Origin: Phycisphaerae bacterium
GTDB lineage: Bacteria > Planctomycetota > Phycisphaerae > Phycisphaerales > UBA1924
DNA length: 64,000 nt
Direction of reading: 5' to 3'
Assembly (NCBI GenBank): GCA_016793805.1
Contig: JAEUIZ010000028.1
Location: 62,001-126,000 of the forward strand
Shown here piece after piece: positions 1 to 64,000 of this stretch (position 1 is its first letter; each line of letters opens with the position of its first letter). The notes below the pieces were generated by a model that did not search any database, was not told the DNA's origin, and saw only the letters and a list, made by a program, of their open reading frames with translations. The position numbers and the translations under genes were made by a program.

Positions 1-812
1 AGGATGCCGTTGAGCGCCGCGCCGTCGACGGTGCAGCGGGCGATGGTGCTCACGGGCCCGGTGTTGATGCCATGGGCGGTGCTGGAGGTGAACGTGCAAT
101 CGGTGATCGTGCAGTAGCCTCCGGCGCGGAGCGCGTCGCCGGGGTTGAAGAGGTTGAAGCCCGAGAGACAATGGGAGACGTTCGCGCCCTGCCCGACGGT
201 GATCCCGGTGCCGGTGTTGGAGACGGCCTCGCAGAAGCGGATGGCGCCCTGCGCGCCGCAGGAGATGCCGCCGCCGCCGTTCGATCGGGCGCCGCAGCGC
301 TCGACGAGGTAGGCGTTGCCGACCTTGATCCCGATGCCGGTGTTGAAGTCGGCACGGATGCCGGTCACCTGCGAGTTGAACGCGAGCGTGGTCTGGAGGT
401 CGATCCCGTCGCCGGACCAGTTGCGGATGGAGCCGTTGGTGATGGCGATGTTGGTGAGGGAGGCGACGGTGGTGGCGATGCCGTCGAGCCCGCCGTTGCC
501 GGAGGCCTCGAAGCCGTTGAGGTCGATGGTGACGCCGCTGGCGGCGATCTCGATGCCGTTCTTCCCGACCACGCCCTGGAGATTGCCCGTGAGGTAGTAC
601 GACCCGGGCTGCGAGATGACGGCGATGGCGGTCGCGCTGCCGGGCGTGGTGGTCGGCCCGATCGCGATGCGCGGCTCGACCTCACTGAGCGTCTTGTACG
701 TCGGGGCAACAGGCCCCGCCGGGGGATTCAGCGGCCCCGCACGGAGCAGCGCCCCAACACCCATCACGACCGCAGCCAGCGCGACGCCGACGATCAACGA
801 TCCGAGTTTCAT
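1..812 (-). CDS. Secreted right-handed beta-helix repeat protein, 3' end outside the window
   Basis: The minus-strand frame opens at ATG 812-810, a good distance behind a GGAGG at 819-823, and stays open to the window edge, so about 270 N-terminal residues are visible. A hydrophobic N-terminal segment (MKLGSLIVGVALAAVVMGV) looks like a signal peptide or signal anchor. Then come short Gly/Asn-rich rungs such as GIEIAASGVTIDLNG, GSIRNWSGDGIDL and CTVDGAALNGIL, the spacing expected of parallel beta-helix (PbH1/pectate-lyase-like) coils. Such proteins are common secreted proteins of Phycisphaerales; the ligand cannot be read. It is the last visible gene of the minus run and nothing upstream suggests an operon. 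The family is likely, but the enzymatic role, if any, is unknown. Confidence 0.8.
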   Translation of the reverse strand, partial: MKLGSLIVGVALAAVVMGVGALLRAGPLNPPAGPVAPTYKTLSEVEPRIAIGPTTTPGSATAIAVISQPGSYYLTGNLQGVVGKNGIEIAASGVTIDLNGFEASGNGGLDGIATTVASLTNIAITNGSIRNWSGDGIDLQTTLAFNSQVTGIRADFNTGIGIKVGNAYLVERCGARSNGGGGISCGAQGAIRFCEAVSNTGTGITVGQGANVSHCLSGFNLFNPGDALRAGGYCTITDCTFTSSTAHGINTGPVSTIARCTVDGAALNGI

Positions 813-964
813 GGCCATCCTCCGGTGGGCGGAGCGGCAGAACGCCGCCCGCGCGAGCCCGCTCGCCAACGCTACGCATCCAGAGCCGCTGGCGAGAAGT
901 GCGAACGCGAGCGGCCAGAATTCCGTCGCCGCGTAGCGCGGCTGGCAAGATCAGGGAGAATGCC

Positions 965-2056
965 TCACACGTTGAACAAGAAGTGGCACACGTCCGCGTC
1001 GTGCATGACGTAGCCCTTGCCTTCCATCCGCATCTTGCCGGCCTCCTTGATGGCCTTCTCGGAGTGCAGGGCCTCGAGGTCGCCGACAGAGTAGACCTCG
1101 ACGCGGATAAACCCGCGTTCGAAGTCGGTGTGGATCGCGCCCGCGGCCTGCGGGGCGGTGGCGCCCACCGGGATCGTCCACGCGCGGACCTCCTTCTCGC
1201 CGGCGGTGTAGAAGGACTGGAGCCCCAGGAGGCGGTAGGCCGCGCGGGCCAGCGTGTGCAGCGCGGGCTCGGCGATGCCCAGGGACGTCAGCATCTCGGC
1301 GCGGTCGGCGGGAGCGAGTTCGGCGAGTTCCGCCTCGATCCGCGCGCACACGGGCACGAAGCCGGCGCCCACGGCTTCGGCATGGGCCCGCACCTGCGAC
1401 GCCAACGCCCCGGCCCCGGCGAGGTCGTCCTCGTCCACGTTCGCGACGTACAGCACCGGCTTGCTCGACACGAGCGCCAGGCCCTTCATCGCCTTCTTCT
1501 CTTCCGGGTCGGTCAGTTTGAGGTCGTGCGCCGGCTTGCCCTCGGAGAGGATCGGCAGCACCTTCTGCAGCACGGCGAGCCGGGCGGCCGCCTCGGCGGA
1601 CTTCTGCCGCATGGCCTTCTCGGCGCGTGGGATCGAGCCCTCGACCTGCTGGAGGTCGGCGAGGATCAGTTCGAGTTCGACGGTCTGGATGTCGCGGGCC
1701 GGGTTGAGCGAGCCGTCGACGTGCGGGACTTCCTCGCCGCCCGGGGCGTGGGTGAAGCAGCGGACGACGTGGATGGTGGCGTCGATCTCGCGGATGTGGG
1801 AGAGGAAGGCGTTGCCGAGGCCCTCGCCCTTGGATGAGCCGCGGACGAGCCCGGGGATGTCGACGATCTTGAGTTGGGCGTGGGTGATCTTCTTGGTGGG
1901 GATGTGCCGCGCGAGGATGTCGAGCCGCGGGTCGGGGATCTGGACGACGCCGACGTTGGGCTTGACGCCGCCGGAGGGATCGACGGCCTGGCCTGTGAGG
2001 GCCTTGAAGAGCGTGGTCTTGCCGGTGTAGGGCAGTCCGACGATTCCTGCTTCCAT
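965..2056 (-). CDS. ychF: Redox-regulated ATPase / Obg-family GTPase YchF
   Basis: 363 aa, the usual YchF length. The N-terminus holds the P-loop GLPYTGKTTLF, followed by the switch segment DIPGLVRGSSKGEGLGNAF. The nucleotide-specificity motif is NVDE rather than NKxD, which in this family goes with ATP preference over GTP. A coiled-coil middle section (about 130-200) and a C-terminal TGS domain (AIHTDFERGFIRVEV ... DADVCHFLFNV) complete the standard architecture. Known YchF/Ola1 proteins bind ribosomes and modulate translation and oxidative-stress responses; that role is family knowledge. The gene stands alone between the beta-helix gene and gdhA, with a terminator-like hairpin just upstream that belongs to gdhA. 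Confidence 0.95.
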   Translation of the reverse strand: MEAGIVGLPYTGKTTLFKALTGQAVDPSGGVKPNVGVVQIPDPRLDILARHIPTKKITHAQLKIVDIPGLVRGSSKGEGLGNAFLSHIREIDATIHVVRCFTHAPGGEEVPHVDGSLNPARDIQTVELELILADLQQVEGSIPRAEKAMRQKSAEAAARLAVLQKVLPILSEGKPAHDLKLTDPEEKKAMKGLALVSSKPVLYVANVDEDDLAGAGALASQVRAHAEAVGAGFVPVCARIEAELAELAPADRAEMLTSLGIAEPALHTLARAAYRLLGLQSFYTAGEKEVRAWTIPVGATAPQAAGAIHTDFERGFIRVEVYSVGDLEALHSEKAIKEAGKMRMEGKGYVMHDADVCHFLFNV

Positions 2057-2089
2057 GGTCTGGGCTCCGGGTCGATGGTAGACGAGGGG

Positions 2090-2124
2090 GGAAAGAAAGA
2101 GCCCCGAGCGGGGCCCGGGGCTCT
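2090..2124 (-). terminator. Rho-independent terminator of gdhA
   Basis: An inverted repeat AGAGCCCCG (2098-2106) / CGGGGCTCT (2116-2124) with a 9-nt loop lies 29 nt past the gdhA stop. On the minus strand it is followed by a T-rich run (TTTCTTTC, from about 2098 downward), the classic intrinsic terminator form. It separates gdhA from ychF. Confidence 0.75.
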
Positions 2125-2152
2125 GTTCGGCGCGGGAGGGGGACGGCGCGGC

Positions 2153-3547
2153 TTACGGGAAGATGCCGCGGATCTCGTAGGCCTTGGCGATGTGGTCCAT
2201 CGCGGCGATGTAGGCGGCGGTGCGCATGTCGCACCCGAAGTGCTCGCGGGCCTTGATCGTGCGCTGGGCGGCGGCGACCATGTGCTCGTTGAGTTTGCGA
2301 TCGACCTCGTCGAGCGTCCAGATCGTGCAGGTCTTGTTCTGCACCCACTCGAAGTACGAGACGGTGACCCCGCCCGCGTTGGCGAGGATCGCCGGGATGA
2401 CCTCGATCCCGCGCTCGGTCAGCACGCGGTCGCCGGCGGGCGTGGTCGGGGCGTTGGCGCCCTCGGCGACGACCTTGGCGTCGATCCAGCGGGCCTCCTT
2501 GTCCTTGATCATCTGCTCGAGGGCGGCGGGGACGAGGACATCGACCTTGGTCTTGTAGAACTCCTCGACGCTGATGGCCTGGGCGCCCTTGGAGGACTTG
2601 CCGCCGGACTTGGTGCCCACGCCAAAGCCCGCGACGCCCCCGTTCGCGACGACGTGCGCGGCGAGCGCCTCGGTGTCGATGCCGTCGTCGTTGCGGATGG
2701 CGCCGGTGTGGTCCATGACGGCGACGAGTTTGGAGCCGTGCTTGGCGAGGATGCGGGCCGTCCACGAACCGACGTTCCCGTACCCGATGACGGAGAACTT
2801 CATGCCCTTGGCCTGGATGCCCAGGGACGGGAGCAGTTCGAGCAGCGTGTCCACGACGCCCTGGCCGGTCGCCTTCTCGCGGCCGACGGAGCCCCCGATC
2901 TCGACGGGCTTCCCGGTGAAGACGCGCATGGAGTCCCACGAGTTCTTCCCGTTTCCGTCGAGGCTCGCGTAGGTGTCCGCCATCCACGCCATCACCTGGG
3001 CATTGGTGTTCACGTCGGGAGCGGGGATGTCATAATCCGGCCCGATGTAGCGGAAGATCGCGGCACAGAACCGGCGGCTGACCCGCTGCAACTCGGCGGC
3101 GGAGATCTTCCGCGGATCGACCTTCACGCCGCCCTTGCCCCCGCCATAGGGGATGCGGACGAGCGAGCACTTCATCGTCATCAGGAGCGCGAGGCTCTTG
3201 ACGTCGTCGAGGTGGACGTGGGGATGGAATCGAAGCCCGCCCTTATACGGCCCGAGGGCGTTGTTGTGCTGGACTCGGTAGCCCTTGAACAACTGGAACT
3301 CCCCGTTGTCCATGCGCACCGGGAAGTGGACCATGATCTCGGACTGCGGCTGGGCGAGGATGCACTTCACGCCGTGCGGCATCTCGAGCAGGTCGGCCGC
3401 CTGCAGCATCACCTGCACCGTCTGCGTGTAGAGGTTGTCCGGGTCCTTGGGGAACCCGAGTTCGTCGAACACCGGGTCACGCTCGTTGGCGGGACGCGAG
3501 TTCTTCGGCTTGGTCGGAACGCTCTTGCCCTTCGAGACGGTCGTCAT
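2153..3547 (-). CDS. gdhA: Glutamate dehydrogenase (Glu/Leu/Phe/Val dehydrogenase family)
   Basis: 464 aa, close to the length of hexameric glutamate dehydrogenases, which interconvert glutamate with 2-oxoglutarate and ammonia using NAD(P). The substrate-binding part contains GPYKGGLRFHPHV and the catalytic-lysine region PYGGGKGGVKVDP, then the conserved PAPDVNTNAQVMAWM. A Rossmann segment VIGYGNVGSWTA follows, and the C-terminal part has ANAGGVTVSYFEWVQN. The ATG at 3547 fits the family's N-terminus. The gene is monocistronic: a leader hairpin lies upstream and an intrinsic terminator downstream. Together with the PutA gene at 17.6-20.7 kb it would complete proline-to-2-oxoglutarate catabolism (inference). 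Cofactor preference was not read. Confidence 0.95.
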   Translation of the reverse strand: MTTVSKGKSVPTKPKNSRPANERDPVFDELGFPKDPDNLYTQTVQVMLQAADLLEMPHGVKCILAQPQSEIMVHFPVRMDNGEFQLFKGYRVQHNNALGPYKGGLRFHPHVHLDDVKSLALLMTMKCSLVRIPYGGGKGGVKVDPRKISAAELQRVSRRFCAAIFRYIGPDYDIPAPDVNTNAQVMAWMADTYASLDGNGKNSWDSMRVFTGKPVEIGGSVGREKATGQGVVDTLLELLPSLGIQAKGMKFSVIGYGNVGSWTARILAKHGSKLVAVMDHTGAIRNDDGIDTEALAAHVVANGGVAGFGVGTKSGGKSSKGAQAISVEEFYKTKVDVLVPAALEQMIKDKEARWIDAKVVAEGANAPTTPAGDRVLTERGIEVIPAILANAGGVTVSYFEWVQNKTCTIWTLDEVDRKLNEHMVAAAQRTIKAREHFGCDMRTAAYIAAMDHIAKAYEIRGIFP

Positions 3548-3567
3548 GTCAGAATCCCCGGTACAGG

Positions 3568-3582
3568 CTCGCCTGAGGCGAG
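3568..3582 (-). promoter_or_regulatory. Hairpin in the gdhA leader
   Basis: A perfect inverted repeat CTCGCC-TGA-GGCGAG lies 21-35 nt upstream of the gdhA start on the same strand. It could shape the 5' leader of gdhA. No known riboswitch core was recognised around it, so its role is open. Confidence 0.3.
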
Positions 3583-3740
3583 AAACTCCAAGAATGGCGT
3601 GCTCCGCGTCGATGCGGGATCGACGGCCCAGCGGCCGTGCGACGATCCCCGTGCCTCATCCATGGCGCGAGGGCCATCGTAGGGCGGGGCCATGCGGGAA
3701 GCCAGCCCGCGGAGCCCGCGCCGAGCGGCGGAACGCACCG

Positions 3741-5225
3741 CTACTCCGCGTCCAACAGGTTCGCCAGCAGCCGCGCGCCCCAGCCCGTCGGGCCCTTGAC
3801 GAACGGCCCCGAATCGCCCTCGACCGCGTGCACGCCCGCGATGTCGATGTGGGCCCACGGGACGCCCTCCTCGACAAAGTACGAGAGGAACGCCGCGCCC
3901 TGGATCGGGTGCGCCTTGCGGTTAGGGTTGCTGTTGAGGATGTCCGCGATCGGGCTCTTCATCATCTCGCGGTACTCGGGGTGCATCGGCAGACGCCAGA
4001 CCCGCTCGCCCGAGGCCGCCGACGCCTTGTCCAGTTTCGCGCGGAGCGCGTCGTCGTCGCAGAACAGCCCGGCGTAGGTCGAGCCCAGCGCCGTCACCAC
4101 CCCGCCCGTGAGCGTCGAGAGTTCGACGATGTACGCCGGCTTCTCGACCTCGCAGGCGTAACAGAAGGCGTCCGCCAGGACCAGCCGGCCCTCGGCGTCG
4201 GTGTTCGTGATCTCCACCGTCACCCCATTGCGGTACCGCAGCACGTCGTCAGGGCGATACGCCTCGTCGCTGATCGAGTTCTCCGCCGAGGCGAGCAGCG
4301 CGACGACCGGCACCCGCGGCTTGATGACCGTGGCGATCGCGTGCATCGCCCCGAGCACCCCGCAGCCCCCGTCCTTGTCGCGCTTCATCCCGACCATCCC
4401 GTTGTTGACCTTCAGCGAGAGGCCGCCGGAGTCGTACGTCATCGTCTTGCCAATCAGGACGACGGGCCGACCCTTGCGACGGGGGCGATCGGGCGTGTAC
4501 TCGAGCCGGATCATGCAGGGCTTGTTCTCGCTGGCCTTGCCGACGTTGATGAGCCCGATGAAACGCTCGCGCTCGAGGTCCTTGCCGCGGAACACCCTCA
4601 CGCCCAGGCCGGCCTTGCGCGCCATCTTCGTGGCTTGCTCGGCCATCCAGTCGGGCGTGGCGACGTTCGGAGGCGTCTCGCTGAGCGTGCGCGCCCAGTT
4701 GGCGGAGGCGGCCAGCGCGAGCCCGCGCTCGAGTCCATCGCGAAAGGCCGAGTCGCCGCCGCGAACCAGCAACTTGGCCCGAGTTGGCGCGGTCGTGGCC
4801 TTGCCCTTGAAGGTGTCGCACACCCAGCCCAGGAGGCCCAGACCCTCGCCGAAGGCGCTCCCCGCGGCGGCGTGGTCGGCCCTGGTTGCCGCCAGCGGGC
4901 CCGACAACTCGACCTCCACGCTCGCGTCCTTGGTCGACGCCAGGCGCCGACCGACGGCGGCCGCGATCCCGCGAAGGTCCGACGCCTTGAACTTCGACTT
5001 CTCACCGAGCCCGACGACGAGGATCCGCCCCGGGCCGCCCTTGGGCGGGAAGACCTCCGCGATCCTGCCGGCCTCGCCGGTGGCCTCGCCGCGCTGCGTC
5101 GCCGACGCCGCCATCCCGCTTCGATCCGCCTCGCGCGAGCGCTTGTCCAGCCCCTCGCCCTTGAAGTACCCGAGGACCAGCGCGGCCGGCGTGCCCTGAC
5201 CACCCACTCGAATCGACTCGAACAT
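3741..5225 (-). CDS. pepA: Leucyl aminopeptidase, peptidase family M17
   Basis: 494 aa from ATG 5225, which I prefer over an upstream in-frame ATG at 5339 because the GGAGACGAGG ribosome site directly precedes it and the upstream 38 residues look non-coding. The C-terminal catalytic domain has the M17 hallmarks: GKTMTYDSGGLSLK with metal ligands, and NTDAEGRLVLADAF, the family signature around the second pair of acidic ligands. The N-terminal part (residues 1-170) is the usual less conserved macro-like domain. The enzyme is a cytoplasmic two-metal exopeptidase that removes N-terminal residues during protein turnover (family knowledge). It is divergent from the small membrane-protein gene downstream at 5354. 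Confidence 0.93.
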   Translation of the reverse strand: MFESIRVGGQGTPAALVLGYFKGEGLDKRSREADRSGMAASATQRGEATGEAGRIAEVFPPKGGPGRILVVGLGEKSKFKASDLRGIAAAVGRRLASTKDASVEVELSGPLAATRADHAAAGSAFGEGLGLLGWVCDTFKGKATTAPTRAKLLVRGGDSAFRDGLERGLALAASANWARTLSETPPNVATPDWMAEQATKMARKAGLGVRVFRGKDLERERFIGLINVGKASENKPCMIRLEYTPDRPRRKGRPVVLIGKTMTYDSGGLSLKVNNGMVGMKRDKDGGCGVLGAMHAIATVIKPRVPVVALLASAENSISDEAYRPDDVLRYRNGVTVEITNTDAEGRLVLADAFCYACEVEKPAYIVELSTLTGGVVTALGSTYAGLFCDDDALRAKLDKASAASGERVWRLPMHPEYREMMKSPIADILNSNPNRKAHPIQGAAFLSYFVEEGVPWAHIDIAGVHAVEGDSGPFVKGPTGWGARLLANLLDAE

Positions 5226-5353
5226 CCTCGTCTCCTTGATGAGGGGCAAGTGTAGGAAGACCGCGCGGGAGTAACGGTTGTCCCGCGTCGGGGGCGTCAC
5301 GGGACAACGCGGTGGCCGGGAACGGGCCGGGACGCTCAACCCGGTTCCGCTTC

Positions 5354-5734
5354 ATGCCGACAACTCGGACGATGCGACGATCGCTCCTCGGAACCGGGCT
5401 GACGCTGGCGGTGATCGCCGCGCTCGCGCTGGGCGTCAGCCTCGTGTGGCTCGTGGAGTGGCACAGCCCAAAGGGCCCGTTCGGAGGCATCTACGCGGGG
5501 CGGATCAACTTCGGATTAGCGCCGCCATACTCCAAGGGCTGGCTCGTGCTCCGCGATCCGGGCAAGTTCAACTGGTGGTTCGGGCGCTACGCGGGCGAGG
5601 GCTGGTGGATCGTCGCGATCCCGCTCTGGGCGCCGATGCTCGCCGGAGCGGGGCTGACCTTCGCGACCTGGCGCACGGAGCCCGATGAGGCGGCAGCGAG
5701 CGATGAGCCGATGGCGCGCGACCTGGCTGCGTGA
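5354..5734 (+). CDS. Small two-helix membrane protein of unknown function
   Basis: 126 aa from ATG 5354; ATGs at 5312 and 5372 are alternatives and none has a clear ribosome site. The N-terminal transmembrane helix (LLGTGLTLAVIAALALGVSL) is followed by a WHSPKGPFGGIYAGRINFG segment and a Trp-rich stretch (KFNWWFGRYAGEGWWIV). A second helix (IPLWAPMLAGAGLTFA) and a short acidic tail end the protein. The pattern of a helix, an aromatic exported loop and a second helix resembles many small planctomycete membrane proteins without a function. It is divergent from pepA and ends shortly before a hairpin terminator shared with the convergent gene. Confidence 0.65.
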   Translation: MPTTRTMRRSLLGTGLTLAVIAALALGVSLVWLVEWHSPKGPFGGIYAGRINFGLAPPYSKGWLVLRDPGKFNWWFGRYAGEGWWIVAIPLWAPMLAGAGLTFATWRTEPDEAAASDEPMARDLAA

Positions 5735-5807
5735 CGCCAGTCCCTTGTCCCTTCTCCACTTTCGTCCCCCCCCCCGTTCCCTCCGTCGTCGGCTCCGCGC
5801 AACAAAC

Positions 5808-5833
5808 AACCCCCGAGGGAGGCCCCGGGGGTT
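5808..5833. terminator. Bidirectional hairpin terminator
   Basis: The inverted repeat AACCCCCG (5808-5815) / CGGGGGTT (5826-5833) sits between two convergent genes, 74 nt after the plus-strand stop and 26 nt after the minus-strand stop. The A/T ends on both sides suit termination in both directions. A run of ten C precedes it at 5766-5775. Confidence 0.6.
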
Positions 5834-5858
5834 GCGAGAAACAAAGGAACGCGGAGGA

Positions 5859-6668
5859 TTAGCGGCGGCGGCGACGCATGCCGAGGAGGCCAGCGCCCGC
5901 GAGGAGGCCCATCGCACCCGGGGTCGGGATGATGCTCAGGTTGTCAAAGTCGAGCGTCTGGCCGGGCGTGTAGGCGTTGTCGCCGAACATCAGGACCTGC
6001 TCGACCGCGGTGCCGGCGAAGATGCCCGCCGAGGCGGTGTGGATGAGGGCGCTGTTGTAGAAGTACTTGATCGAGTTGCCGGGAGAGTCGAGTTCGACGC
6101 GGAGGTTGCGGTACGCGGCGGCGCCGGTGGCGTAGGCGACGTTGGTGTTGATGAAGGCGAGCGCGCCGCCGGGGACTCCGTCGGCATCGTCAAGGACGAA
6201 GATGTTGCCGGAGACGGAGTCGAGGACGACACGCCAGCTCAGCAGCCCTTGGCCCGGGGCCTGCCCGACGATCTGCGCCGAAACACCGCCCGGGGCTGAG
6301 ACCGCGATGTCCATGGAAACGGTCGCGCTCTTGTTGGCAAAGTTGCCGAAGTCAGCGGTGAACACGCCGTTGAACGAGTTGGCGGCACCGGGGCCCTGGG
6401 TGATCCGGAGGTGCTGCTGGCCGCCGGCGGGGTTGACGTTCGAAACGACCGGGTTGTTGAGGTTGGCGGCGAACGTCGTATACCCGTTCACGCCGTTGAT
6501 CGGACCGAGGCCGTACGCCTCGAAGCCATCGGAGAACCCGACGGTGTCGGGCGCGGCAACGCTGCCGAACGTTTCGATCGCCGCGGGCGAGGGACGGATG
6601 GACAGGATGTCCGCCGAGGCGACCGAGCCGGCCGCGAGCAACGCAACAAAAGCGATACCTGTGCGCAT
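5859..6668 (-). CDS. Secreted protein with PEP-CTERM-like sorting tail
   Basis: 269 aa. A signal peptide (MRTGIAFVALLAAGSVASA) precedes a beta-rich body with little charge. The protein ends in IPTPGAMGLLAGAGLLGMRRRRR: a Pro-containing motif, a hydrophobic helix and an Arg cluster, the layout recognised by exosortase/archaeosortase-type sorting in planctomycetes (family knowledge). The body (about 40-240) resembles the concanavalin/LamG-like domains of such proteins, with GFSDGFEAYGLGPIN near its start, but no binding site can be named. A strong promoter-like pair lies about 100 nt upstream, and a terminator follows, so it is probably transcribed alone. Confidence 0.8.
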   Translation of the reverse strand: MRTGIAFVALLAAGSVASADILSIRPSPAAIETFGSVAAPDTVGFSDGFEAYGLGPINGVNGYTTFAANLNNPVVSNVNPAGGQQHLRITQGPGAANSFNGVFTADFGNFANKSATVSMDIAVSAPGGVSAQIVGQAPGQGLLSWRVVLDSVSGNIFVLDDADGVPGGALAFINTNVAYATGAAAYRNLRVELDSPGNSIKYFYNSALIHTASAGIFAGTAVEQVLMFGDNAYTPGQTLDFDNLSIIPTPGAMGLLAGAGLLGMRRRRR

Positions 6669-6769
6669 GAAATGCTTCCTCCTATGGCGGCGTGTCTTGA
6701 TTCGCCGCGTGTGCCGCTCCGAGACGGAGCCTTGTCTCTCTGGGGATGACTGCCATCCCTCGCGGCCGC

Positions 6770-6797
6770 AGTGTACATGAAGATGGCGCTAGTGCAA
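6770..6797 (-). promoter_or_regulatory. Sigma70-type promoter for the sorting-tail gene
   Basis: On the minus strand TTGCAC (6797-6792) and TACACT (6775-6770) are separated by 16 nt, close to the -35/-10 consensus. Transcription would begin near 6763 and leave a leader of about 95 nt before the ATG at 6668. The same TTGCAC-N16 arrangement precedes the gene at 10508. Confidence 0.5.
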
Positions 6798-7288
6798 GCG
6801 GATGAACGAGAAAAACCCAAATCGGCGCGGATTCATAGCCCGATAACAGAAAGTCCTAGGAATCGGGCGGCGCTTGTGCCGATCCCGCTCGCCATCGATC
6901 CGTGTCGCCTCTGGGAGCGCGCGGTCGGGTGGCCGACCGCGATGCGAGAGCCTCTTCCGCGGCTGCGCGCTTCTCGACTTCCGCGCGGCGCGTGGCGTGC
7001 ATGGCTCCGCCGGACGCGCGGCCACGGAGACGGGTGCGATCTCCTGCTGGGGGCGCGCTGGCACTCGCGGCGCGTGGGCACGAGCGTTCCGATGGCGCTT
7101 GGCGCACGTGCCTGGTCCGGGTCCGACCAGCGGCGTGCGCGCGCCGCTGGCGGGCGCGGGAGGCCGCGCCTGACTGGGGTCTGGCGCGCGACGAATCCGG
7201 TGTGCGGCGCGCGCGGCTGCGTGTGCGCTCGGGTGACGGACGCGCTCGCCCGTCGTCGGCGCGGCGCGCGGAGTTTGGTCGAGCGCGC
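6798..7288. other. Gene-free GC-rich stretch with strong hairpins
   Basis: About 490 nt between two divergent promoters. The open frames here are Arg/Ala-rich and match nothing recognisable. Two perfect hairpins stand out: GCGGTCGG/CCGACCGC (6921-6928, 6933-6940, 4-nt loop) and CCAGCGGCG/CGCCGCTGG (7127-7135, 7142-7150, 6-nt loop). The stretch is rich in CG dinucleotides. It may hold a structured RNA or only spacer. Confidence 0.35.
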
Positions 7289-7316
7289 TTGTTCCGGCGT
7301 CTGGATGTGGTATTGT
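7289..7316 (+). promoter_or_regulatory. Candidate promoter of speA
   Basis: TTGTTC (7289-7294) and TATTGT (7311-7316) are separated by 16 nt, in one of the few AT-rich spots of this stretch. This would give a leader of about 135 nt before the speA ATG at 7458. Confidence 0.4.
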
Positions 7317-7457
7317 CTAGCGAGGCGCGGCGGGCGTGGTGGCCCGCGCGTCGCAGTTCCGGCCCTCGGCGACGCGCCCCCGAGCGGAGGCGCGAGCGCG
7401 TCGGGGACCAACCGGTGGTGGAGTTCGCACACACCGCTCAGGGTCACGAAGCCAGAG

Positions 7458-9449
7458 ATGGCCACATTTACGACCTCCCGAAGCGTCTTCCTCCACGGGC
7501 AATGGACGGCGTCGGATTCCGCGCAGTTGTACGGCGTCCCGGACTGGGGGAAGGGTTACGTCGGCGTCAACGCCGAGGGCCACGTCACGGTCCTGCCGGG
7601 CAAGGACCCGGCGCGGCAGATCGACCTGCACGAGGTCATCGCGGGGCTGCGCGAGCGCGGGATCCACACCCCGGTGCTGCTGCGGTTCAACGGGATCCTC
7701 GAGCATCGCCTCCGCGAGATCCGCAAGGCGTTCGACGACGCGATCGCCGAGCAGAAGTACGGCGGGGGCTACTCCTGTGTCTATCCGATCAAGGTCAACC
7801 AGCAGCGGCACGTCTGCGAGCAGATCGCGCGGCTGGCGGTGGAACTGGGCTTCGGGCTCGAGGCGGGCAGCAAGCCCGAACTGCTCGCGGTGCTGGGGCT
7901 CTCGGCGGCGGCGGGCGGCCCGGGCGTGAACGGGATGCCCATCATCTGCAACGGGTTCAAGGACGACGAGTTCATCGAGACCGTGATCCTCGCGACCAAA
8001 CTCGGGCGCAACATCATCCCGGTGGTCGAGAAGTTCAGCGAGTTGGAACTGATCGTCAAGCACGCGAAGGCGTACAACGTGCGTCCGCGGATCGGGCTGC
8101 GGGTGAAACTCTCGAGCCGCGGCGCGGGGCGCTGGGAGGGCTCGGCGGGAGCGCGGAGCAAGTTCGGCCTGTTCGTGAGCGAGGTGCTGCACGCGGTCGA
8201 GTACCTCAAGCGGCACGACATGCTGGACTGCCTGAACCTCCTGCACTGCCACGTCGGGAGCCAGTTGTACGACATCCGCGTGCTCAAGAGCGCGGTGAAC
8301 GAGTTGGCGCGGATCTACGCCGAACTCGTGAAGGCGGGCGCGGGGCTCACGATGATCGACGTGGGCGGGGGCATGGGGATCGACTACGACGGGTCGCAGT
8401 CGGCGTGGTCGAGTTCGATCAACTACACGGTCGCGGAGTACGCGGCGGACGTGGTGTACCGGATCAAGAGCGTGTGCGACGCGTGCCAGGTGGCGCACCC
8501 GACGATCATCACCGAGAGCGGGCGCGCGATGGTGGCGTATTCGAGCGTGCTGGTGCTGGACGTGCTGGGCACGAGCCGCTTCGAGGCCGCGCCGGACCTG
8601 GCCAAGATCGAGGACGCGCTGCGGCACGAGACCGAGTCGCCCCAGCCCGTCGTCGACCTGCTCGACGCGTATCGCGGGCTGACGGACCGCAACCTGGAGG
8701 AGACGTACCACGACGCGACGCAGGCCCGGGACGAGGCCATGAGCCTCTTTGCGCTGGGGTACCTCTCGCTGCCCATGCGTGCGGCGGCGGAGCAACTCTT
8801 CTGGGCGATCGGGCACAAACTGCTGGAGAAGGCGGAGAAGAAGGCGGAGTTGCCCGACGAGTTCGAGAACCTGCCGGAACTGCTGAGCGACATCTACTTC
8901 TGCAACTTCTCGCTCTTCCAGTCGATGCCGGACTCGTGGGCGATCGACCAGTTGTTCCCGATCTGCCCGATCCATCGGCTCAACGAGAGGCCGACGCGGC
9001 GGGGGATCCTGGCGGACATCACGTGCGACTCGGACGGGAAGATCGACCACTTCGTGGACAAGCGGATCGACAAGAAGACGCTGGAACTGCACGAGGTCCG
9101 CGATCGGCCCGGGGAGGCGATGGGCGTGGAGCCGTATTACCTGGGCGTGTTCCTGCTGGGGGCGTACCAGGAGATCCTGGGCGACCTGCACAACCTGCTG
9201 GGCGACACGCACGCGGTGCACCTGGGCCAGAACGAGCAGGGCGAGTGGGAGATCCTCGAGGTGATCGAGGGCGACACGGTCGAGGAGGTCCTGCAGTACG
9301 TGCAGTACGACATCGCGGACATGAAGCGCGCGATGCGGCAGGACATCGAGGCCGCGTGCCGGCAGAATCGGCTCACGCTCGCCGAAGGCAAGAGTCTCTT
9401 GCAGTATTACGACGACGGGCTGGAGGGGTACACGTACCTGGAGGGCTAG
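7458..9449 (+). CDS. speA: Biosynthetic arginine decarboxylase SpeA
   Basis: 663 aa, very close to the length of biosynthetic arginine decarboxylases. These PLP enzymes convert arginine to agmatine plus CO2. ATG 7458 was chosen because homology-type sequence (GVPDWGKGYVGVNAEGHV) starts right after it; the long open extension upstream is low complexity. The PLP-lysine region is YPIKVNQQRHVCEQI, followed by GLEAGSKPELLAVL and the alanine-racemase-like barrel. IDVGGGMGIDYDGSQS is the phosphate-binding Gly-rich loop, and LFQSMPDSWAIDQLFPI belongs to the C-terminal beta domain. Agmatinase SpeB at 42961-44001 would take agmatine to putrescine. A tiny membrane-protein gene begins 2 nt after the stop. 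Confidence 0.95.
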   Translation: MATFTTSRSVFLHGQWTASDSAQLYGVPDWGKGYVGVNAEGHVTVLPGKDPARQIDLHEVIAGLRERGIHTPVLLRFNGILEHRLREIRKAFDDAIAEQKYGGGYSCVYPIKVNQQRHVCEQIARLAVELGFGLEAGSKPELLAVLGLSAAAGGPGVNGMPIICNGFKDDEFIETVILATKLGRNIIPVVEKFSELELIVKHAKAYNVRPRIGLRVKLSSRGAGRWEGSAGARSKFGLFVSEVLHAVEYLKRHDMLDCLNLLHCHVGSQLYDIRVLKSAVNELARIYAELVKAGAGLTMIDVGGGMGIDYDGSQSAWSSSINYTVAEYAADVVYRIKSVCDACQVAHPTIITESGRAMVAYSSVLVLDVLGTSRFEAAPDLAKIEDALRHETESPQPVVDLLDAYRGLTDRNLEETYHDATQARDEAMSLFALGYLSLPMRAAAEQLFWAIGHKLLEKAEKKAELPDEFENLPELLSDIYFCNFSLFQSMPDSWAIDQLFPICPIHRLNERPTRRGILADITCDSDGKIDHFVDKRIDKKTLELHEVRDRPGEAMGVEPYYLGVFLLGAYQEILGDLHNLLGDTHAVHLGQNEQGEWEILEVIEGDTVEEVLQYVQYDIADMKRAMRQDIEAACRQNRLTLAEGKSLLQYYDDGLEGYTYLEG

Positions 9450-9450
9450 C

Positions 9451-9636
9451 GTGCCGGGCGACGCGAGATCGGCGGCGGCGATGCGCGAGCGGCTCGGGTA
9501 CTACGCCATGGGCGTGGCGATCGGGCTGGTGCTGCTCGGGCTCCTGATGTCGGCGCGGAGCATGTCCGCGCGGCGTCAGGCGGCGCCCACGGGGCCGTCC
9601 GATGCCTCGGCCGCGCCGGCTACCCCAGCGCGTTGA
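9451..9636 (+). CDS. Small single-helix membrane protein downstream of speA
   Basis: 61 aa from a GTG one nucleotide after the speA stop codon; an in-frame ATG at 9481 would give 51 aa. It has one clear transmembrane helix (YYAMGVAIGLVLLGLLM) followed by a basic segment and an Ala/Pro/Thr-rich tail. The tight spacing suggests co-translation with speA. The 3' end overlaps the convergent thioredoxin-like gene by 17 nt. No family was recognised and no function can be assigned. Confidence 0.55.
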   Translation: MPGDARSAAAMRERLGYYAMGVAIGLVLLGLLMSARSMSARRQAAPTGPSDASAAPATPAR

Positions 9637-9856
9637 GATCGGCCCCGAAGTTGATGTGGTACGCCTGGCTCCCGATGACGAGCGCCGGCACGGACTTGAC
9701 GCCCTTGGCGCGAGCCTCGGCGACCCGCTCCTTGGCGGCGCCCAGGTGGACGATCTCGACCTCGAACCGAGCGGGGTCCAGCGCGCGGGCGACGGACTGC
9801 TCGGCGCTGACGCAGACAGGGCAACCGGCGTGATAGAACTGGGCCTTGGTCTTCAT
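9620..9856 (-). CDS. Thioredoxin/glutaredoxin-like protein with CPVC motif
   Basis: 78 aa from ATG 9856, chosen over 9910 because the domain starts at MKTKAQFYHAGCPVC. The N-terminal beta strand followed by a CPVC active site fits a minimal thioredoxin fold. It continues with a second strand (FEVEIVHLG), a basic helix (AKERVAEARAKG) and the cis-Pro region SVPALVIG. CxxC proteins of this size often reduce disulfides or bind metals. The gene is divergent from an HxlR-type regulator at 10001, and a pair of direct repeats lies between them. A regulatory link to oxidants or electrophiles is inference. It overlaps the end of the small membrane-protein gene. Confidence 0.75.
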   Translation of the reverse strand: MKTKAQFYHAGCPVCVSAEQSVARALDPARFEVEIVHLGAAKERVAEARAKGVKSVPALVIGSQAYHINFGADLNALG

Positions 9857-9951
9857 GGGCGGGGTTCTCCGGGCCACGCGGCAACGCACACGCTGACTTG
9901 CCGCGGGCATTGGTCACACCGTAGAACATGGGGCCTGCCTTGCCAAGAGGG

Positions 9952-9981
9952 CACCAAACGGTGCGGGACGCACCAAGCGGT
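9952..9981. promoter_or_regulatory. Direct repeats, possible HxlR operator
   Basis: CACCAAACGGT (9952-9962) and CACCAAGCGGT (9971-9981) differ at one base and are spaced 19 nt apart, about two helical turns. They lie in the divergent region between the thioredoxin-like gene and the HxlR regulator, a place where autoregulating HxlR proteins often bind. Confidence 0.35.
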
Positions 9982-10000
9982 CGCAATTGCGGGAATCCCG

Positions 10001-10417
10001 ATGCCGATGGCGCGCACGAAATCCGACACCCCGTCTGTCGCAGAGATGGTGGAGAGCATCGTGGGATGCAAGTGGTCGCTGCACGTGCTGGCGAGCGTCC
10101 GCCGCGGGGTGAATCGGCCCGGGGCGATGGTGCGGGCCACACGCGGGCTGACGACCAAGGTGCTCAGCGAGCGACTGACGAAGATGGTGCGGTTCGGAAT
10201 CCTGGATCGGCTCGCCTACCCGGAGGTCCCTCCGCGGGTGGAGTACCGGCTGACCGCGCTGGGGGAGCGGTTCGTTCGGATCCTCGATGAGGTCGAGGCG
10301 GTTCAGCGCGAACTGGAGGGTGCAGGGCGCGGCGCGGAGCGATCGGCGGGGAAGCCGGGGCCCTCGTCCCGGATCCGGGCTGCCCAAGCCCAGGAGCCCG
10401 GGCGGCGTGCGAGATAG
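10001..10417 (+). CDS. HxlR-family winged-helix regulator
   Basis: 138 aa from ATG 10001 (ATG 10007 is an alternative). The single HxlR domain runs from VESIVGCKWSLHVL through the recognition region GLTTKVLSERLTKMVRFGI to the wing PPRVEYRLTALGERF. A basic, low-complexity tail of about 40 residues follows. HxlR proteins are dimeric DNA-binding regulators, several of which sense electrophiles or oxidants through a cysteine. Here Cys23 replaces the second Gly of the usual IGGKW motif, so thiol sensing is possible but not shown. Divergent orientation from the CPVC protein supports a local redox regulon (inference). Confidence 0.88.
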   Translation: MPMARTKSDTPSVAEMVESIVGCKWSLHVLASVRRGVNRPGAMVRATRGLTTKVLSERLTKMVRFGILDRLAYPEVPPRVEYRLTALGERFVRILDEVEAVQRELEGAGRGAERSAGKPGPSSRIRAAQAQEPGRRAR

Positions 10418-10431
10418 TTTGCGGCCCGAGG

Positions 10432-10459
10432 TTGCACTTTCTCTATCCTGGTGTATGTT
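10432..10459 (+). promoter_or_regulatory. Promoter of the pyroglutamyl-peptidase-like gene
   Basis: TTGCAC (10432-10437) and TATGTT (10454-10459) with a 16-nt spacer lie just before a leader of about 40 nt. An AGGAGG ribosome site at 10496-10501 follows, 6 nt ahead of ATG 10508. Confidence 0.55.
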
Positions 10460-10507
10460 CTCTTCGGGTGGGGAGTCGGGGCGCGGTGCGCGCCCAGGAG
10501 GCCCCAG

Positions 10508-11340
10508 ATGCGTCGAGCGGTTGTCGCCGGTTCGGTGATTGGTCTTGCGAGCTCGGCGCGAGCGGCGCGTACACCAACAACATCATGATCACCGGCTACT
10601 GGCCCCCGACCAACGAGATGGTCCGGCGATTCAGCACCAACGCCACCCAGAACCCGCTTGGATGGATCGGGAGCAACTGGGAAGGCCGGGGGTACAACAT
10701 CCACTCGTTCTTCCCCGAGTTCCCCGGGGGCGTGGGGACCAATCCGCAGGGCAACGGGGACTTCGAGGTCGATTATCAGGACACCTCGGCGGATTGGTGG
10801 CGGATCACGGCCGAGGTCAAGCCCGTGGCGATCATCACCTTCAGCCGCGGGGCCAACGGCTCGAACTGGGAGGTCGAGTATCGCACGAAGAACCGGGCGC
10901 AGTGGGTCAATGACTACACGGCCCCGTTCCAGCCCACGCCCTCGCCGCCCGATTCCTCCGTCCCCGCCGAGTCGATCCGTTTCTCGACGCTCCCGATGCA
11001 GAACATCGTGAACAACGTGAACGCCGCGGGGCTGGGCGTGAGCGCGTTCATCGACACCAACTCGTCGAACCTGGCGGGCGGGTTCCTGTCGGAGTTCATC
11101 GGGTACCACGGGAGTTGGTACCAGTCGATCCACGCGGACCCGAGCGATCCGGCGTGGAGCGTGGCGGCGGGGCACATCCACGTCGGGATCAACACCCCGC
11201 AGGCCGCGGCCGAGCAGGCGACGCTCATCACGCTTCGCACGCTCATCGACCACGTGAACACGATCGTGCCCTCGCCGGGCGCGGGGACGCTGGCGCTGGG
11301 CGGACTGGCGCTGGGCTCGACGCGACGGCGACGGAGGTGA
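10508..11340 (+). CDS. Secreted C15 (pyroglutamyl peptidase)-like protein with sorting tail, frameshifted
   Basis: AGGAGG plus ATG 10508 start a typical signal peptide (MRRAVVAGSVIGLASSARA), but this frame stops at TGA 10586-10588. The mature protein continues in the next frame from about GAYTNNIMITGYWPPTN to 11340. A one-base loss somewhere in 10545-10580 explains both. The body resembles pyrrolidone carboxyl peptidase: IMITGY, the Glu segment NWEVEYRTKNR, the helix LPMQNIVNNVNAAGLGVSAF, then AGGFLSEF where the family has AG-x-x-VCN, and AGHIHVG with the catalytic His. The nucleophile Cys is therefore Ser (codon 11089-11091). The end is VPSPGAGTLALGGLALGS plus an Arg tail. The gene is broken, or the sequence has an error. 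The C15 call is from motif reading only. Confidence 0.6.
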
Positions 11341-11449
11341 CCGACCTGGGCCCGAGCGCGCCCACGGCGGCGCCCCGACGCCGGGCCGCCGACCCGGATG
11401 GGGCCTTCGCTCCTCGCCCCTATACTCCCGCCCTTCACGGGAGTGCATC

Positions 11450-13024
11450 ATGGCCGATCGGCATTTCAACGTGGTCGTCATCGGGGGCGGGCCTGCCGGG
11501 TATGTCGGGGCGATCCGGGCGGCGCAACTCGGCTTCTCTGTCGCGTGCGTCGAGCGGGCGAAACTCGGGGGCGTGTGCCTGAACTGGGGCTGCATCCCGT
11601 CCAAGGCGCTGCTCTCGAACGCCGAACTCATGGAGAAGATCGCCGACAAGGAGGACCAGGCGTTCTGGGGCCTGAAGATCGGCGGGACGATCGAACTCGA
11701 CTGGGACCGCATCATCGGGCGCAGCCGCGACGTGGCGAGCAAACTGAACAAGGGCATCGAGTTCCTCTTCAAGAAGAACAAGGTCACGCACCTGATCGGG
11801 AGCGCGAAGATCGTCTCCGGGCGCAAGGGCGGAGCGGGGGGGGCGGGGGGAGGGGGGGGGGCGTGCCGAGTCGAGGTGCAGGAGTGCAAGGTGCAGGAAG
11901 AGTTGACCTCGGCCCCCGCGACGCCCGGCAAGACGATCGAGACCATCACCGCGGACTACGTGCTCGTCGCCACGGGATCGGTGGCCCGTGATCTGCCCTT
12001 TGCGCGGTTCGACGGCGACCGGATCTGGGGCGCGCGCGAGGCGATGCACAACAAGCAGAAGCCGGCGCGGCTGGTCATCGTCGGCGCGGGCGCGATCGGG
12101 ATGGAGTTCGCGTACTTCTACCACTGCATGGGGACCAAGGTCACGGTCGTCGAGATGATGGACCGCATCCTGCCCGTCGAGGACACGGACGTCTCGGACG
12201 CGCTCCTGAAGCACTACAAGAAGGCGGGCATGGACATCCGCACCGGGACCACGACCACCGCCGTCGAGAAGACCGCGACGGGAGTGAAGGTCACGGTCGC
12301 GCCCTTCGCGGGTGGCAAGGCGGACACGAGCAAGGCCGAGACGCTGGAGGCCGACCGCGTGCTGCTGGCGATCGGGGTCAAGGGGCGGACCGACGGGCTG
12401 TGCGACGCGTCGCTGGGCCTGAAGATCGAGAAGGACCACATCGTCACGGACTACAAGCCGGGCGTCACGCAGGCCGAGGCGATCGACTACAAGACCAGCG
12501 TCGAGGGCGTGTACGCGGTGGGCGACGTGATCGGCCCGCCCTGGCTCGCGCACGTCGCGAGCGAGGAGGCGATCATCTGCGTGGAGCGGATCGCGTGGCG
12601 GAAGGACCCGAAGAAGCACCACGAGCCGCACCCCATCGACTATTCCGTGATCCCGGGCTGCACCTATTGCCACCCGCAGGTGGCGAGCGTGGGCCTGACC
12701 GAGCAGGCCCTCAAGGCCCAGGGCAAGGTCCGCGGGAAGGACTACGAGATCGGGAAGTACAACTTCCAGGCCCACGGCAAGGCCATCGCCGCCGCCCACA
12801 CCGAGGGATTCGTCAAGATCATCCGCGGCCTGCCCCGTGGCGAGGTCCTCGGGGCCCACATCATGGGCGACCAGGCCACGGAACTCATCGCGGAACTGAC
12901 ACTGGCGCGCCGGCTCGAGGCCACGACCGAGGAACTCATCTGCACGATGCACGCGCACCCGACGATGCACGAGTCCGTCCACGAGGCGGCGCTCGCGGCC
13001 GAGGGACGGGTGATCCACGCGTAG
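11450..13024 (+). CDS. lpdA: Dihydrolipoyl dehydrogenase with poly-Gly insert
   Basis: 524 aa, longer than the usual 465-480. The FAD motif VVIGGGPAGYVGAIRAAQLG is followed by the redox disulfide GGVCLNWGCIPSK, the NAD-binding VIVGAGAIGMEFAYFY, the second FAD segment VYAVGDVIGPPWLAHVA, and the C-terminal HAHPTMHESVHEA with the catalytic His-Glu pair. It oxidises dihydrolipoamide in the pyruvate, 2-oxoglutarate or glycine cleavage complexes. The extra length is mainly a Gly/Ala run at residues 127-140, encoded by G runs of 8, 6 and 10 (11836-11861), followed by a Lys/Glu-rich segment. No E1, E2 or lipoate gene is adjacent, so it appears to serve complexes encoded elsewhere. Confidence 0.93.
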   Translation: MADRHFNVVVIGGGPAGYVGAIRAAQLGFSVACVERAKLGGVCLNWGCIPSKALLSNAELMEKIADKEDQAFWGLKIGGTIELDWDRIIGRSRDVASKLNKGIEFLFKKNKVTHLIGSAKIVSGRKGGAGGAGGGGGACRVEVQECKVQEELTSAPATPGKTIETITADYVLVATGSVARDLPFARFDGDRIWGAREAMHNKQKPARLVIVGAGAIGMEFAYFYHCMGTKVTVVEMMDRILPVEDTDVSDALLKHYKKAGMDIRTGTTTTAVEKTATGVKVTVAPFAGGKADTSKAETLEADRVLLAIGVKGRTDGLCDASLGLKIEKDHIVTDYKPGVTQAEAIDYKTSVEGVYAVGDVIGPPWLAHVASEEAIICVERIAWRKDPKKHHEPHPIDYSVIPGCTYCHPQVASVGLTEQALKAQGKVRGKDYEIGKYNFQAHGKAIAAAHTEGFVKIIRGLPRGEVLGAHIMGDQATELIAELTLARRLEATTEELICTMHAHPTMHESVHEAALAAEGRVIHA

Positions 13025-13045
13025 GCAACCCCTCGCGCCCCGTTG

Positions 13046-13753
13046 TCAGTTCGATCGCCGACGACGCGTTGCCAGCACGGTGAGCCCGACCATCATCACC
13101 CCCGCCCCCGGCGTGGGCACGAGGTTGTCGCGGACCCACTCGATGCCGTGGTCGACCTCGTGCTCGGGCATCCCGTGGTTGAGCACGATCCAGTACGGCA
13201 GCGAGCCGCCGACCCCGGGCGTGTCGGTCCAGGCGTCGAGTTCGAGGAGGTACAGGCCCGGCGTGGTCCCGTTGAGCGTCGTGTCGAATCGGAACTCGGC
13301 GCTCCCGCCGGGCACCTCGAGCGCGGGACCAAGGATCGGCGTCATCGGGTCCATCATCGGCGTGGTCACGCCCGGCTGCCCCGCGGCCGAGAGCGTGAGC
13401 GTCAGCAGCGAGAGCCCGAGGAAGTCGTTCCCGTTCCAGACTCGGGCCGCACGGCGGACGCGCACGCCGACCAGATGCCCGATCAGCGGCGAGGGATCGT
13501 CGGCGAGGTAACTCGGCTCGTCACTGATAATCCCCAGGCGGGTGTCGAAGAAGTCCGCGGGAAAGACCCGCTCCTGCGACAGGATCACCGGCGGGAACGC
13601 CTCGGCGAGGTGCGTGCTGAGCAGCCCGGACTCGACGCGAAGGCCGATCGAGGCGTCGTGAGCCAAGGCCGGCCCGGCAACCGGGCACCCGAGAGCCAGC
13701 GCGGCCAAGGCCGGCCGCCACGGACGGCGCGCACGATCTGCGTCGTGGTTCAT
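13046..13753 (-). CDS. Secreted protein with PEP-CTERM-like tail
   Basis: 235 aa from ATG 13753. The upstream in-frame ATG at 13837 would add 28 residues ahead of the signal sequence and looks unlikely. A basic n-region and hydrophobic core (WRPALAALALGCPVAGPALA) give a signal peptide with cleavage near AHDAS. The body carries predicted beta strands (GVRVRRAARVWNGNDFLGL, GLYLLELDAWTDTPG) and His-rich MPEHEVDHGIEW. The C-terminus is VPTPGAGVMMVGLTVLATRRRRSN, the sorting-tail type seen elsewhere here. All-beta composition and absence of charged clusters suggest an extracellular or surface role. It is convergent with lpdA, 21 nt apart. Confidence 0.75.
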   Translation of the reverse strand: MNHDADRARRPWRPALAALALGCPVAGPALAHDASIGLRVESGLLSTHLAEAFPPVILSQERVFPADFFDTRLGIISDEPSYLADDPSPLIGHLVGVRVRRAARVWNGNDFLGLSLLTLTLSAAGQPGVTTPMMDPMTPILGPALEVPGGSAEFRFDTTLNGTTPGLYLLELDAWTDTPGVGGSLPYWIVLNHGMPEHEVDHGIEWVRDNLVPTPGAGVMMVGLTVLATRRRRSN

Positions 13754-13857
13754 CCTCACAACATGCACCACGATTCGTGAGTTGGCAAGACGTGCACACA
13801 AAAATGTGCTTCGAGCCGCGGGCCGTGATTCTGGCAAGGCGTGGCATCACCACCCGG

Positions 13858-15417
13858 TCAGCCATGCTCTAGCCGAGCCAGCAACCGCGTCGCGTCGTAG
13901 AGGTCGTCGTACAGCCGCGCGTGCGCCGCCATCGCCTCGGCGTAGGGCTCGCTCGCGTCGGGCGACAGCACCTCGGTCTGGCGGATCATCGCGTCGCACG
14001 CGGCCTCGACGGTCGGGAGCACGCCCGCGGCGACCCCGCCCAGGATCGCCGCTCCGAGCGCGGGGCCGTCCTCCGTGTTCGTGCTCGCGATGGGGCACCG
14101 CAAGCAGTCGGCGAGCATCTGACGCCAGAGAGGCGACCTCGCGCCGCCGCCCCCGACTCGCGACGCCTGCACGGGCACGCCAATCTCGCGGACGATCGCC
14201 ATGATGCGGGCGAGCGTGAAGGCGACGCCCTCGAGCACCGACCGGACGAGGTGCGCGCGCTCGTGCCGGGCCGTGAGCCCGATCCATCCGCCGCGGGCGT
14301 CGGGATCGGGATAGGGGCATCGCTCGCCGGTGAGGTGCGGGAGGAACGCGAGGCCGTCGGACCCGGGCCGCACGCGGGCGGCCTGGGCGAGCAGGTCGTC
14401 ATACCCCACGCCGGGCGCGATGGTGTCGCGGCACCACTGCAGCGCCCCCGCCGCCGAAAGCATGCAGCCCGTGACGCACCACGCGCCGGGCCGGGTCGCG
14501 TCGCCGGTGGCGCACGCCATCGTGTGGAGTCGGCCCGGGCGCGCGGGATCGGCGAGGTCGCGGTGCGGCGCCTCGGCATGCGCGTAGACCACGCCGCTGG
14601 TGCCGAGCGTCGTCAGCGCCAACCCCGGACGGACGACGCCCGCGCCGATGGCGCCGCACTGGTTGTCGCCCGACCCCGCCGCGACGGGCACGCCCGCGCG
14701 GAGGCGCAGTTCGCTCGCGGCCCAGGCGGTGAGCCCGCCCGCCGCCGCGCCGGACTCGACGACCCGCGGCAGGATCGCGGGGTCGATCCCGGCGAGTTCG
14801 ATCGCGCGCGCGGACCACGCCCGCCGATCCACGTCGAGCAGCAGCACGCCCGAGGCGTCGCCCGCGTCCGTCGCAGCCAGGCCGGTCATTCGCAGCCGTA
14901 CGTAGTCCTTGGGCAGCAGGACCAAGCGCGTTCGTGCAAACACGTCCGGTTCGTGCCGCCGCACCCACAGCAGTTTCGGGAGCGTGAACCCGGGAAGGGC
15001 GGCATTGCCGACGAGACCGACGAGCGCCGCGCGCCCGCCCGCTCGCGCCTCGATCTCGGCGCACTCGCGCGCGGTCCGCTGGTCGTTCCAGAGGATCGCC
15101 GGCCGCAGCGGCACGGCATCGCGTCCGTCGCCGACGAGCGCATCGCCCCCGAGCAGCACGCACCCGTGCATCTGCCCAGAGAGCCCGACGCCCGCGACCG
15201 CGGCCCCGCCGCCGGCACGAACAGCGGACTCGCTCGCCAACGCGGCGCGCGTCGCGGCCACCGCGCCGGCCCACCAGTGGCGCGGGTCCTGCTCGCTCCA
15301 CCCGGGATGTGGCCGCGAGATCGGATACTCCGCCGAGCCCGTGCCCAGCACGCGACCGGTCGCGTCGCAGACGACCGCCTTCGCCGCCGAGGTCCCGATG
15401 TCGATGCCCAGGAGCAC
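13858..15417 (-). CDS. xylB: Xylulokinase-type FGGY sugar kinase
   Basis: 519 aa from a GTG start at 15417. The N-terminal FGGY fold has GIDIGTSAAKAVVCDATG (phosphate-binding) and HPGWSEQDPRHWW, followed by VGLSGQMHG, the xylulokinase-type substrate segment. The C-terminal domain has VAAGSGDNQCGAIGAG and GLALTTLGTSGVVYAH for ATP binding. Xylulokinases phosphorylate D-xylulose with ATP to enter the pentose phosphate route, although close relatives act on other ketoses. The gene lies 51 nt downstream of a periplasmic sugar-binding protein gene in the same direction, likely one transcript. No isomerase or permease is present, so the substrate is not certain. Confidence 0.85.
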   Translation of the reverse strand: MLLGIDIGTSAAKAVVCDATGRVLGTGSAEYPISRPHPGWSEQDPRHWWAGAVAATRAALASESAVRAGGGAAVAGVGLSGQMHGCVLLGGDALVGDGRDAVPLRPAILWNDQRTARECAEIEARAGGRAALVGLVGNAALPGFTLPKLLWVRRHEPDVFARTRLVLLPKDYVRLRMTGLAATDAGDASGVLLLDVDRRAWSARAIELAGIDPAILPRVVESGAAAGGLTAWAASELRLRAGVPVAAGSGDNQCGAIGAGVVRPGLALTTLGTSGVVYAHAEAPHRDLADPARPGRLHTMACATGDATRPGAWCVTGCMLSAAGALQWCRDTIAPGVGYDDLLAQAARVRPGSDGLAFLPHLTGERCPYPDPDARGGWIGLTARHERAHLVRSVLEGVAFTLARIMAIVREIGVPVQASRVGGGGARSPLWRQMLADCLRCPIASTNTEDGPALGAAILGGVAAGVLPTVEAACDAMIRQTEVLSPDASEPYAEAMAAHARLYDDLYDATRLLARLEHG

Positions 15418-15468
15418 GCGCCCTCCGCTCGGCCCCGCGCCGCGGGTTCAATCGCCCGTTTCAGCGGC

Positions 15469-16464
15469 CTAGTAGACGGACTCGGGGAAGTAGTACCGCT
15501 TCGCGTTCTCCGGCGTGATCAGTTCCACGTCGATCATCAGGTGCTGCGGCATGAACTGCATCACCTGCTCCCGGTTCCCGTCGCGCAGCACCGACACCGC
15601 CATCTGGATGCCCGCGGCGATCATCGACGGCGGATACGTGATGTTCCCGGGCACCATCGGGTCCTTGTCCATCACCATCTTCACCACGTCCTTCATCCCC
15701 GCCCCGCCAAAGACCCACATCTGCTTCTCGCGACCCGCCTCCCTGATCGCCTGGATCGCGCCCAGCGCGATGTCGTCGTCCTGGGCCCAGACCGCGTCGA
15801 TCTTCGGGAACTTCGTCAGGAAGTTCTCCATCACCTCCAGGCCCTTCTGCCGATTCCACAGCGCCGGCTGCTTGCCGAGGATCTTGATCTCCGGGTACTG
15901 CCTGAAGACTTCCTCGGCCGCCGTCACGCGGTCGGTGTCCACGGTGCACGGGATGCCCGTGAGGATGACCAGGTTCGTCCGCCCTTCCTTCTTCATCCGC
16001 TCCGCGACGAACTGCGCGCTCTTGCGTCCGAAGGCTTTGTTGTCGCCCTCGAGGAAGATGTCCGCCGCGGGCTCGAGGAACCCGCGATCGACGTTGACAA
16101 TGAACACGCCCTTCTCGCGCACCTTCTTGGCCGTGGGCGTGAGCGGCGCCGACTCCGTCGCGAGGATCACCAGCCCGTCGATGCCCTTGGTCAGCATGTC
16201 CTCCACGTCAGCGATCTGCTTCTCCGGGCCCGTCGCGGTCTGATAGACCCAGTCGATGTCAGGGTAGAGTTTCATCGCCCGCTTGGCCCACCAGCCCACG
16301 CCCGCGGTCCAGCCGTGGTCCGCCGCGGGGATCGAAACCCCGATGCGGAGCCGCTTCTTTGCGGGCTGCTGCTGCGAGGCCACCTCCGACGAACTCGGCG
16401 CGGCGGCGCCGGCCAGGGCGATCGACGAGGCGAGAAGGGCGGCGAAAAGGGCGAGCGTGCGCAT
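15469..16464 (-). CDS. Periplasmic sugar-binding protein of an ABC transporter (RbsB-like)
   Basis: 331 aa. Signal peptide MRTLALFAALLASSIALAGA, then a type I periplasmic-binding fold starting KKRLRIGVSIPAADHGWTAG, the usual opening of ribose/xylose/galactose binders. IDGLVILATESAPLTPTAKK and FIVNVDRGF build the N-lobe, and IDAVWAQDDDIALGAIQAI the hinge and C-lobe. DDD here is in the typical sugar hydroxyl-contacting loop. Its position ahead of xylB points to a pentose, but the ATPase and permease are missing from the window and must be elsewhere if the system works. It is the first gene of the likely two-gene minus operon. Good family confidence, low substrate confidence. Confidence 0.85.
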   Translation of the reverse strand: MRTLALFAALLASSIALAGAAAPSSSEVASQQQPAKKRLRIGVSIPAADHGWTAGVGWWAKRAMKLYPDIDWVYQTATGPEKQIADVEDMLTKGIDGLVILATESAPLTPTAKKVREKGVFIVNVDRGFLEPAADIFLEGDNKAFGRKSAQFVAERMKKEGRTNLVILTGIPCTVDTDRVTAAEEVFRQYPEIKILGKQPALWNRQKGLEVMENFLTKFPKIDAVWAQDDDIALGAIQAIREAGREKQMWVFGGAGMKDVVKMVMDKDPMVPGNITYPPSMIAAGIQMAVSVLRDGNREQVMQFMPQHLMIDVELITPENAKRYYFPESVY

Positions 16465-16746
16465 GCGGTGTCCTTTCGGTATCTACGGCCTAACAAGGTA
16501 GCCGCCGCTCGCTACCGCAGCCAGCCCGTGCCTTCCGGCCGGAGTGACTGACTCCCCCCCCCCCCGTTTACACGCGCCCAGGGAGGTCAGGCTCCATGAC
16601 AAGCCCTATCTCCAAACTCTGCTGCTTGTTGAGGGGAGGCCGTCTGAGAGAACAATCGCGCAGGATGTACAACCTGCCCACTTTGCCCAAACTGCCACAC
16701 GAAGGTCCGAAAACTCACATTCTGAAGAATAGGTGTAATGCAACTC
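16465..16746. other. Intergenic stretch with a 12-C run
   Basis: Spacer between the divergent sugar-binding gene and the next plus gene. A run of twelve C lies at 16554-16565. Nothing coding was recognised. It holds the 5' region of the minus-strand operon, but no clear promoter could be picked out there. Confidence 0.3.
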
Positions 16747-16775
16747 TTGCGGCGTTCCCGCACTTGCGGTATTCT
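16747..16775 (+). promoter_or_regulatory. Promoter of the gene at 16804
   Basis: TTGCGG (16747-16752) and TATTCT (16770-16775) with 17-nt spacing. The start would be near 16782, leaving a short leader that includes GAGAGGAGAG ahead of ATG 16804. Confidence 0.45.
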
Positions 16776-16803
16776 CCTCACGGTCACTTGAGAGGAGAGT
16801 TCC

Positions 16804-17526
16804 ATGTTTCGAGTCATGCAGAGTGTTGTTGGGTCCGCGGTGCTTGTATTGGCCACCGCGAGCCAAGCCGATGTGATCGTGCCCAACTACACGGCCGGAG
16901 TCGAGGCGGATGGAACGTTCTCCCTGACGACCACCACGACGGCGGGACGCACGTTCCAGCTTACCATGGCGGCAGGCCAGTTGACGGGCCTGGTTGGCCA
17001 GCAGATTGCGGGTTTGCAGTGGCGCTTGAACGGCGCGGCCGCGACCGCATGGCCGCCCGCCAACGTGACCTATGCCACTTGGGATATCTTTGTCGGTCCG
17101 GGCGTGGCGCCCTCGGCGATGAGCAACACGTTCGCCAGCAACTTCACGTCGACGCCAACCCAGGTCCGCGCCGGCGCGCTGGCGATCTCTGCCGGGGCGT
17201 ACTCCTCCGGGTCCAGCCCGAACGCCTTCGGCCCGACGCTCGCCTTCGACACGCCGTACTTGTACACCGGCGGCGACCTGACGATCGAGATGCGGTTCTC
17301 GGCGCAGGTGGGCTCGACCACGCAGTCCCCGTTTGACGCGGTCTTGGCCTCGGGCGGGCCCGCCAATGGCTGGGGCGTGGACTTCGCCGCACGTTGGACG
17401 GCCAACGCCGCCGGAACCACCGGCTCGAACGGCAACTTCCTCGTCACGAACCTCGTCGTGCCCGCCCCCGCCTCGCTCGCCCTGCTCGGACTCTCGATGG
17501 GCGTCGGCCTGCGTCGTCGGCGCTAA
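16804..17526 (+). CDS. Secreted protein with PEP-CTERM-like tail
   Basis: 240 aa from ATG 16804, behind the purine-rich GAGGAGAG site. The signal peptide is about MFRVMQSVVGSAVLVLATASQA. The body is Thr/Ala/Gly-rich and beta-type (TTTTTAGRTFQLTMAAGQL, LTIEMRFSAQVGST), with no catalytic motif seen. The tail VVPAPASLALLGLSMGVGLRRRR matches the sorting signals of the other secreted proteins here with VPAPA in place of VPTPG. It has its own promoter and ends in a small inverted repeat (CAGAC/GTCTG, 17543-17557) that may act as a weak terminator before the convergent putA. Confidence 0.75.
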   Translation: MFRVMQSVVGSAVLVLATASQADVIVPNYTAGVEADGTFSLTTTTTAGRTFQLTMAAGQLTGLVGQQIAGLQWRLNGAAATAWPPANVTYATWDIFVGPGVAPSAMSNTFASNFTSTPTQVRAGALAISAGAYSSGSSPNAFGPTLAFDTPYLYTGGDLTIEMRFSAQVGSTTQSPFDAVLASGGPANGWGVDFAARWTANAAGTTGSNGNFLVTNLVVPAPASLALLGLSMGVGLRRRR

Positions 17527-17608
17527 GCGCAAGGTTCCTGTTCAGACAATGAGTCTGGCAGGCCGCGGATCGCATCCATCGCGGGGTGCGCGCTGTGACG
17601 CGGTTGCC

Positions 17609-20600
17609 TCATAACTCCGGCGCGAACCCCCGCCGCAGCGTGTTCTCGCAACTCGCACGCGGCTCGACGAACTGGAGCAGGTAGTCCACGCCCCCGGCCT
17701 TTGAGCCCACGCCCGACATCCCGAAGCCTCCGAAGGGCTGCCTGGCCACCAGCGCCCCGGTGATCCCTCGGTTCAGGTACAGGTTCCCAACGCGGAACTC
17801 CCGCTTGGCCTGCTCCAGGTGTGACGGCTTGCGGCTGAAGACCCCGCCCGTCAGTTTGTACATCGATCCGTTGGCGATCTCGAGCGCGACCTCGAACGTC
17901 GGCGCGTGCATCACCGCCACCACAGGACCGAAGATCTCCTCTCGCGCGATCGTGTGCCGCGGCTCGACGTGCGAGAAGATCGTCGGTGGCACGAACCGCC
18001 CGCGCGACGCCACGACGAACGGATCACCCTCGGGCAGCGGCATCGAGAGTTCGAGCCGACACCCCTCCGATTTCGCCTTCTCGATCATCCCGTTGATCTT
18101 CGACGCTGCTTCCGCGTCGATCACGGGGCCGACATCGGTGCCCGGCGCCGAGGGGTCGCCGATCGTCAGGGCCTTGGTCGACTCGACGAACCGGCGAAGG
18201 AACGTGCGGCTCGCGGCTCCGTCCGGTCCCTCGGGATCGACCACGACCACGCGAGAGCAGGCCGAGCACTTCTGGCCCTGGAAGCCGAAGGCCGAGTGGC
18301 GGATGCCGAGCACGGCCTCGTCGAGGTCGGCGGACGTATCCACGATGACGGCGTTCTTCCCGCCCATCTCGCAGACGACCTTCTTGACGTGCGTGGGGGG
18401 CGTGAACGGGCCGCCGGCAAAGGGCGTGGGCGGGGCCGCGGCGTGCAAGATGTCGAGCCCGACGTGCATCGAGCCCGTGAAGGCGATGACGGCGACGCGG
18501 GGGTCGCGCACCAGCGCCGCGCCGGTGGTCTCGCCGGGGGCGGGGCAGAACTGGAGGATCGCCCCCGCGTCCTTGGGCGAGAAGCCCTCCTTGACCAGGG
18601 CCTCGTGCAGGATGTCCCACATCACGCGCGCGATCCCCGGGGTCTGCTCGGCGGGCTTGACGATGACGGTGTTCCCCGACACGAGGGCCGCGACGGTCAT
18701 GCCCGTGCAGATCGCCAGGGGGAAGTTCCAGGGGCTGATGACGACGGCGACGCCGCGCGGCTGGTACCAGGTCTCGTCGAGTTCGCCGATGAAACGTCCG
18801 ACGCGGCGGCGCTCGAACATCGGGACCGCCAGCCGCGCGTAGTACTCGCAGAAGTCGATCGCCTCGCAGGCGTCCGCGTCGGCCTCGCGCCAGGTCTTGC
18901 CGGCCTCCTTGACCATCACGCCCGCCAGGCCGTCGCGCTGCTGGCGCATGAGCGCCGCGGCCCGAATGAGCACGGCGGCGCGCTTGCGCGAGTCGGCGTC
19001 GCGCCACCCGGGGAACGCCTCCGCCGCACGCGAGACCATCTCCCTCGCCTGCTCGGGCGAGCGATCGTTGGCCACCTTGGGCACCGTGGCGCCCACGACG
19101 GCCCTGGCGAACGCCGCCCGCTGCGCCGCGTCGGCAAAGTCGCGGAACGATTCGTTGAAGAATGGCCGAGAGTCGCCCACGCCCTCGACCGCGGGCGAGA
19201 GCGCGTGCCGATCCGCCGGCGCCTGCACCACGGGCTGGGCCGCGGCGGTCCCGACCTGGATCGGTGCCGAGGGCGGCGCGAGCAGCGCCGCGGGGTCGGC
19301 GTTGTCGAGGAACCCCGCTTTGAGCCACGACTCGTTGCTCGTGTTCTCCAGCAGGCGGCGGACGAGGTACGCCATGCCCGGGATCATCTCGCCCACGGGC
19401 ACGTACTCGCGGACGCGCAGGCCCATCTCGCTCGCGGCGTGCTTGAGTTGGTCCGCCATCCCGTGGAGCATCTGGAGTTCAACCGCCGAGGGCGGGAGCC
19501 CGCGGGCCTCGGCCGCGGCCAGCGCCGAGGCGATGGAGCGCGCGTTGTGCGACCCGAGCGCGAGTTTCAAGCCGCCATTCGCACCGGCCTGGGGGCCGGC
19601 GCCACCGGGAGCCTTGGGCGTAGCGTCGAGGATCATCCTGGCCATCCGCTCGAAGCACGCGTCGGTCTCCCACTTCTTTCCCCACACCGGGCACGTCCAT
19701 CCCATCTGCTCGGCCTTGATGGTCTCGTAGTCCCAGTACGCCCCCTTGACCAGCCGCACCGTGACCACCCGCCCCTTGGCCTTTGCCCACTCGGCCAACT
19801 GCCGCGCATCCTCGGGGCCCGAGCGCAGGTACGCCTGCATCGCGAGCCCGGCCTCGAAGTCGATCCGCTCGCAGCAGCGCTTGAACAACTCGATGTTCAG
19901 GTCCTTGAGCGCGAACTGCTCCATGTCAAAGTTGATGAGCACGCCCTTGTCGCGGGCCGTCTCGAGGATCGGCTCCAGCCGCGGGAGGATCCCCCGGATC
20001 GAGCCCTCCGGGTCGATCGCGTCGAACCGCGCCGAGAGCGACGAGACCTTGATCGAGACGTTCACGCGCGGGATCGCGCCGAGGTGGTCGGACTCCAGCC
20101 GGTCGTTCCTCGGCCAGGCCGCGACCTGGGCCGGCAGATTCGACACGAGATCGAGGTACTTCCGCTGGTACTCGTCGGCCTCGGCCTCGGAGACGCACGC
20201 CTCCCCGAGCAGGTCCACCGAGAACGCGATGCCGTCCTTCCACAGGTCGCGAAGGCCCGCGAGCGCCGAGGACGCGTCGGTCCCGGCGATGAACTTCTCA
20301 GCCATCCCGCGGATCTGCTTGGAGATCGTCGCCGCCGCCAGCCCCTTGGCGATCCCACCCATCTTCAGGCCGAAGTCGAGGCCCGGGGGCAACTTCACCC
20401 CCGGCTGCGTGAGGTAGTCCACCAGGTGCTCGTGCACCGCCTCGGGCGTGCCCAGCGTCGGGAACGCGTCCACGAACCGGAACAACTGAACCTTGAACTG
20501 CTGGTCGCGCATCGACCAGTCCATCAACTTGTCCGAGTAGAAACGGGCCGAGAGCAGACCGGCCTTGTGCCCCCGCGCCCGCTGGAGAAGGTCGAGGCCC

Positions 20601-20746
20601 AGGGCCCGAATCCGCGGCTCGTCCGCACCCCCCACCCCCCCCACCCCCGCGCTCCCGCCGCCCGCGCCACCCGCCCCTGACGATCCGAACGAATCGACCT
20701 TGATCGGAGCGGGAGCGGCAGACGGCTTGCGGCGAAAGAGCGGCAT
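17609..20746 (-). CDS. putA: Bifunctional proline dehydrogenase / glutamate semialdehyde dehydrogenase
   Basis: 1045 aa, in the range of two-domain PutA-like proteins without the DNA-binding domain. The proline dehydrogenase barrel spans about 60-480, with VLINFDMEQFALKDLNIELF and RLVKGAYWDYETIKAE lining the FAD and proline sites. The aldehyde dehydrogenase domain (about 540-1040) has ISPWNFPLAICTGM, the general-base segment VVCEMGGKNAVIVD and the nucleophile Cys in GFQGQKCSACSRVVV. The enzyme oxidises proline to glutamate, channeling P5C between sites (family knowledge). A Gly/Ala/Val-rich linker at residues 20-45 comes from a C-rich tract at 20630-20680. It is monocistronic and divergent from the GT2 gene. 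Confidence 0.95.
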   Translation of the reverse strand: MPLFRRKPSAAPAPIKVDSFGSSGAGGAGGGSAGVGGVGGADEPRIRALGLDLLQRARGHKAGLLSARFYSDKLMDWSMRDQQFKVQLFRFVDAFPTLGTPEAVHEHLVDYLTQPGVKLPPGLDFGLKMGGIAKGLAAATISKQIRGMAEKFIAGTDASSALAGLRDLWKDGIAFSVDLLGEACVSEAEADEYQRKYLDLVSNLPAQVAAWPRNDRLESDHLGAIPRVNVSIKVSSLSARFDAIDPEGSIRGILPRLEPILETARDKGVLINFDMEQFALKDLNIELFKRCCERIDFEAGLAMQAYLRSGPEDARQLAEWAKAKGRVVTVRLVKGAYWDYETIKAEQMGWTCPVWGKKWETDACFERMARMILDATPKAPGGAGPQAGANGGLKLALGSHNARSIASALAAAEARGLPPSAVELQMLHGMADQLKHAASEMGLRVREYVPVGEMIPGMAYLVRRLLENTSNESWLKAGFLDNADPAALLAPPSAPIQVGTAAAQPVVQAPADRHALSPAVEGVGDSRPFFNESFRDFADAAQRAAFARAVVGATVPKVANDRSPEQAREMVSRAAEAFPGWRDADSRKRAAVLIRAAALMRQQRDGLAGVMVKEAGKTWREADADACEAIDFCEYYARLAVPMFERRRVGRFIGELDETWYQPRGVAVVISPWNFPLAICTGMTVAALVSGNTVIVKPAEQTPGIARVMWDILHEALVKEGFSPKDAGAILQFCPAPGETTGAALVRDPRVAVIAFTGSMHVGLDILHAAAPPTPFAGGPFTPPTHVKKVVCEMGGKNAVIVDTSADLDEAVLGIRHSAFGFQGQKCSACSRVVVVDPEGPDGAASRTFLRRFVESTKALTIGDPSAPGTDVGPVIDAEAASKINGMIEKAKSEGCRLELSMPLPEGDPFVVASRGRFVPPTIFSHVEPRHTIAREEIFGPVVAVMHAPTFEVALEIANGSMYKLTGGVFSRKPSHLEQAKREFRVGNLYLNRGITGALVARQPFGGFGMSGVGSKAGGVDYLLQFVEPRASCENTLRRGFAPEL

Positions 20747-20865
20747 GGGCGAGTGTAGAAGCCCACCCCAAGACCCGGCTTGCGCACCGCCGACGCACTC
20801 GGTCGCGGCTCCCCGCGGGCCCGCTCAGCACCCCCTTCCGCGGAGCCCGATACCATGACCTCCCG

Positions 20866-22128
20866 ATGATGACCCACGCCCATCGCCCCATCGAGGTCCC
20901 GCTGCCCGAGCCCAAATCGGGCGAGGCCAGCCCACGGCCCAAGGGCGGCGCGGGAGGAGGGGCGGAGGGCTGCGAGGTCACCTTCGTCATGCCCTGCCTC
21001 AACGAGGCCCGCACGCTCGAGGGCTGCATCCGGGCCGCCCGTCGCTGCATCGACGAGCACCGCCTCGACGCCGAGATCGTCATCGGCGACAACGGCTCCA
21101 CCGACGGCTCCCAGGACCTCGCCCGCCGATGCGGGGCGAGGGTGATCGACGTGCCCGCCAAGGGCTATGGCAGCGCCCTCCGCGGCGCCATCGAGGCCGC
21201 CCGCGGTCGCTTCATCATCATGGCCGACTCGGACCAGAGTTACGACTTCGGCGAGGGGTTCAAGTTCGTCGCCAAACTGCGCGAGGGCTTCGACCTCGTC
21301 ATGGGGTGCCGGATGCCCCGCGGCGGGGGCTCGATCGACCCGGGCGCCATGCCCTGGAAGCATCGCTGGATCGGGAACCCGATCCTCACGCGCATCGGGC
21401 AGGTCTTCTATCGCACGCCGATCAACGACTTCCACTGCGGGCTGCGCGGGTTCACCAAGGCCGCGTACGAGCAGATGGCGCTCCGCACCACGGGCATGGA
21501 GTTCGCCAGCGAGATGGTCATCAAGGCCTCGCTCCGCAGGATGCGTGTCGCCGAGGTGCCCATCACGCTCCACAAGGACGGCCGCGATCGCCCCCCCCAC
21601 CTCCGCTCGTGGCGCGACGGGTGGCGGCACCTCCGCTTCATGCTCTGCCTCTCGCCGCGCTGGACGCTGCTGATCCCGGGCCTCGTGCTGTGCGTGCTCG
21701 GCGCCGTCCTCGGCGCTGCGGTCTGGATGGGGCCGCTCGTGATCGCCCCCGGCGTCGCGCTGGGCATCCACTCCATGGTCGCCGCCAGCCTGATGCTCCT
21801 CGTCGGCTTCCAACTCGTGACCGTCGCCGTCGCCATGCGCATCTTCGCCCTCGAAGAAGAGATCGGCCCGCCGTCGCCGGGCATCGCCCGCCTTTTCAAC
21901 CACTTCACCCTCGAGCGCGGCGTGCTCGTCGGGTCCGGCGCCGCCCTCATCGGCTTGGCGCTGATCGGCATCCCGCTGCTCACCTGGATCCGCTCCAACC
22001 TCGGCGAGATCCGTGATCCACTCTCCACCCTCCGCCCGATGGTCGCCGGCGCCACGCTCGTGGCCCTGGGCGTGCAGGCCGTGCTCATGTCCTTCGTCTA
22101 CAGCATGATGGGCATCAAGCGTCGCTAG
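20866..22128 (+). CDS. Membrane glycosyltransferase family 2 (polyprenyl-phosphate sugar synthase-like)
   Basis: 420 aa. After an Pro-rich lead the GT-A domain begins CEVTFVMPCLNEARTLEGC, with IVIGDNGSTDGSQDLA and the DxD-type MADSDQSYDFG, the layout of dolichol/undecaprenyl-phosphate mannosyl or glucosyl synthases. VMGCRMPRGGGSIDPG and FHCGLRGFTKAAYEQM follow. The C-terminal third has four predicted transmembrane helices (e.g. LLIPGLVLCVLGAVLGAAVW). It probably makes a lipid-linked sugar donor at the inner membrane. The next two genes follow with a 17-nt gap and an ATGA overlap, suggesting one transcription unit with a methyltransferase and a TMTC-like protein. Confidence 0.87.
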   Translation: MMTHAHRPIEVPLPEPKSGEASPRPKGGAGGGAEGCEVTFVMPCLNEARTLEGCIRAARRCIDEHRLDAEIVIGDNGSTDGSQDLARRCGARVIDVPAKGYGSALRGAIEAARGRFIIMADSDQSYDFGEGFKFVAKLREGFDLVMGCRMPRGGGSIDPGAMPWKHRWIGNPILTRIGQVFYRTPINDFHCGLRGFTKAAYEQMALRTTGMEFASEMVIKASLRRMRVAEVPITLHKDGRDRPPHLRSWRDGWRHLRFMLCLSPRWTLLIPGLVLCVLGAVLGAAVWMGPLVIAPGVALGIHSMVAASLMLLVGFQLVTVAVAMRIFALEEEIGPPSPGIARLFNHFTLERGVLVGSGAALIGLALIGIPLLTWIRSNLGEIRDPLSTLRPMVAGATLVALGVQAVLMSFVYSMMGIKRR

Positions 22129-22132
22129 GTAC

Positions 22133-22148
22133 CGGAGGCCCGCCGCTG
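22133..22148 (+). promoter_or_regulatory. Ribosome site deciding a CTG start
   Basis: CGGAGG at 22133-22138 lies 7 nt ahead of CTG 22146-22148. The downstream methyltransferase frame has no ATG, GTG or TTG at a suitable place before its conserved N-terminus, so this CTG is the best start. Confidence 0.5.
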
Positions 22149-22718
22149 CGCACGCTCGACCGCATCCTCCAGCGCTGGCGCATCGCCAAGGCCCTGCCCT
22201 GGATCCCGCGCACGCGCCCCGACGGCGGACTCCCGGCGCTGCTTGACATCGGGTGCTTCGACGACGCCCTCCTCCGCCGGGTCTCGCCCCGCGTCGAGCG
22301 TGCCGTCGGGCTCGATCCCCTCGCCGAGCCCCGCGCCTTCGCCAACGTCCAGATCGTCCGCGGCTCGCTCCCCGCCGCGCCGGGTGAAGCCCCGCTCCCC
22401 AACGCGTCCTTCGACTGCGTGACCATGCTCGCGGTACTCGAGCACATCCCCGCCCGCGAGGCCCTCGCCCGTGAGTGCGCCCGCGTGCTCCGCCCCGGCG
22501 GGCGCGTCGTGATCACCGTCCCCAAGCCGGCCGTCGACCGCATCCTCGCGGTCCTTCTCTCGCTGCGTCTGATCCACGGGATGAGCCTGGAGCAGCACGA
22601 GGGCTACGACGTCCGCCGCACCTCGCCGATCTTCGAGGCCGCGGGCCTTCGGCTGCTCCGCCGACGCACCTTCCAACTCGGTCTCAACTGCCTGTTCGTC
22701 TTCGAGAAGCCGCGATGA
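22146..22718 (+). CDS. SAM-dependent methyltransferase, probable CTG start
   Basis: 190 aa from CTG 22146. The first in-frame GTG (22419) and ATG (22425) would cut off the SAM-binding domain: LLDIGCFDDALLRRV (motif I region) and AVGLDPLAEPRA (acidic end of strand 2) lie before it. DCVTMLAVLEHIPAREALA and LRPGGRVVITVPKPA are the usual class I / Methyltransf_11 motifs. The family methylates diverse small molecules or lipids. The partner genes suggest a modified sugar or lipid carrier (inference). The stop overlaps the next start (ATGA at 22715-22718). The GxGxG loop is short (DIGCFD), so activity is likely but atypical. Confidence 0.7.
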   Translation: MRTLDRILQRWRIAKALPWIPRTRPDGGLPALLDIGCFDDALLRRVSPRVERAVGLDPLAEPRAFANVQIVRGSLPAAPGEAPLPNASFDCVTMLAVLEHIPAREALARECARVLRPGGRVVITVPKPAVDRILAVLLSLRLIHGMSLEQHEGYDVRRTSPIFEAAGLRLLRRRTFQLGLNCLFVFEKPR

Positions 22719-24526
22719 ACTCGCCACATCCGCCCCCACCACCGCCGGGAGAACCGACCCCCCGCGGCGTCGTTCCGGCATGGCTGGCCGCCGCGATCCT
22801 TGCCGCGGGCATCGCGCTCGCCTACTCCAACTCGATCCACAACGCCTTCGTGCTCGACGACCTCTCCGGGATCGTCCACAACCCGTACGTCCGCTCACTC
22901 CGGTTCGTCCCGCGGTACTTCGTCGATCCCCTCACGCTCACCGTCAACCGCAACAACGCCGAGTACCGCCCGCTCCTCTCCCTCTCCTTCGCCCTCAACT
23001 ATCAACTCTCCGGGTACGCAACCTGGTCCTGGCACGTCGTCAACCTCGTGCTCCACTGGATCGTGTGCGTCGGGCTCTTCCTCGTGGGCCGGCTGCTCTT
23101 TGGAACAGGTCGCGTCGGGCCTGTCGCCTGGCTCGATCCTCGCCTTGGGGATGCCGCCTCGCTGCTTGCCTGTCTCCTCTTCGCCGTCCATCCGATCACC
23201 ACCGGCGTCGCCAACTACGCCTGGGCGCGATCGTCGCTGTTGGTCGCGGCGTTCCTCCTCCCCGCCACCGCCCTCGCGCTCCGTTCGATCCGCGACCGCC
23301 GGGGCCCAAGTTCGATGGTCGTTCCCTCTGCGTTGTACGCCCTCGCGCTCCTCTCCAAGCCCGAGGCGATCGGCTTCATCGCCGTCGCTGCGTGCGCGCG
23401 CGCGCTGCTGGACCCCGACCGCCGACCCTGGCTCGTGACCATTCGTGGGCGTGACTTCTGGGTCTGGCTCGCGCCGCTGGCGTTCGCCGCCGCCGGGTAC
23501 CTCGCCGTGCGTGCGGCCGTCATGCCCCCGGGCCAGGCCGCCCGCTGGGCCAACCCCGGCGACACCCCGCTCACCTACTTCCTCACCCAGACCCGCGCGT
23601 GGTGGTACTACATCGGCCAGGCCCTCGCCCCCTTCCGACTCATCGCCGACCACACCACCTTTCCGCGCGTCACCGACCTCCGCGATGCGTCGCAACTGCT
23701 CCCTGTGGCCCTGGCGATTGCGGGATGGCTGGTCGTCGCGCCGCTGGTCCTCGTCGCCGCCCGCCGCGCCCCTGCCGTCGCGCTCCTCGTGATCGCCTAC
23801 TTCGTGTACCTCGCGCCGAGTTCGAGCGTGATCCCGCTCGCGGAGATGGTCAACGAGCACCGCCCGTACCTCCCGCTCGCGGGGCTCTTCCTGCTGGCCG
23901 GGGCGGGGGCGATGGCCCTGGCAGCACGCCTGGTGCGCGCGCCGCTGGCCTGGGCGTCGGCGGGGGCGCTCGTCCTGGCCGTCCCGCTCGGACTGCTGAC
24001 GCGAGATCGAAACACCGTCTGGCGGGACGATCTCTCGTTCTGGGCCGACATCGCCGCCAAGGAGCCCGCCGGTGCGCGCGCGCAGATGAACCACGGGATC
24101 GCCCTCATGGCCCGCGCCCGATTCCCGGAAGCCCGGGACGCCTTCGAGCGTGCCGCCCGGGCCGCTCCCGCGTGGCACCTCCCGCAGATCAACCTCGGGA
24201 TCGCGACGGGCCGGATGGGCGATGCCGCGCGCGCCCGGGCCCACTTCGACCGCGCCGCCGCACTGGCCCCGGGCGATCCGCAGTCGTACTCGTATCGCGG
24301 GGAGTTCCGGCGGGACCGGGGGGATCTCGCGGGCGCGATCGACGACTTCCGTGCCGCCGCGGACCGTGCCTCGGTTCCGCTCCGCGAACTGGTGTTGCTG
24401 TCGAGCGCGCTGCTGGACGCGGGTCGGCTGGACGAGGCGGAGGCGGCGATCCGACGGGGTGAGTCGCTCGACCGCGCGGCATTCAGGCCGGCACGGGAGC
24501 GCCTCGACGCCGCGCGACGCCGCTAG
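22715..24526 (+). CDS. TMTC-like polytopic membrane protein with C-terminal TPRs
   Basis: 603 aa. A Pro-rich cytoplasmic start is followed by about ten transmembrane helices. The first exported loop contains FVLDDLSGIVHNPYV, the acidic DD of GT-C sugar transferases. The C-terminal 150 residues form tetratricopeptide repeats (NHGIALMARARFPEARDAFE, QINLGIATGRMGDAARARAH, DLAGAIDDFRAA). This helix-then-TPR plan is that of TMTC/protein O-mannosyltransferase relatives, which move sugars from a lipid carrier to exported proteins. Transfer to proteins is inference here. It overlaps the methyltransferase gene by 4 nt and the convergent gene at 24523 by 4 nt. Confidence 0.8.
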   Translation: MNSPHPPPPPPGEPTPRGVVPAWLAAAILAAGIALAYSNSIHNAFVLDDLSGIVHNPYVRSLRFVPRYFVDPLTLTVNRNNAEYRPLLSLSFALNYQLSGYATWSWHVVNLVLHWIVCVGLFLVGRLLFGTGRVGPVAWLDPRLGDAASLLACLLFAVHPITTGVANYAWARSSLLVAAFLLPATALALRSIRDRRGPSSMVVPSALYALALLSKPEAIGFIAVAACARALLDPDRRPWLVTIRGRDFWVWLAPLAFAAAGYLAVRAAVMPPGQAARWANPGDTPLTYFLTQTRAWWYYIGQALAPFRLIADHTTFPRVTDLRDASQLLPVALAIAGWLVVAPLVLVAARRAPAVALLVIAYFVYLAPSSSVIPLAEMVNEHRPYLPLAGLFLLAGAGAMALAARLVRAPLAWASAGALVLAVPLGLLTRDRNTVWRDDLSFWADIAAKEPAGARAQMNHGIALMARARFPEARDAFERAARAAPAWHLPQINLGIATGRMGDAARARAHFDRAAALAPGDPQSYSYRGEFRRDRGDLAGAIDDFRAAADRASVPLRELVLLSSALLDAGRLDEAEAAIRRGESLDRAAFRPARERLDAARRR

Positions 24527-26520
24527 GGCACCGGCAGTTCGAAGAGCAGTTGGTCCGTGCCCTGGAGCGGGACCTGCCGGGCGCCCGGGAGCGCGCGCAC
24601 AAACTCGACCAGCGGGATGATGCTCACGCCGCCGTCCCAGTGCAGCCCGATCGCCTGCGGATGCCCGAAGAGGACGTGCGTGATGCGGTGCCGCTCGATG
24701 AGGCGTCGCAGCCGGTCGCGGTCGGGCTTCTCCTTGCCCCAGGAGGCGACGTAGTTCGGATACCCGTCGCGCGGGCGGAAGAGGGGGTAGTCTCGCGCGG
24801 ATTGTGAAAGGACCGCGAGGATGCGCGCGCCCGCGGGCATGGCCCCCACCGCCGCGGCGAAAGGCTCGTCCACCGCGGCAAGGCGCTCCTTGGTGGTGGC
24901 CCAGTCGATCCGCCGCGCGTACGTGATGAGGGGTGGGTACGCGGCCCAGACGAGCGCGGCGACCGTCAGCGCGCGCGCGCCGGGTCGGCCACGCGTGGCG
25001 CGCGCGAGCATCTCGACGCCGACCGCCACGGAGACGGCGTAGGCGCCGATCCAGTACCGCTCGGCCGCACCCCCCATCCAGCGCACCAGGAAGACCAGGC
25101 CGAGGAAGAGTGGCAGCGCGGTCGCGCCGGCCCAGACGGGACCCGAGAGCATGACCCGGGGCCAAGTCCTCCTCACCTCGCGCAGCCCGCACGCCACGGC
25201 CCAGGCCAGCGCGGGGAGCATGAGCATCCCGCCGAGCGAGTAGCGCCACGCCGTGCCCGCGACGGTGAACTCGAACCGCCCGGGCCAGACCGGGTCGCCT
25301 TCGAGACGCAGGGGTGCGTCGGCGCGGAGCGCGGCAAGCACCGAGCGGCCCGCGCGCTCCAGGCTTCGGCGCGCCGACTCGATCGGGATCTCTGGAAACT
25401 CGACGAGGAACAGGGGCGCGCGCACGGCATGGGTCCACGCCTGCTGGAGCGAGAGGTCGGGCTTGCCGAGCGCCGAGAGCCGCGGGTTGCCCAAGGGGTG
25501 CCCGTACGCGCGCACGTTGGAGGCGAGCGTGACGACGAGCCCGCTGAGCAGGACGCCCGCGAGAAGCCCGATCGCGGCGGCGAGGGCGCGTCGCCTGGCC
25601 TCGCGCCATGTGCCGGCGAGCACGACGAGCATCCCCAGCACGGGGACACATGCGAGCGAGGTGATCTTGACGTTGACGGCGAACGCGATCGAGACGGCGG
25701 CGAGGAGCGTGTGGCGCGTGGCGTCGCGAGTCTCGGCTGGCCGCGTCCCTGTGCCCATGCGGCGCGGCGCGGCGCCCGCGCGGACGGCCCAGTACGCGGC
25801 GGCAAGCACGTACGCGGCGTTCCAGAGGTCCTGCTTCTGCCCGAAGCCGGCGTTGAGCATGATCGTGGGCGTGGTGGCGACCAGGAGCGAGGCGGCCAGG
25901 GCGGTGCGGCGGGCGCTGCCGATGGCTTGGGCGAGCCAGAACACGCCGAGGGCGCCCGCGGGATGGGCGAGCCACGAAGCGAGGCGCGCCGGCCACTCGG
26001 TGCGCGTCATCATCATGGGCCACCCGAGCCAGAGTTCGGCGCCGAAGGGGAACGTGACCTGTCGATCGTTGTGCGTGACGTAGGGCAGGACGCTGCGGTA
26101 CTGGAGCCAGTACGCGGGCCGGGAGGCGTTGTACATGCGCTCGTCCCATCCCGCGACGGGGACGCAGAGTTGGGCGGCGAGCGAGACGCCGAGCGCCACG
26201 GCGATGCCCAGCGCAAGGGCCAGGTCGAGCGGGCGCCAGGGCGTGGCGGGATCGGAGGCGGGTTCGATCGGCCTGATCCGCCGCGCGATGGGCGCGGCGA
26301 CGGCGACGATCGCAGCCTGCGCGACGAGGAGGCCGACCGGGGTATAGGCGTGGAAGAGGGAGCAGAGGACACTGGCGAGCGCGAGGTGAGCGGCGGCGGC
26401 GAGCAGGCCGAGGAAGAAGCGATCGCCGGCGTGCGCGCCGCGACGCCGGGCCACCACGAGGGACGAGCCGGCAAGGAGCGCGGCGGAGGCGAGGAAGAGC
26501 AGCCACCCGAGCATTCGCAC
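24523..26520 (-). CDS. GT-C-like polytopic membrane glycosyltransferase
   Basis: 665 aa with about twelve hydrophobic helices and short loops. After the first helices, a loop carries GWDERMYNASRPAYWL, with acidic residues where GT39/ArnT-type GT-C enzymes place their metal or base site. Many Arg-Pro-rich cytoplasmic loops follow, and the soluble C-terminal domain (about 550-665) includes YPNYVASWGKEKPDRD. No exact family could be named. It probably uses a polyprenyl-linked sugar and sits beside other envelope glycosylation genes though on the opposite strand. Convergent 4-nt overlap with the TMTC-like gene suggests compact packing. Confidence 0.7.
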   Translation of the reverse strand: MRMLGWLLFLASAALLAGSSLVVARRRGAHAGDRFFLGLLAAAAHLALASVLCSLFHAYTPVGLLVAQAAIVAVAAPIARRIRPIEPASDPATPWRPLDLALALGIAVALGVSLAAQLCVPVAGWDERMYNASRPAYWLQYRSVLPYVTHNDRQVTFPFGAELWLGWPMMMTRTEWPARLASWLAHPAGALGVFWLAQAIGSARRTALAASLLVATTPTIMLNAGFGQKQDLWNAAYVLAAAYWAVRAGAAPRRMGTGTRPAETRDATRHTLLAAVSIAFAVNVKITSLACVPVLGMLVVLAGTWREARRRALAAAIGLLAGVLLSGLVVTLASNVRAYGHPLGNPRLSALGKPDLSLQQAWTHAVRAPLFLVEFPEIPIESARRSLERAGRSVLAALRADAPLRLEGDPVWPGRFEFTVAGTAWRYSLGGMLMLPALAWAVACGLREVRRTWPRVMLSGPVWAGATALPLFLGLVFLVRWMGGAAERYWIGAYAVSVAVGVEMLARATRGRPGARALTVAALVWAAYPPLITYARRIDWATTKERLAAVDEPFAAAVGAMPAGARILAVLSQSARDYPLFRPRDGYPNYVASWGKEKPDRDRLRRLIERHRITHVLFGHPQAIGLHWDGGVSIIPLVEFVRALPGARQVPLQGTDQLLFELPVP

Positions 26521-26559
26521 GGCAGGATACCGGCGTGCGCGCGTTGGTGTGGGATCGGG

Positions 26560-28305
26560 CTACGCGGACTGGCGTCGCGCCACGTCACGGTCCGATTCGA
26601 TGACGAGGCACCGCGAACCGAGCGAGCGAGTAGGTCGGCCCTGGGCACGCAGGCGCCCGGCCTCGGCGTGGACCTGCCGGGGCGAGGCGGCCCAGCCCGT
26701 GGCGTCGCGCAGCAGCACCACGCGGACCGCGAGATCGTCGCGGAGGTCTTCGGGGTTGGGCAGACCCATCGGGGCCGTCCCGCTGTAGGAGTCGAGGACC
26801 GCCTCGAGCCTCGGGGCGAGATCGGGGAGCCTGGCGAGCAGCAGGCCCGCGGGCGCGGAGAGAAGGAAGTGGTCGCCCCCGAGGTGAGCGAGGAAGGCAT
26901 CTGGCAGTTCGTCGGCGAGGGCCTGGGCCAGGTCCATGAGCAACTGGTCGCCCAGGTCGTAGCCGTAGACGGCGTTGTAGTCGAAGAAGTGGCGGAGGTC
27001 GATGATCGCGACGTCGAGGCTGGGCCCGCCCGCGCGTTGGGCGGTGATCGCCCGCGCGAGGTGCTCGTCGGCGAGGACTCGCCCCGGCAGGCCGGTGAGC
27101 GGCGCGCGGCGCGTGGACTGCTCGCGGATGAAGTCGATGGCGGTGCCGAGCAGCGACTTGCTCGAGATGACGCCCAGGACGCGTCCGCCCTCGATGACCA
27201 CGAGCGGGGCCGTCTCTTCCTCGCCTCGGGAGAGGGCGAGGTCGTAGGCGTCCGCGAGGGTCGAATCGGGGCTGATGTAGGCGACGTTGGGCTCGACCAG
27301 GTCGCGGAGCGGGGTGCAGGTGTCCGGGCACGCTTCGAGCCGCGTCCGCCAGCACCACCCGACGAGCCGATTCCCGTCCTGCACCACGACGCCGGTGCAG
27401 TCGGGGTCGTACGGCACGAGGCCGGCGGGCGTGTCGGCACGCTCGACCCGCGCGGAGCGCAAGTGGTCGATCACGCGGGTCTCGGACGCGCCGCGCCGGG
27501 CCCGGGGTCCTCGGGTGCTGCGGCGTCGGAGCACGTCCAGCACGCCCTCGGAGAGTTCCTGCGCCCTGGTGCCCGGACGCGCCAGGACGAATCCCTGCGC
27601 GTGGCTCACGCCCAGGTCGATCACCGTCGCGAGTTCTTCGTGCGACTCCACGCCCTCGGCGACGACGCGGACGCGGCTGAGGCGGGCGAAGTGCAGGAGG
27701 AAGCGCACGAGGTTCTGGCGGACGCGGTCGTGGTCGATCCCGCGGATGAGGTCGCGGTCGAGTTTGAGCCACTGCGGCTGGAGCCGCATGATCCGGTTCA
27801 GCCCGCTCGTCCCCGCGCCCACGTCGTCGATGGCGATCTGGAACCCCAGGGCCTTGAGGCGGTCCACCTGCGTCGCCAGGCTGTCGGTGTACTGCTGCTC
27901 GGAGCGCTCGGTGATCTCGAGCACGACGCGCCCGGGCGCGAGCCCCGGCACGCGATGGACCGACTCGAGCACGTTGTCCGCGAAGCGCGGATCGGCGAAG
28001 ACCTGGGGTGAGCAGTTGAGGAAGAGCAGGACATCGGGCTCCCACTCCGAGGCCGCGGCCAGGGCGCGGGCGCGCGTGACCTCTTCCAACTCCCAGAGGA
28101 GCCCGTGCCGCTCGGCCGCATCGAAGAGCCGGTCGGCGTCGGGGAACCCGCTGTGGTCGCTGGGACGGGTAAGGGTCTCATAGGCCGCGATGGCCGATCG
28201 CTCGATGCCGATGATCGGCTGGAAGACGGGCTCGACGGCGCGCTGGGCGATCAGGCGCTCCAGCACGCCGCGGTCCGGCACCGAGTTGGCATCCCCACCA
28301 CCCAT
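26560..28305 (-). CDS. EAL-CBS-GGDEF signalling protein with degenerate GGDEF
   Basis: 581 aa. EAL domain at 13-250: YETLTRP (EAL read as ETL), LNCSPQVF, VVLEITERS, IDDVGAGTSG, KLDRDLIRGI, VVAEGVESHEE and AQGFVLARPG, so the acidic and Lys/Gln residues for metal and c-di-GMP hydrolysis appear present. The middle (about 310-385) reads like a CBS pair half (ISPDSTLADAYDLALSR, PLVVIEGGRVLGVISSKSLL). The C-terminal GGDEF-like domain has GGDHF in place of GGDEF, and no RxxD I-site was found, so it probably senses nucleotides rather than makes c-di-GMP. Family knowledge suggests c-di-GMP turnover controlling surface lifestyle. It is monocistronic. Confidence 0.85.
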   Translation of the reverse strand: MGGGDANSVPDRGVLERLIAQRAVEPVFQPIIGIERSAIAAYETLTRPSDHSGFPDADRLFDAAERHGLLWELEEVTRARALAAASEWEPDVLLFLNCSPQVFADPRFADNVLESVHRVPGLAPGRVVLEITERSEQQYTDSLATQVDRLKALGFQIAIDDVGAGTSGLNRIMRLQPQWLKLDRDLIRGIDHDRVRQNLVRFLLHFARLSRVRVVAEGVESHEELATVIDLGVSHAQGFVLARPGTRAQELSEGVLDVLRRRSTRGPRARRGASETRVIDHLRSARVERADTPAGLVPYDPDCTGVVVQDGNRLVGWCWRTRLEACPDTCTPLRDLVEPNVAYISPDSTLADAYDLALSRGEEETAPLVVIEGGRVLGVISSKSLLGTAIDFIREQSTRRAPLTGLPGRVLADEHLARAITAQRAGGPSLDVAIIDLRHFFDYNAVYGYDLGDQLLMDLAQALADELPDAFLAHLGGDHFLLSAPAGLLLARLPDLAPRLEAVLDSYSGTAPMGLPNPEDLRDDLAVRVVLLRDATGWAASPRQVHAEAGRLRAQGRPTRSLGSRCLVIESDRDVARRQSA

Positions 28306-28410
28306 GGCTGTCCCGAATCCGACCCTGTGCTATCGGCGCGAGCAACAACCAAGTTTGCCGTGCGAACGGGTCTGCGCGGAAGGCGAACGAACATGACGGC
28401 GTTCTCGGAC

Positions 28411-29758
28411 TCAGGGCCGGTTGCGGCCCACCGTGAGTCGCTCCATGAAGCAGATCAAGTTCTTCCCGTCGATCGTGCCGTCGTCGAAGGTGCAGTTGGC
28501 GTGCGGGTCGCGCTCCGCGAACTTGCCGGCGAAGCAGACGAAGTCGTAGGCGTCGAGCACGCGGTTCACGTCGCAGTCGGGGTAGCAGTTCCCGCCGCGG
28601 CAACCGACGAGGATGGCAGCGGACTGTTCCAGGAGGCCACCGACGGCTTGTGTGAGCACGTCGCCCCCGACGTCGAGCGACCAGCCCGACTTGTTCGGAT
28701 GGCCCCGAGCCACGAGGGCTCGCCCACAACGCCCGCGCCCATTTGCTCGAATCGCGTGCCGTCGTAGCGGACGAGGTTGCGGGCTTCGACGCCGTTGAAG
28801 GACCGGAAGATGCCGCCGATGTAGAGCGCCGGGCCTCGCCCGTCGTCAAACTCGCCAAGGCACGTGACGTAAGGCGGCGAGCAAGTGCCACAGGTCGGAT
28901 CGGGCGTGCCGATGTACGTCCAGCGGTTCTCGTCCCATCGAAAGAGACCGCCGCGGAAGCCGCCGCCGGGGAGTTGTTCGCCGCCCTCGCGTAGAGCCGC
29001 GGCCCGAGGCCGAGGTCGATCACGATGCTCTTGTCCCCCGCGCGGAAGACCTGGTTCGGATAGGTCGTCCACGATGTGCCGTCCCATCGGGCGATGCCGG
29101 CGGTCGGTCGCGTGTTGAATCGCCAGAAGTCGCCGACGGCATAGAGGACCTGTTGACCATGCTCGACGATCGAGTGGAGCCGATCGGCATGGTGATTGGC
29201 GCTGCCGACATGCACCCAATGGCCATCAACGTATCGCACCACCTCGGTCCCGCTTTCTAGCCCGGGGTCCGATGGCTCCGCGACGGCGCACATCTCCGCC
29301 GATGTACCCCACACGACAAGTGTCCTGTAGTCGACGGCGTTGTAGCCGTCGCAACGCGACATGCACGTTCCGCTGCCGTCCCACGTCTATCCAGTCCACT
29401 TGTGGAGCCTGTACTGCGTCACATCGGTCACATGAGTTGCAAGGAGGCATAAGGATCGCTCACAGCCCACCGTGAGCGTGCGCGGCATCTTCGGAAAGAT
29501 ACCGGGAGGCAGCCCTTTCTTTGTAAGATGCTTCAAGGATGCGCCATCTAGATACTCGATGAAGTTGCCGCCCCATGCAACACGCACGACGGCTGGACCG
29601 CGTGCGATGTCGTACACGGCATAAGTCAGCGCGTACCAGTTTGCGCCGATGCGGCCCATGTCTATATAATACGTACGACACTGCTGCGCGCTGGCCCGGT
29701 CGATCAGGCACGCGCCCCACACCAGGATCGCGACCACGATGGTGAGTGACTTGCACAT
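28411..29758 (-). pseudogene. Decayed secreted propeller protein with dockerin-like end
   Basis: A signal peptide (MCKSLTIVVAILVWGACLIDRASA) starts at 29758. The frame stops at TAG 29389-29387, continues unbroken in the same frame to about 28990, and then shifts twice (near 28985-28990 and 28690-28720) to finish in a third frame. Joined, the pieces give propeller-type text: RWDGTSWTTYP, LYA + GGEQLPGGGFRGGLFRWD, FDDGRGPALYIGGIF, and a C-terminal CYPDCDVNRVLDAYDFVCF and DGTIDGKNLICF, Ca-binding dockerin-like loops of planctomycete exported proteins. Three disruptions in 1.35 kb argue for decay over sequencing error. Base composition of 29380-30100 is less GC-rich than the flanks, which may mark recent acquisition. 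Confidence 0.7.
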
Positions 29759-29851
29759 CGAGAGTCTCCGTGTCGAACCACGTCCATCAACGGATCAGCA
29801 CCGCATTCGACACGCGGCTCCTGTGTCAATCGCTGCTATCGGCGAACCGGA

Positions 29852-30061
29852 TCAGCGGATGTCGAGCGCGTTGCCGCTCGTGGTGCCCGCGAGGGGGATC
29901 ATCCTGCCCGGGTCGTACGCCGGCGACGATGTCCTGATCGGCATGTTCGCGGCCGAGACCTGGTCCCCACTCGCCGCCAGGATGTAGCCTGTGTTCGTCG
30001 TTTGATTCCAGATGTTGTTCATGCTCCCCTGACCGATCGGGCTTGGGTTGGACCTCGACAT
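29852..30061 (-). CDS. Short hypothetical protein, possibly a gene remnant
   Basis: 69 aa from ATG 30061 (MSRSNPSPIGQGSMNN). The composition (NNIWNQTTNTGYILAASGDQ, SSPAYDPGRMIPLAG) is protein-like and lower in GC than neighbouring genes, but no family is recognisable and no ribosome site is clear. It may be a fragment linked to the decayed gene next to it. The surrounding region 29759-30321 holds no other gene; an inverted repeat GTGTCGAA (29770-29777) / TTCGACAC (29806-29813) lies in the leader of the pseudogene. Confidence 0.3.
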   Translation of the reverse strand: MSRSNPSPIGQGSMNNIWNQTTNTGYILAASGDQVSAANMPIRTSSPAYDPGRMIPLAGTTSGNALDIR

Positions 30062-30252
30062 CAAACTAACAGGCACCAGACCCCCGCCCCCCCGAATGCG
30101 GCGGACAGCCAAGCAAGCGCGAAGCATCGACAGCGCCTGAGGTTACTTTCGATTATCAACCGCGGACCGGAGCGAAGGGCCGACGCATGACCTTGTATGT
30201 CCTGTCTACCGCGCGGTTGCGATCGTGTCAAGAGGAACTTTTAAAGGCACAA

Positions 30253-30272
30253 CCCGCCCCTTTCGGGACGGG
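30253..30272 (-). terminator. Terminator-like hairpin after the gene at 30322
   Basis: CCCGCCCC (30253-30260) and GGGACGGG (30265-30272) pair with one mismatch around a TTTC loop. They lie 49 nt past the stop of the minus-strand gene, and a T-rich run (CTTTAAAAG) follows in the direction of transcription. Confidence 0.5.
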
Positions 30273-30321
30273 CCGTGCTTCCTCGTGCTCGTGGCAAGAG
30301 GAGGACTTGGGCGCGTGCCGA

Positions 30322-31386
30322 TCAGCGGCGGCGACGGCGGAGGACGAGCAGCCCGCCCAGGCCGGTGAGGACTGCGGTCGCGGGGGTGGGGACGGCGTAG
30401 ATCTCGCCGGTGGAGGAGTAGGAGAGTTCCTCGTAGTACATGCCGCCGGGGCTGACGAGGGAGGAGGGCACGCTGTATCCGAAACTGACGGAGTCGAGGA
30501 GGCCAGCGGCGAGCGAGGCCTTGTTGCCGTTGATCTGCCAGGGGAGGGTGGCGAGGATTCCGGTGGCGTGGAGCGCCCACCCGTCCCATGAGACCGTCCC
30601 GGAGAAGCCGGCGCCGGTGAGCAGGCCGGCGGACTGGGAGATGGAGATGCTGGCGGACGAGTGGCCGTCGTCGGTGGCGGTGAGTTCGATGCCGGTCGAG
30701 TCCCACTTGAAGCCGCCGGTGCCGAGGGCGTCGGCGTCGATGGAGCCGATGTCCTGGGAGTAGACGAGGTTGTTGGTGACGGCGTCGAAGATGCTGACGG
30801 TGATGGGATCGCTCCAGGTTGCCTTGTCGCCATTGAATCCGGCGACGTTCTTCCCGATGAGTTTCGGGCTGGTGGTGGCCTTCTTGCCCGGCTGGGTGAT
30901 GACGACGCCGGTGATGATCCCGCCGGGGATGGTCATGGTTCCTTTGGCCCAGGCGTTGGCAAAGGTGTTGTCCGGGACGGTGGCGGTGTTGTTGATGTGG
31001 ATGGAGGTTGTGATCTGCGTGGTCCCGCCCGGGCCAGCGACGGGCGCGCCGGCGGTGAAGTCGATCTTGGCCTGCGCCTTGGCGGTGCCGCTGACGGCCT
31101 CATCGGTCTGCTTGGCGGTGTTCCCAAGGCCGTTGGCGGCGACCCAGATGCCGGGAGTCGCGCCCGACGACTCGGGCTTGGTCACAAGGGCCGCGGGCGG
31201 GGTGCCCTTGGCCTTGGCGACGAGGTCCCAGGTGTATTTCCCGGCGTCGCCGGGCGCGGGCGCCTTGTCGAGCGTCCAGGTGACGGTCTTGGTGACGTCC
31301 TGCGCATTCGCTATGGAGGCCAACCCGCCGGCCGCGAGGGCCAGGCAAGCGATCCGAACCCGATTCCGTGTGCTGCGCGTCTTCAT
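30322..31386 (-). CDS. Secreted protein with PEP-CTERM-like tail
   Basis: 354 aa. Signal peptide MKTRSTRNRVRIACLALAAGGLASIANA, followed by DVTKTVTWTLDKAPAPGDAG and long Thr/Ala/Gly-rich beta segments without charged clusters. Strands such as AKIDFTAGAPVAGPGGTTQI and TSIHINNTATVPDNTFANAW suggest an Ig- or lectin-like secreted body. It ends YAVPTPATAVLTGLGGLLVLRRRRR, the clearest of the sorting tails in this window. An exosortase-like partner must be elsewhere, as none is encoded here. A terminator hairpin follows, and the 303 nt upstream hold no recognisable gene. Confidence 0.8.
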   Translation of the reverse strand: MKTRSTRNRVRIACLALAAGGLASIANAQDVTKTVTWTLDKAPAPGDAGKYTWDLVAKAKGTPPAALVTKPESSGATPGIWVAANGLGNTAKQTDEAVSGTAKAQAKIDFTAGAPVAGPGGTTQITTSIHINNTATVPDNTFANAWAKGTMTIPGGIITGVVITQPGKKATTSPKLIGKNVAGFNGDKATWSDPITVSIFDAVTNNLVYSQDIGSIDADALGTGGFKWDSTGIELTATDDGHSSASISISQSAGLLTGAGFSGTVSWDGWALHATGILATLPWQINGNKASLAAGLLDSVSFGYSVPSSLVSPGGMYYEELSYSSTGEIYAVPTPATAVLTGLGGLLVLRRRRR

Positions 31387-31689
31387 GGACTCTTCTCCTC
31401 GTGCATGTGGTGCGCGTGATCCCGAGGACGGCCACTGGGCCGCCCGTTCCCGCCGGGATCTCGCCTGGAGTCACGCTCGAGCCGTCTGGCTCACTGCTCC
31501 ATGCAGGGATAAACGCACGTGGGGCGGGGCACTCACGCGCTCACGACGAGCCCCGCGTTCTGGCGGCGATGGCCCTGGAGTCCGCGGGCCGATCCCCCTC
31601 CCGCCCCCGCATCGCTCGCGCGGGGGCGCGCGCGAACGGCATCGCCCGGAGCGAGCGGCGAGCGAGGAGTCAACGAACGGGACGGGTGG
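31387..31689. other. Intergenic spacer without recognisable features
   Basis: 303 nt between the sorting-tail gene and nuoA. Only a short GAGCC-GTCT-GGCTC hairpin (31479-31492) was seen. Nothing coding or regulatory is convincing. Confidence 0.3.
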
Positions 31690-32091
31690 TCAATCGAACC
31701 TGAACACGCCCTTGCGCCAGCCGTAGAGGTACGCGACCACGGTGGTGAACAGGAAGAACATGATCCGCACGAGCCAGAGGAGCGAGTCGCTCGAGTGCGG
31801 GGTCAGGTTGGGGAAGGTCGTGGCCCAGGGATAGAGGAAGATGATCTCGACGTCGAAGACGAGGAAGACGACGGCGATGAGGTAGAAACGGACGTTGAAG
31901 CGCTTGCGGGCCGTGCCGACGGGGTTCATCCCCGACTCGTAGGTGATGCCCTTGACGGCGCCGGTGCGAGATGGACCGAGGACCTTGGTGAGGACGATGT
32001 TGGCGACGGCGAAGGTGATCGCCATAAGGATGACGATGAAGACGGGCAGGTAACTGCCGACGTCGGTGGTGGCGAGGAGCACGGGGGTCAT
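31690..32091 (-). CDS. nuoA: NADH-quinone oxidoreductase subunit A (orphan)
   Basis: 133 aa, three transmembrane helices, the standard size. The first helix is VFIVILMAITFAVANIVLT. The conserved loop ITYESGMNPVGTARKRFNVRFYLIA includes the ESG-type segment typical of NuoA/Ndh3, and FLVFDVEIIFLYPWATTF forms the second helix with the acidic residues that line the quinone-side membrane interface. NuoA normally opens a nuoA-N operon of complex I; here no nuoB follows on either side, so it is an isolated subunit gene. It either completes a complex encoded elsewhere or is a paralog. It is divergent from groEL1. Confidence 0.9.
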   Translation of the reverse strand: MTPVLLATTDVGSYLPVFIVILMAITFAVANIVLTKVLGPSRTGAVKGITYESGMNPVGTARKRFNVRFYLIAVVFLVFDVEIIFLYPWATTFPNLTPHSSDSLLWLVRIMFFLFTTVVAYLYGWRKGVFRFD

Positions 32092-32205
32092 GGGCCGGGA
32101 TGGTATCCGCGGGAGCGGACTCCCGCGAAGGGGGCCGCGGGATCACGACGAGGAGGGATGAAGGCCTTGGCGCGCGATGCCGGAGCGCGAAGGCGAGGCG
32201 GCTGC

Positions 32206-32220
32206 CTGTCAGATTGGCAG
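32206..32220. promoter_or_regulatory. Palindrome between nuoA and groEL1
   Basis: CTGTCA-GAT-TGGCAG is a near-perfect palindrome of form CTGnCA-N3-TGnCAG. A second TGGCA-N7-TGCCA pair overlaps the promoter at 32302-32318. No CIRCE element was found, so this is a candidate heat-shock operator for groEL1 of unknown factor. Confidence 0.35.
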
Positions 32221-32300
32221 ACAAGACTGGGAGCGGTCCGCGCCTGACAGACCGTGTCGGTCGGCGCAGGACTCGATCCTGCGAAACAGCGCGTGCGACG

Positions 32301-32329
32301 TTGGCATCCCGCTTGCCATGCGGTAAGTT
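32301..32329 (+). promoter_or_regulatory. Promoter of groEL1
   Basis: TTGGCA (32301-32306) and TAAGTT (32324-32329) with 17-nt spacing lie about 70 nt before ATG 32398. A GGGAGA ribosome site precedes the start. Confidence 0.45.
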
Positions 32330-32397
32330 GGGTCATGGTGTCGTCGTGGCCCGCGGTCCAAACACACACCAAATCGACGCTTTGGGAGACATCGCGC

Positions 32398-34116
<1,719 letters not shown>

Positions 34117-34172
34117 TCGCTGCCGCCGTCGGCCTCGAACCGGTGGGCGCGACCGGTGTGCGGGCTCTGCAC

Positions 34173-34880
34173 ATGCAAGACCTCATCAGCAGTTTCCTCG
34201 CCCTCTTCCGCGACCTTCCCGGGTTTCTCGACGGGTTCATCCACGAGCACGGGCTGTGGGTGTACGCGCTGCTGTTCGCGATCATCTTCGCCGAGACGGG
34301 GCTGGTGGTCATGCCGTTCCTGCCCGGGGACTCGCTGCTGTTCACGGTGGGCGCGCTGGCGGCCCGGGGCTCGATGAACGTGTGGGTGATCTCGAGCCTG
34401 CTGATCGTGGCGGCGGTGCTGGGCGATGCCGTCAACTATCACGTCGGGAAGTTCATCGGCCCACGGGTGTTCAGCCGGGCGGTCGATGCGTCGCGTCCGC
34501 CGACGCTGCTCGAGCGGATGCTGAACCGGAAGCACCTGGACCGGGCGCACGAGTTTTTCGAGCGGTACGGTGGCAAGGCCGTGATCCTTGCGCGGTTCGT
34601 TCCGATCGTGCGGACGTTCGTGCCGTTCGTGGCCGGCGCGGGCTCGATGACGTACTCGCGGTTCGTGCTGTACAACATCACTGGGGCGATCGCGTGGATC
34701 GGGATCTGCGTCGGGGCGGGGTGGTTCTTCGGGAACATTCCGTGGGTGAAGCGCAACTTCGAGGCGGTGGTCGTGGCGATCATCGTGGTCTCGGTGTTGC
34801 CGATCGTGGTGGAGTTGGTCCGTGAACGTCTGAAACGTCGCAGCGTGGCCGCTGCGGTCGTGGTCAAGCCTTTGGAGTAA
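34173..34880 (+). CDS. dedA: DedA-family membrane protein
   Basis: 235 aa from ATG 34173; a GTG at 34143 is an alternative with no better ribosome site. The DedA/VTT signature FAETGLVVMPFLPGDSLLFT is followed by GDAVNYHVGKFIG, and VILARFVPIVRTFVPFVAGAG with the conserved Arg-Phe-x-Pro motif. About five transmembrane helices are predicted. DedA proteins are flippase-type proteins (undecaprenyl phosphate or phospholipid) that maintain membrane potential and envelope integrity. Its location between groEL1 and groES, with a 5-nt gap to groES, implies cotranscription with the chaperones but not a shared function. Confidence 0.9.
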   Translation: MQDLISSFLALFRDLPGFLDGFIHEHGLWVYALLFAIIFAETGLVVMPFLPGDSLLFTVGALAARGSMNVWVISSLLIVAAVLGDAVNYHVGKFIGPRVFSRAVDASRPPTLLERMLNRKHLDRAHEFFERYGGKAVILARFVPIVRTFVPFVAGAGSMTYSRFVLYNITGAIAWIGICVGAGWFFGNIPWVKRNFEAVVVAIIVVSVLPIVVELVRERLKRRSVAAAVVVKPLE

Positions 34881-34885
34881 CACAG

Positions 34886-35176
34886 ATGGCCGTCAAACCG
34901 CTTGAGGATCGTGTGCTGGTCAAGCCTGTCGAGTCCGAGTCGAAGACCGCGTCGGGGATCTACCTCCCGGAGTCGGCCAAGGAGAGGCCGGTCCGTGGCA
35001 AGGTGGTGTCGGTCGGCCCTGGCAAGCGTCTGGACAACGGGAAGCGGGCGCAACTCTCGGTGAAGGTGGGCGACACCGTGGTCTACGGGAAATACGCGGG
35101 CACGGAGGTCGAGATCAAGGGCGACAAGCACCTGATCCTGAAGGAGACGGAACTCCTCGGGGTGATCGAGGGCTAG
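34886..35176 (+). CDS. groES: Co-chaperonin GroES
   Basis: 96 aa, standard length. LEDRVLVKPVESESKTASGIYLPESA holds the mobile loop; the hydrophobic contact tripeptide is IYL, where most GroES have IVL. The roof-forming part (GKVVSVGPGKRLDNGK) and GDTVVYGKYAGTEVEIKG are normal. GroES caps the GroEL chamber as a heptamer. It follows dedA by 5 nt and precedes the first sulfotransferase gene by 7 nt, so the group is probably one operon. It would serve both GroEL copies, because no other groES is present here. Confidence 0.95.
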   Translation: MAVKPLEDRVLVKPVESESKTASGIYLPESAKERPVRGKVVSVGPGKRLDNGKRAQLSVKVGDTVVYGKYAGTEVEIKGDKHLILKETELLGVIEG

Positions 35177-35183
35177 GGAGCGC

Positions 35184-36140
35184 ATGCCGATCCTCGACCG
35201 ACTGGGACTGGGCCCGAGGCGAGCGGTGGCGGTGGCGTCGCCGGAGGCGGCGCGCGCCCACGACATCTTCTTTGTCCGCGGGCATCCGCGGTCGGGGACG
35301 AACTGGGTGGGCGCACTCCTGAACCTGCACCCGCAGATCAACTGCTTCGGGGAGTTCCACTTCGAGGACATCCGGACGGCGATCGACACGCTGCAATCGC
35401 AGGTGTGGCAGATCACGTCGCGCGAGCCGGTGAGGTCGGCGCTGGACGCGGGGTTCGAGGACCTGGTCCGGCGGTGCGTGCTGTCGCTGGAATCGCGGAA
35501 GCCCGAGGCGAGGTGGATCGGGGATCGCACGCCGCGCGGGCTTCGGGTGTTCCTCCAGGGCTCGCCGTACATCCTGGTCGTCCGCGACGGGCGAGACGTG
35601 CTGGTGAGTTGGACGTACCATGTGCTGCGTCAGAAGCCGCACGTCGTGGACGCCGTGGTGCCGGCCGACCTGCGGCCCGGCTTCGAGCCGCTCTACCGGC
35701 GGTTCCAGGCCGACCCGCGCTGCTTCCAGTCGCACCCGGAGGACCTGCTCTCGGACGAGGGGTGGGTTCGGCTGGTGGCATCGCGCTGGGCAAACTGGGT
35801 GACAAGCGACGCGGCGTCGGTGTCGCGCATCCGCGCGAACGAGCCAGGGTCGATCGGTCGAGTGTTGGTCGTCCGGTACGAGTCGCTGCACGCGGACGCG
35901 GAGCGAGGTCGGCGGGAGATGTACGAGTTCCTGGGCGTGGACCCGGCCGAGGCGGCGCCGCTCTCGCGGGAGGGCCGGACCGCCGCGGGCTTCGAGGCCG
36001 AGGACCCGGCGTCGTTCTTTCGGCACGGGCAGGTGGGCGACTGGAAGCGGCATCGGACGGACCGCTTCGCGCGATGGTTCAAGGAATCGGCGGGCGAGGC
36101 GCTCGTGGCCCTGGACTACGAGAAGGACGGGGCGTGGTGA
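35184..36140 (+). CDS. Sulfotransferase family protein 1
   Basis: 318 aa. The PAPS 5'-phosphosulfate site is [18 protein letters not shown] near the N-terminus (residues 35-50), and [25 protein letters not shown] is the 3'-phosphate region with the Arg and Ser contacts. A C-terminal [23 protein letters not shown] matches the family end segment. Cytosolic or membrane-linked sulfotransferases move sulfate from PAPS to sugars, lipids or proteins; the acceptor is unknown. Its stop overlaps the start of a second sulfotransferase. Placed between groES and groEL2, an unusual neighbourhood, which may be chance or a cotranscribed module. Confidence 0.85.
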
Positions 36141-37126
36141 TGCTCGCGACCCGAACCAACCCATCGCCCCGGCCGGTGCTGGCGAGCGTCTCGCCGGTGG
36201 CGGTCAATCCGCGTCCGCCGCTCGAGGCCGAGTTGATGTCGGCCCCGGAGCCGGCGCCGGCAAACCTGCCCAAGCCGTTCTTCATCAGCGCGCACCCGCG
36301 AAGCGGGACGAACTGGCTGGGGTGCCTGATGCACCTGCACCGGCGCGTGGCGTGCTGGGGCGAGTTCACGTTCCACGATGTGTTCGCGGGGGTGCAGCAA
36401 CTCGTGACGGCGCCGGGGCGTGCCGCGCGGGTCGATCCGTCCAAGGGCGTCGCGCTCCGCGGGTTCCAGCGGTACGTGCGCGAGTGCATGGCGAGCCTCG
36501 AGCCGCGCAAGCCCGGGGCGGCCTGGGTCGGCGACCACACCCCGCGACGGCTGCGGCTCTTCCTGCCCGGGGCGGCGTACATCGTGCTCTTCCGCGACGG
36601 ACGGGACGTGCTCGTGAGTTGGACGTTCAACGCGCTGGCGCGGCGGGAGACGTGGGTGGTCCCGGACGGGATCCGTGCTCGGTTCGACCGGGCGCTCGCG
36701 GCCTTCGCGGGCGACTCGCGGGCCCAACTCGCGGCCGCGGCGACCCTCCTGGACGACGAGGCGTGGGTGCGGCACGTGGCGCGGCAGTGGGCCTCGCACG
36801 TGCGCGACGACCTGGACGCGGTGGCGCGGTTCGAGCGGGGCCAACTCGTCGGCAGCATCGCGCGGGTTCGATACGAGGATCTGCACGCGGACGCCGAGGG
36901 CGAGCGTCGCCGGCTGTACGCGTTCCTGGGGCTCGATCCCGAGGACGCGGAGCCGATCGGGGACGCGACGCGGACGAGCACGACGTTTGTGAGGCAGGAG
37001 GACCCGGCGAGCCACTATCGCCGGGGCGTGGTGGGGGATTGGAAGGAGAAACTGACCCCGCGGGCGGTCCGCTGGGCACACGAAGAGGCCGGCACGGAAC
37101 TCGCGGAACTGGGGTACGGGCCGTAG
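36140..37126 (+). CDS. Sulfotransferase family protein 2
   Basis: 328 aa from ATG 36140, sharing one base with the TGA of the preceding gene (TGATG). A disordered Pro/Ala-rich stretch of about 45 residues leads into [20 protein letters not shown], the PAPS-binding motif, then [25 protein letters not shown]. The end [25 protein letters not shown] mirrors the paralog. The two are about half identical by eye in these blocks, so they are an old tandem duplication with possible division of acceptor specificity. Substrate is unknown. Confidence 0.85.
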
Positions 37127-37155
37127 AGCCCGAGCGGGGGCCGGGAGCCCGATCG

Positions 37156-37209
37156 CACGAGTCACGCACGAATCGCGAAGCACCAAGCACGAATCATCAG
37201 ACACGAATC
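37156..37209 (+). repeat. CACGAATC direct repeats upstream of groEL2
   Basis: Four copies of an 8-mer: CACGAGTC (37156-37163), CACGAATC (37167-37174), CACGAATC (37188-37195) and CACGAATC (37202-37209), with starts 11, 21 and 14 nt apart. They are on the same strand in the 98-nt gap before groEL2. Confidence 0.6.
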
Positions 37210-37224
37210 ACACGGAGCAGAACC

Positions 37225-38847
37225 ATGGCAACCAAGCAGATCATGTTCGACGACGCCGCGCTGTTGGAGATGAAGCGGGGCGTGGATCGTCTCGCCGATG
37301 CCGTCAAGTGCACGATGGGCCCCGCGGGGCGGCACGTCGTGATCGAGAAGTCATACGGGGGCCCGTCGGTGACGAAGGACGGGGTCTCGGTGTCGAAGGA
37401 GATCACGCTGCCCGAGCCGTTCGAGAGCATGGGGGCGAAGATGGTCAACGAGGTGGCGAAGAAGACGGCGGACAAGGCGGGCGACGGGACCACCGCCGCG
37501 ACCGTGCTGGCGCAGGCGATCTTCTCCGAGGGCCTTCGGCACGTGACGGCGGGAGCGAACCCGGTGCAGGTGCAGCGCGGGATCAACGCGGCCGCCGCTG
37601 CCGCGAGCGAGGCAATCGACGCGATGGCGGTCAAGTGCAAGGGCCGGGAGGACTACAAGAAGATCGCGACGATCTCGGCGAACGGGGACGCGTTCGTGGG
37701 CGAGAAGATCGCGGAGGCGATCGACCGCGTGGGCGCGGAGGGCGTGGTGGAGGTGGAGGAGGGCAAGAGCGCCGAGACGACGCTGGAGTACGTGGAGGGG
37801 ATGCAGTTCGACAAGGGGTACCTCTCGCCGTACTTCATGACGGACCCGAAGACGGCCGAGTGCGTGCTCGAGGACTGCTACGTGCTGATCTATGAGAAGA
37901 AGATCAGCAACCTGCCGGACCTGCTACCGCTGCTGAACAAGATCGTGATGGCGGGCAAGCCGGTGCTGATCATCGCCGAGGAGGTGGAGAACGAGGCGCT
38001 GGCGACGCTGGTGGTGAACCGGCTGCGCGGGTCGCTGAAGATCTGCGCGGTGAAGGCGCCCGGCTTTGGCGACCGTCGGAAGGCGATGCTGGGGGACATC
38101 GCGGTGCTGACGGGCGGGACGTTCTTTGCCGAGGACCTGGGGCGCTCGATCGAGTCGATCGAACTGACGGAACTGGGGCGTGCCAAGCGCGTGGTGGTGA
38201 CGAAGGACAACACGACGATCATCGAGGGCGCCGGGAGGAGGGCCGACATCCAGGCCCGGGCGGCGCAGATCAAGGCGCAGCACGACAAGTCGACGAGCGA
38301 CTATGACCGCGAGAAACTGATGGAGCGGCACGCGAAACTGACCGGGGGCGTCGCGATCATCAAGGTGGGGGGGGCGACGGAGATCGCGATGAAGGCGACG
38401 AAGGACCTCGTGGACGACGCGCTGCACGCGACGCGCGCCGCCGCGAAGGAGGGCTACGTGCCCGGGGGCGGTGTGGCGCTGCTGCGGACGCAGGAGGCCA
38501 TCAAGGCCGCGGCGAAGAAGGCCAAGGGCGACGAGAAGATCGGCTATGACATCGTTGCCAAGGCGGTCGAGGCGTGCGCGTTCCAGATCGCCGAGAACGC
38601 CGGGCACGACGGCGACCTCGTGGTCGAGAAGATCAAGGAGGGCGGGAAGGGCGGCCACGGCTTTGGCTTCAACGCGGCGACGGGCGAGTACACCGACCTC
38701 GTGAAGGCCGGGGTGATCGATCCGGCGCTGGTGGCGAAGTCGGCGCTGACGAACGCCGCGAGCGTGGCGGGGCTGATGCTCACGACGAACGTGCTCATCA
38801 GCGAACTGAAGGAGGACAAGGCGCCGGCGGAGGGGGCGGTGGCGTAG
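37225..38847 (+). CDS. groEL2: Chaperonin GroEL, copy 2 (no GGM tail)
   Basis: 540 aa from ATG 37225, behind GGAGCAG. The long open extension upstream belongs to the sulfotransferase region in another frame. [35 protein letters not shown] and [21 protein letters not shown] are complete, so ATPase activity should be kept. The apical aromatic patch RGYLSPYF form is present (KGYLSPYFM). The C-terminus ends [12 protein letters not shown] without a GGM repeat, unlike groEL1. Two GroELs in one cluster with opposite changes (tail versus substrate patch) suggest specialised folding clients. A CACGAATC repeat cluster precedes it; dnaJ follows by 16 nt. Confidence 0.95.
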
Positions 38848-38863
38848 GTCGCGCGCCGAACCC

Positions 38864-40015
38864 ATGCCCACCACCCGCGACTATTACGAGATCCTGGGCG
38901 TCGAGCGAGGCGCCGACGCCGAGGAGATCAAGCGCGCCTATCGGCGGCTGGCGATGAAGCACCACCCGGACCGCAACCCGGGCGACGCCGACGCCGAGGC
39001 GAAGTTCAAGGAAGCCGCGGAGGCCTACGAGGTGCTCTCGGACCCCGCGCGGCGGCAGCGTTACGACCAGTTCGGGCACGAGGGTGTGCGCGGGCAGGGC
39101 GCCGCGGCCCACGACTTCTCCCGCATGAATGTCCAGGACATCTTCTCGATGTTCAACGACATCTTCGGCGGAGGCGCCGGCGGCTTCGGCGGCGGTGGCC
39201 GATCGCGCGGCGTGGCCCGAGGGTATGACCTCGAGACCGAGGTCTCCGTCTCGCTCGTGGATGTCCTCAAGGGCTGCGAGCGACAGGTCGAGTTCACGCG
39301 GCTGGACCTCTGCGACTCCTGCGCCGGGTCCGGGGCCAAGCCGGGCTCCAAGCCCATCAACTGCCCCACCTGCGGGGGACAGGGCAAGGTGCAGCAGACC
39401 GGGCTCGGGGGCATGTTCCGGATGGTCACGGCCTGCCCCAACTGCGGAGGCCGAGGCAAGGTGGTCAAGGACATCTGCGACTCATGCCGGGGCAAGGGAC
39501 GGGTCCCGCGGGCGCGCAAACTCGTCGTGAAGATCCCACCGGGCATCTCGTCGGCCCAGGCCGTGCGCGTGCAGGGCGAGGGCGAGCCCCCACCCCCGGA
39601 GGTCTCGCCCGGCGGCGAGGGCGTGCGCGGGGACTTGCACGTGGTCGTGCGCGTGGAGGAGCACGAGATGTTCGTCCGCGACGGGGACCACCTCATGCTC
39701 GAGATGCCGATCCCGTTCACCCAGGCCGCGTTGGGCGCCGAGGTGCGAGTCCCGACGCTCGAGGGTCAAGCCACGCTGCGGATTCCCAAGGGCACGCAGC
39801 ACGGCGCGACGTTCCGCATCGACGCCCAGGGCCTCCCGCACCTGCGCCACGGCCGGCGAGGGGACCTGATCGTCGCCGTGCGGGTCGAGATTCCCAAGCG
39901 ATTGTCGAGCAAGCAGGAGAAACTGCTGCGGGACTTCGCGGCAAGCGAGAACCAGGACGTCCTGCCCGAGAGCCAGGGATTCATGAAGAAGATGCGCGAT
40001 TGGTTGGGGGGATAA
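38864..40015 (+). CDS. dnaJ: Chaperone protein DnaJ
   Basis: 383 aa, full type I DnaJ. J domain with the HPD triad ([10 protein letters not shown]), then a Gly/Phe-rich region ([14 protein letters not shown]). A zinc domain carries four CxxCxGxG motifs ([32 protein letters not shown], about 149-205), followed by a C-terminal substrate domain. It stimulates DnaK ATPase and delivers clients. dnaK itself is not in the cluster, so it must be elsewhere in the genome. grpE follows by 4 nt, dnaJ-grpE being a coupled pair downstream of groEL2. Confidence 0.96.
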
Positions 40016-40019
40016 GACC

Positions 40020-40580
40020 ATGTTCGGAAAGAAGCCACACGAGCCCGACTCCGCTGCCGCCGCCCCGAGCGGCGCCGACAGCGCCGCCGCCGCGGCCGGG
40101 GGCGACCTCGCCGCGCAGATCGCCGCGCTCACCGCGGAGCGGGACGACCTCAATCAGAAGTACCTTCGCGCGCTGGCGGACAGCCACAACCTTGGCCGGC
40201 GGGCCGCCGCCAACGAGCGCGAGGCCAAGCAGCAGGGGATCACCAGCGTCGCGCTCAACGTGCTCACGGTGCTGGACCACTTCGACCTGGCGCTCTCGCA
40301 GGACCCGGCGACCGCCTCCGCCGAGCAGATCATGGCCGGGGTGCGGGTGATCCGCGACGAGTTGATGCGCGTGCTCCAGAACTACGATGTGACCCCGATC
40401 CAGCCCGCGCCCAACGACGAGTTCGACCCGAACCGCCACCAGGCCGTGGTGCAGCAGCCGTCGGAGGCCGTCGAGCCCGGTCGGATCGTGGCGACGCTGA
40501 AAGTTGGCTATATGCTGGGCGATCGCGTGATCCGCCCGGCGATGGTGTCGATCCGCCCCAAGCCCGAGCCGAGCACCTGA
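40020..40580 (+). CDS. grpE: Nucleotide exchange factor GrpE
   Basis: 186 aa. An Ala/Pro/Asp-rich disordered N-terminus precedes a coiled helix (ALTAERDDLNQKYLRALADSH, NLGRRAAANEREAKQQG), a four-helix region around LNVLTVLDHFDLALSQ and the beta domain with NDEFDPNRHQAVVQQPSEAV, the usual conserved core. GrpE releases ADP from DnaK. Located 4 nt behind dnaJ and 3 nt before the small zinc-ribbon gene, so translational coupling is likely. No unusual feature except the low-complexity N-terminus. Confidence 0.93.
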   Translation: MFGKKPHEPDSAAAAPSGADSAAAAAGGDLAAQIAALTAERDDLNQKYLRALADSHNLGRRAAANEREAKQQGITSVALNVLTVLDHFDLALSQDPATASAEQIMAGVRVIRDELMRVLQNYDVTPIQPAPNDEFDPNRHQAVVQQPSEAVEPGRIVATLKVGYMLGDRVIRPAMVSIRPKPEPST

Positions 40581-40583
40581 GCC

Positions 40584-40949
40584 ATGCCCACGTATGAATA
40601 CGTCTGCCGAGCCTGCGCGCACGAGTTCGAGGTCTTTCAGTCGATGACCGAGGCGCCCAAGCGCACCTGCCCGGCGTGCGGGAAGCGGACGCTCGAGCGG
40701 AAGATCGGCACTGGCGCCGCGGTCCTCTTCAAGGGCTCGGGGTTCTATCAGACGGACTACCGGTCGGAGTCCTACAAGAAGGCCGCCGAGGCCGAGAGCA
40801 AGCCCGCGGGCGAGAGCAAGAGCGAGGCGAAGCCTGAGCCCAAGACGGAGCCCAAGCCCGCGGCAGAGTCGAAGCCAAAGACATCTCCCGCTCGCGTCGC
40901 CAAGCCGAGCACGCCCAAGAAGGCGCCAGCACGCAACTCGAAGCGATAG
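40584..40949 (+). CDS. FmdB-type zinc ribbon protein
   Basis: 121 aa. The N-terminal 45 residues form a zinc ribbon, MPTYEYVCRACAHEFE ... CPACGKRTLERKIG, with two CxxC knuckles, characteristic of FmdB/regulatory proteins found next to diverse operons. The rest is a Lys/Glu/Pro/Ser-rich tail (ESKSEAKPEPKTEPKP) without structure. The start lies 3 nt after grpE, so it is in the chaperone transcript. FmdB relatives are poorly understood; nucleic-acid or protein binding is plausible, but no role is claimed. Confidence 0.82.
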   Translation: MPTYEYVCRACAHEFEVFQSMTEAPKRTCPACGKRTLERKIGTGAAVLFKGSGFYQTDYRSESYKKAAEAESKPAGESKSEAKPEPKTEPKPAAESKPKTSPARVAKPSTPKKAPARNSKR

Positions 40950-41001
40950 GCCACGCCGCGACGCATCCGCCGCGTGACCCTATCTCCCTAGGATCCGTTC
41001 C

Positions 41002-41376
41002 ATGCTCGCGCACGGAGTCGACATCGTCGAGGTCGCCCGCATCGCCGAGATGCTCGCGCGGCACGGGGACCGGTTCCTCGAGCGCTGCTTCACGCCCGAC
41101 GAGGTCCGCCACTCCGCGGGCCGGCGCCGCCGCGACGAGCACCTCGCCGTTCGGTTCGCCGCGAAGGAAGCCGCGATGAAGGCCCTGGGCACGGGCTGGA
41201 GCGCCCAGGTCGGCTGGACCGATGTCGAGGTCGTCTCCGAGCCATCGGGTCGTCCCACGCTTCGGCTGCACGGCGGCGCCGCGGATCTTGCCGCTCGCCT
41301 CGGCCTCCGCCAATGGTCGCTGTCGCTGAGCCACACCGAGTCCGTCGCGATCGCGTCGGTCATCGGCGCGGCGTGA
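41002..41376 (+). CDS. acpS: Holo-[acyl-carrier-protein] synthase
   Basis: 124 aa, the AcpS length. HGVDIVEVARIAEMLARHGDRF (Mg-binding Asp in the first strand) and RFAAKEAAMKALGTGW (Glu/Lys for CoA and metal) are the diagnostic segments, with LSLSHTESVAIASVIG at the end. It transfers 4'-phosphopantetheine from CoA to apo-ACP, required for fatty acid synthesis. It ends 17 nt inside the convergent tilS. It may be the last gene of the groEL-grpE run, but a 52-nt gap makes this uncertain. Confidence 0.92.
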   Translation: MLAHGVDIVEVARIAEMLARHGDRFLERCFTPDEVRHSAGRRRRDEHLAVRFAAKEAAMKALGTGWSAQVGWTDVEVVSEPSGRPTLRLHGGAADLAARLGLRQWSLSLSHTESVAIASVIGAA

Positions 41377-42457
41377 CGACTCGCCCGCGCGTCTCGCCTG
41401 CCCTTCGCGGTCCGCGCGCCGGTTCCATCCGCACCAGCCCCTTCCCGATCACGACGCGCAGCCCGGGCCAGGCCCATTCCCCCGCGGTGCCGTCGCGGAT
41501 CGCCCGCACCACCGCTCCGACGGCGCGCGCCCCGAGCCGATCCGCGCCGCGCGAGCCGGCGACCCGCCGCGCCGCCAGCCGCAGCACTTCCCCCAGCACG
41601 ATCGCGGGCAGATCGCGCAACTCCTCGGCGTTCCACACCGCCCCGTCCGATCGCGTCGCCCGTGCCGCCAGTGGCCGCGCGTGCCGGGTCACGAGTCTCG
41701 CCGCGGCGGCCTGAAGGCGGGCTGACCGTGCGGCGCGCCGCGCCGCGCCGCGATGGATCTCATCGAGCACGGGGAGCACGCGGACTCGCAGCGCTGCGCG
41801 GAGGCGCGTGGCGTCCTGGTTCGTGAGGTCCTCTCGCCAGGCCCAACCGGCGCGCCGGCACGCGGCTCGCAGTTCAGCCCGCGTCAGTCCGAGCATGGGA
41901 CGAATGAGCACGATGCCCGTCCGCCCACCGAGCCTCCGCCGGGGCGCGATGCCGGCCAGCGCTCTTGGCCCGGCCCCGCGCAGCATCGTCATGAGCATGG
42001 TTTCGAGTTGATCGTCCGCGTGGTGGGCCGTCGCAACGAACCCGCACCCATGGTCCCGCGCCAGCCGAGCCAGGGCCGCGTACCTCGCCGTCCTCGCCCG
42101 CGCCTCGGCGTTGCCCGGGCCTGCGCGAACCGAGACGCTCGCCTCGACGAACTCGAGCCCCAGCGCGTTGGCCAGGGTGCGTGCGGCATCCCGATCCGCC
42201 TCGGCCTCGGATGCGGGCCGAAGGTCGTGCACGATGTGCGCCACGACGATCCGCTGTCGTGCCTCATCCCCGGCGGCAGCGGCGAGCGCGAGCACCATCG
42301 CAGAGGAATCCGCCCCGCCGGAGCAGGCGGCCAGGGTTCGCCGATGAGGGTCGAGCCCGCGAGCGGTCCCGACGGTGAGTTCGCGCCACCGCCGACCCGC
42401 GTGGCGCACCAGCGGGTCGCGCCGGGAGAGTCCGGGGATTGTCAAACGGCCCGCCAC
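41360..42457 (-). CDS. tilS: tRNA(Ile)-lysidine synthase
   Basis: 365 aa from GTG 42457 (TTG 42445 is an alternative; no ATG near). The PP-loop ATP site is LAACSGGADSSAMVLA, followed by VVAHIVHDLRPASEAEADRD and FVATAHHADDQLETMLM, the conserved TilS set. The C-terminal part contains REDLTNQDATRLRAALRVRVL, the typical substrate-orienting segment, and a Leu/Arg-rich tail. TilS adds lysine to C34 of tRNA-Ile2 so it reads AUA; it is essential in most bacteria. The GTG start lacks a strong ribosome site. It is convergent with acpS. Confidence 0.88.
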   Translation of the reverse strand: MAGRLTIPGLSRRDPLVRHAGRRWRELTVGTARGLDPHRRTLAACSGGADSSAMVLALAAAAGDEARQRIVVAHIVHDLRPASEAEADRDAARTLANALGLEFVEASVSVRAGPGNAEARARTARYAALARLARDHGCGFVATAHHADDQLETMLMTMLRGAGPRALAGIAPRRRLGGRTGIVLIRPMLGLTRAELRAACRRAGWAWREDLTNQDATRLRAALRVRVLPVLDEIHRGAARRAARSARLQAAAARLVTRHARPLAARATRSDGAVWNAEELRDLPAIVLGEVLRLAARRVAGSRGADRLGARAVGAVVRAIRDGTAGEWAWPGLRVVIGKGLVRMEPARGPRRAGETRGRVVTPRR

Positions 42458-42511
42458 AGGCGATGATAGGGGCGACGGCAATCGTGTCCGTCGCGCGGAT
42501 GGAGCCTCGCG

Positions 42512-42964
42512 ATGCCCCCCGGCCCCGCCCAACTCGGCCCCTGCCTCGCCGCGATCTCCGCGGGCCAGATCGTTTCGATCCTGCTGATGCTCGGGGGCAT
42601 CCTGCTGCTGGCGTGGGCGTTCCGCCGGCAGACGCTCGCGCGGCCCGCGGAGGCGGACGACCTCCGTCGGCTCATGGCCGAGGCCACCGAACTCGCCGCC
42701 GCGCTCTCGGCACAACTCGACGAGAAGGCCGAGCGGCTGCAACGGCTGCTGGACGAGGCCGACGCGCGACTCGCTGCGCCATCCAGACGCGACGAGCCCG
42801 TGCCGTTGCTGGACGACGAGCCGCGCCAGGCCATGGCCGGGGACCCGTTGGCGCAGCGCATCTTCGACCTGGCGGACGAGGGCCTCTCGCCGGTGCAGAT
42901 CGCGCAGCGCCTCGACCAACACACGGGCAAGGTCGAACTGATCCTGGCGCTCCGGTCGCGCTAG
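42512..42964 (+). CDS. Membrane-anchored coiled-coil protein with HTH-like end
   Basis: 150 aa. N-terminal transmembrane helix (IVSILLMLGGILLLAWAF), then a heptad-rich segment (DDLRRLMAEATELAAALSAQ, LDEKAERLQRLLDEADARL) and a C-terminal 40-residue segment (PLAQRIFDLADEGLSPVQIA, QRLDQHTGKVELILALRS) resembling a resolvase/DUF-type helix-turn-helix. This anchor-coil-HTH plan is seen in several uncharacterised bacterial proteins. It is divergent from tilS and overlaps the convergent speB by 4 nt. A role in membrane-linked DNA binding is possible but not supported further. Confidence 0.7.
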   Translation: MPPGPAQLGPCLAAISAGQIVSILLMLGGILLLAWAFRRQTLARPAEADDLRRLMAEATELAAALSAQLDEKAERLQRLLDEADARLAAPSRRDEPVPLLDDEPRQAMAGDPLAQRIFDLADEGLSPVQIAQRLDQHTGKVELILALRSR

Positions 42965-44001
42965 CGGCGCTTCCGCTTCGCGTTGCCCGACACCACGCGC
43001 AACGCGTCGAGGCAGAGGATCTCGAAGATCACGTGGGCCGCGAGAAGGGCCGTCGCCCCGCCCACGTCGCGATCCGGGAGCACCTCGACCACGTCCGCGC
43101 CGATCACGTTCGCGCCGCGCAGCGCGCGCACCACGCCCAGGGCCTCGGCCGAGGTGAACCCCCCCACGCTCGGCGTGCCGGTCCCGGGCGCGAACGCGGG
43201 GTCCACGCAATCGATGTCGAACGTCAGGTAGGCCGGCGCGCCGTCGAGCCGCTGCGCGAAGGCGGCGATCTCTCCCAGCGCCTCGGCCCGCCCCCGGTGG
43301 AACTGCTCGTACGTGAGCACCGTCACGCCGTGCTCCCGTGCGAACGCGAGGTCGTCTTTCGAGTTCAGCGGCCCCTTGATGCCCACCGACAGCATCCGCG
43401 ACGGATCGACCAGGCCGTCCTCGATCGCGCGGATGAACACCGACGCGTGCCCCCACTTCTCGCCCCAGACCGCGTCCACCGTGTCCAGGTGGCTGTCAAA
43501 GTGCAGGAGCGCCAGCCCCCCGCGCGGCCGCCCCTGCCGCTCCCACGTCGCGCGGAGGTTCGCGTACGCGATGCTGTGATCCCCGCCCACGGCCAGGAGG
43601 CGAGTGCCGTCGCTGCGTGCCGCCTTGCCGCGCGCTGCCTTTGCGATCGCCGCGCCGCCGAGCCCCTTCGCGAACGCCGTGACCGCCTCAAGTGTCCCTT
43701 TGATGTCATACGGGAGCACCGGCGCGTCCCCCGCGTCGGCGAGGCTCAGCACCTCGCACACGTCCACGTCCTGCTCGATCGAGTACCGCTTCACGTACTG
43801 CGACGCCTCGCGGATCGCCCGCGGCCCGAACCGCGCCCCGGGCCGATACGTCACCCCGCCGTCGAACGGCACGCCATAGAGCGCCCAGTCCACCGGCCGT
43901 CCCTCGCGCCCCACGGCCTCGAGCAACGGGTACCGACAGAACGTGCACACCCCCGCAAACCGCGGCGTCCGACGCGCATCCGGCAAGATCGTCCGTGCCA
44001 T
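42961..44001 (-). CDS. speB: Agmatinase / ureohydrolase
   Basis: 346 aa, ureohydrolase family. The two-manganese site is visible: GGDHSIAYA (His), HFDSHLDTVD (Asp-His-Asp; usually DAHxD) and DIDCVDPAFAPGTGTP (Asp-Asp). GVPFDGGVTYRPGARFGP is the substrate-loop start typical of agmatinases. It hydrolyses agmatine to putrescine and urea, following SpeA at 7458. A Lys/Arg-rich C-terminus (NAKRKRR) is unusual but harmless. It stands alone, convergent with the small coiled-coil gene and adjacent to the dockerin-like gene 42 nt downstream of the latter's stop on the same strand. Confidence 0.9.
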   Translation of the reverse strand: MARTILPDARRTPRFAGVCTFCRYPLLEAVGREGRPVDWALYGVPFDGGVTYRPGARFGPRAIREASQYVKRYSIEQDVDVCEVLSLADAGDAPVLPYDIKGTLEAVTAFAKGLGGAAIAKAARGKAARSDGTRLLAVGGDHSIAYANLRATWERQGRPRGGLALLHFDSHLDTVDAVWGEKWGHASVFIRAIEDGLVDPSRMLSVGIKGPLNSKDDLAFAREHGVTVLTYEQFHRGRAEALGEIAAFAQRLDGAPAYLTFDIDCVDPAFAPGTGTPSVGGFTSAEALGVVRALRGANVIGADVVEVLPDRDVGGATALLAAHVIFEILCLDALRVVSGNAKRKRR

Positions 44002-44043
44002 GATCGCAGTCTACTCCGCCCGCGCGAACTGGCGACGAGGGCC

Positions 44044-46404
44044 CTATGGACATCCCGCGGCGAAGGCGTTGAGGAAGCAGGAGAAGTCGTTGATGTTGAG
44101 GGTCGGGGGCGTGGTGCTGCCGTCGCAGTTGGCGCTGGGGTCGCCTGCGGCGAAGGCGTTGAGGAAGCAGGAGAAGTCGTTGATGTTGAGGATGGGGGCG
44201 GTAGAGGAGCCGTCGCAGTTGGCGTAGCAGATGCCGCCCTCGACGGCGCCGAAGAGGACGAAGGAGGTGGCGTCGCCCGGGCCGGGGACGGCGGCGGCGA
44301 TGTCCACGGCCTGGAGGGCCGGCGTGGGTCCCATGGGGGTGAGGGCGAACAGTCGCAACTGGTTTCCGAAGAGGGGCGGGCCCGCGACAGGCTGGAACGT
44401 CGCCGGGGCGCTCAGGTCGATCCACACCATCGTGGGGGCTGGTCCGATCGTGGGGCGAGCGCCGAAGCCGGTGACGGCGGGCGTCCCTCCCGGGCCCGCG
44501 ATGAGTTGCCCGAGCGTCCCCGCCGGGAGCGTGACCTGTCCGACCATCAGGGTGTTGTGGTACACCTGCACGAGCACGAAGTTGGACCCGATGCCGGCGA
44601 AGGAGCCCTGGAGCACCGGCGTTGGGGCGCTGGAGATTCGAGCGACGCCGACGCGGCGCTCGCCCGTGACGCCCTGCAAGCCCCAAGAGGTGATGGTGAC
44701 GATCGCGCCCGCGGAGAGGGGGATGTCGCTGTTGGTGGCGCTGACGCCGGTGAGAGTGGGGGCCAGCGGCGAGATGGTCGCGCCATCGTCGCCCGCTGGG
44801 CCGACGTTGCTGACGAGGATGTTGGTGACCTGGTTGGTGAGGTTGGCGTTGAAGAAGGCGGTGACGGGGAGGTTGGGGAAGAGGTTGACCTTGATGGGCA
44901 TCTGGGTGCAGAGGTCGAGCGCCCCGGACTGGATGGGGATCACGACGGACATGGAGTCGAGGAGTCGGAAGGTGATGGTCCGCGCGTTGGGGCCGGCGAT
45001 GGAGACGAGGCACTGGGAGTTGATGCCGCGTGCGGAGAGGGCGGACTGGATGGCGTCGCAGACGCGGTCGGCGAGGTACTGGGCGTCGCCGCCGACGCGG
45101 AGGCGGAGGTGGATGGCTTCGAGGCAGGCGCCGACGCCGGGCATAGGGCCGCTGGCCTGGAGGAGAAGTCGGACCTGGGTGTTGGGCATGACGTCGCCGG
45201 CGACGGTGAGGACGAGCGTGCCGCCCTGGTTGTCGCCGAAGAACCACTGGATGCCCGGTGGCGGGGGGTTGGAGACGGGGACGAAGACGTTGGTGGATTG
45301 GTCCTGACGCGGGTCGCCCGCGCGATCGAGCGTCCAGACGCCTTGGGAGTTCTCGGGGATGAGGTCGGGCTGGCCTGGGGAGATGGAGCCGCGAACGCCC
45401 GAACCCTTGGCGACGACGATGGGGCCGGGGCTTGCGCCGGGCGGGACTGGGCCGAGGCGGGCCTGGATCTGGGTGTCGGTGACGGAGACGACCGAGAGGG
45501 GGATGACCTCGGTGGGGCTGATTCGGAGGCCGACGCAGAGGTCGTCGGCGCGAGTGCCGAACCCGCAGCCGGAAATGGAGATGAGGGTTCCCTCAGGCCC
45601 GCCGCCCGGCGCGAACCCGCCGACGACGAAGGGGCAGATGTCGATGTTGTCGAAGCCGACGATGTTGCCCGGGCTGGTGCCGCCGGCGAAGGTGCGGATG
45701 CTGGTGGGGAGCGGGAGACTGGGGGCGGCGCCGCCGCCGAGGAACCAACCGGACGGTCGCACTGAGGCGGTCGGCCCGCCGGTGGTGAGGTTCTGGATGG
45801 TGACCTCGACGACCTGGTTCGTGACATAGTCGATGGTGATGGACTGGCGGTACCACTGGTTGGGGGCGAGGTTCTGCCATTGGGGGCCTGGGAAGAGGCC
45901 CGGGGCGGTCGACTGGACACCGGCGGCGTCGTAGACGAGGAAGCCGCTGTTGAAGGCAGCGGCGGTGTTGGGATCGGCCCAGGTGTAGAGGGCGTTGAAG
46001 TCTCGCGTGGAGAGTGGCTGGAGCGAGAAACTCCCGAGGTTCTGGGTGGCGGGGAGCACGCCGTCGAAGCGTGCGCAGAAGTTCCAGGTGATGGTCCAAT
46101 GCGGGGAGGTGGAGAAGTCGTGGTCCTTCTGGGCGCGGGCCTGCTGGGTGCCGCCGAGGCTCCGGCCGCCGCTGAACTGGGCCTGTCCCGCGGGATTGGC
46201 GGGGAGGAGGAGCGAGTTTCCGGCGTAGGAGAAGACGCTGAAGTCGGCGCTGCCGGGAACGGGCTGGTACCAGAGGTCCTGGGGCGGGAGGACGACGCCG
46301 GCAGCGGAGCCGGTGTACGGCGGGTTCTCGAAGCGCACGGAGAGATCGGCGCGCGCGACGGTGGCGCACGCCAGCAACGCGATGAGATACGAAAGCCAGC
46401 GCAT
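44044..46404 (-). CDS. Secreted multidomain protein with C-terminal dockerin-like repeats
   Basis: 786 aa from ATG 46404, chosen over an upstream 88-residue extension because AGGAGG precedes it and the signal peptide MRWLSYLIALLACATVARA begins there. The first 240 residues resemble a LamG/concanavalin-type fold (HWTITWNFCARFDG, WYRQSITIDYVTNQVVEV). A segment of about 230-330 looks IPT-like (GTLISISGCGFGTRADDLCV), typical of secreted adhesive proteins, and later beta segments follow. The C-terminus is two 30-residue dockerin-like units (NINDFSCFLNAFAAG). These Ca-binding loops usually end large secreted proteins of planctomycetes. No catalytic residue is evident. Confidence 0.8.
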   Translation of the reverse strand: MRWLSYLIALLACATVARADLSVRFENPPYTGSAAGVVLPPQDLWYQPVPGSADFSVFSYAGNSLLLPANPAGQAQFSGGRSLGGTQQARAQKDHDFSTSPHWTITWNFCARFDGVLPATQNLGSFSLQPLSTRDFNALYTWADPNTAAAFNSGFLVYDAAGVQSTAPGLFPGPQWQNLAPNQWYRQSITIDYVTNQVVEVTIQNLTTGGPTASVRPSGWFLGGGAAPSLPLPTSIRTFAGGTSPGNIVGFDNIDICPFVVGGFAPGGGPEGTLISISGCGFGTRADDLCVGLRISPTEVIPLSVVSVTDTQIQARLGPVPPGASPGPIVVAKGSGVRGSISPGQPDLIPENSQGVWTLDRAGDPRQDQSTNVFVPVSNPPPPGIQWFFGDNQGGTLVLTVAGDVMPNTQVRLLLQASGPMPGVGACLEAIHLRLRVGGDAQYLADRVCDAIQSALSARGINSQCLVSIAGPNARTITFRLLDSMSVVIPIQSGALDLCTQMPIKVNLFPNLPVTAFFNANLTNQVTNILVSNVGPAGDDGATISPLAPTLTGVSATNSDIPLSAGAIVTITSWGLQGVTGERRVGVARISSAPTPVLQGSFAGIGSNFVLVQVYHNTLMVGQVTLPAGTLGQLIAGPGGTPAVTGFGARPTIGPAPTMVWIDLSAPATFQPVAGPPLFGNQLRLFALTPMGPTPALQAVDIAAAVPGPGDATSFVLFGAVEGGICYANCDGSSTAPILNINDFSCFLNAFAAGDPSANCDGSTTPPTLNINDFSCFLNAFAAGCP
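44057..44190 (-). repeat. Tandem 44-bp identical repeats encoding dockerin-like units
   Basis: A 44-nt sequence at 44057-44100 recurs without change at 44147-44190, a 90-nt (30-residue) period. It lies inside the 3' end of the secreted-protein gene and encodes the LNINDFSCFLNAFAA unit twice. Identical DNA suggests recent duplication or gene conversion. Confidence 0.8.
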
Positions 46405-46528
46405 CGAGGCCCTCCTCAGGCACCTTGGTTGCAGTCTACCGGAAAGTGCGGAAATCGCACCGCATGATCCGCAACAATTCTGCCGAAATTCCGAGGGCAC
46501 GCGGCCGATCGCTAGGTCTCTGTTCGCG

Positions 46529-49500
46529 CTATCGGGAAGGACGCGGCTCCTCGTCGTCATCGCTGAGGTGAGAGGTGTCGGTCCATTCCTGCTCGCCCTC
46601 GGCGAGGCCTGAGTCGGGGAAGTCCGGATCGCCGACGACGGTGATCTCGTGAGCGAGTTCCTTGCCATCGACGGTCAGGACGACGCGATAGGTTCCGAAG
46701 GGGACTCTGGCACCTGCGAGGCCTCGACCAGCGGCGGGGGAGGCGAGCGTCGGGGCGCCAGCGATCGGGGGCGTCGCGCCTGGGGCGGGGCCTTGGGTCG
46801 CGGCGCGAGCGGGCGTTGCGGGGCCGGGAGGGGCGGCGGGTCGTTGTGGAGGGTCGCGTCGCAAGTCCCAGACGACGCGGTGGAGGCCGGGTTTGGTGGG
46901 GAGGTCTCGGAGTTCGCGCACGGCGGCGCCTGCGGGCGTGGTGATCTTGAGGGTGAGTTCGGTGGCGGGAGAGGCGAGAGAGTAGAGGATTGCCGCGCCG
47001 GCGGTCGAGTTCTGACCGCGGAAGTGTCGGGCGCCGCTGATGCCTCGTGCGGGCAGGGAGCGCCAGAGGCGAGCGGTCGCGGGCTTGTAGAGGGTGGCGG
47101 CGGCGGCGAGGGAGTCGGCGGTGAGTTGTCGGAGCGTGGTGGCGTCGAAGACCCAGAGGCTTCGGCCGTGGGTGGCGGCGATGATCTCGCCGGTGGAGGG
47201 GTGCTGTGCGAAGTCGTGAACGGCGACGGTGGGGAGATTGCCGTTCATGCGTTGCCAGGACTTGCCGCGGTCGATGGAGACAAAGGCGGCGAACTCGGTG
47301 CCGACGTAGAGGATGTCGGGTCGTTGGATGTCCTCGCGGAGGACGCGGGTGGAGCCGATGGCGGGGAGGTTGGCGGTGATGGATCTCCAGGAGCGGCCAT
47401 AGTCCTCGGAGGCGAGGAGCATGGGACGGTCGTCGTTGGAGCGGTGGGCGTCGATGGCCATGTAGACGCGTCCGGGGGCGAAGCGGGAGGCCTCGAGCGA
47501 GGCGACCCATCGAGGCTCGGGGAGGAGTTCCTTGAGGGGCCGGCCGGGCTCAGTCGGCGGCGTGCGCGTGGAGCGTCGGCCGGGTCGCGACTCGGGTGGT
47601 CTGGCGTCTGCGGGCGGCGTCGCGGCGGACCGAGGCTCAGCGTTGCGTGGATCGGCGGGGCGATCGGGGGAGGGCTCTTCGCTGGGGGTCTCGGCGGCTT
47701 GCTCGTCGCCTCCGCGCGCGCCACCCCCGCCGCGGGCTCCGCCAAACCCTTCGGCGCGGCCGCCACCGAAGCGGGAGGCCATCGCGGCAACCTCGTCGGC
47801 GTCGAGGGCGCCGTCCTGGTTGGCGTCGGCGTCGTCGAAGAAACGGGCCATTTGCTCGGGGGCCTCGCTGCGTTGGATCTTGCCGTCGCCGTTCTCGTCC
47901 ATTCGGGCGAGCATGGCGGCGGCGCCGCGCGGCCTGGCGGGTTGCTGCTCGCTCTCGGAGGGGGCGGGCGGGTTGAAGAGGTCGATCCAGTTTTTGCCGC
48001 CGTCGCGGGTGGCCCAGAGGGCGCCGTCGTCGGTGCCGACGTAGAGGACATCGGCGTCGAGGGGCGACTCGGCCAGCGCGGTGGCGGAGCCGCGGTCGGT
48101 GCGAGAGATCTCTGGGCTGATGCGTTTCATGGTCGCTTCGGCGGTGAGGGCGCGGAAGACGAAGTTCCCGGCGCTGTAGTAGATTCTGGAGTTGTGTGCG
48201 GAGAGGACGAAAGGGGTCTCCCAGTTGAAGCGGTAGCGGGTGCCGTCGGGCGGTGCGGGGGGACGGAGGCTGCCGCCGCGGCCGGTGCGGAGGTTGCGCC
48301 AGCCGGTGGCGCCGTTCTGGCTCTCGTAGTAGACCTGGTCGGGGTCATGGGGATCGACGGCGCAGACGAAGCCGTCGCCGCCACCGACGCGGAACCAGTC
48401 CTCGTTGACGGCGCCGCCGGTGCGCGACATGGCGGGCCCGCCCCAGGTTCCGTTGTCCTGGAGCCCGCCATAGACGTTGTAGAAAGGCCGGGCGTCGACG
48501 GCGACGTGGTAGAACTGCCCGATGGCGTTGCGATTGAGGTGGTCCCAGTTCTTGCCGTGGTCGTAGGTGACGTAGATGCCGCCGTCGCAGCCGACGAGGG
48601 CGTGGCGCGGGTTGGCGGGATTGATCCACATGGCGTGGTGGTCGGCGTGGACCTCGCGGGCGTAGTCCTCGGTGAAAGTCGTTCCGCCGTCGCGGCTGAC
48701 GTGGAGCGAGATGCCGAGGACGTAGATGGTCTTGTCGGTAGTGGGGTCGACGCGGATCTTGCTGAAGTACATGGGTCGGGGTGTGAGGCTATTGAGGCGT
48801 CGCCAGGTGTCGCCGGCGTCGTCGGAGCGGAAGACGCCGCCGGTCTGGAAGCCGGTGGGCCCTTGCTGGTCCTGGATGTTGGGGAGTTGCCCTCCGAGGC
48901 GGGTGGTGAAGGGGCGGTCGTCGGGGTTGCCGGGTCGCTTGGTGAGTTTGATCGTGGCCTCGACGGGCTTGCGGTCGCGTGCGAGGACCAACTTGACCTC
49001 GTCGCCGGGGGTGCGTTCGCGGAGGGCGTCCTGGAAGCCGGCGTACGAGAGGATGGGCTTGGCGTCGAGGGAGAGGATGATGTCGCCGATCTTGAGGTCC
49101 GCGGCGGCGGCGGGGCCGTTGTTGACGACGCGGGTGATGCGAGCGCCGGCCTCGGCGTCCTCTCCGGTGAGGCCCATGTAGGCGGCGTTGTCGTTGCCGG
49201 CGCCGCTCTTCTCGGTCTCGATGACGATGAAGACGGACTTGGGGTCCTTGTGATAGAAGTCGATCCCGATGCGTCCGATCTGGACATCGGGCAGGCCGGA
49301 GGTGACGCGCTTGAAGGATTCGCCGCCGTCGGTTGACTTCCAGAGGGCCGAGCCGGGTCCCCATTTTTTGACGGGGTCGTTGCCGTCGAAGGCGTCGCGC
49401 TGTCGCTCCCAGGTGGCGGCGAGGATGATGTTGGGATCGCCGGGGCTGATGGCGGCATCGATGACGCCGGTCTTATCGTCGGTCTCGAGGACGCGCTTCC

Positions 49501-50056
49501 AGGTCTCGCCGCCGTCGGTCGTCTTGAAGAGCCCGCGCGAGCCGCCGGTTCCCCAGCATCGGCCCATGGCGCCGACGAAGACGACGTCGGGGTTGGTCGG
49601 GTGGATGAGGACGACGCCGATGTGGAAGGAGTCGGCGAGGCCCATGTTTTTCCAGGTCTTGCCGCCGTCGATGGACTTATAGACGCCGTCGCCCCAGGAG
49701 ACGCTGTTGCGCGGGTTGGACTCGCCGGTGCCGATCCAGACGATGTTGGGGTCGCTCTCGGCGACAGCGATGGAGCCGATGGAGACGGTGGCCTGGCGGT
49801 CGAAGAGGTGCTCGAAGGTCATGCCGTTGTTGGTGGTCTTGAGGAGCCCGCCGGAGGCGGTGGCGACGTAGAAGGTGGTGGGGTCGGAGGGGACGACGGC
49901 GAGGTCGGTGATTCGCCCGCCCATGTTGGCGGGCCCGATGGAACGCCAGGGCATCTGGTCGAACCAGGCGGGGTCGAGGGTGGGCGGGTCGGCTGCGCTG
50001 GTGGCGGCGAATGTGAGGCAGGACGACAGGATCGCGATGCCGAGTCGAAGAGCCAT
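46529..50056 (-). CDS. Giant secreted VPS10/BNR propeller protein with PDZ and EF-hand modules
   Basis: 1175 aa from ATG 50056, behind AAGGAGG; signal peptide MALRLGIAILSSCLTFAATSAA. Repeated Asp-box motifs (SIDGGKTW, TTDGGETW, STDGGESF, SRDGGTTF, TRDGGKNW) mark a BNR/VPS10 ten-blade propeller as in sortilin-type proteins. Inserted in it are a PDZ domain at about 305-378 (ITRVVNNGPAAAADLKIGDI) and two EF-hands at about 710-760 (DENGDGKIQRSE, DANQDGALDADE) that should bind calcium. The C-terminus has an Ig-like strand region and an acidic Asp/Glu tail. Peptide capture or surface sensing is inference; no peptidase motif is seen. It follows the kinase by 67 nt on the minus strand. Confidence 0.85.
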   Translation of the reverse strand: MALRLGIAILSSCLTFAATSAADPPTLDPAWFDQMPWRSIGPANMGGRITDLAVVPSDPTTFYVATASGGLLKTTNNGMTFEHLFDRQATVSIGSIAVAESDPNIVWIGTGESNPRNSVSWGDGVYKSIDGGKTWKNMGLADSFHIGVVLIHPTNPDVVFVGAMGRCWGTGGSRGLFKTTDGGETWKRVLETDDKTGVIDAAISPGDPNIILAATWERQRDAFDGNDPVKKWGPGSALWKSTDGGESFKRVTSGLPDVQIGRIGIDFYHKDPKSVFIVIETEKSGAGNDNAAYMGLTGEDAEAGARITRVVNNGPAAAADLKIGDIILSLDAKPILSYAGFQDALRERTPGDEVKLVLARDRKPVEATIKLTKRPGNPDDRPFTTRLGGQLPNIQDQQGPTGFQTGGVFRSDDAGDTWRRLNSLTPRPMYFSKIRVDPTTDKTIYVLGISLHVSRDGGTTFTEDYAREVHADHHAMWINPANPRHALVGCDGGIYVTYDHGKNWDHLNRNAIGQFYHVAVDARPFYNVYGGLQDNGTWGGPAMSRTGGAVNEDWFRVGGGDGFVCAVDPHDPDQVYYESQNGATGWRNLRTGRGGSLRPPAPPDGTRYRFNWETPFVLSAHNSRIYYSAGNFVFRALTAEATMKRISPEISRTDRGSATALAESPLDADVLYVGTDDGALWATRDGGKNWIDLFNPPAPSESEQQPARPRGAAAMLARMDENGDGKIQRSEAPEQMARFFDDADANQDGALDADEVAAMASRFGGGRAEGFGGARGGGGARGGDEQAAETPSEEPSPDRPADPRNAEPRSAATPPADARPPESRPGRRSTRTPPTEPGRPLKELLPEPRWVASLEASRFAPGRVYMAIDAHRSNDDRPMLLASEDYGRSWRSITANLPAIGSTRVLREDIQRPDILYVGTEFAAFVSIDRGKSWQRMNGNLPTVAVHDFAQHPSTGEIIAATHGRSLWVFDATTLRQLTADSLAAAATLYKPATARLWRSLPARGISGARHFRGQNSTAGAAILYSLASPATELTLKITTPAGAAVRELRDLPTKPGLHRVVWDLRRDPPQRPAAPPGPATPARAATQGPAPGATPPIAGAPTLASPAAGRGLAGARVPFGTYRVVLTVDGKELAHEITVVGDPDFPDSGLAEGEQEWTDTSHLSDDDEEPRPSR

Positions 50057-50123
50057 GCGAGCCTCCTTGGCGCGTCGCGCCAGCGAGCAACGGACACAAT
50101 CTACCGCATCGGTCAAGCCGGGG

Positions 50124-53100
50124 TCACCTGGTCCCAGCCGTCACCGGGGCCGAGCGCCAGACGCGGGGCGTCTGCCCTGCGCAGACGAGGGTGGAGGCGT
50201 CGGCGGCGAGGGACGGGATGATGGACCGGGGGGCGACGAGCATGAGGAGCCCGTCGCCGCCTCGGGTCTCCCAGACCCTGACCGAGTTGTCCATCCCGGC
50301 GGTGAAGACGCGGTCGCCCCGTGGGGTGGCGGCGAGGGAGAGCACGGCGGCCTTGTGTCCACGGAGGACGAGGGGCGGCCCGAGGAGGCTCGCGTCCCAG
50401 ATGGAGGCCAGGCCGTCCTCGCTGCCGGCGAGGAGTCGGCCGTCGGGGAGCGAGAGGAGGGCGCCGACGCGCTGCTCGTGGGCCTTGGTCGTTCGCACGA
50501 GGGCGCCCCGGGCGGGGTCCCAGAGGCGGATGGCGCCGGACTCGCAGCCGAGGGCGACGAGGCCGGAGGCGAGCCAGGCGCCCGAGCACGGGGGGTCGGA
50601 GTCGGCGGGGGCCTGGGCGATGGTCTCGCCGGTGCGGGTGCTGACGACCCAAGCCCAGCGGTCTCCGACCACGAGCAGCCGGCGGTCGGCGTCGGGGATC
50701 TGAGACTGCGGGATGCCGGGAAGTGGCGTCGGCTGGAGCGCGAGTCGGACACCGTCGGCGGCGGGGAGCGGGACAGACCAGAGGATCTCGGACGTGCGCA
50801 GGTCGAGGGCTTCGAGACGACGGTTGCCGCGGACGAGGAGGAGGCGGTCGTGGTCGAGGACGAGCCAGCGGGTGCCGCCCGTGATGGGGATGGTTCGGCG
50901 GAGCGAGGAATGGGCGAGGTCCCATTCTTCGATGCCGGCGTCGGCGGCGGCGAAGGCGGATTGGCCGTCGGGTGCGAGGGCGACGCAGTAGACGCCTGGG
51001 CGGTCGGCGGCGAGGAAGTCGGGATCGTCGCGTCCCGCGCGCGACCACCAGCGGGCCTCGCCGTCGCGTCCAACGCTGAGGAGCGTGGCGGGCGTATCGG
51101 GTGAGGGGTGGAAGGGGTAGGCGAGGAAGATGACGGAGCGAGAGTGGCCCGGGAGGGTGCGCAGGGTGGCGCCAGAGGCGACATCGGCGATGGTGATGAG
51201 GTTGCCGGAGCCGCCGGAGGCGACGAGGGAGCCGTCTGGGCTGAGGGCGACGGCGCGGGCTGGGAAGGGCTGGGGGCGCTCGCCGCTGACGGGTTCGAGG
51301 TCGGGAGTTCTCCAGCAGCGGACGAAGCCGTCGTTGGCGGCGCTGGCGAGGACGCGGGCATCGGCGGAGAAGGAGAGGGCGCGGACGTCTTCGGTGTGCG
51401 CGCTCGCGGAGGCGATCGGACGGCCGGTGGCGTGGTCCCAGAGGTCGACGCGGCCCTTGAGGGAGCCGGTGGCGAGGGTGCTGCCGGAGGGAGCGAAGGC
51501 GAGGGCGGTGACGGTGTCGTCGGCGTGGATGGAGGTCAGGAGCGTCCCGGTGGCGGCGTCGAGGACGATGGCGGTGCGAACGAGGCCGACGGCGACGCGC
51601 GTGCCGTCGGGGGAGAAGGCGGCGGCGTAGGCCCGGCCGTCGCGGACGGGGAAGGACCAGAGTGGGGAGGGGGTTGCGGGGTCAACGAAGGAGAGGGCGC
51701 CGGAGTCTGGAGCGAGGAGACAACGGCGGCCGTCGGGGCTGAGGGCGAGGCAGCCGGTGGGGACGCCGACGGGCCACTGCTGGAGCGTCGAGCCGGAGGC
51801 GAGGTCGATGAGGCGGCTGACGCCCCCGAGGCGAGAGACGAGGAGGCGGTCGGCGGCGAGCGAGGCGGAGACATCGCCAGGCTCGGCGACGACAAGGCGG
51901 CGCGTGCTCTGGTCGATCTGCCCGGCGAGATATCCCCACTCCCAGCGGCGGAGGTCGGGCGGGCACTCGTCGAGGAGTTCGGCGGCGCGGGCGACGTCGC
52001 CGGCGTTGAGGGCGGATTGGGCGAAGCCGATGCGATTGAAGTAGAGGCTCTGGCGGAGGGACTCGGCCTGGGAGTCGGCGCGGGCGGAGGCGCGGGTGGC
52101 GACGACGGCCTGCCAGGAGGCGAGGATGGCGCCGATGAGGATGGCGGCGAAGACCCCGGCGAGTCCCCAGACGAGGGGACGGTTGCGGCGAGCGAACTTC
52201 CGCCACTGGTAGAGCGTGGAGGCGCGGCGGGCGCGGACGGGCTCGTCACGGAGGAAGCGTCGGAGGTCGTCGGCGAGGGCGCCGGCGTGGGGGTAGCGGC
52301 GCTTGGGGTCCTTGTCCATGGCCTTGGCGACGATGGTCTCGACGTCGCCCTTGAGGGAGCGGTCGATGGAGCCGAGGGGTTCGGGCTCGTCGTCGCGGAT
52401 CAGGCGGGCGATCTCGGGGAGGCTCTTGCGGGCGACGTCGAGGGGGAGGCGGCCGGTGAGGAGTTCGTAGAGCATGACGCCCAGGGCGTAGACATCGGTG
52501 GTGGGGCCGACGGCGCGCGGGTCGCCGGCGACTTGCTCTGGGCTCATGTAGGCGAGGGTGCCGACGAGTTGGCCGGTCTCGGTCTGGAGTGTGGAGACCG
52601 GGCCGTCGGCGTCGGCGAGGCGGGCGACGCCGAAGTCGAGGATCTTGGGCTCACCGAGGGAATCGACGAGGATGTTGGCGGGCTTGAGGTCGCGGTGGAC
52701 GACGCGGGCGTTGTGGGCGTGGGCGACGGCGTCGCAGACGGAGGCGATGAGGGCGAGTCGCTCGCGGAGGCCGGGGCGGGTGGAGCGGACCCAGTCGGCG
52801 AGGGTGACGCCATGGACGAGTTCCATGGCGAAGAAGGGGAGCGGTCCGGCGGGGGTTTCGGCGGTGCCGGCTTCGAAGACCTGGGCGATGCCCGGGTGGT
52901 GGAGCAGGGCGAGGGCCTGGCTCTCGTGGCGGAAACGGCGGAGGGCGCTTGGCCCCGCGGCACCGGGGCGGATGATCTTGAGGGCGACGGTTCGGCGCGG
53001 CTCGTCCTGCTGGGCGACGTAGACGAGGCCCATGCCCCCGGCGCCGAGGAAGGAGGTGAGGGTGTATCGCCCGACGCGTTCGCCGAGCGAGGGCGCGCCG

Positions 53101-53315
53101 AGCCAGGCGCGGGCCTGCTCGCGGGCGCGCGCGGCGGCGGGGGCGGCGGGCTCGAGAAAGCCCTCGGCGGACTGGTGGTGCTCGAGGAGGGTTTGCACCT
53201 CGAGGAGGAGGTCGGGGTCGTCGGCACAGAGTTGGGCGAGGAGTCGCGGGCGATCGGAGGGGGCCGCGGCGAGCACGGCCACGAAGGCGTCCCTGGCTCG
53301 CGCCAGGTCGCTCAT
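50124..53315 (-). CDS. Ser/Thr protein kinase with transmembrane helix and WD40 repeats
   Basis: 1063 aa from ATG 53315, overlapping the sigma stop by 4 nt. The Hanks-type kinase domain spans about 77-360: LGAGGMGLVYVAQQDE (Gly loop), VALKIIRPG (Lys), VVHRDLKPANIL and LDFGVARL are intact, so catalysis is expected. A transmembrane helix follows (WGLAGVFAAILIGAILASW), and then at least seven WD40-type repeats to the end (e.g. LWDHATGRPIASASAHTEDV, VRVWETRGGDGLLMLV) that should lie outside the membrane as a propeller sensor. The pair of ECF sigma plus kinase is a known planctomycete arrangement, in which the kinase likely controls the sigma or its target. Confidence 0.9.
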   Translation of the reverse strand: MSDLARARDAFVAVLAAAPSDRPRLLAQLCADDPDLLLEVQTLLEHHQSAEGFLEPAAPAAARAREQARAWLGAPSLGERVGRYTLTSFLGAGGMGLVYVAQQDEPRRTVALKIIRPGAAGPSALRRFRHESQALALLHHPGIAQVFEAGTAETPAGPLPFFAMELVHGVTLADWVRSTRPGLRERLALIASVCDAVAHAHNARVVHRDLKPANILVDSLGEPKILDFGVARLADADGPVSTLQTETGQLVGTLAYMSPEQVAGDPRAVGPTTDVYALGVMLYELLTGRLPLDVARKSLPEIARLIRDDEPEPLGSIDRSLKGDVETIVAKAMDKDPKRRYPHAGALADDLRRFLRDEPVRARRASTLYQWRKFARRNRPLVWGLAGVFAAILIGAILASWQAVVATRASARADSQAESLRQSLYFNRIGFAQSALNAGDVARAAELLDECPPDLRRWEWGYLAGQIDQSTRRLVVAEPGDVSASLAADRLLVSRLGGVSRLIDLASGSTLQQWPVGVPTGCLALSPDGRRCLLAPDSGALSFVDPATPSPLWSFPVRDGRAYAAAFSPDGTRVAVGLVRTAIVLDAATGTLLTSIHADDTVTALAFAPSGSTLATGSLKGRVDLWDHATGRPIASASAHTEDVRALSFSADARVLASAANDGFVRCWRTPDLEPVSGERPQPFPARAVALSPDGSLVASGGSGNLITIADVASGATLRTLPGHSRSVIFLAYPFHPSPDTPATLLSVGRDGEARWWSRAGRDDPDFLAADRPGVYCVALAPDGQSAFAAADAGIEEWDLAHSSLRRTIPITGGTRWLVLDHDRLLLVRGNRRLEALDLRTSEILWSVPLPAADGVRLALQPTPLPGIPQSQIPDADRRLLVVGDRWAWVVSTRTGETIAQAPADSDPPCSGAWLASGLVALGCESGAIRLWDPARGALVRTTKAHEQRVGALLSLPDGRLLAGSEDGLASIWDASLLGPPLVLRGHKAAVLSLAATPRGDRVFTAGMDNSVRVWETRGGDGLLMLVAPRSIIPSLAADASTLVCAGQTPRVWRSAPVTAGTR

Positions 53316-53899
53316 GCGCGGGACCCGTGCTGCTCGCCGCGGAGTTCGCGGTGCAGCCAGGCGCGGGCGAAGTTCCACTCGTCCTTGACGGTGGTCATGG
53401 AGAGGCCCATGGCGGCGGCGGTGTCCTCGATCGAGAGACCGGCGAAGTAGCGGAGCATGACGATCTGGGTCCACCGTTCGTCGCGTGCGGCGAGGCGATC
53501 GAGGGCCTCGTCGAGGGCGAGCATATCGACGGCATCGGGCTCCGCGGCGAGCGAGCCCTCGTCGATGGGCACGGCCTTGCGACCCCCGCCGTGCTTGGTG
53601 GCCATCTTGCGGCGGGCGCGCTCGACGAGGATTCGGCGCATGGCGGTGGCGGCGGCGGCGAAGAAGTGCCCTCGGCCGTGCCACTTCATGTCGCCGGCGC
53701 CGATGAGACGGAGGTAGGCCTCGTGGACCAGGGCGGTGGGCTGGAGGGTGTGGCCAGCGGGCTCGTGGGACATGTGGGCGCCGGCCATGCGGCGGAGGGA
53801 GTCGTAGACGAGGGGGAGGAGTTCGTCGGCGGCCTTGGTGTGGCCGTCGTTGATCGCGGAGAGGAGCCGCGTGACATCGGTGGAGTTAGGGTCGCTCAC
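53312..53899 (-). CDS. ECF sigma factor (planctomycete type), GTG start
   Basis: 195 aa from GTG 53899, with GGAGG at 53909-53913, nine nt away. Region 2 runs from DELLPLVYDSLRRMAGAHM through HEAYLRLIGAGDMKWHGRGHFF, and region 4 has DERWTQIVMLRYFAGLSIED followed by AAAMGLSMTTVKDEWNFARA, the helix-turn-helix for -35 recognition. It matches the ECF group common in planctomycetes, often adjacent to a Ser/Thr kinase rather than an anti-sigma. No anti-sigma gene is here. It starts a likely three-gene minus operon sigma-kinase-VPS10 protein. Confidence 0.92.
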   Translation of the reverse strand: MSDPNSTDVTRLLSAINDGHTKAADELLPLVYDSLRRMAGAHMSHEPAGHTLQPTALVHEAYLRLIGAGDMKWHGRGHFFAAAATAMRRILVERARRKMATKHGGGRKAVPIDEGSLAAEPDAVDMLALDEALDRLAARDERWTQIVMLRYFAGLSIEDTAAAMGLSMTTVKDEWNFARAWLHRELRGEQHGSRA

Positions 53900-53986
53900 C
53901 TGCCGGAACCTCCGCGTCGGAGCGGCATCGTAGATGCGTCGGGCTCGCGGGATCGCGGGCCGGCGAGAACCCACGGAGAACTTGCG

Positions 53987-54898
53987 ATGCGTCGAGCGGC
54001 CCTGGTGGTGGCGTGCGCGATTGGTCTGCCTCTGATATCGACGCCGGCGAGCGAAAGGCCGAGCGCCGCGGGAGCCGGCCCGGAGATGGGATCGGCGCCC
54101 GTGGCGTCGAAGGCGGGGCTGACGCTGGCGGGGGCGAGGCGTGTGATCGCGGGGGCGAGGGCGGAGGCGGCGGTCAAGGCCGGGACGGGCGTGATCGCGG
54201 TGGTGGACGAAGGGGGCAACCTCGTGGCGCTGGAGCGGCTGGAGGGGACGTTTCCGGCGGGCGCGGAGATCTCGATCGGGAAGGCGCGGACGGCGGCGAT
54301 GTTCCGCAAGCCGACGCGGTTCTTCGAGGAAGCGATCAAGAACGGGCGCGTGGCGATGACGTCGATGCCGGAGCGGGTGGGATTCACGCCGTTGCAGGGC
54401 GGTGTGCCGCTGGTGGTGGATGGGCAGGTGGTCGGGGGTGTGGGTGTGAGCGGGGCGGCGAGCGCGGCGCAGGACGAGGAGTTGGCGCTGGCCGGTGCGG
54501 CGGCGCTGCAGGGTCCGGAGCCGGCGACGGAGGCGCCGACGGCGTACTTCGACGCGGAGCGGGTGCGGCAGTCGTTCGCCAGGGGCGTGCCGCTGTTTCG
54601 CGGGAGCGAGGGCGCGGACTGCGAGGTGCACACAAGCCGTCGCGACGCGCCCGGGGTGCCCGAGGTCCACGAGCACGAGGCGGACGTGATCTACGTGACG
54701 CAGGGCACGGCGACGATGGTGACGGGCGGGACGCTCGTGGGCGGCGAGGGTGTTGGCGAGGTTCGCGGGGGCAGGCTCGAAGGCGGCGAGGCTCGGGGGC
54801 TGTCCGCGGGCGACGTGATCGTGATCCCGCGCGGCACCCCGCATTGGTTCAAGGAGGTGCAGGGTCCATTCCTGTACTACCTGGTGAAGATTCGGTAG
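53987..54898 (+). CDS. Secreted GlcG/HbpS-like protein fused to a cupin
   Basis: 303 aa from ATG 53987, divergent from the sigma factor. Signal peptide MRRAALVVACAIGLPLISTPA. Residues 45-175 match the GlcG/HbpS (DUF336) fold: GVIAVVDEGGNLVALERLEG, ARTAAMFRKPTRFFEEA, LQGGVPLVVDGQVVGGVGVSG; HbpS binds heme or iron in Streptomyces. Residues 200-300 are a cupin: PEVHEHEADVIYVTQGTATM and PRGTPHWFKEVQGP give the His-x-His...Glu...His metal set. The fusion may bind a metal or oxidise a ligand. It opens the oxidation cluster on the plus strand. Function of the fusion is unknown. Confidence 0.8.
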   Translation: MRRAALVVACAIGLPLISTPASERPSAAGAGPEMGSAPVASKAGLTLAGARRVIAGARAEAAVKAGTGVIAVVDEGGNLVALERLEGTFPAGAEISIGKARTAAMFRKPTRFFEEAIKNGRVAMTSMPERVGFTPLQGGVPLVVDGQVVGGVGVSGAASAAQDEELALAGAAALQGPEPATEAPTAYFDAERVRQSFARGVPLFRGSEGADCEVHTSRRDAPGVPEVHEHEADVIYVTQGTATMVTGGTLVGGEGVGEVRGGRLEGGEARGLSAGDVIVIPRGTPHWFKEVQGPFLYYLVKIR

Positions 54899-55042
54899 AT
54901 GGGCTCGGGGGCGTGCGCGAGCGAGCGCGTGCCGCGGGTTGAGCCTTTGGGTCCGGGGTGGTCCGTTTCAGCACAATCGACACACACGCTCGGCGCTGGG
55001 CGGGACACGTCTCGCCCGCGCCGGGCAACAGGAACACGACCG

Positions 55043-55945
55043 ATGAGAACGATGAGCACGACGACGGCGGTAGTTCTGGCCCTGGCCCTGGCGGGGTGCG
55101 CGACGGATGGCCCCCCTTCTGTCCCTGGAGCGGCCGACGCCCGGGCGGCGTCGGAGCGCCCGCGGGTGCTGGTCAATAAGGACCAGAACGGGGTGGCGCT
55201 GCAGGGGTACGACCCGGTGGCCTACTTCACGGATGGGAAGCCGACGAAGGGGAATCCCGCGCACGCGGCCAAGCACGGTGGCGCGACGTACTACTTCGCG
55301 TCGCACGAGCACCACCAGATGTTCGTGGCGGACCCGGAGCGGTACACGCCGCAGTTCGGGGGATACTGCGGGTACGCGGCGTCGATCAACAAGTTGAGCC
55401 CGATCAGCCCGGAGTACTGGGAGGTGCTGGACGGTCGGCTGGTCTTGCAACACAACCAGCGTGCGTGGGACGCGTGGCACAAGGACGTGCCCGGGAACCT
55501 GAAGAAGGCGGACGCGAACTGGCCGGGGCTGGTCGAGCGGAACGCGAGGCCGGAGAAGGTGCTCGTGAACACGGACGCGATGGGCGTGGCGGTGCAGGGG
55601 TACGACGTGGTGGCGTACTTCACCGACGGCATGCCCGTGAAGGGAACGGCCGAGCACGAGTCGGTCTACAACGGGGCGAGGTATCGGTTCGCGAGCAAGG
55701 AGCACCGGGACCGGTTCGAGCAGGACCCGGCGAAGTACGAGCCGCAGTTCGGCGGGTACTGCGCGTACGCGGCGTCGATCAACAAGGTGTCGCCGATCAA
55801 TCCGCGGTACTGGTCGATCGAGGACGGGCGGCTGCTGCTGCAGCACACGCAGGAGGCGTACGACCTGTTCTACAAGGACGCGAAGGGGAACCTCGCGCGA
55901 GCGGACAAGAACTGGCCCGGGCTGGTGGAGCGGCGCGGGAAGTAG
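55043..55945 (+). CDS. Lipoprotein with two YHS domains
   Basis: 300 aa from ATG 55043 (ATG 55052 is close). LALALAGC at the end of the signal peptide is a lipobox, Cys19 being the lipidation site. Two similar YHS-type domains follow: GVALQGYDPVAYFTDGKPTK ... GGYCGYAASINKLSP and GVAVQGYDVVAYFTDGMPVK ... GGYCAYAASINKVSP. Each has one Cys and conserved aromatic residues. YHS domains bind metal ions (iron or copper) or occur in metal-handling proteins. The two halves are a clear tandem duplication. The protein would be anchored in a membrane facing the periplasm. Its role in the cluster is inference. Confidence 0.87.
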   Translation: MRTMSTTTAVVLALALAGCATDGPPSVPGAADARAASERPRVLVNKDQNGVALQGYDPVAYFTDGKPTKGNPAHAAKHGGATYYFASHEHHQMFVADPERYTPQFGGYCGYAASINKLSPISPEYWEVLDGRLVLQHNQRAWDAWHKDVPGNLKKADANWPGLVERNARPEKVLVNTDAMGVAVQGYDVVAYFTDGMPVKGTAEHESVYNGARYRFASKEHRDRFEQDPAKYEPQFGGYCAYAASINKVSPINPRYWSIEDGRLLLQHTQEAYDLFYKDAKGNLARADKNWPGLVERRGK

Positions 55946-56071
55946 AAGGGCGGCGAGCGTCTCGCGCCCCCCCACCCCCCGACCCATCTCCCCCACCCCC
56001 TCCGCGCTCTTACCGCTGCGCCGCCACAGGCGCATCACCCCAATCTCTGAACTCAACCGGAAGGAAGAACC

Positions 56072-57682
56072 ATGCTGACGATTCTTGTGCCCGCGATTCT
56101 CGCACTCGGACCGGACATCCCGCCCCGCACGCCCGACGCGATCGTTGACCTCCGCACGCGCGAGGGGACGGCGATGGTGAAGGGGGCATGGCGCTACAGC
56201 GACGCGCGGTTTGTGGAGGTGGAGCATCGCCTGCCGGGGCCGGACAACAGGCCGACGGGCGCGCCGACGAGGACGATGGACATCTCGCCCAAGGCTGGTC
56301 CGGCGGAGTTCGACGACTCGGGGTGGACGACGCTCGATCCGGAGTCGCTGGAGGCTCGACGCGGGATGGGTCGATTCTCGGGCGCGTGGTACCGGCTGCA
56401 CCTGACGATCCCGGAGCGAGTGGGCGCGTTCGAAGCGGCGGGATCGACGGTGGTGCTCGAGGTGGTGATGGACGACTACGCGGAGGTGTGGGTGGATGGG
56501 CGGCTGCCGACGGTGCTGGGGCAGAGCGGCGGCGCGCTCGTGAGGGGCTGGAACGCGGCGAACCGAGTGGTGGTGGCGCGCGACGCGAGGCCCGGGCAGC
56601 GGGTGACGGTGGCGGTCTTTGCGCTCAACGGCCCGGTCTCGGACCCGCCGGCGAACTACATCTGGGTGCGGTCGGCGACGCTGGACTTCTACACGCCGGA
56701 GCGACTGACGACGATCCAGGACGTGCCGGTGGAGGTGCTGCGGGTCGATCCGGGGATGGACGTGGTGATCCCCGAGAAGCCCAGGCTGGAGCGGCTGGCG
56801 GACGGGTTCACGTTCACGGAGGGCCCGTTGTGGGTCCCGGCGAGCGCGGGCGGGGCGGGGGCGACGCCGATCGGCGCGGGGTACCTGCTGTTCAGCGACC
56901 CGAATCAGAACGTGATCCATCGGTGGTCGCCGGACGACGGGCTGTCGGTGTATCGCACCAAGAGCGGGTACACGGGGGTGGACATCGGCGAGTACGGGCA
57001 GCCCGGGTCCAATGGCCTGGCGCTGGACCGCGACGGGCGGGTGACGATCTGCGAGCACGGGAACCGGCGCGTGACGCGGCTGGAGAAGAACGGAACGATC
57101 ACGGTGCTGGCGGACCGGTACGAGGGGAAGCGGCTGAACAGCCCGAACGACCTGGTGTATCGCTCGGATGGGGTGCTGTACTTCACGGACCCGCCGTTCG
57201 GCCTACCGAAGTTCCACGAGGATCCCCGGCGCGAGTTGCCGCACTGTGGGGTGTACGCGATCTACGACGGGCGGGTGAAACTGGTCTCGACGGACCTGAG
57301 GGGGCCGAACGGGCTGGCGTTCTCGCCGGACGAGCGGTACCTGTACGTCGGGAACTGGGACGTGAAGAAGAAGGTGGTGATGCGGTACGAGGTGCAGCCC
57401 GACGGCACGCTGGCGGGCGGGCGGGTGTTCTTTGACATGACCGGCGACACGTCCGAGATCGCGCTGGACGGGCTCAAGGTCGATCGTGCCGGCAACCTGT
57501 TCGTGTCCGGGCCCGGGGGCGTGTGGGTGATCTCGTCGGCGGGGAAGCACCTGGGGACGATCCGGTGCCCGGAACTGCCGGCGAACTTCGCGTGGGGCGA
57601 CGAGGACCGCAAGACGCTGTACCTCGCGGCGCGGACCGGCATCTACAGGATGCGGATGAACATCGCCGGCGCGGGGCAGTAG
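56072..57682 (+). CDS. Secreted SMP-30/gluconolactonase-like protein with N-terminal beta domain
   Basis: 536 aa. Short signal sequence (MLTILVPAILALGPD). Residues 30-220 form a galactose-binding-like beta sandwich (AWYRLHLTIPERVGAFEAAG, VVLEVVMDDYAEVWVDGRLP). The six-blade propeller domain starts near 250: FTFTEGPLWVPA, GSNGLALDRDGRVTICEHG, LNSPNDLVYRSDGVLYFTDP, GPNGLAFSPDERYLYVGNW. Glu, Asn and Asp at these blade tips are the metal ligands of SMP-30/gluconolactonases, which open sugar lactones to aldonic acids. It would complement the sugar dehydrogenase next to it, but the exact lactone is not known. RBS GGAAGGAAG precedes ATG 56072. Confidence 0.85.
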   Translation: MLTILVPAILALGPDIPPRTPDAIVDLRTREGTAMVKGAWRYSDARFVEVEHRLPGPDNRPTGAPTRTMDISPKAGPAEFDDSGWTTLDPESLEARRGMGRFSGAWYRLHLTIPERVGAFEAAGSTVVLEVVMDDYAEVWVDGRLPTVLGQSGGALVRGWNAANRVVVARDARPGQRVTVAVFALNGPVSDPPANYIWVRSATLDFYTPERLTTIQDVPVEVLRVDPGMDVVIPEKPRLERLADGFTFTEGPLWVPASAGGAGATPIGAGYLLFSDPNQNVIHRWSPDDGLSVYRTKSGYTGVDIGEYGQPGSNGLALDRDGRVTICEHGNRRVTRLEKNGTITVLADRYEGKRLNSPNDLVYRSDGVLYFTDPPFGLPKFHEDPRRELPHCGVYAIYDGRVKLVSTDLRGPNGLAFSPDERYLYVGNWDVKKKVVMRYEVQPDGTLAGGRVFFDMTGDTSEIALDGLKVDRAGNLFVSGPGGVWVISSAGKHLGTIRCPELPANFAWGDEDRKTLYLAARTGIYRMRMNIAGAGQ

Positions 57683-57775
57683 CCCCGCCGCCGGGAACGG
57701 ACCATCGCGGTGTCTCGAGGCGACGTTGACTGTGGTTGTCGCGCGCCCGCGCCGCGGTTGAACAAAGGATGACAC

Positions 57776-58885
57776 ATGAAGGCAGTGGCTGTCTTTCCCG
57801 AGACGCGAGAGATCAGACTGATCGAGCACCCCGAGCCGCGGATCGAGTCTCCGACGGAGGTGAAGGTGCGGGTGCTGGAGGTTGGGGTGTGCGGGACGGA
57901 CAAGGAGATCTGCGCGTTCCACTATGGCGTGCCGCCGCGGGGGCAGGGGCACCTGGTGATCGGGCACGAGGCGCTGGGCGAGGTGGTGGAGGCGGGCGTG
58001 GGGGTGCGGACGCTGAAGAAGGGCGACCTGGTGGTGATGACGGTGCGCCGGCCGTGCGGGCAGGCGGGGTGCGAGTCGTGCAAGATCGGTCGGCAGGACT
58101 TCTGCTTTTCCGGGGCGTTCACGGAGCGCGGGATCAAGGAGCGTCACGGGTTCATGACGGAGTACGTCGTGGACGATGAGCGGTTCATGGTCGCGGTGCC
58201 GAGGCACCTTCGGGACGTGGCGATCCTGGTGGAGCCGCTGACGATCGCGGAGAAGGCGCTGATCCAGGTGTGGCAGGTTCAGCAGCGGTTGCCGTGGTCG
58301 TGCCCGCACGCGCCGGACCACAAGCCGGGGGTGTGCCATCACGCGGTGGTGCTGGGCGCGGGTCCCGTGGGCCTGCTGGGGGCGATGGCGTTCCGGGCGG
58401 CGGGGTTCACGACGTATGTCTATTCACGCGAGGGGCCGACGAGCGAGAAGGCGCGCCTGGTGGAGTCGTTCGGCGCGGTGTACGTCTCGTCGGAGGAGAC
58501 GCCGGTGGAGCGGCTGGTGGACCGGGTGGGGACGATCGACGTGGTGTACGAGGCGACGGGCGCGAGCAGGCTGTCGTTCGAGGTGCTCAAGCAGGTGGGC
58601 CCGAACGCGGCGTTCGTGTTCACGGGGGTGCCCGGGCGGCGCGGATCGGCGGAGATCGACACGGACCTGTTGATGCGGAACATGGTGCTCAAGAACCAGG
58701 TGGTGTTCGGGACGGTCAACGCGGGACGGGACGCGTTCGAGGCGGCGGTGCGGGACCTTGGCGTGTTCATGGAGCGCTGGCCGGAGGCGACGCGGAAGTT
58801 GCTGACGGGGCGGTATCGGGTGGAGGACCACCGCGAGCCGCTGCTGTCGACGGCGGGGATCAAGGCGGTGATCGCGTTCAACTAG
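57776..58885 (+). CDS. gdh: Zinc-dependent glucose 1-dehydrogenase-like MDR enzyme
   Basis: 369 aa, archaeal-type glucose dehydrogenase length. Catalytic zinc ligands are in VGVCGTDKEICAFHYG and GHLVIGHEALGEVVEAG; a structural Cys cluster follows in RRPCGQAGCESCKIGRQDFC. The Rossmann motif is VVLGAGPVGLLGAMAFRAAG. C-terminal features (MRNMVLKNQVVFGTVNAGRD, FEAAVRDLG) match the Glu_dehyd_C family that oxidises glucose and other aldoses to lactones with NAD(P). The lactone would then suit the gluconolactonase upstream. No signal peptide is visible, so it is cytoplasmic. Gap to the aquaporin gene is 89 nt. Symbol is tentative. Confidence 0.88.
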   Translation: MKAVAVFPETREIRLIEHPEPRIESPTEVKVRVLEVGVCGTDKEICAFHYGVPPRGQGHLVIGHEALGEVVEAGVGVRTLKKGDLVVMTVRRPCGQAGCESCKIGRQDFCFSGAFTERGIKERHGFMTEYVVDDERFMVAVPRHLRDVAILVEPLTIAEKALIQVWQVQQRLPWSCPHAPDHKPGVCHHAVVLGAGPVGLLGAMAFRAAGFTTYVYSREGPTSEKARLVESFGAVYVSSEETPVERLVDRVGTIDVVYEATGASRLSFEVLKQVGPNAAFVFTGVPGRRGSAEIDTDLLMRNMVLKNQVVFGTVNAGRDAFEAAVRDLGVFMERWPEATRKLLTGRYRVEDHREPLLSTAGIKAVIAFN

Positions 58886-58974
58886 GCGGGAGGGGGAGGG
58901 GCGCGGGGGGTGCGTTGGCGCGAGGCCGCGGACGCGCTGCGCGCGTCGCCGAAGCGACACTCGAGAACGGCGAG

Positions 58975-59790
58975 ATGAGGCAGGAGCACTGGTTCAACTA
59001 TCTGATCGAGGCGTCGCTGCTCGGGGCGTTCATGGTGTCGGCGTGCGTGTTCGTCGCGCTGCTGGAACATCCCGGCTCGGCGGCGCGGCGGGCGCTGCGG
59101 CACGCGGGTGTTCGCCGCGGGCTGGTCGGCCTGGCGATGGGGGCGACGGCGGTGGCGCTCATCACCTCGCCGTGGGGGCAGCGGTCGGGCGCGCACATGA
59201 ACCCGGCGGTGACGCTCGCGTTCCTCGCGCTGGGGAAGGTGACGCCGATCGACGCGGCGGGGTACGTGGTGGGGCAGTTCGCCGGAGGCATCGCGGGGGT
59301 AGGCTTGGCGCGGACGGTCTTGGGGCGTGTCGTTGCGCACCCTTCCGTCGGCTTTGTGGCGACGCGGCCCGGGCGGCGCGGCCCGTGGGTGGCGTGGGTG
59401 GCGGAGTTCGCGATCGCGTTCGTGCTCATGTCGGTGGTGCTGCGGCTGAGCAACGACGCGGGCCTCGCGTTCCTGACGCCCTGGGCCGCGGGCGGGCTGG
59501 TGGCTGTCTACATCACGCTGGAAGCGCCGCTGTCGGGGATGAGCATGAACCCGGCGCGGACGCTGGGCTCGGCGGTGCACGCGCGCGACTTTGCGGCGTG
59601 GTGGGTGTACGCGACGGCGCCGGCGGTGGCGATGCTGGCCGCGGCGTGGGTGTTCGTCGCCACCGATGGGCACGCGTACTGCGCCAAACTCGACCATCGT
59701 GGCGATTCGGCGTGTCCGTTCCTGTGCGAGATCGGCGGGCTTCGGCCGCATCCTGGCCGCGCGGCGGGCATCCAAGGTTCGGGCGAGTAG
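58975..59790 (+). CDS. MIP-family channel (aquaporin / glycerol facilitator)
   Basis: 271 aa from ATG 58975. Two NPA signatures, SGAHMNPAVTLAF and GMSMNPARTLGSAV, and six transmembrane helices with an inverted internal repeat give an aquaporin-type channel. The region before the second NPA (TPWAAGGLVAVYITLEAPLS) is standard. Residues of the selectivity filter were not resolved, so water versus glycerol or other small neutral solutes remains open. A Cys/His-containing C-terminal tail (YCAKLDHRGDSACPFLCE) is uncommon and could be cytoplasmic or metal-related. It lies between the glucose dehydrogenase and GMC enzyme, suggesting small sugar-alcohol or water flow in the same process. Confidence 0.88.
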   Translation: MRQEHWFNYLIEASLLGAFMVSACVFVALLEHPGSAARRALRHAGVRRGLVGLAMGATAVALITSPWGQRSGAHMNPAVTLAFLALGKVTPIDAAGYVVGQFAGGIAGVGLARTVLGRVVAHPSVGFVATRPGRRGPWVAWVAEFAIAFVLMSVVLRLSNDAGLAFLTPWAAGGLVAVYITLEAPLSGMSMNPARTLGSAVHARDFAAWWVYATAPAVAMLAAAWVFVATDGHAYCAKLDHRGDSACPFLCEIGGLRPHPGRAAGIQGSGE

Positions 59791-59870
59791 GCCGCGCGAG
59801 GCGTCGCGGTGGGCGTGGCCCGATCGCGCGTGTCTCGCCGTGGTTGCATCACATCTGAGACTGAGGCCCC

Positions 59871-61415
59871 ATGAACCCTGACTATGACGTCATCATCATC
59901 GGCACGGGCGCGGGCGGCGGGACGCTGGCGCGCAAACTGGCGCCCTCGGGCAAGCGGATCCTGTTGCTCGAGCGTGGCGAGTGGCTCCCGCGCGAGAAGG
60001 AGAACTGGTCGACCAAGGCGGTGATGCTCGAGGGCCGATACAAGGCGCACGAGTGCTGGCAGGACAAGGACGGCAAGCCGTTCGCGCCCGGGGCGCACTA
60101 CTGGGTCGGCGGGAACACGAAGGTGTACGGGGCGGCGCTGTTCCGGTTCCGGCGCGAGGACTTCGGGGAGATCCGGCATCACGGGGGCGTGTCGCCGGCG
60201 TGGCCGATCACGTACGACGACCTCTCGCCGTATTACCTCGAGGCGGAGCGCTGGTACCACGTGCATGGGCATCGCGGGGAGGACCCGACGGAGGCGGCGT
60301 GCGCGGACCCGTACCCGCATCCGGCGGTTTCGCACGAGCCGCGGATCCAGCGGCTGCACGACGACCTCTCGCGGCTGGGGCTTCGGCCGTTCCACGTGCC
60401 GCTGGGGATCAACCTCGACGAGTCGGATCGAGCGAGGAGCGCGTGCATCCGGTGCGAGACGTGCGACGGGCATCCGTGCCTGGTGGACGCGAAGGCCGAC
60501 GCGGCGACGTGCGGGGTTCGGCCGGCCCTGGCGCACCCGAACGTGACGCTGCTGACGGGCGCGATGGTGACGCGGCTGGAGACGGACGCCTCGGGACGAC
60601 GCGTCGAGCGCGTGGTCGTGGAGCGCGGGGGCAAGACCGAGCGGTACACGGGGGCGATCGTCGTGGTCTCGGCGGGGGCGATCAACTCGGCGGCGCTGCT
60701 CCTGCGGTCGGCGTGCGCGGCGCACCCGCGCGGGCTGGGCAACAGTTCGGACCAGGTGGGGCGGAACTACATGTGCCACAACAACAGCGTGATGCTGGCG
60801 ATCTCGAAGACGCCGAACCCGACGCGGTTCCAGAAGACGATCGCGGTGAACGACTTCTACCTGGCGTCGGAGGCGTGGGACTTCCCGATGGGGCACATCT
60901 CGATGGTGGGGAAGTCGGACGCGGACACGATCGCGGCGGGAGCGCCCGCGCCGGCGCCGCGCGTGGTCTTCAGCACGATGGCCTCGCACGCGCTGGACTT
61001 CTGGCTCACGAGCGAGGACCTGCCGGACCCGGAGAACCGCGTGACCGTCGGGAGCGATGGGCGGATCACGCTGCGCTACACGCCCAACAACGAGGAGGCG
61101 CACCGGCGGCTGATCCGGACGCTCAAGGGGATGCTGAGCAAGATCGGGTGCGAGGAGGGGCGGCTGCTCCCGTCGCACGTCTATCTCGGGAAGAAGATCC
61201 CGCTGGCCGGCGTGGCGCACCAGTGCGGGACGCTGCGGTTCGGGACGGACCCGAGGACCTCGGTGCTCGACGTGAACTGCAAGGCCCACGACCTGGACAA
61301 CCTGTATTGCGTCGACGGCGGGTTCTTCGCGTCGTCCACGGCGGTCAACCCCGCGCTGACGATCATGGCCAATGCCCTTCGCGTGGGGGACCACCTGCTG
61401 TCGCGGCTTGCGTAG
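59871..61415 (+). CDS. GMC-family FAD oxidoreductase with Cys-rich insert
   Basis: 514 aa. The FAD motif YDVIIIGTGAGGGTLA opens the protein. WVGGNTKVYGAALFRF and ITYDDLSPYYLEAERWY are family segments. The active-site pair lies near the end: VAHQCGTLRFGTDP (His) and STAVNPALTIMANALR (Asn). Between, CIRCETCDGHPC places four Cys at 192, 195, 198 and 203. Some bacterial GMC enzymes of the glucose dehydrogenase type carry an iron-sulfur cluster in a Cys-rich insert, so a cofactor here is possible (inference). No signal peptide; export by a Tat partner or cytoplasmic location is open. The substrate is probably a sugar or alcohol given neighbours. Confidence 0.88.
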   Translation: MNPDYDVIIIGTGAGGGTLARKLAPSGKRILLLERGEWLPREKENWSTKAVMLEGRYKAHECWQDKDGKPFAPGAHYWVGGNTKVYGAALFRFRREDFGEIRHHGGVSPAWPITYDDLSPYYLEAERWYHVHGHRGEDPTEAACADPYPHPAVSHEPRIQRLHDDLSRLGLRPFHVPLGINLDESDRARSACIRCETCDGHPCLVDAKADAATCGVRPALAHPNVTLLTGAMVTRLETDASGRRVERVVVERGGKTERYTGAIVVVSAGAINSAALLLRSACAAHPRGLGNSSDQVGRNYMCHNNSVMLAISKTPNPTRFQKTIAVNDFYLASEAWDFPMGHISMVGKSDADTIAAGAPAPAPRVVFSTMASHALDFWLTSEDLPDPENRVTVGSDGRITLRYTPNNEEAHRRLIRTLKGMLSKIGCEEGRLLPSHVYLGKKIPLAGVAHQCGTLRFGTDPRTSVLDVNCKAHDLDNLYCVDGGFFASSTAVNPALTIMANALRVGDHLLSRLA

Positions 61416-61456
61416 GCGAGGGCGCCGGTCCCTTGATCCGGCTCGGAGAACTGCAG

Positions 61457-62515
61457 ATGAAGAGACGAGTTGCGGTGTTCCTGCTGGCTGTTGCGGTCGT
61501 GCCGCTGGCGCGCGGGCAAGCGCCGTCGGAGCCGTCGGCGGCCGTGGCGGTGGCGGGGGTGTCGATCGTGGTGGACGATCTGGATCGTGCGCGCGAGTTC
61601 TACACGGGGGTGCTGGGATTCGCGGCGGACACAGAGGTCGAACTGGTCGGGGACGCGCTGGAGCGCTCGACGGGGGTGTTCGGCGCGCGGGCGCGGGTGT
61701 CGGGGCTTCGGCTGGGCGAGGAGCGGGTGGAACTGATCGACTACCTCGCGCCGGAGGGGCGGGCGTATCCGGCGGACTCGCGGTCGAACGATCGGTGGTT
61801 CCAGCATGTCGCGATCGTGGTGTCGGACATGGACCGGGCGTACGCGCACCTTCGCGCGCACCGGGTGCGGCACGCCTCGAGCGGGCCGCAGGCGCTGCCG
61901 GCGTGGAACACGGGCACGGCGGGGATCAAGGCCTTTTATTTCAAGGATCCGGACGGGCACGTTCTGGAGGTGATCTGGTTTCCGCCGGGAAAGGGCGACC
62001 CGCGGTGGCAGAGGCCGACGGATCGGCTGTTCCTGGGGATCGACCACACGGCGATCGCGGTGGCGGACACGGAGGCGAGCCTGGGGTTCTATCGGGACAC
62101 GCTCGGGCTGCGGGTCGCGGGGGGGAGCGAGAACTTCGGGTCGGAGCAGGAGCGGCTGAACAACGTGTTTGGGGCGCGGGTGCGGATCACGACGCTGCGC
62201 GCGGCGGCTGGGCCGGGGGTGGAACTGCTGGAGTACCTCGCGCCGTCGGACGGGAGGCCGTATCCGGTGGAGTCGCGTCCGAACGACCTCGTGTCGTGGC
62301 GGACGATCGTGGTGATGCCCGACGCGGAGGCGACGGCGAGGCGGCTTCGCGAGGCGCGGGTGGACTGGGTGACGGCGGGCGTGGTGCCGTCGCCCCAGGG
62401 CGTGCTGGGCGAGGGCGCGGGCGGGACGGTGCGCGATCCGGATGGGCACGCGGTTCGGTTCACGAGCCGGAACGACGACGCGGTGCCGGCATCGAAGGTC
62501 GGGAGCAAACCATGA
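61457..62515 (+). CDS. Secreted protein with two VOC (glyoxalase-fold) domains
   Basis: 352 aa from ATG 61457. Signal peptide MKRRVAVFLLAVAVVPLARG. Two paired betaalphabetabetabeta modules: first GVSIVVDDLDRAREFYTGVL ... HVAIVVSDMDRAYAHLRAH ... DGHVLEVIWFPPGKGD; second DHTAIAVADTEASLGFYRDT ... VRDPDGHAVRFTSRNDDA. VOC proteins bind a metal in a U-shaped cleft and act as glyoxalases, dioxygenases or resistance proteins. Some His/Glu ligands are present (HVAIV, DHTAIA, DGH, ELIDY), but the exact chemistry cannot be set. Its ATGA overlap with the next gene implies coupled expression in the cluster. Confidence 0.83.
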   Translation: MKRRVAVFLLAVAVVPLARGQAPSEPSAAVAVAGVSIVVDDLDRAREFYTGVLGFAADTEVELVGDALERSTGVFGARARVSGLRLGEERVELIDYLAPEGRAYPADSRSNDRWFQHVAIVVSDMDRAYAHLRAHRVRHASSGPQALPAWNTGTAGIKAFYFKDPDGHVLEVIWFPPGKGDPRWQRPTDRLFLGIDHTAIAVADTEASLGFYRDTLGLRVAGGSENFGSEQERLNNVFGARVRITTLRAAAGPGVELLEYLAPSDGRPYPVESRPNDLVSWRTIVVMPDAEATARRLREARVDWVTAGVVPSPQGVLGEGAGGTVRDPDGHAVRFTSRNDDAVPASKVGSKP

Positions 62516-63423
62516 GCATGTTGAGAACATATTCGCGGGTCGGGGTGGTTGCGGCGGCGGCGATGACGACGCCGGCGTGGGCACAGGGTCCGACGCTGCG
62601 CTGCATGGCGACGAGCACCGAGATCGCGTGGTCGGAGGTGCTCGGGCATCACGCGGCGTTCCACTTCGTGCCCAACCCCACGGCGGCGGCGGGCACGTCG
62701 TTCGCGAAGGAGTACGCGGGCGAGTGGCCCACGGTCGCGGGCGTGCGGCACGTGATCGTCGTGAGCGAGGCTCGCGCGGCGGAATGGGCGACGCAGTTTC
62801 GCCAGGCCGGGATCAACGTGGTGGACGACACGTCGGGCGTGCTGGCGGCGCAACTGAGGGCGTTTGCGGGCGGAGTGAGCGGCGTGCCGGTGACGATCGT
62901 GCTGAGCCCGAACGGGACCGAACTGTTACGTCGGTCGGGCGCGAGCGAGAGCGACACGTACCCCTTCAAGGAGTTCGCGGCGAGTTTCGTCGAGCGGGCG
63001 CGGCTCGGCGCGCTGCGGGACTACAACCTGCCGAAGGGCTCGACGCTGGCGCTCGAGGGGTACGACCCGGTGTCGTACTTCACGGCGGGCAAGCCGACAA
63101 AGGGCAAGGCGGAGATCGCCACGAACCATCGCGGGGTGACGTACCGATTCGCGTCGGCGGAGAACCGAAGGCTGTTCGCGCGATCGCCGGAGAAGTATCT
63201 GCCGACGTACGGCGGGTGGTGCGCGAGCGCCATGGGGGACGGCGGGAGGAAGGTGGGGATCGACCCGACGAACTTCAAGGTGAAGGACGGGCGCCTGTTC
63301 CTGTTCTACCTCGGGACGTTCGCCGACGCGAAGAAGGACTGGAACAAGCACGAGAAGGAATGGGAACCGGCAGCGGACCGGAACTGGAAGCGGCTCACCA
63401 ACGAGGACCCGATCAAGCCATGA
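62512..63423 (+). CDS. Secreted thioredoxin-like plus YHS-domain protein
   Basis: 303 aa from ATG 62512. Signal peptide MSMLRTYSRVGVVAAAAMTTPAWA. Residues 30-165 resemble a thioredoxin fold without the CxxC (GVPVTIVLSPNGTELLRRSG has the cis-Pro strand). A YHS-type domain follows: LALEGYDPVSYFTAGKPTKG ... VTYRFASAENRRLF ... YGGWCASAMGDGGRKVG, with one Cys kept. It ends in a Lys-rich segment. Its YHS unit is a relative of the double-YHS lipoprotein at 55043, framing the cluster on both sides. Metal or redox handling in the periplasm is inference. It overlaps the VOC gene by 4 nt and the DoxX gene by 4 nt. Confidence 0.82.
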   Translation: MSMLRTYSRVGVVAAAAMTTPAWAQGPTLRCMATSTEIAWSEVLGHHAAFHFVPNPTAAAGTSFAKEYAGEWPTVAGVRHVIVVSEARAAEWATQFRQAGINVVDDTSGVLAAQLRAFAGGVSGVPVTIVLSPNGTELLRRSGASESDTYPFKEFAASFVERARLGALRDYNLPKGSTLALEGYDPVSYFTAGKPTKGKAEIATNHRGVTYRFASAENRRLFARSPEKYLPTYGGWCASAMGDGGRKVGIDPTNFKVKDGRLFLFYLGTFADAKKDWNKHEKEWEPAADRNWKRLTNEDPIKP

Positions 63424-63848
63424 GCAGAGCACAACGCATCACGAGTTGGACCTTGCAGGTGATCGTCGCGGGGATTCTGTTCCAGACGCTGTTCTTCAAG
63501 TTCAGCGGCGCGGAGGAGAGCCGGCACATCTTCAGCACGCTGGGGATGGAGCCGTGGGGCCGATACGCGTCGGGCGCGGCGGAACTGGTGGCGGTGGTGC
63601 TGCTGCTGGTTCCGCGGACGGCGGCGATCGGGGCGCTGCTGTCGCTGAGCGTGATCAGCGGGGCGATCGCGAGCCACCTGGTGAGACTGGGGATCGAGGT
63701 CAAGGGCGACGGGGGATTGCTCTTCGGGCTGGCGGTGGTGGTATTCGTCGGGAGCGCGGCGGTGCTGTGGCTGCGGCGGCGCGAGGTCCCGATCGTGGGC
63801 CGACGGTTCGCTTCGTGCGGGTGCGGGCACGCCAGCGCGGCGCACTAG
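63420..63848 (+). CDS. DoxX-family membrane protein with Cys/His tail
   Basis: 142 aa. Four transmembrane helices (LQVIVAGILFQTLFFKFSG, GAAELVAVVLLLVP, ALLSLSVISGAIASHLV, LLFGLAVVVFVGSAAVLWL), the DoxX/DoxD-like core that occurs with quinone- or thiol-linked oxidations. The end RRFASCGCGHASAAH has two Cys and one nearby His, possibly a metal site, which is not typical. Start codon ATG 63420 overlaps the TGA of the preceding gene. As last gene of the cluster it may pass electrons or reductant across the membrane. The function is inferred from family and context only. Confidence 0.8.
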   Translation: MSRAQRITSWTLQVIVAGILFQTLFFKFSGAEESRHIFSTLGMEPWGRYASGAAELVAVVLLLVPRTAAIGALLSLSVISGAIASHLVRLGIEVKGDGGLLFGLAVVVFVGSAAVLWLRRREVPIVGRRFASCGCGHASAAH

Positions 63849-64000
63849 CCCCCCCCACCCCCCCCACCACCCCCGCCACGACGACGGCTCCACTGGTGCC
63901 ACGGGGGAGATCCGGGCGGGGCAAGGCATCCGACGCGACGACGGCGGTGCCAGGGACTCATCAGGGCGCGGGGATGGACTCTCCCTGCGACGCCGACCGC
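63849..64000. other. C-rich 3' spacer at the window edge
   Basis: Two runs of eight C (63849-63856 and 63858-63865) and further C-rich sequence follow the DoxX stop. No gene or terminator with a clear stem was seen up to the end of the window. Confidence 0.3.

Follow-up and report, generated by a model that had tools for sequence, protein, structure and literature searches.

The closest described relative of the protein studied here is pyroglutamyl peptidase I (MEROPS family C15; Pfam PF01470). C15 is the sole family of clan CF and has a Glu, Cys, His triad, according to a 2025 review (PMC12445089). Exchange of a catalytic Cys for Ser usually costs much activity (PMC4576821). For TEV protease, the cost is ~10^4-fold, and activity was later restored by directed evolution (PMC4576821). 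An evolutionary switch between Cys and Ser nucleophiles is known for the PA clan (PMC4576821). Note that the PA clan, to which both the chymotrypsin-like Ser proteases and Cys enzymes such as TEV protease belong, has a different fold and the switch is between families. How a nucleophile can change without a dead intermediate is an open question, approached mainly by directed evolution (PMC4576821, PMC6642262). Our own literature search for natural Ser/Cys exchange, within the same family, also found mainly work on TEV. Within the literature searched, no paper joined pyroglutamyl peptidase with PEP-CTERM, and the match for pyroglutamyl peptidase with Planctomycetes concerns polymorphic toxin systems.

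We analysed a 64,000-nucleotide stretch of DNA from a Phycisphaerae bacterium (contig JAEUIZ010000028.1, positions 62,001 to 126,000), which we refer to as the window. An initial annotation described a secreted, C15-like protein with Ser in place of the catalytic Cys. All features of this protein are on the forward strand. An AlphaFold model of the domain (model residues 1-232, window positions 10570-11265) has a pLDDT of 92.3 and a pTM of 0.88. Using the model as a query, Foldseek placed C15 enzymes at each of ranks 1-34 (best E 1.4e-11). Similarly, VIA-align matched the model to C15 with Z 23.0 (rmsd 2.2, 188 residues), while the next-best folds, a nucleosidase and a phosphorylase, reached Z 12.4. 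Hence, C15 stands alone at the top of both structural comparisons and, judged from the model, the fold assignment is firm. Searches with the single sequence gave scores below the cut-offs of PF01470 (14.4 bits, cut-off 22.7) and NCBIfam TIGR00504 (about 19.3-20 bits, cut-off 201.75), and a weak C15 match in the PDB (E 0.13). When a profile of 79 relatives was compared with solved structures, the first 18 matches were all C15 (best E 1.3e-4). In this alignment, the Ser, Glu and His columns of the family match the catalytic Cys, Glu and His of C15. The three positions aligned in the same way when hhalign was used to compare the family with five C15 sequences taken from related genomes (probability 96, E 4.7e-9, 123 columns). 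The host genome is a draft (~83% completeness, 59 contigs), in which a search for a canonical C15 gene found none.

The three residues named in the initial annotation are all encoded where expected. Thus, Glu103 (10876-10878) is the counterpart of the catalytic Glu, Ser174 (codon TCG, 11089-11091) replaces the catalytic Cys, and His204 (11179-11181) is the counterpart of the catalytic His. A second histidine, His202 (11173-11175), shares a predicted strand, formed by residues 199-205, with His204. Since the two residues are on one strand, two apart, both side chains should point the same way, towards the active site. The pocket motif of canonical C15 enzymes, TGFEPF, has the near-invariant counterpart TGYWPP (10591-10608); taking the motif alignment as ungapped, 73 of 81 members have Pro at the second Phe position. 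Other invariant residues are specific to the family. These are Asp68, Gln70, Asp75 and Trp100, with Asp-Tyr-Gln at residues 68-70 (10771-10779) found in 124/124 filled rows. In summary, C15 and the new family have in common the fold, the Glu-nucleophile-His order with its motif context, and an S-T/S-LP motif. Conversely, the family has mostly Ser for Cys, GHIHVG for GFIHVP and TGYWPP for TGFEPF, is apparently exported, and carries sorting-type or dockerin-like tails. Because the window protein lacks the Cys and the canonical pocket motif, and scores below the Pfam and NCBIfam cut-offs, we do not class it with the C15 pyroglutamyl peptidases. We place it in a sister family that has the C15 fold and probably works like a C15 peptidase, but with Ser.

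Note that the window copy cannot be read as one frame between positions 10508 and 11340, as initially annotated. This span is 833 bases, which is not divisible by three, and it crosses a frameshift. The ATG at 10508 is in frame 2 and gives the signal-peptide-like sequence MRRAVVAGSVIGLASSARAA (10508-10567). The domain, beginning YTNNIMITGYWPPTNEM, starts at 10570 in frame 1. Hence, a single frame from the ATG through the domain was ruled out. The long frame 1 runs from a TTG at 10432 to the stop codon at 11340, and holds NWEVEYRTKNR, AGGFLSEF and AGHIHVG, which contain Glu103, Ser174 and His204, respectively. We also considered the TTG as an in-frame start for an exported protein and rejected it, since it yields no signal-peptide-like sequence. 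L002, the closest relative at 79% identity, has signal peptide and domain in a single frame. The mismatch in the window, set against the continuous frame in L002, indicates an indel within a GCG-rich stretch near 10555-10570, where either one base is missing or two are extra. The data are compatible both with an assembly error and with a real lesion in the cell. In the latter case, the window copy could be a decaying gene whose export has been abolished by the frameshift, as the differing frames of signal peptide and domain might suggest. This would be compatible with a Ser hydrolase in the wider family. We consider decay unlikely. The domain frame is open over its 256 codons, GC3 is 0.94, and dN/dS against L002 is ~0.13. 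Moreover, with a draft genome and a GCG-rich junction, an indel in the assembly is at least as likely. The domain frame of the window copy is coding and constrained, beyond chance.

The proposed signal peptide is supported by relatives, which have an in-frame counterpart at the same place, although in the window copy it lies in the other frame. The C-terminal tail, PSPGAGTLALGGLALGSTRRRRR, extends with the stop codon from 11266 to 11340. It has a hydrophobic stretch followed by RRRRR and resembles PEP-CTERM and MYXO-CTERM tails; the shape fits the sorting type, but the score against TIGR03901 (15.4 bits) is below the cut-off of 20. Similar tails occur in relatives. Across the family, C-terminal ends comprise hydrophobic-plus-arginine tails, dockerin/EF-hand-like ends, and longer modules. 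By a crude heuristic rule, rather than a trained predictor, 94 of 124 members have a signal-peptide-like start upstream of the domain. Given these starts, and the sorting-type or dockerin-like ends of relatives, export is likely across the family. A second exported-looking protein is encoded elsewhere in the window, on the minus strand (13046-13837), and ends with the same type of tail, a hydrophobic stretch and arginines (VPTPGAGVMMVGLTVLATRRRRSN). With regard to gene context, we searched around the loci for a neighbour common to the whole family and found none. One apparent cluster, at 27 loci, proved on inspection to be chained spurious frames, mostly antisense. A gene for a membrane-protein-like product is a common neighbour in one small subclade only (L026, L046, L050, L058, L064 and L068).

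The initial annotation had left open whether relatives conserve Ser or keep Cys. A first genome scan identified 126 relatives, which record titles assign to Planctomycetota, Neomarinimicrobiota, Cloacimonadota and CSSED10-310; later searches added more. In two cases the copies are Phycisphaerales-like, and the title or bin may be wrong: L018 (QWIH01000019.1, titled Leptolyngbya sp. PLA1) and L004 (JACDEQ010000203.1, titled Armatimonadetes). Conservation was counted in 125 members, from several phyla, that remained after removal of duplicates. Both Glu and His are present in 125/125. The nucleophile column contains Ser in 102 members and Cys in 23, and never another residue such as Ala, Gly or Thr. 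Hence, Cys is not the rule. The first 80 loci, together with the window, have Ser 70 times and Cys 11 times; the codons at the 80 loci are 66 TCN, 3 AGC and 11 TGY.

Every Ser member has His at position 202 (102/102, in GHIHV) and none has Phe. For Cys members, Phe occurs in 16 of 23 (GFIHV) and His in 7. Phe is also found two residues before the catalytic His in canonical C15 and in the C15 outgroup. From the modelled geometry, we infer that His202 may aid the Ser nucleophile.

A tree was calculated, with these trait columns excluded, and rooted using C15 rows as the outgroup. Cys lineages with Phe diverge first, and a clade with 99 support contains His202 and every Ser row. Inside this clade are L014, L017, L039 and L132, which have Cys and His. 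Four further Cys rows (L036, L071, L044 and L056) are nested among Ser rows on starred branches, and two of the four have Phe again. On this rooted tree, Cys is the ancestral state and Ser derived, with the usual caveat that long branches to the outgroup can mislead. The Ser label requires 4 changes on the tree, 2 of them forced by starred branches. An AU test did not reject a single Ser clade (p 0.088 with the outgroup and 0.097 without). Since this is compatible with one origin of Ser, we grade repeated switching, including returns from Ser to Cys, as probable only. Two other proteins, L107 (G201) and L184 (G998), have C15 motifs, apparent export, and Cys with GFIHV, but the tree places both outside the family, nearer canonical C15. 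L107, with AGSYLCEF and GFIHV, may connect canonical C15 with the Ser/Cys family. In L184, the Cys-type C15-like domain is part of a longer protein, downstream of a region with an Ig-like or cadherin-like look.

We compared the nucleophile with the respiratory gene content of hosts. A heme-copper oxidase gene (PF00115) was present in 60 of the 80 genomes searched, and one duplicate genome was dropped to leave 79 hosts for comparison. Oxidase genes were found in 53/56 Ser hosts and 6/23 Cys hosts (Fisher p ~1e-9, a test that ignores kinship). Divided by class, the counts are 2/16 for Cys with Phe, 4/7 for Cys with His, and 53/56 for Ser with His. Within Planctomycetota alone, 45/47 Ser hosts and 6/13 Cys hosts have the gene (p 1.3e-4, Fisher, again ignoring kinship). 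Tests that respect kinship on the tree yielded 2 to 4 pairs, too few for significance, and missing COX1 may reflect incompleteness of draft genomes. The Ser form thus occurs mostly in hosts with oxygen-respiration genes, a pattern suggesting that the reactive group has been swapped in nature. As a cause, oxidation of the thiol in a secreted enzyme is a reasonable hypothesis: in aerobic surroundings, damage to a thiol nucleophile would favour Ser.

Our preferred reading, to which we assign a probability of about 0.64, is that an exported hydrolase family has arisen from C15-fold cysteine peptidases, with Ser174-His204-Glu103 replacing Cys-His-Glu in most members. In the putative reaction, Ser174 would be activated by His204 and Glu103, and attack a carbonyl group, of an amide or an ester, giving an acyl-enzyme. 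His202 would have arisen before the swap and made Ser workable. The changed pocket motif makes pyroglutamate doubtful as the substrate, and an extracellular peptide with an N-terminal block or modification is the likely candidate.

The initial annotation had offered either a Ser nucleophile or a non-catalytic binding protein on the C15 fold, and both the structural match and the predominance of Ser among relatives support its interpretation. Were Ser members binding proteins, the C15 fold would hold a ligand and Ser, at a site without activity, would contact it through its hydroxyl. The pocket change from TGFEPF to TGYWPP fits such a role, the invariant Trp100, Asp68, Gln70 and Asp75 suggest another ligand, and the lack of a family-wide neighbour in our search is in keeping with it. 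However, dead enzymes usually drop triad residues, but here the Glu and His never vary, and Ala, Gly and Thr are absent from the nucleophile column. In addition, the probable returns from Ser to Cys are hard to account for without catalysis. Given this constancy of Glu and His, and a nucleophile that is only ever Ser or Cys, a Ser nucleophile appears the better of the two options, and we regard a binding role as improbable. A different objection is that the enzymes are active, but that 'peptidase' is the wrong class. A Ser nucleophile with His and an acid is known from esterases and acyltransferases, and the pocket motif is unlike that of C15. Nevertheless, every one of the closest described relatives is an omega peptidase, and we regard it as improbable that Ser members act as transferases or esterases.

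The hydrolase reading extends, more tentatively, to the history of the family. It is conceivable, though we would not put this at even odds, that Cys and Ser have exchanged naturally and reversibly in one peptidase-fold family, the change being prepared by His202 and driven by the exposure of a secreted enzyme to oxygen. The order would be Cys with Phe, Cys with His, then Ser with His, with returns in oxygen-poor lineages. Counter to an oxygen-driven swap, 4/7 members with Cys and His202 are in oxidase-bearing hosts. We know of no earlier Ser-type group in clan CF, and this family would be the first. Unlike in the PA clan, Ser and Cys forms sit within one C15-fold family. The family hence supplies living members on both sides of the exchange, together with apparent intermediates having Cys and His202, in related hosts and with a plausible selective cause.
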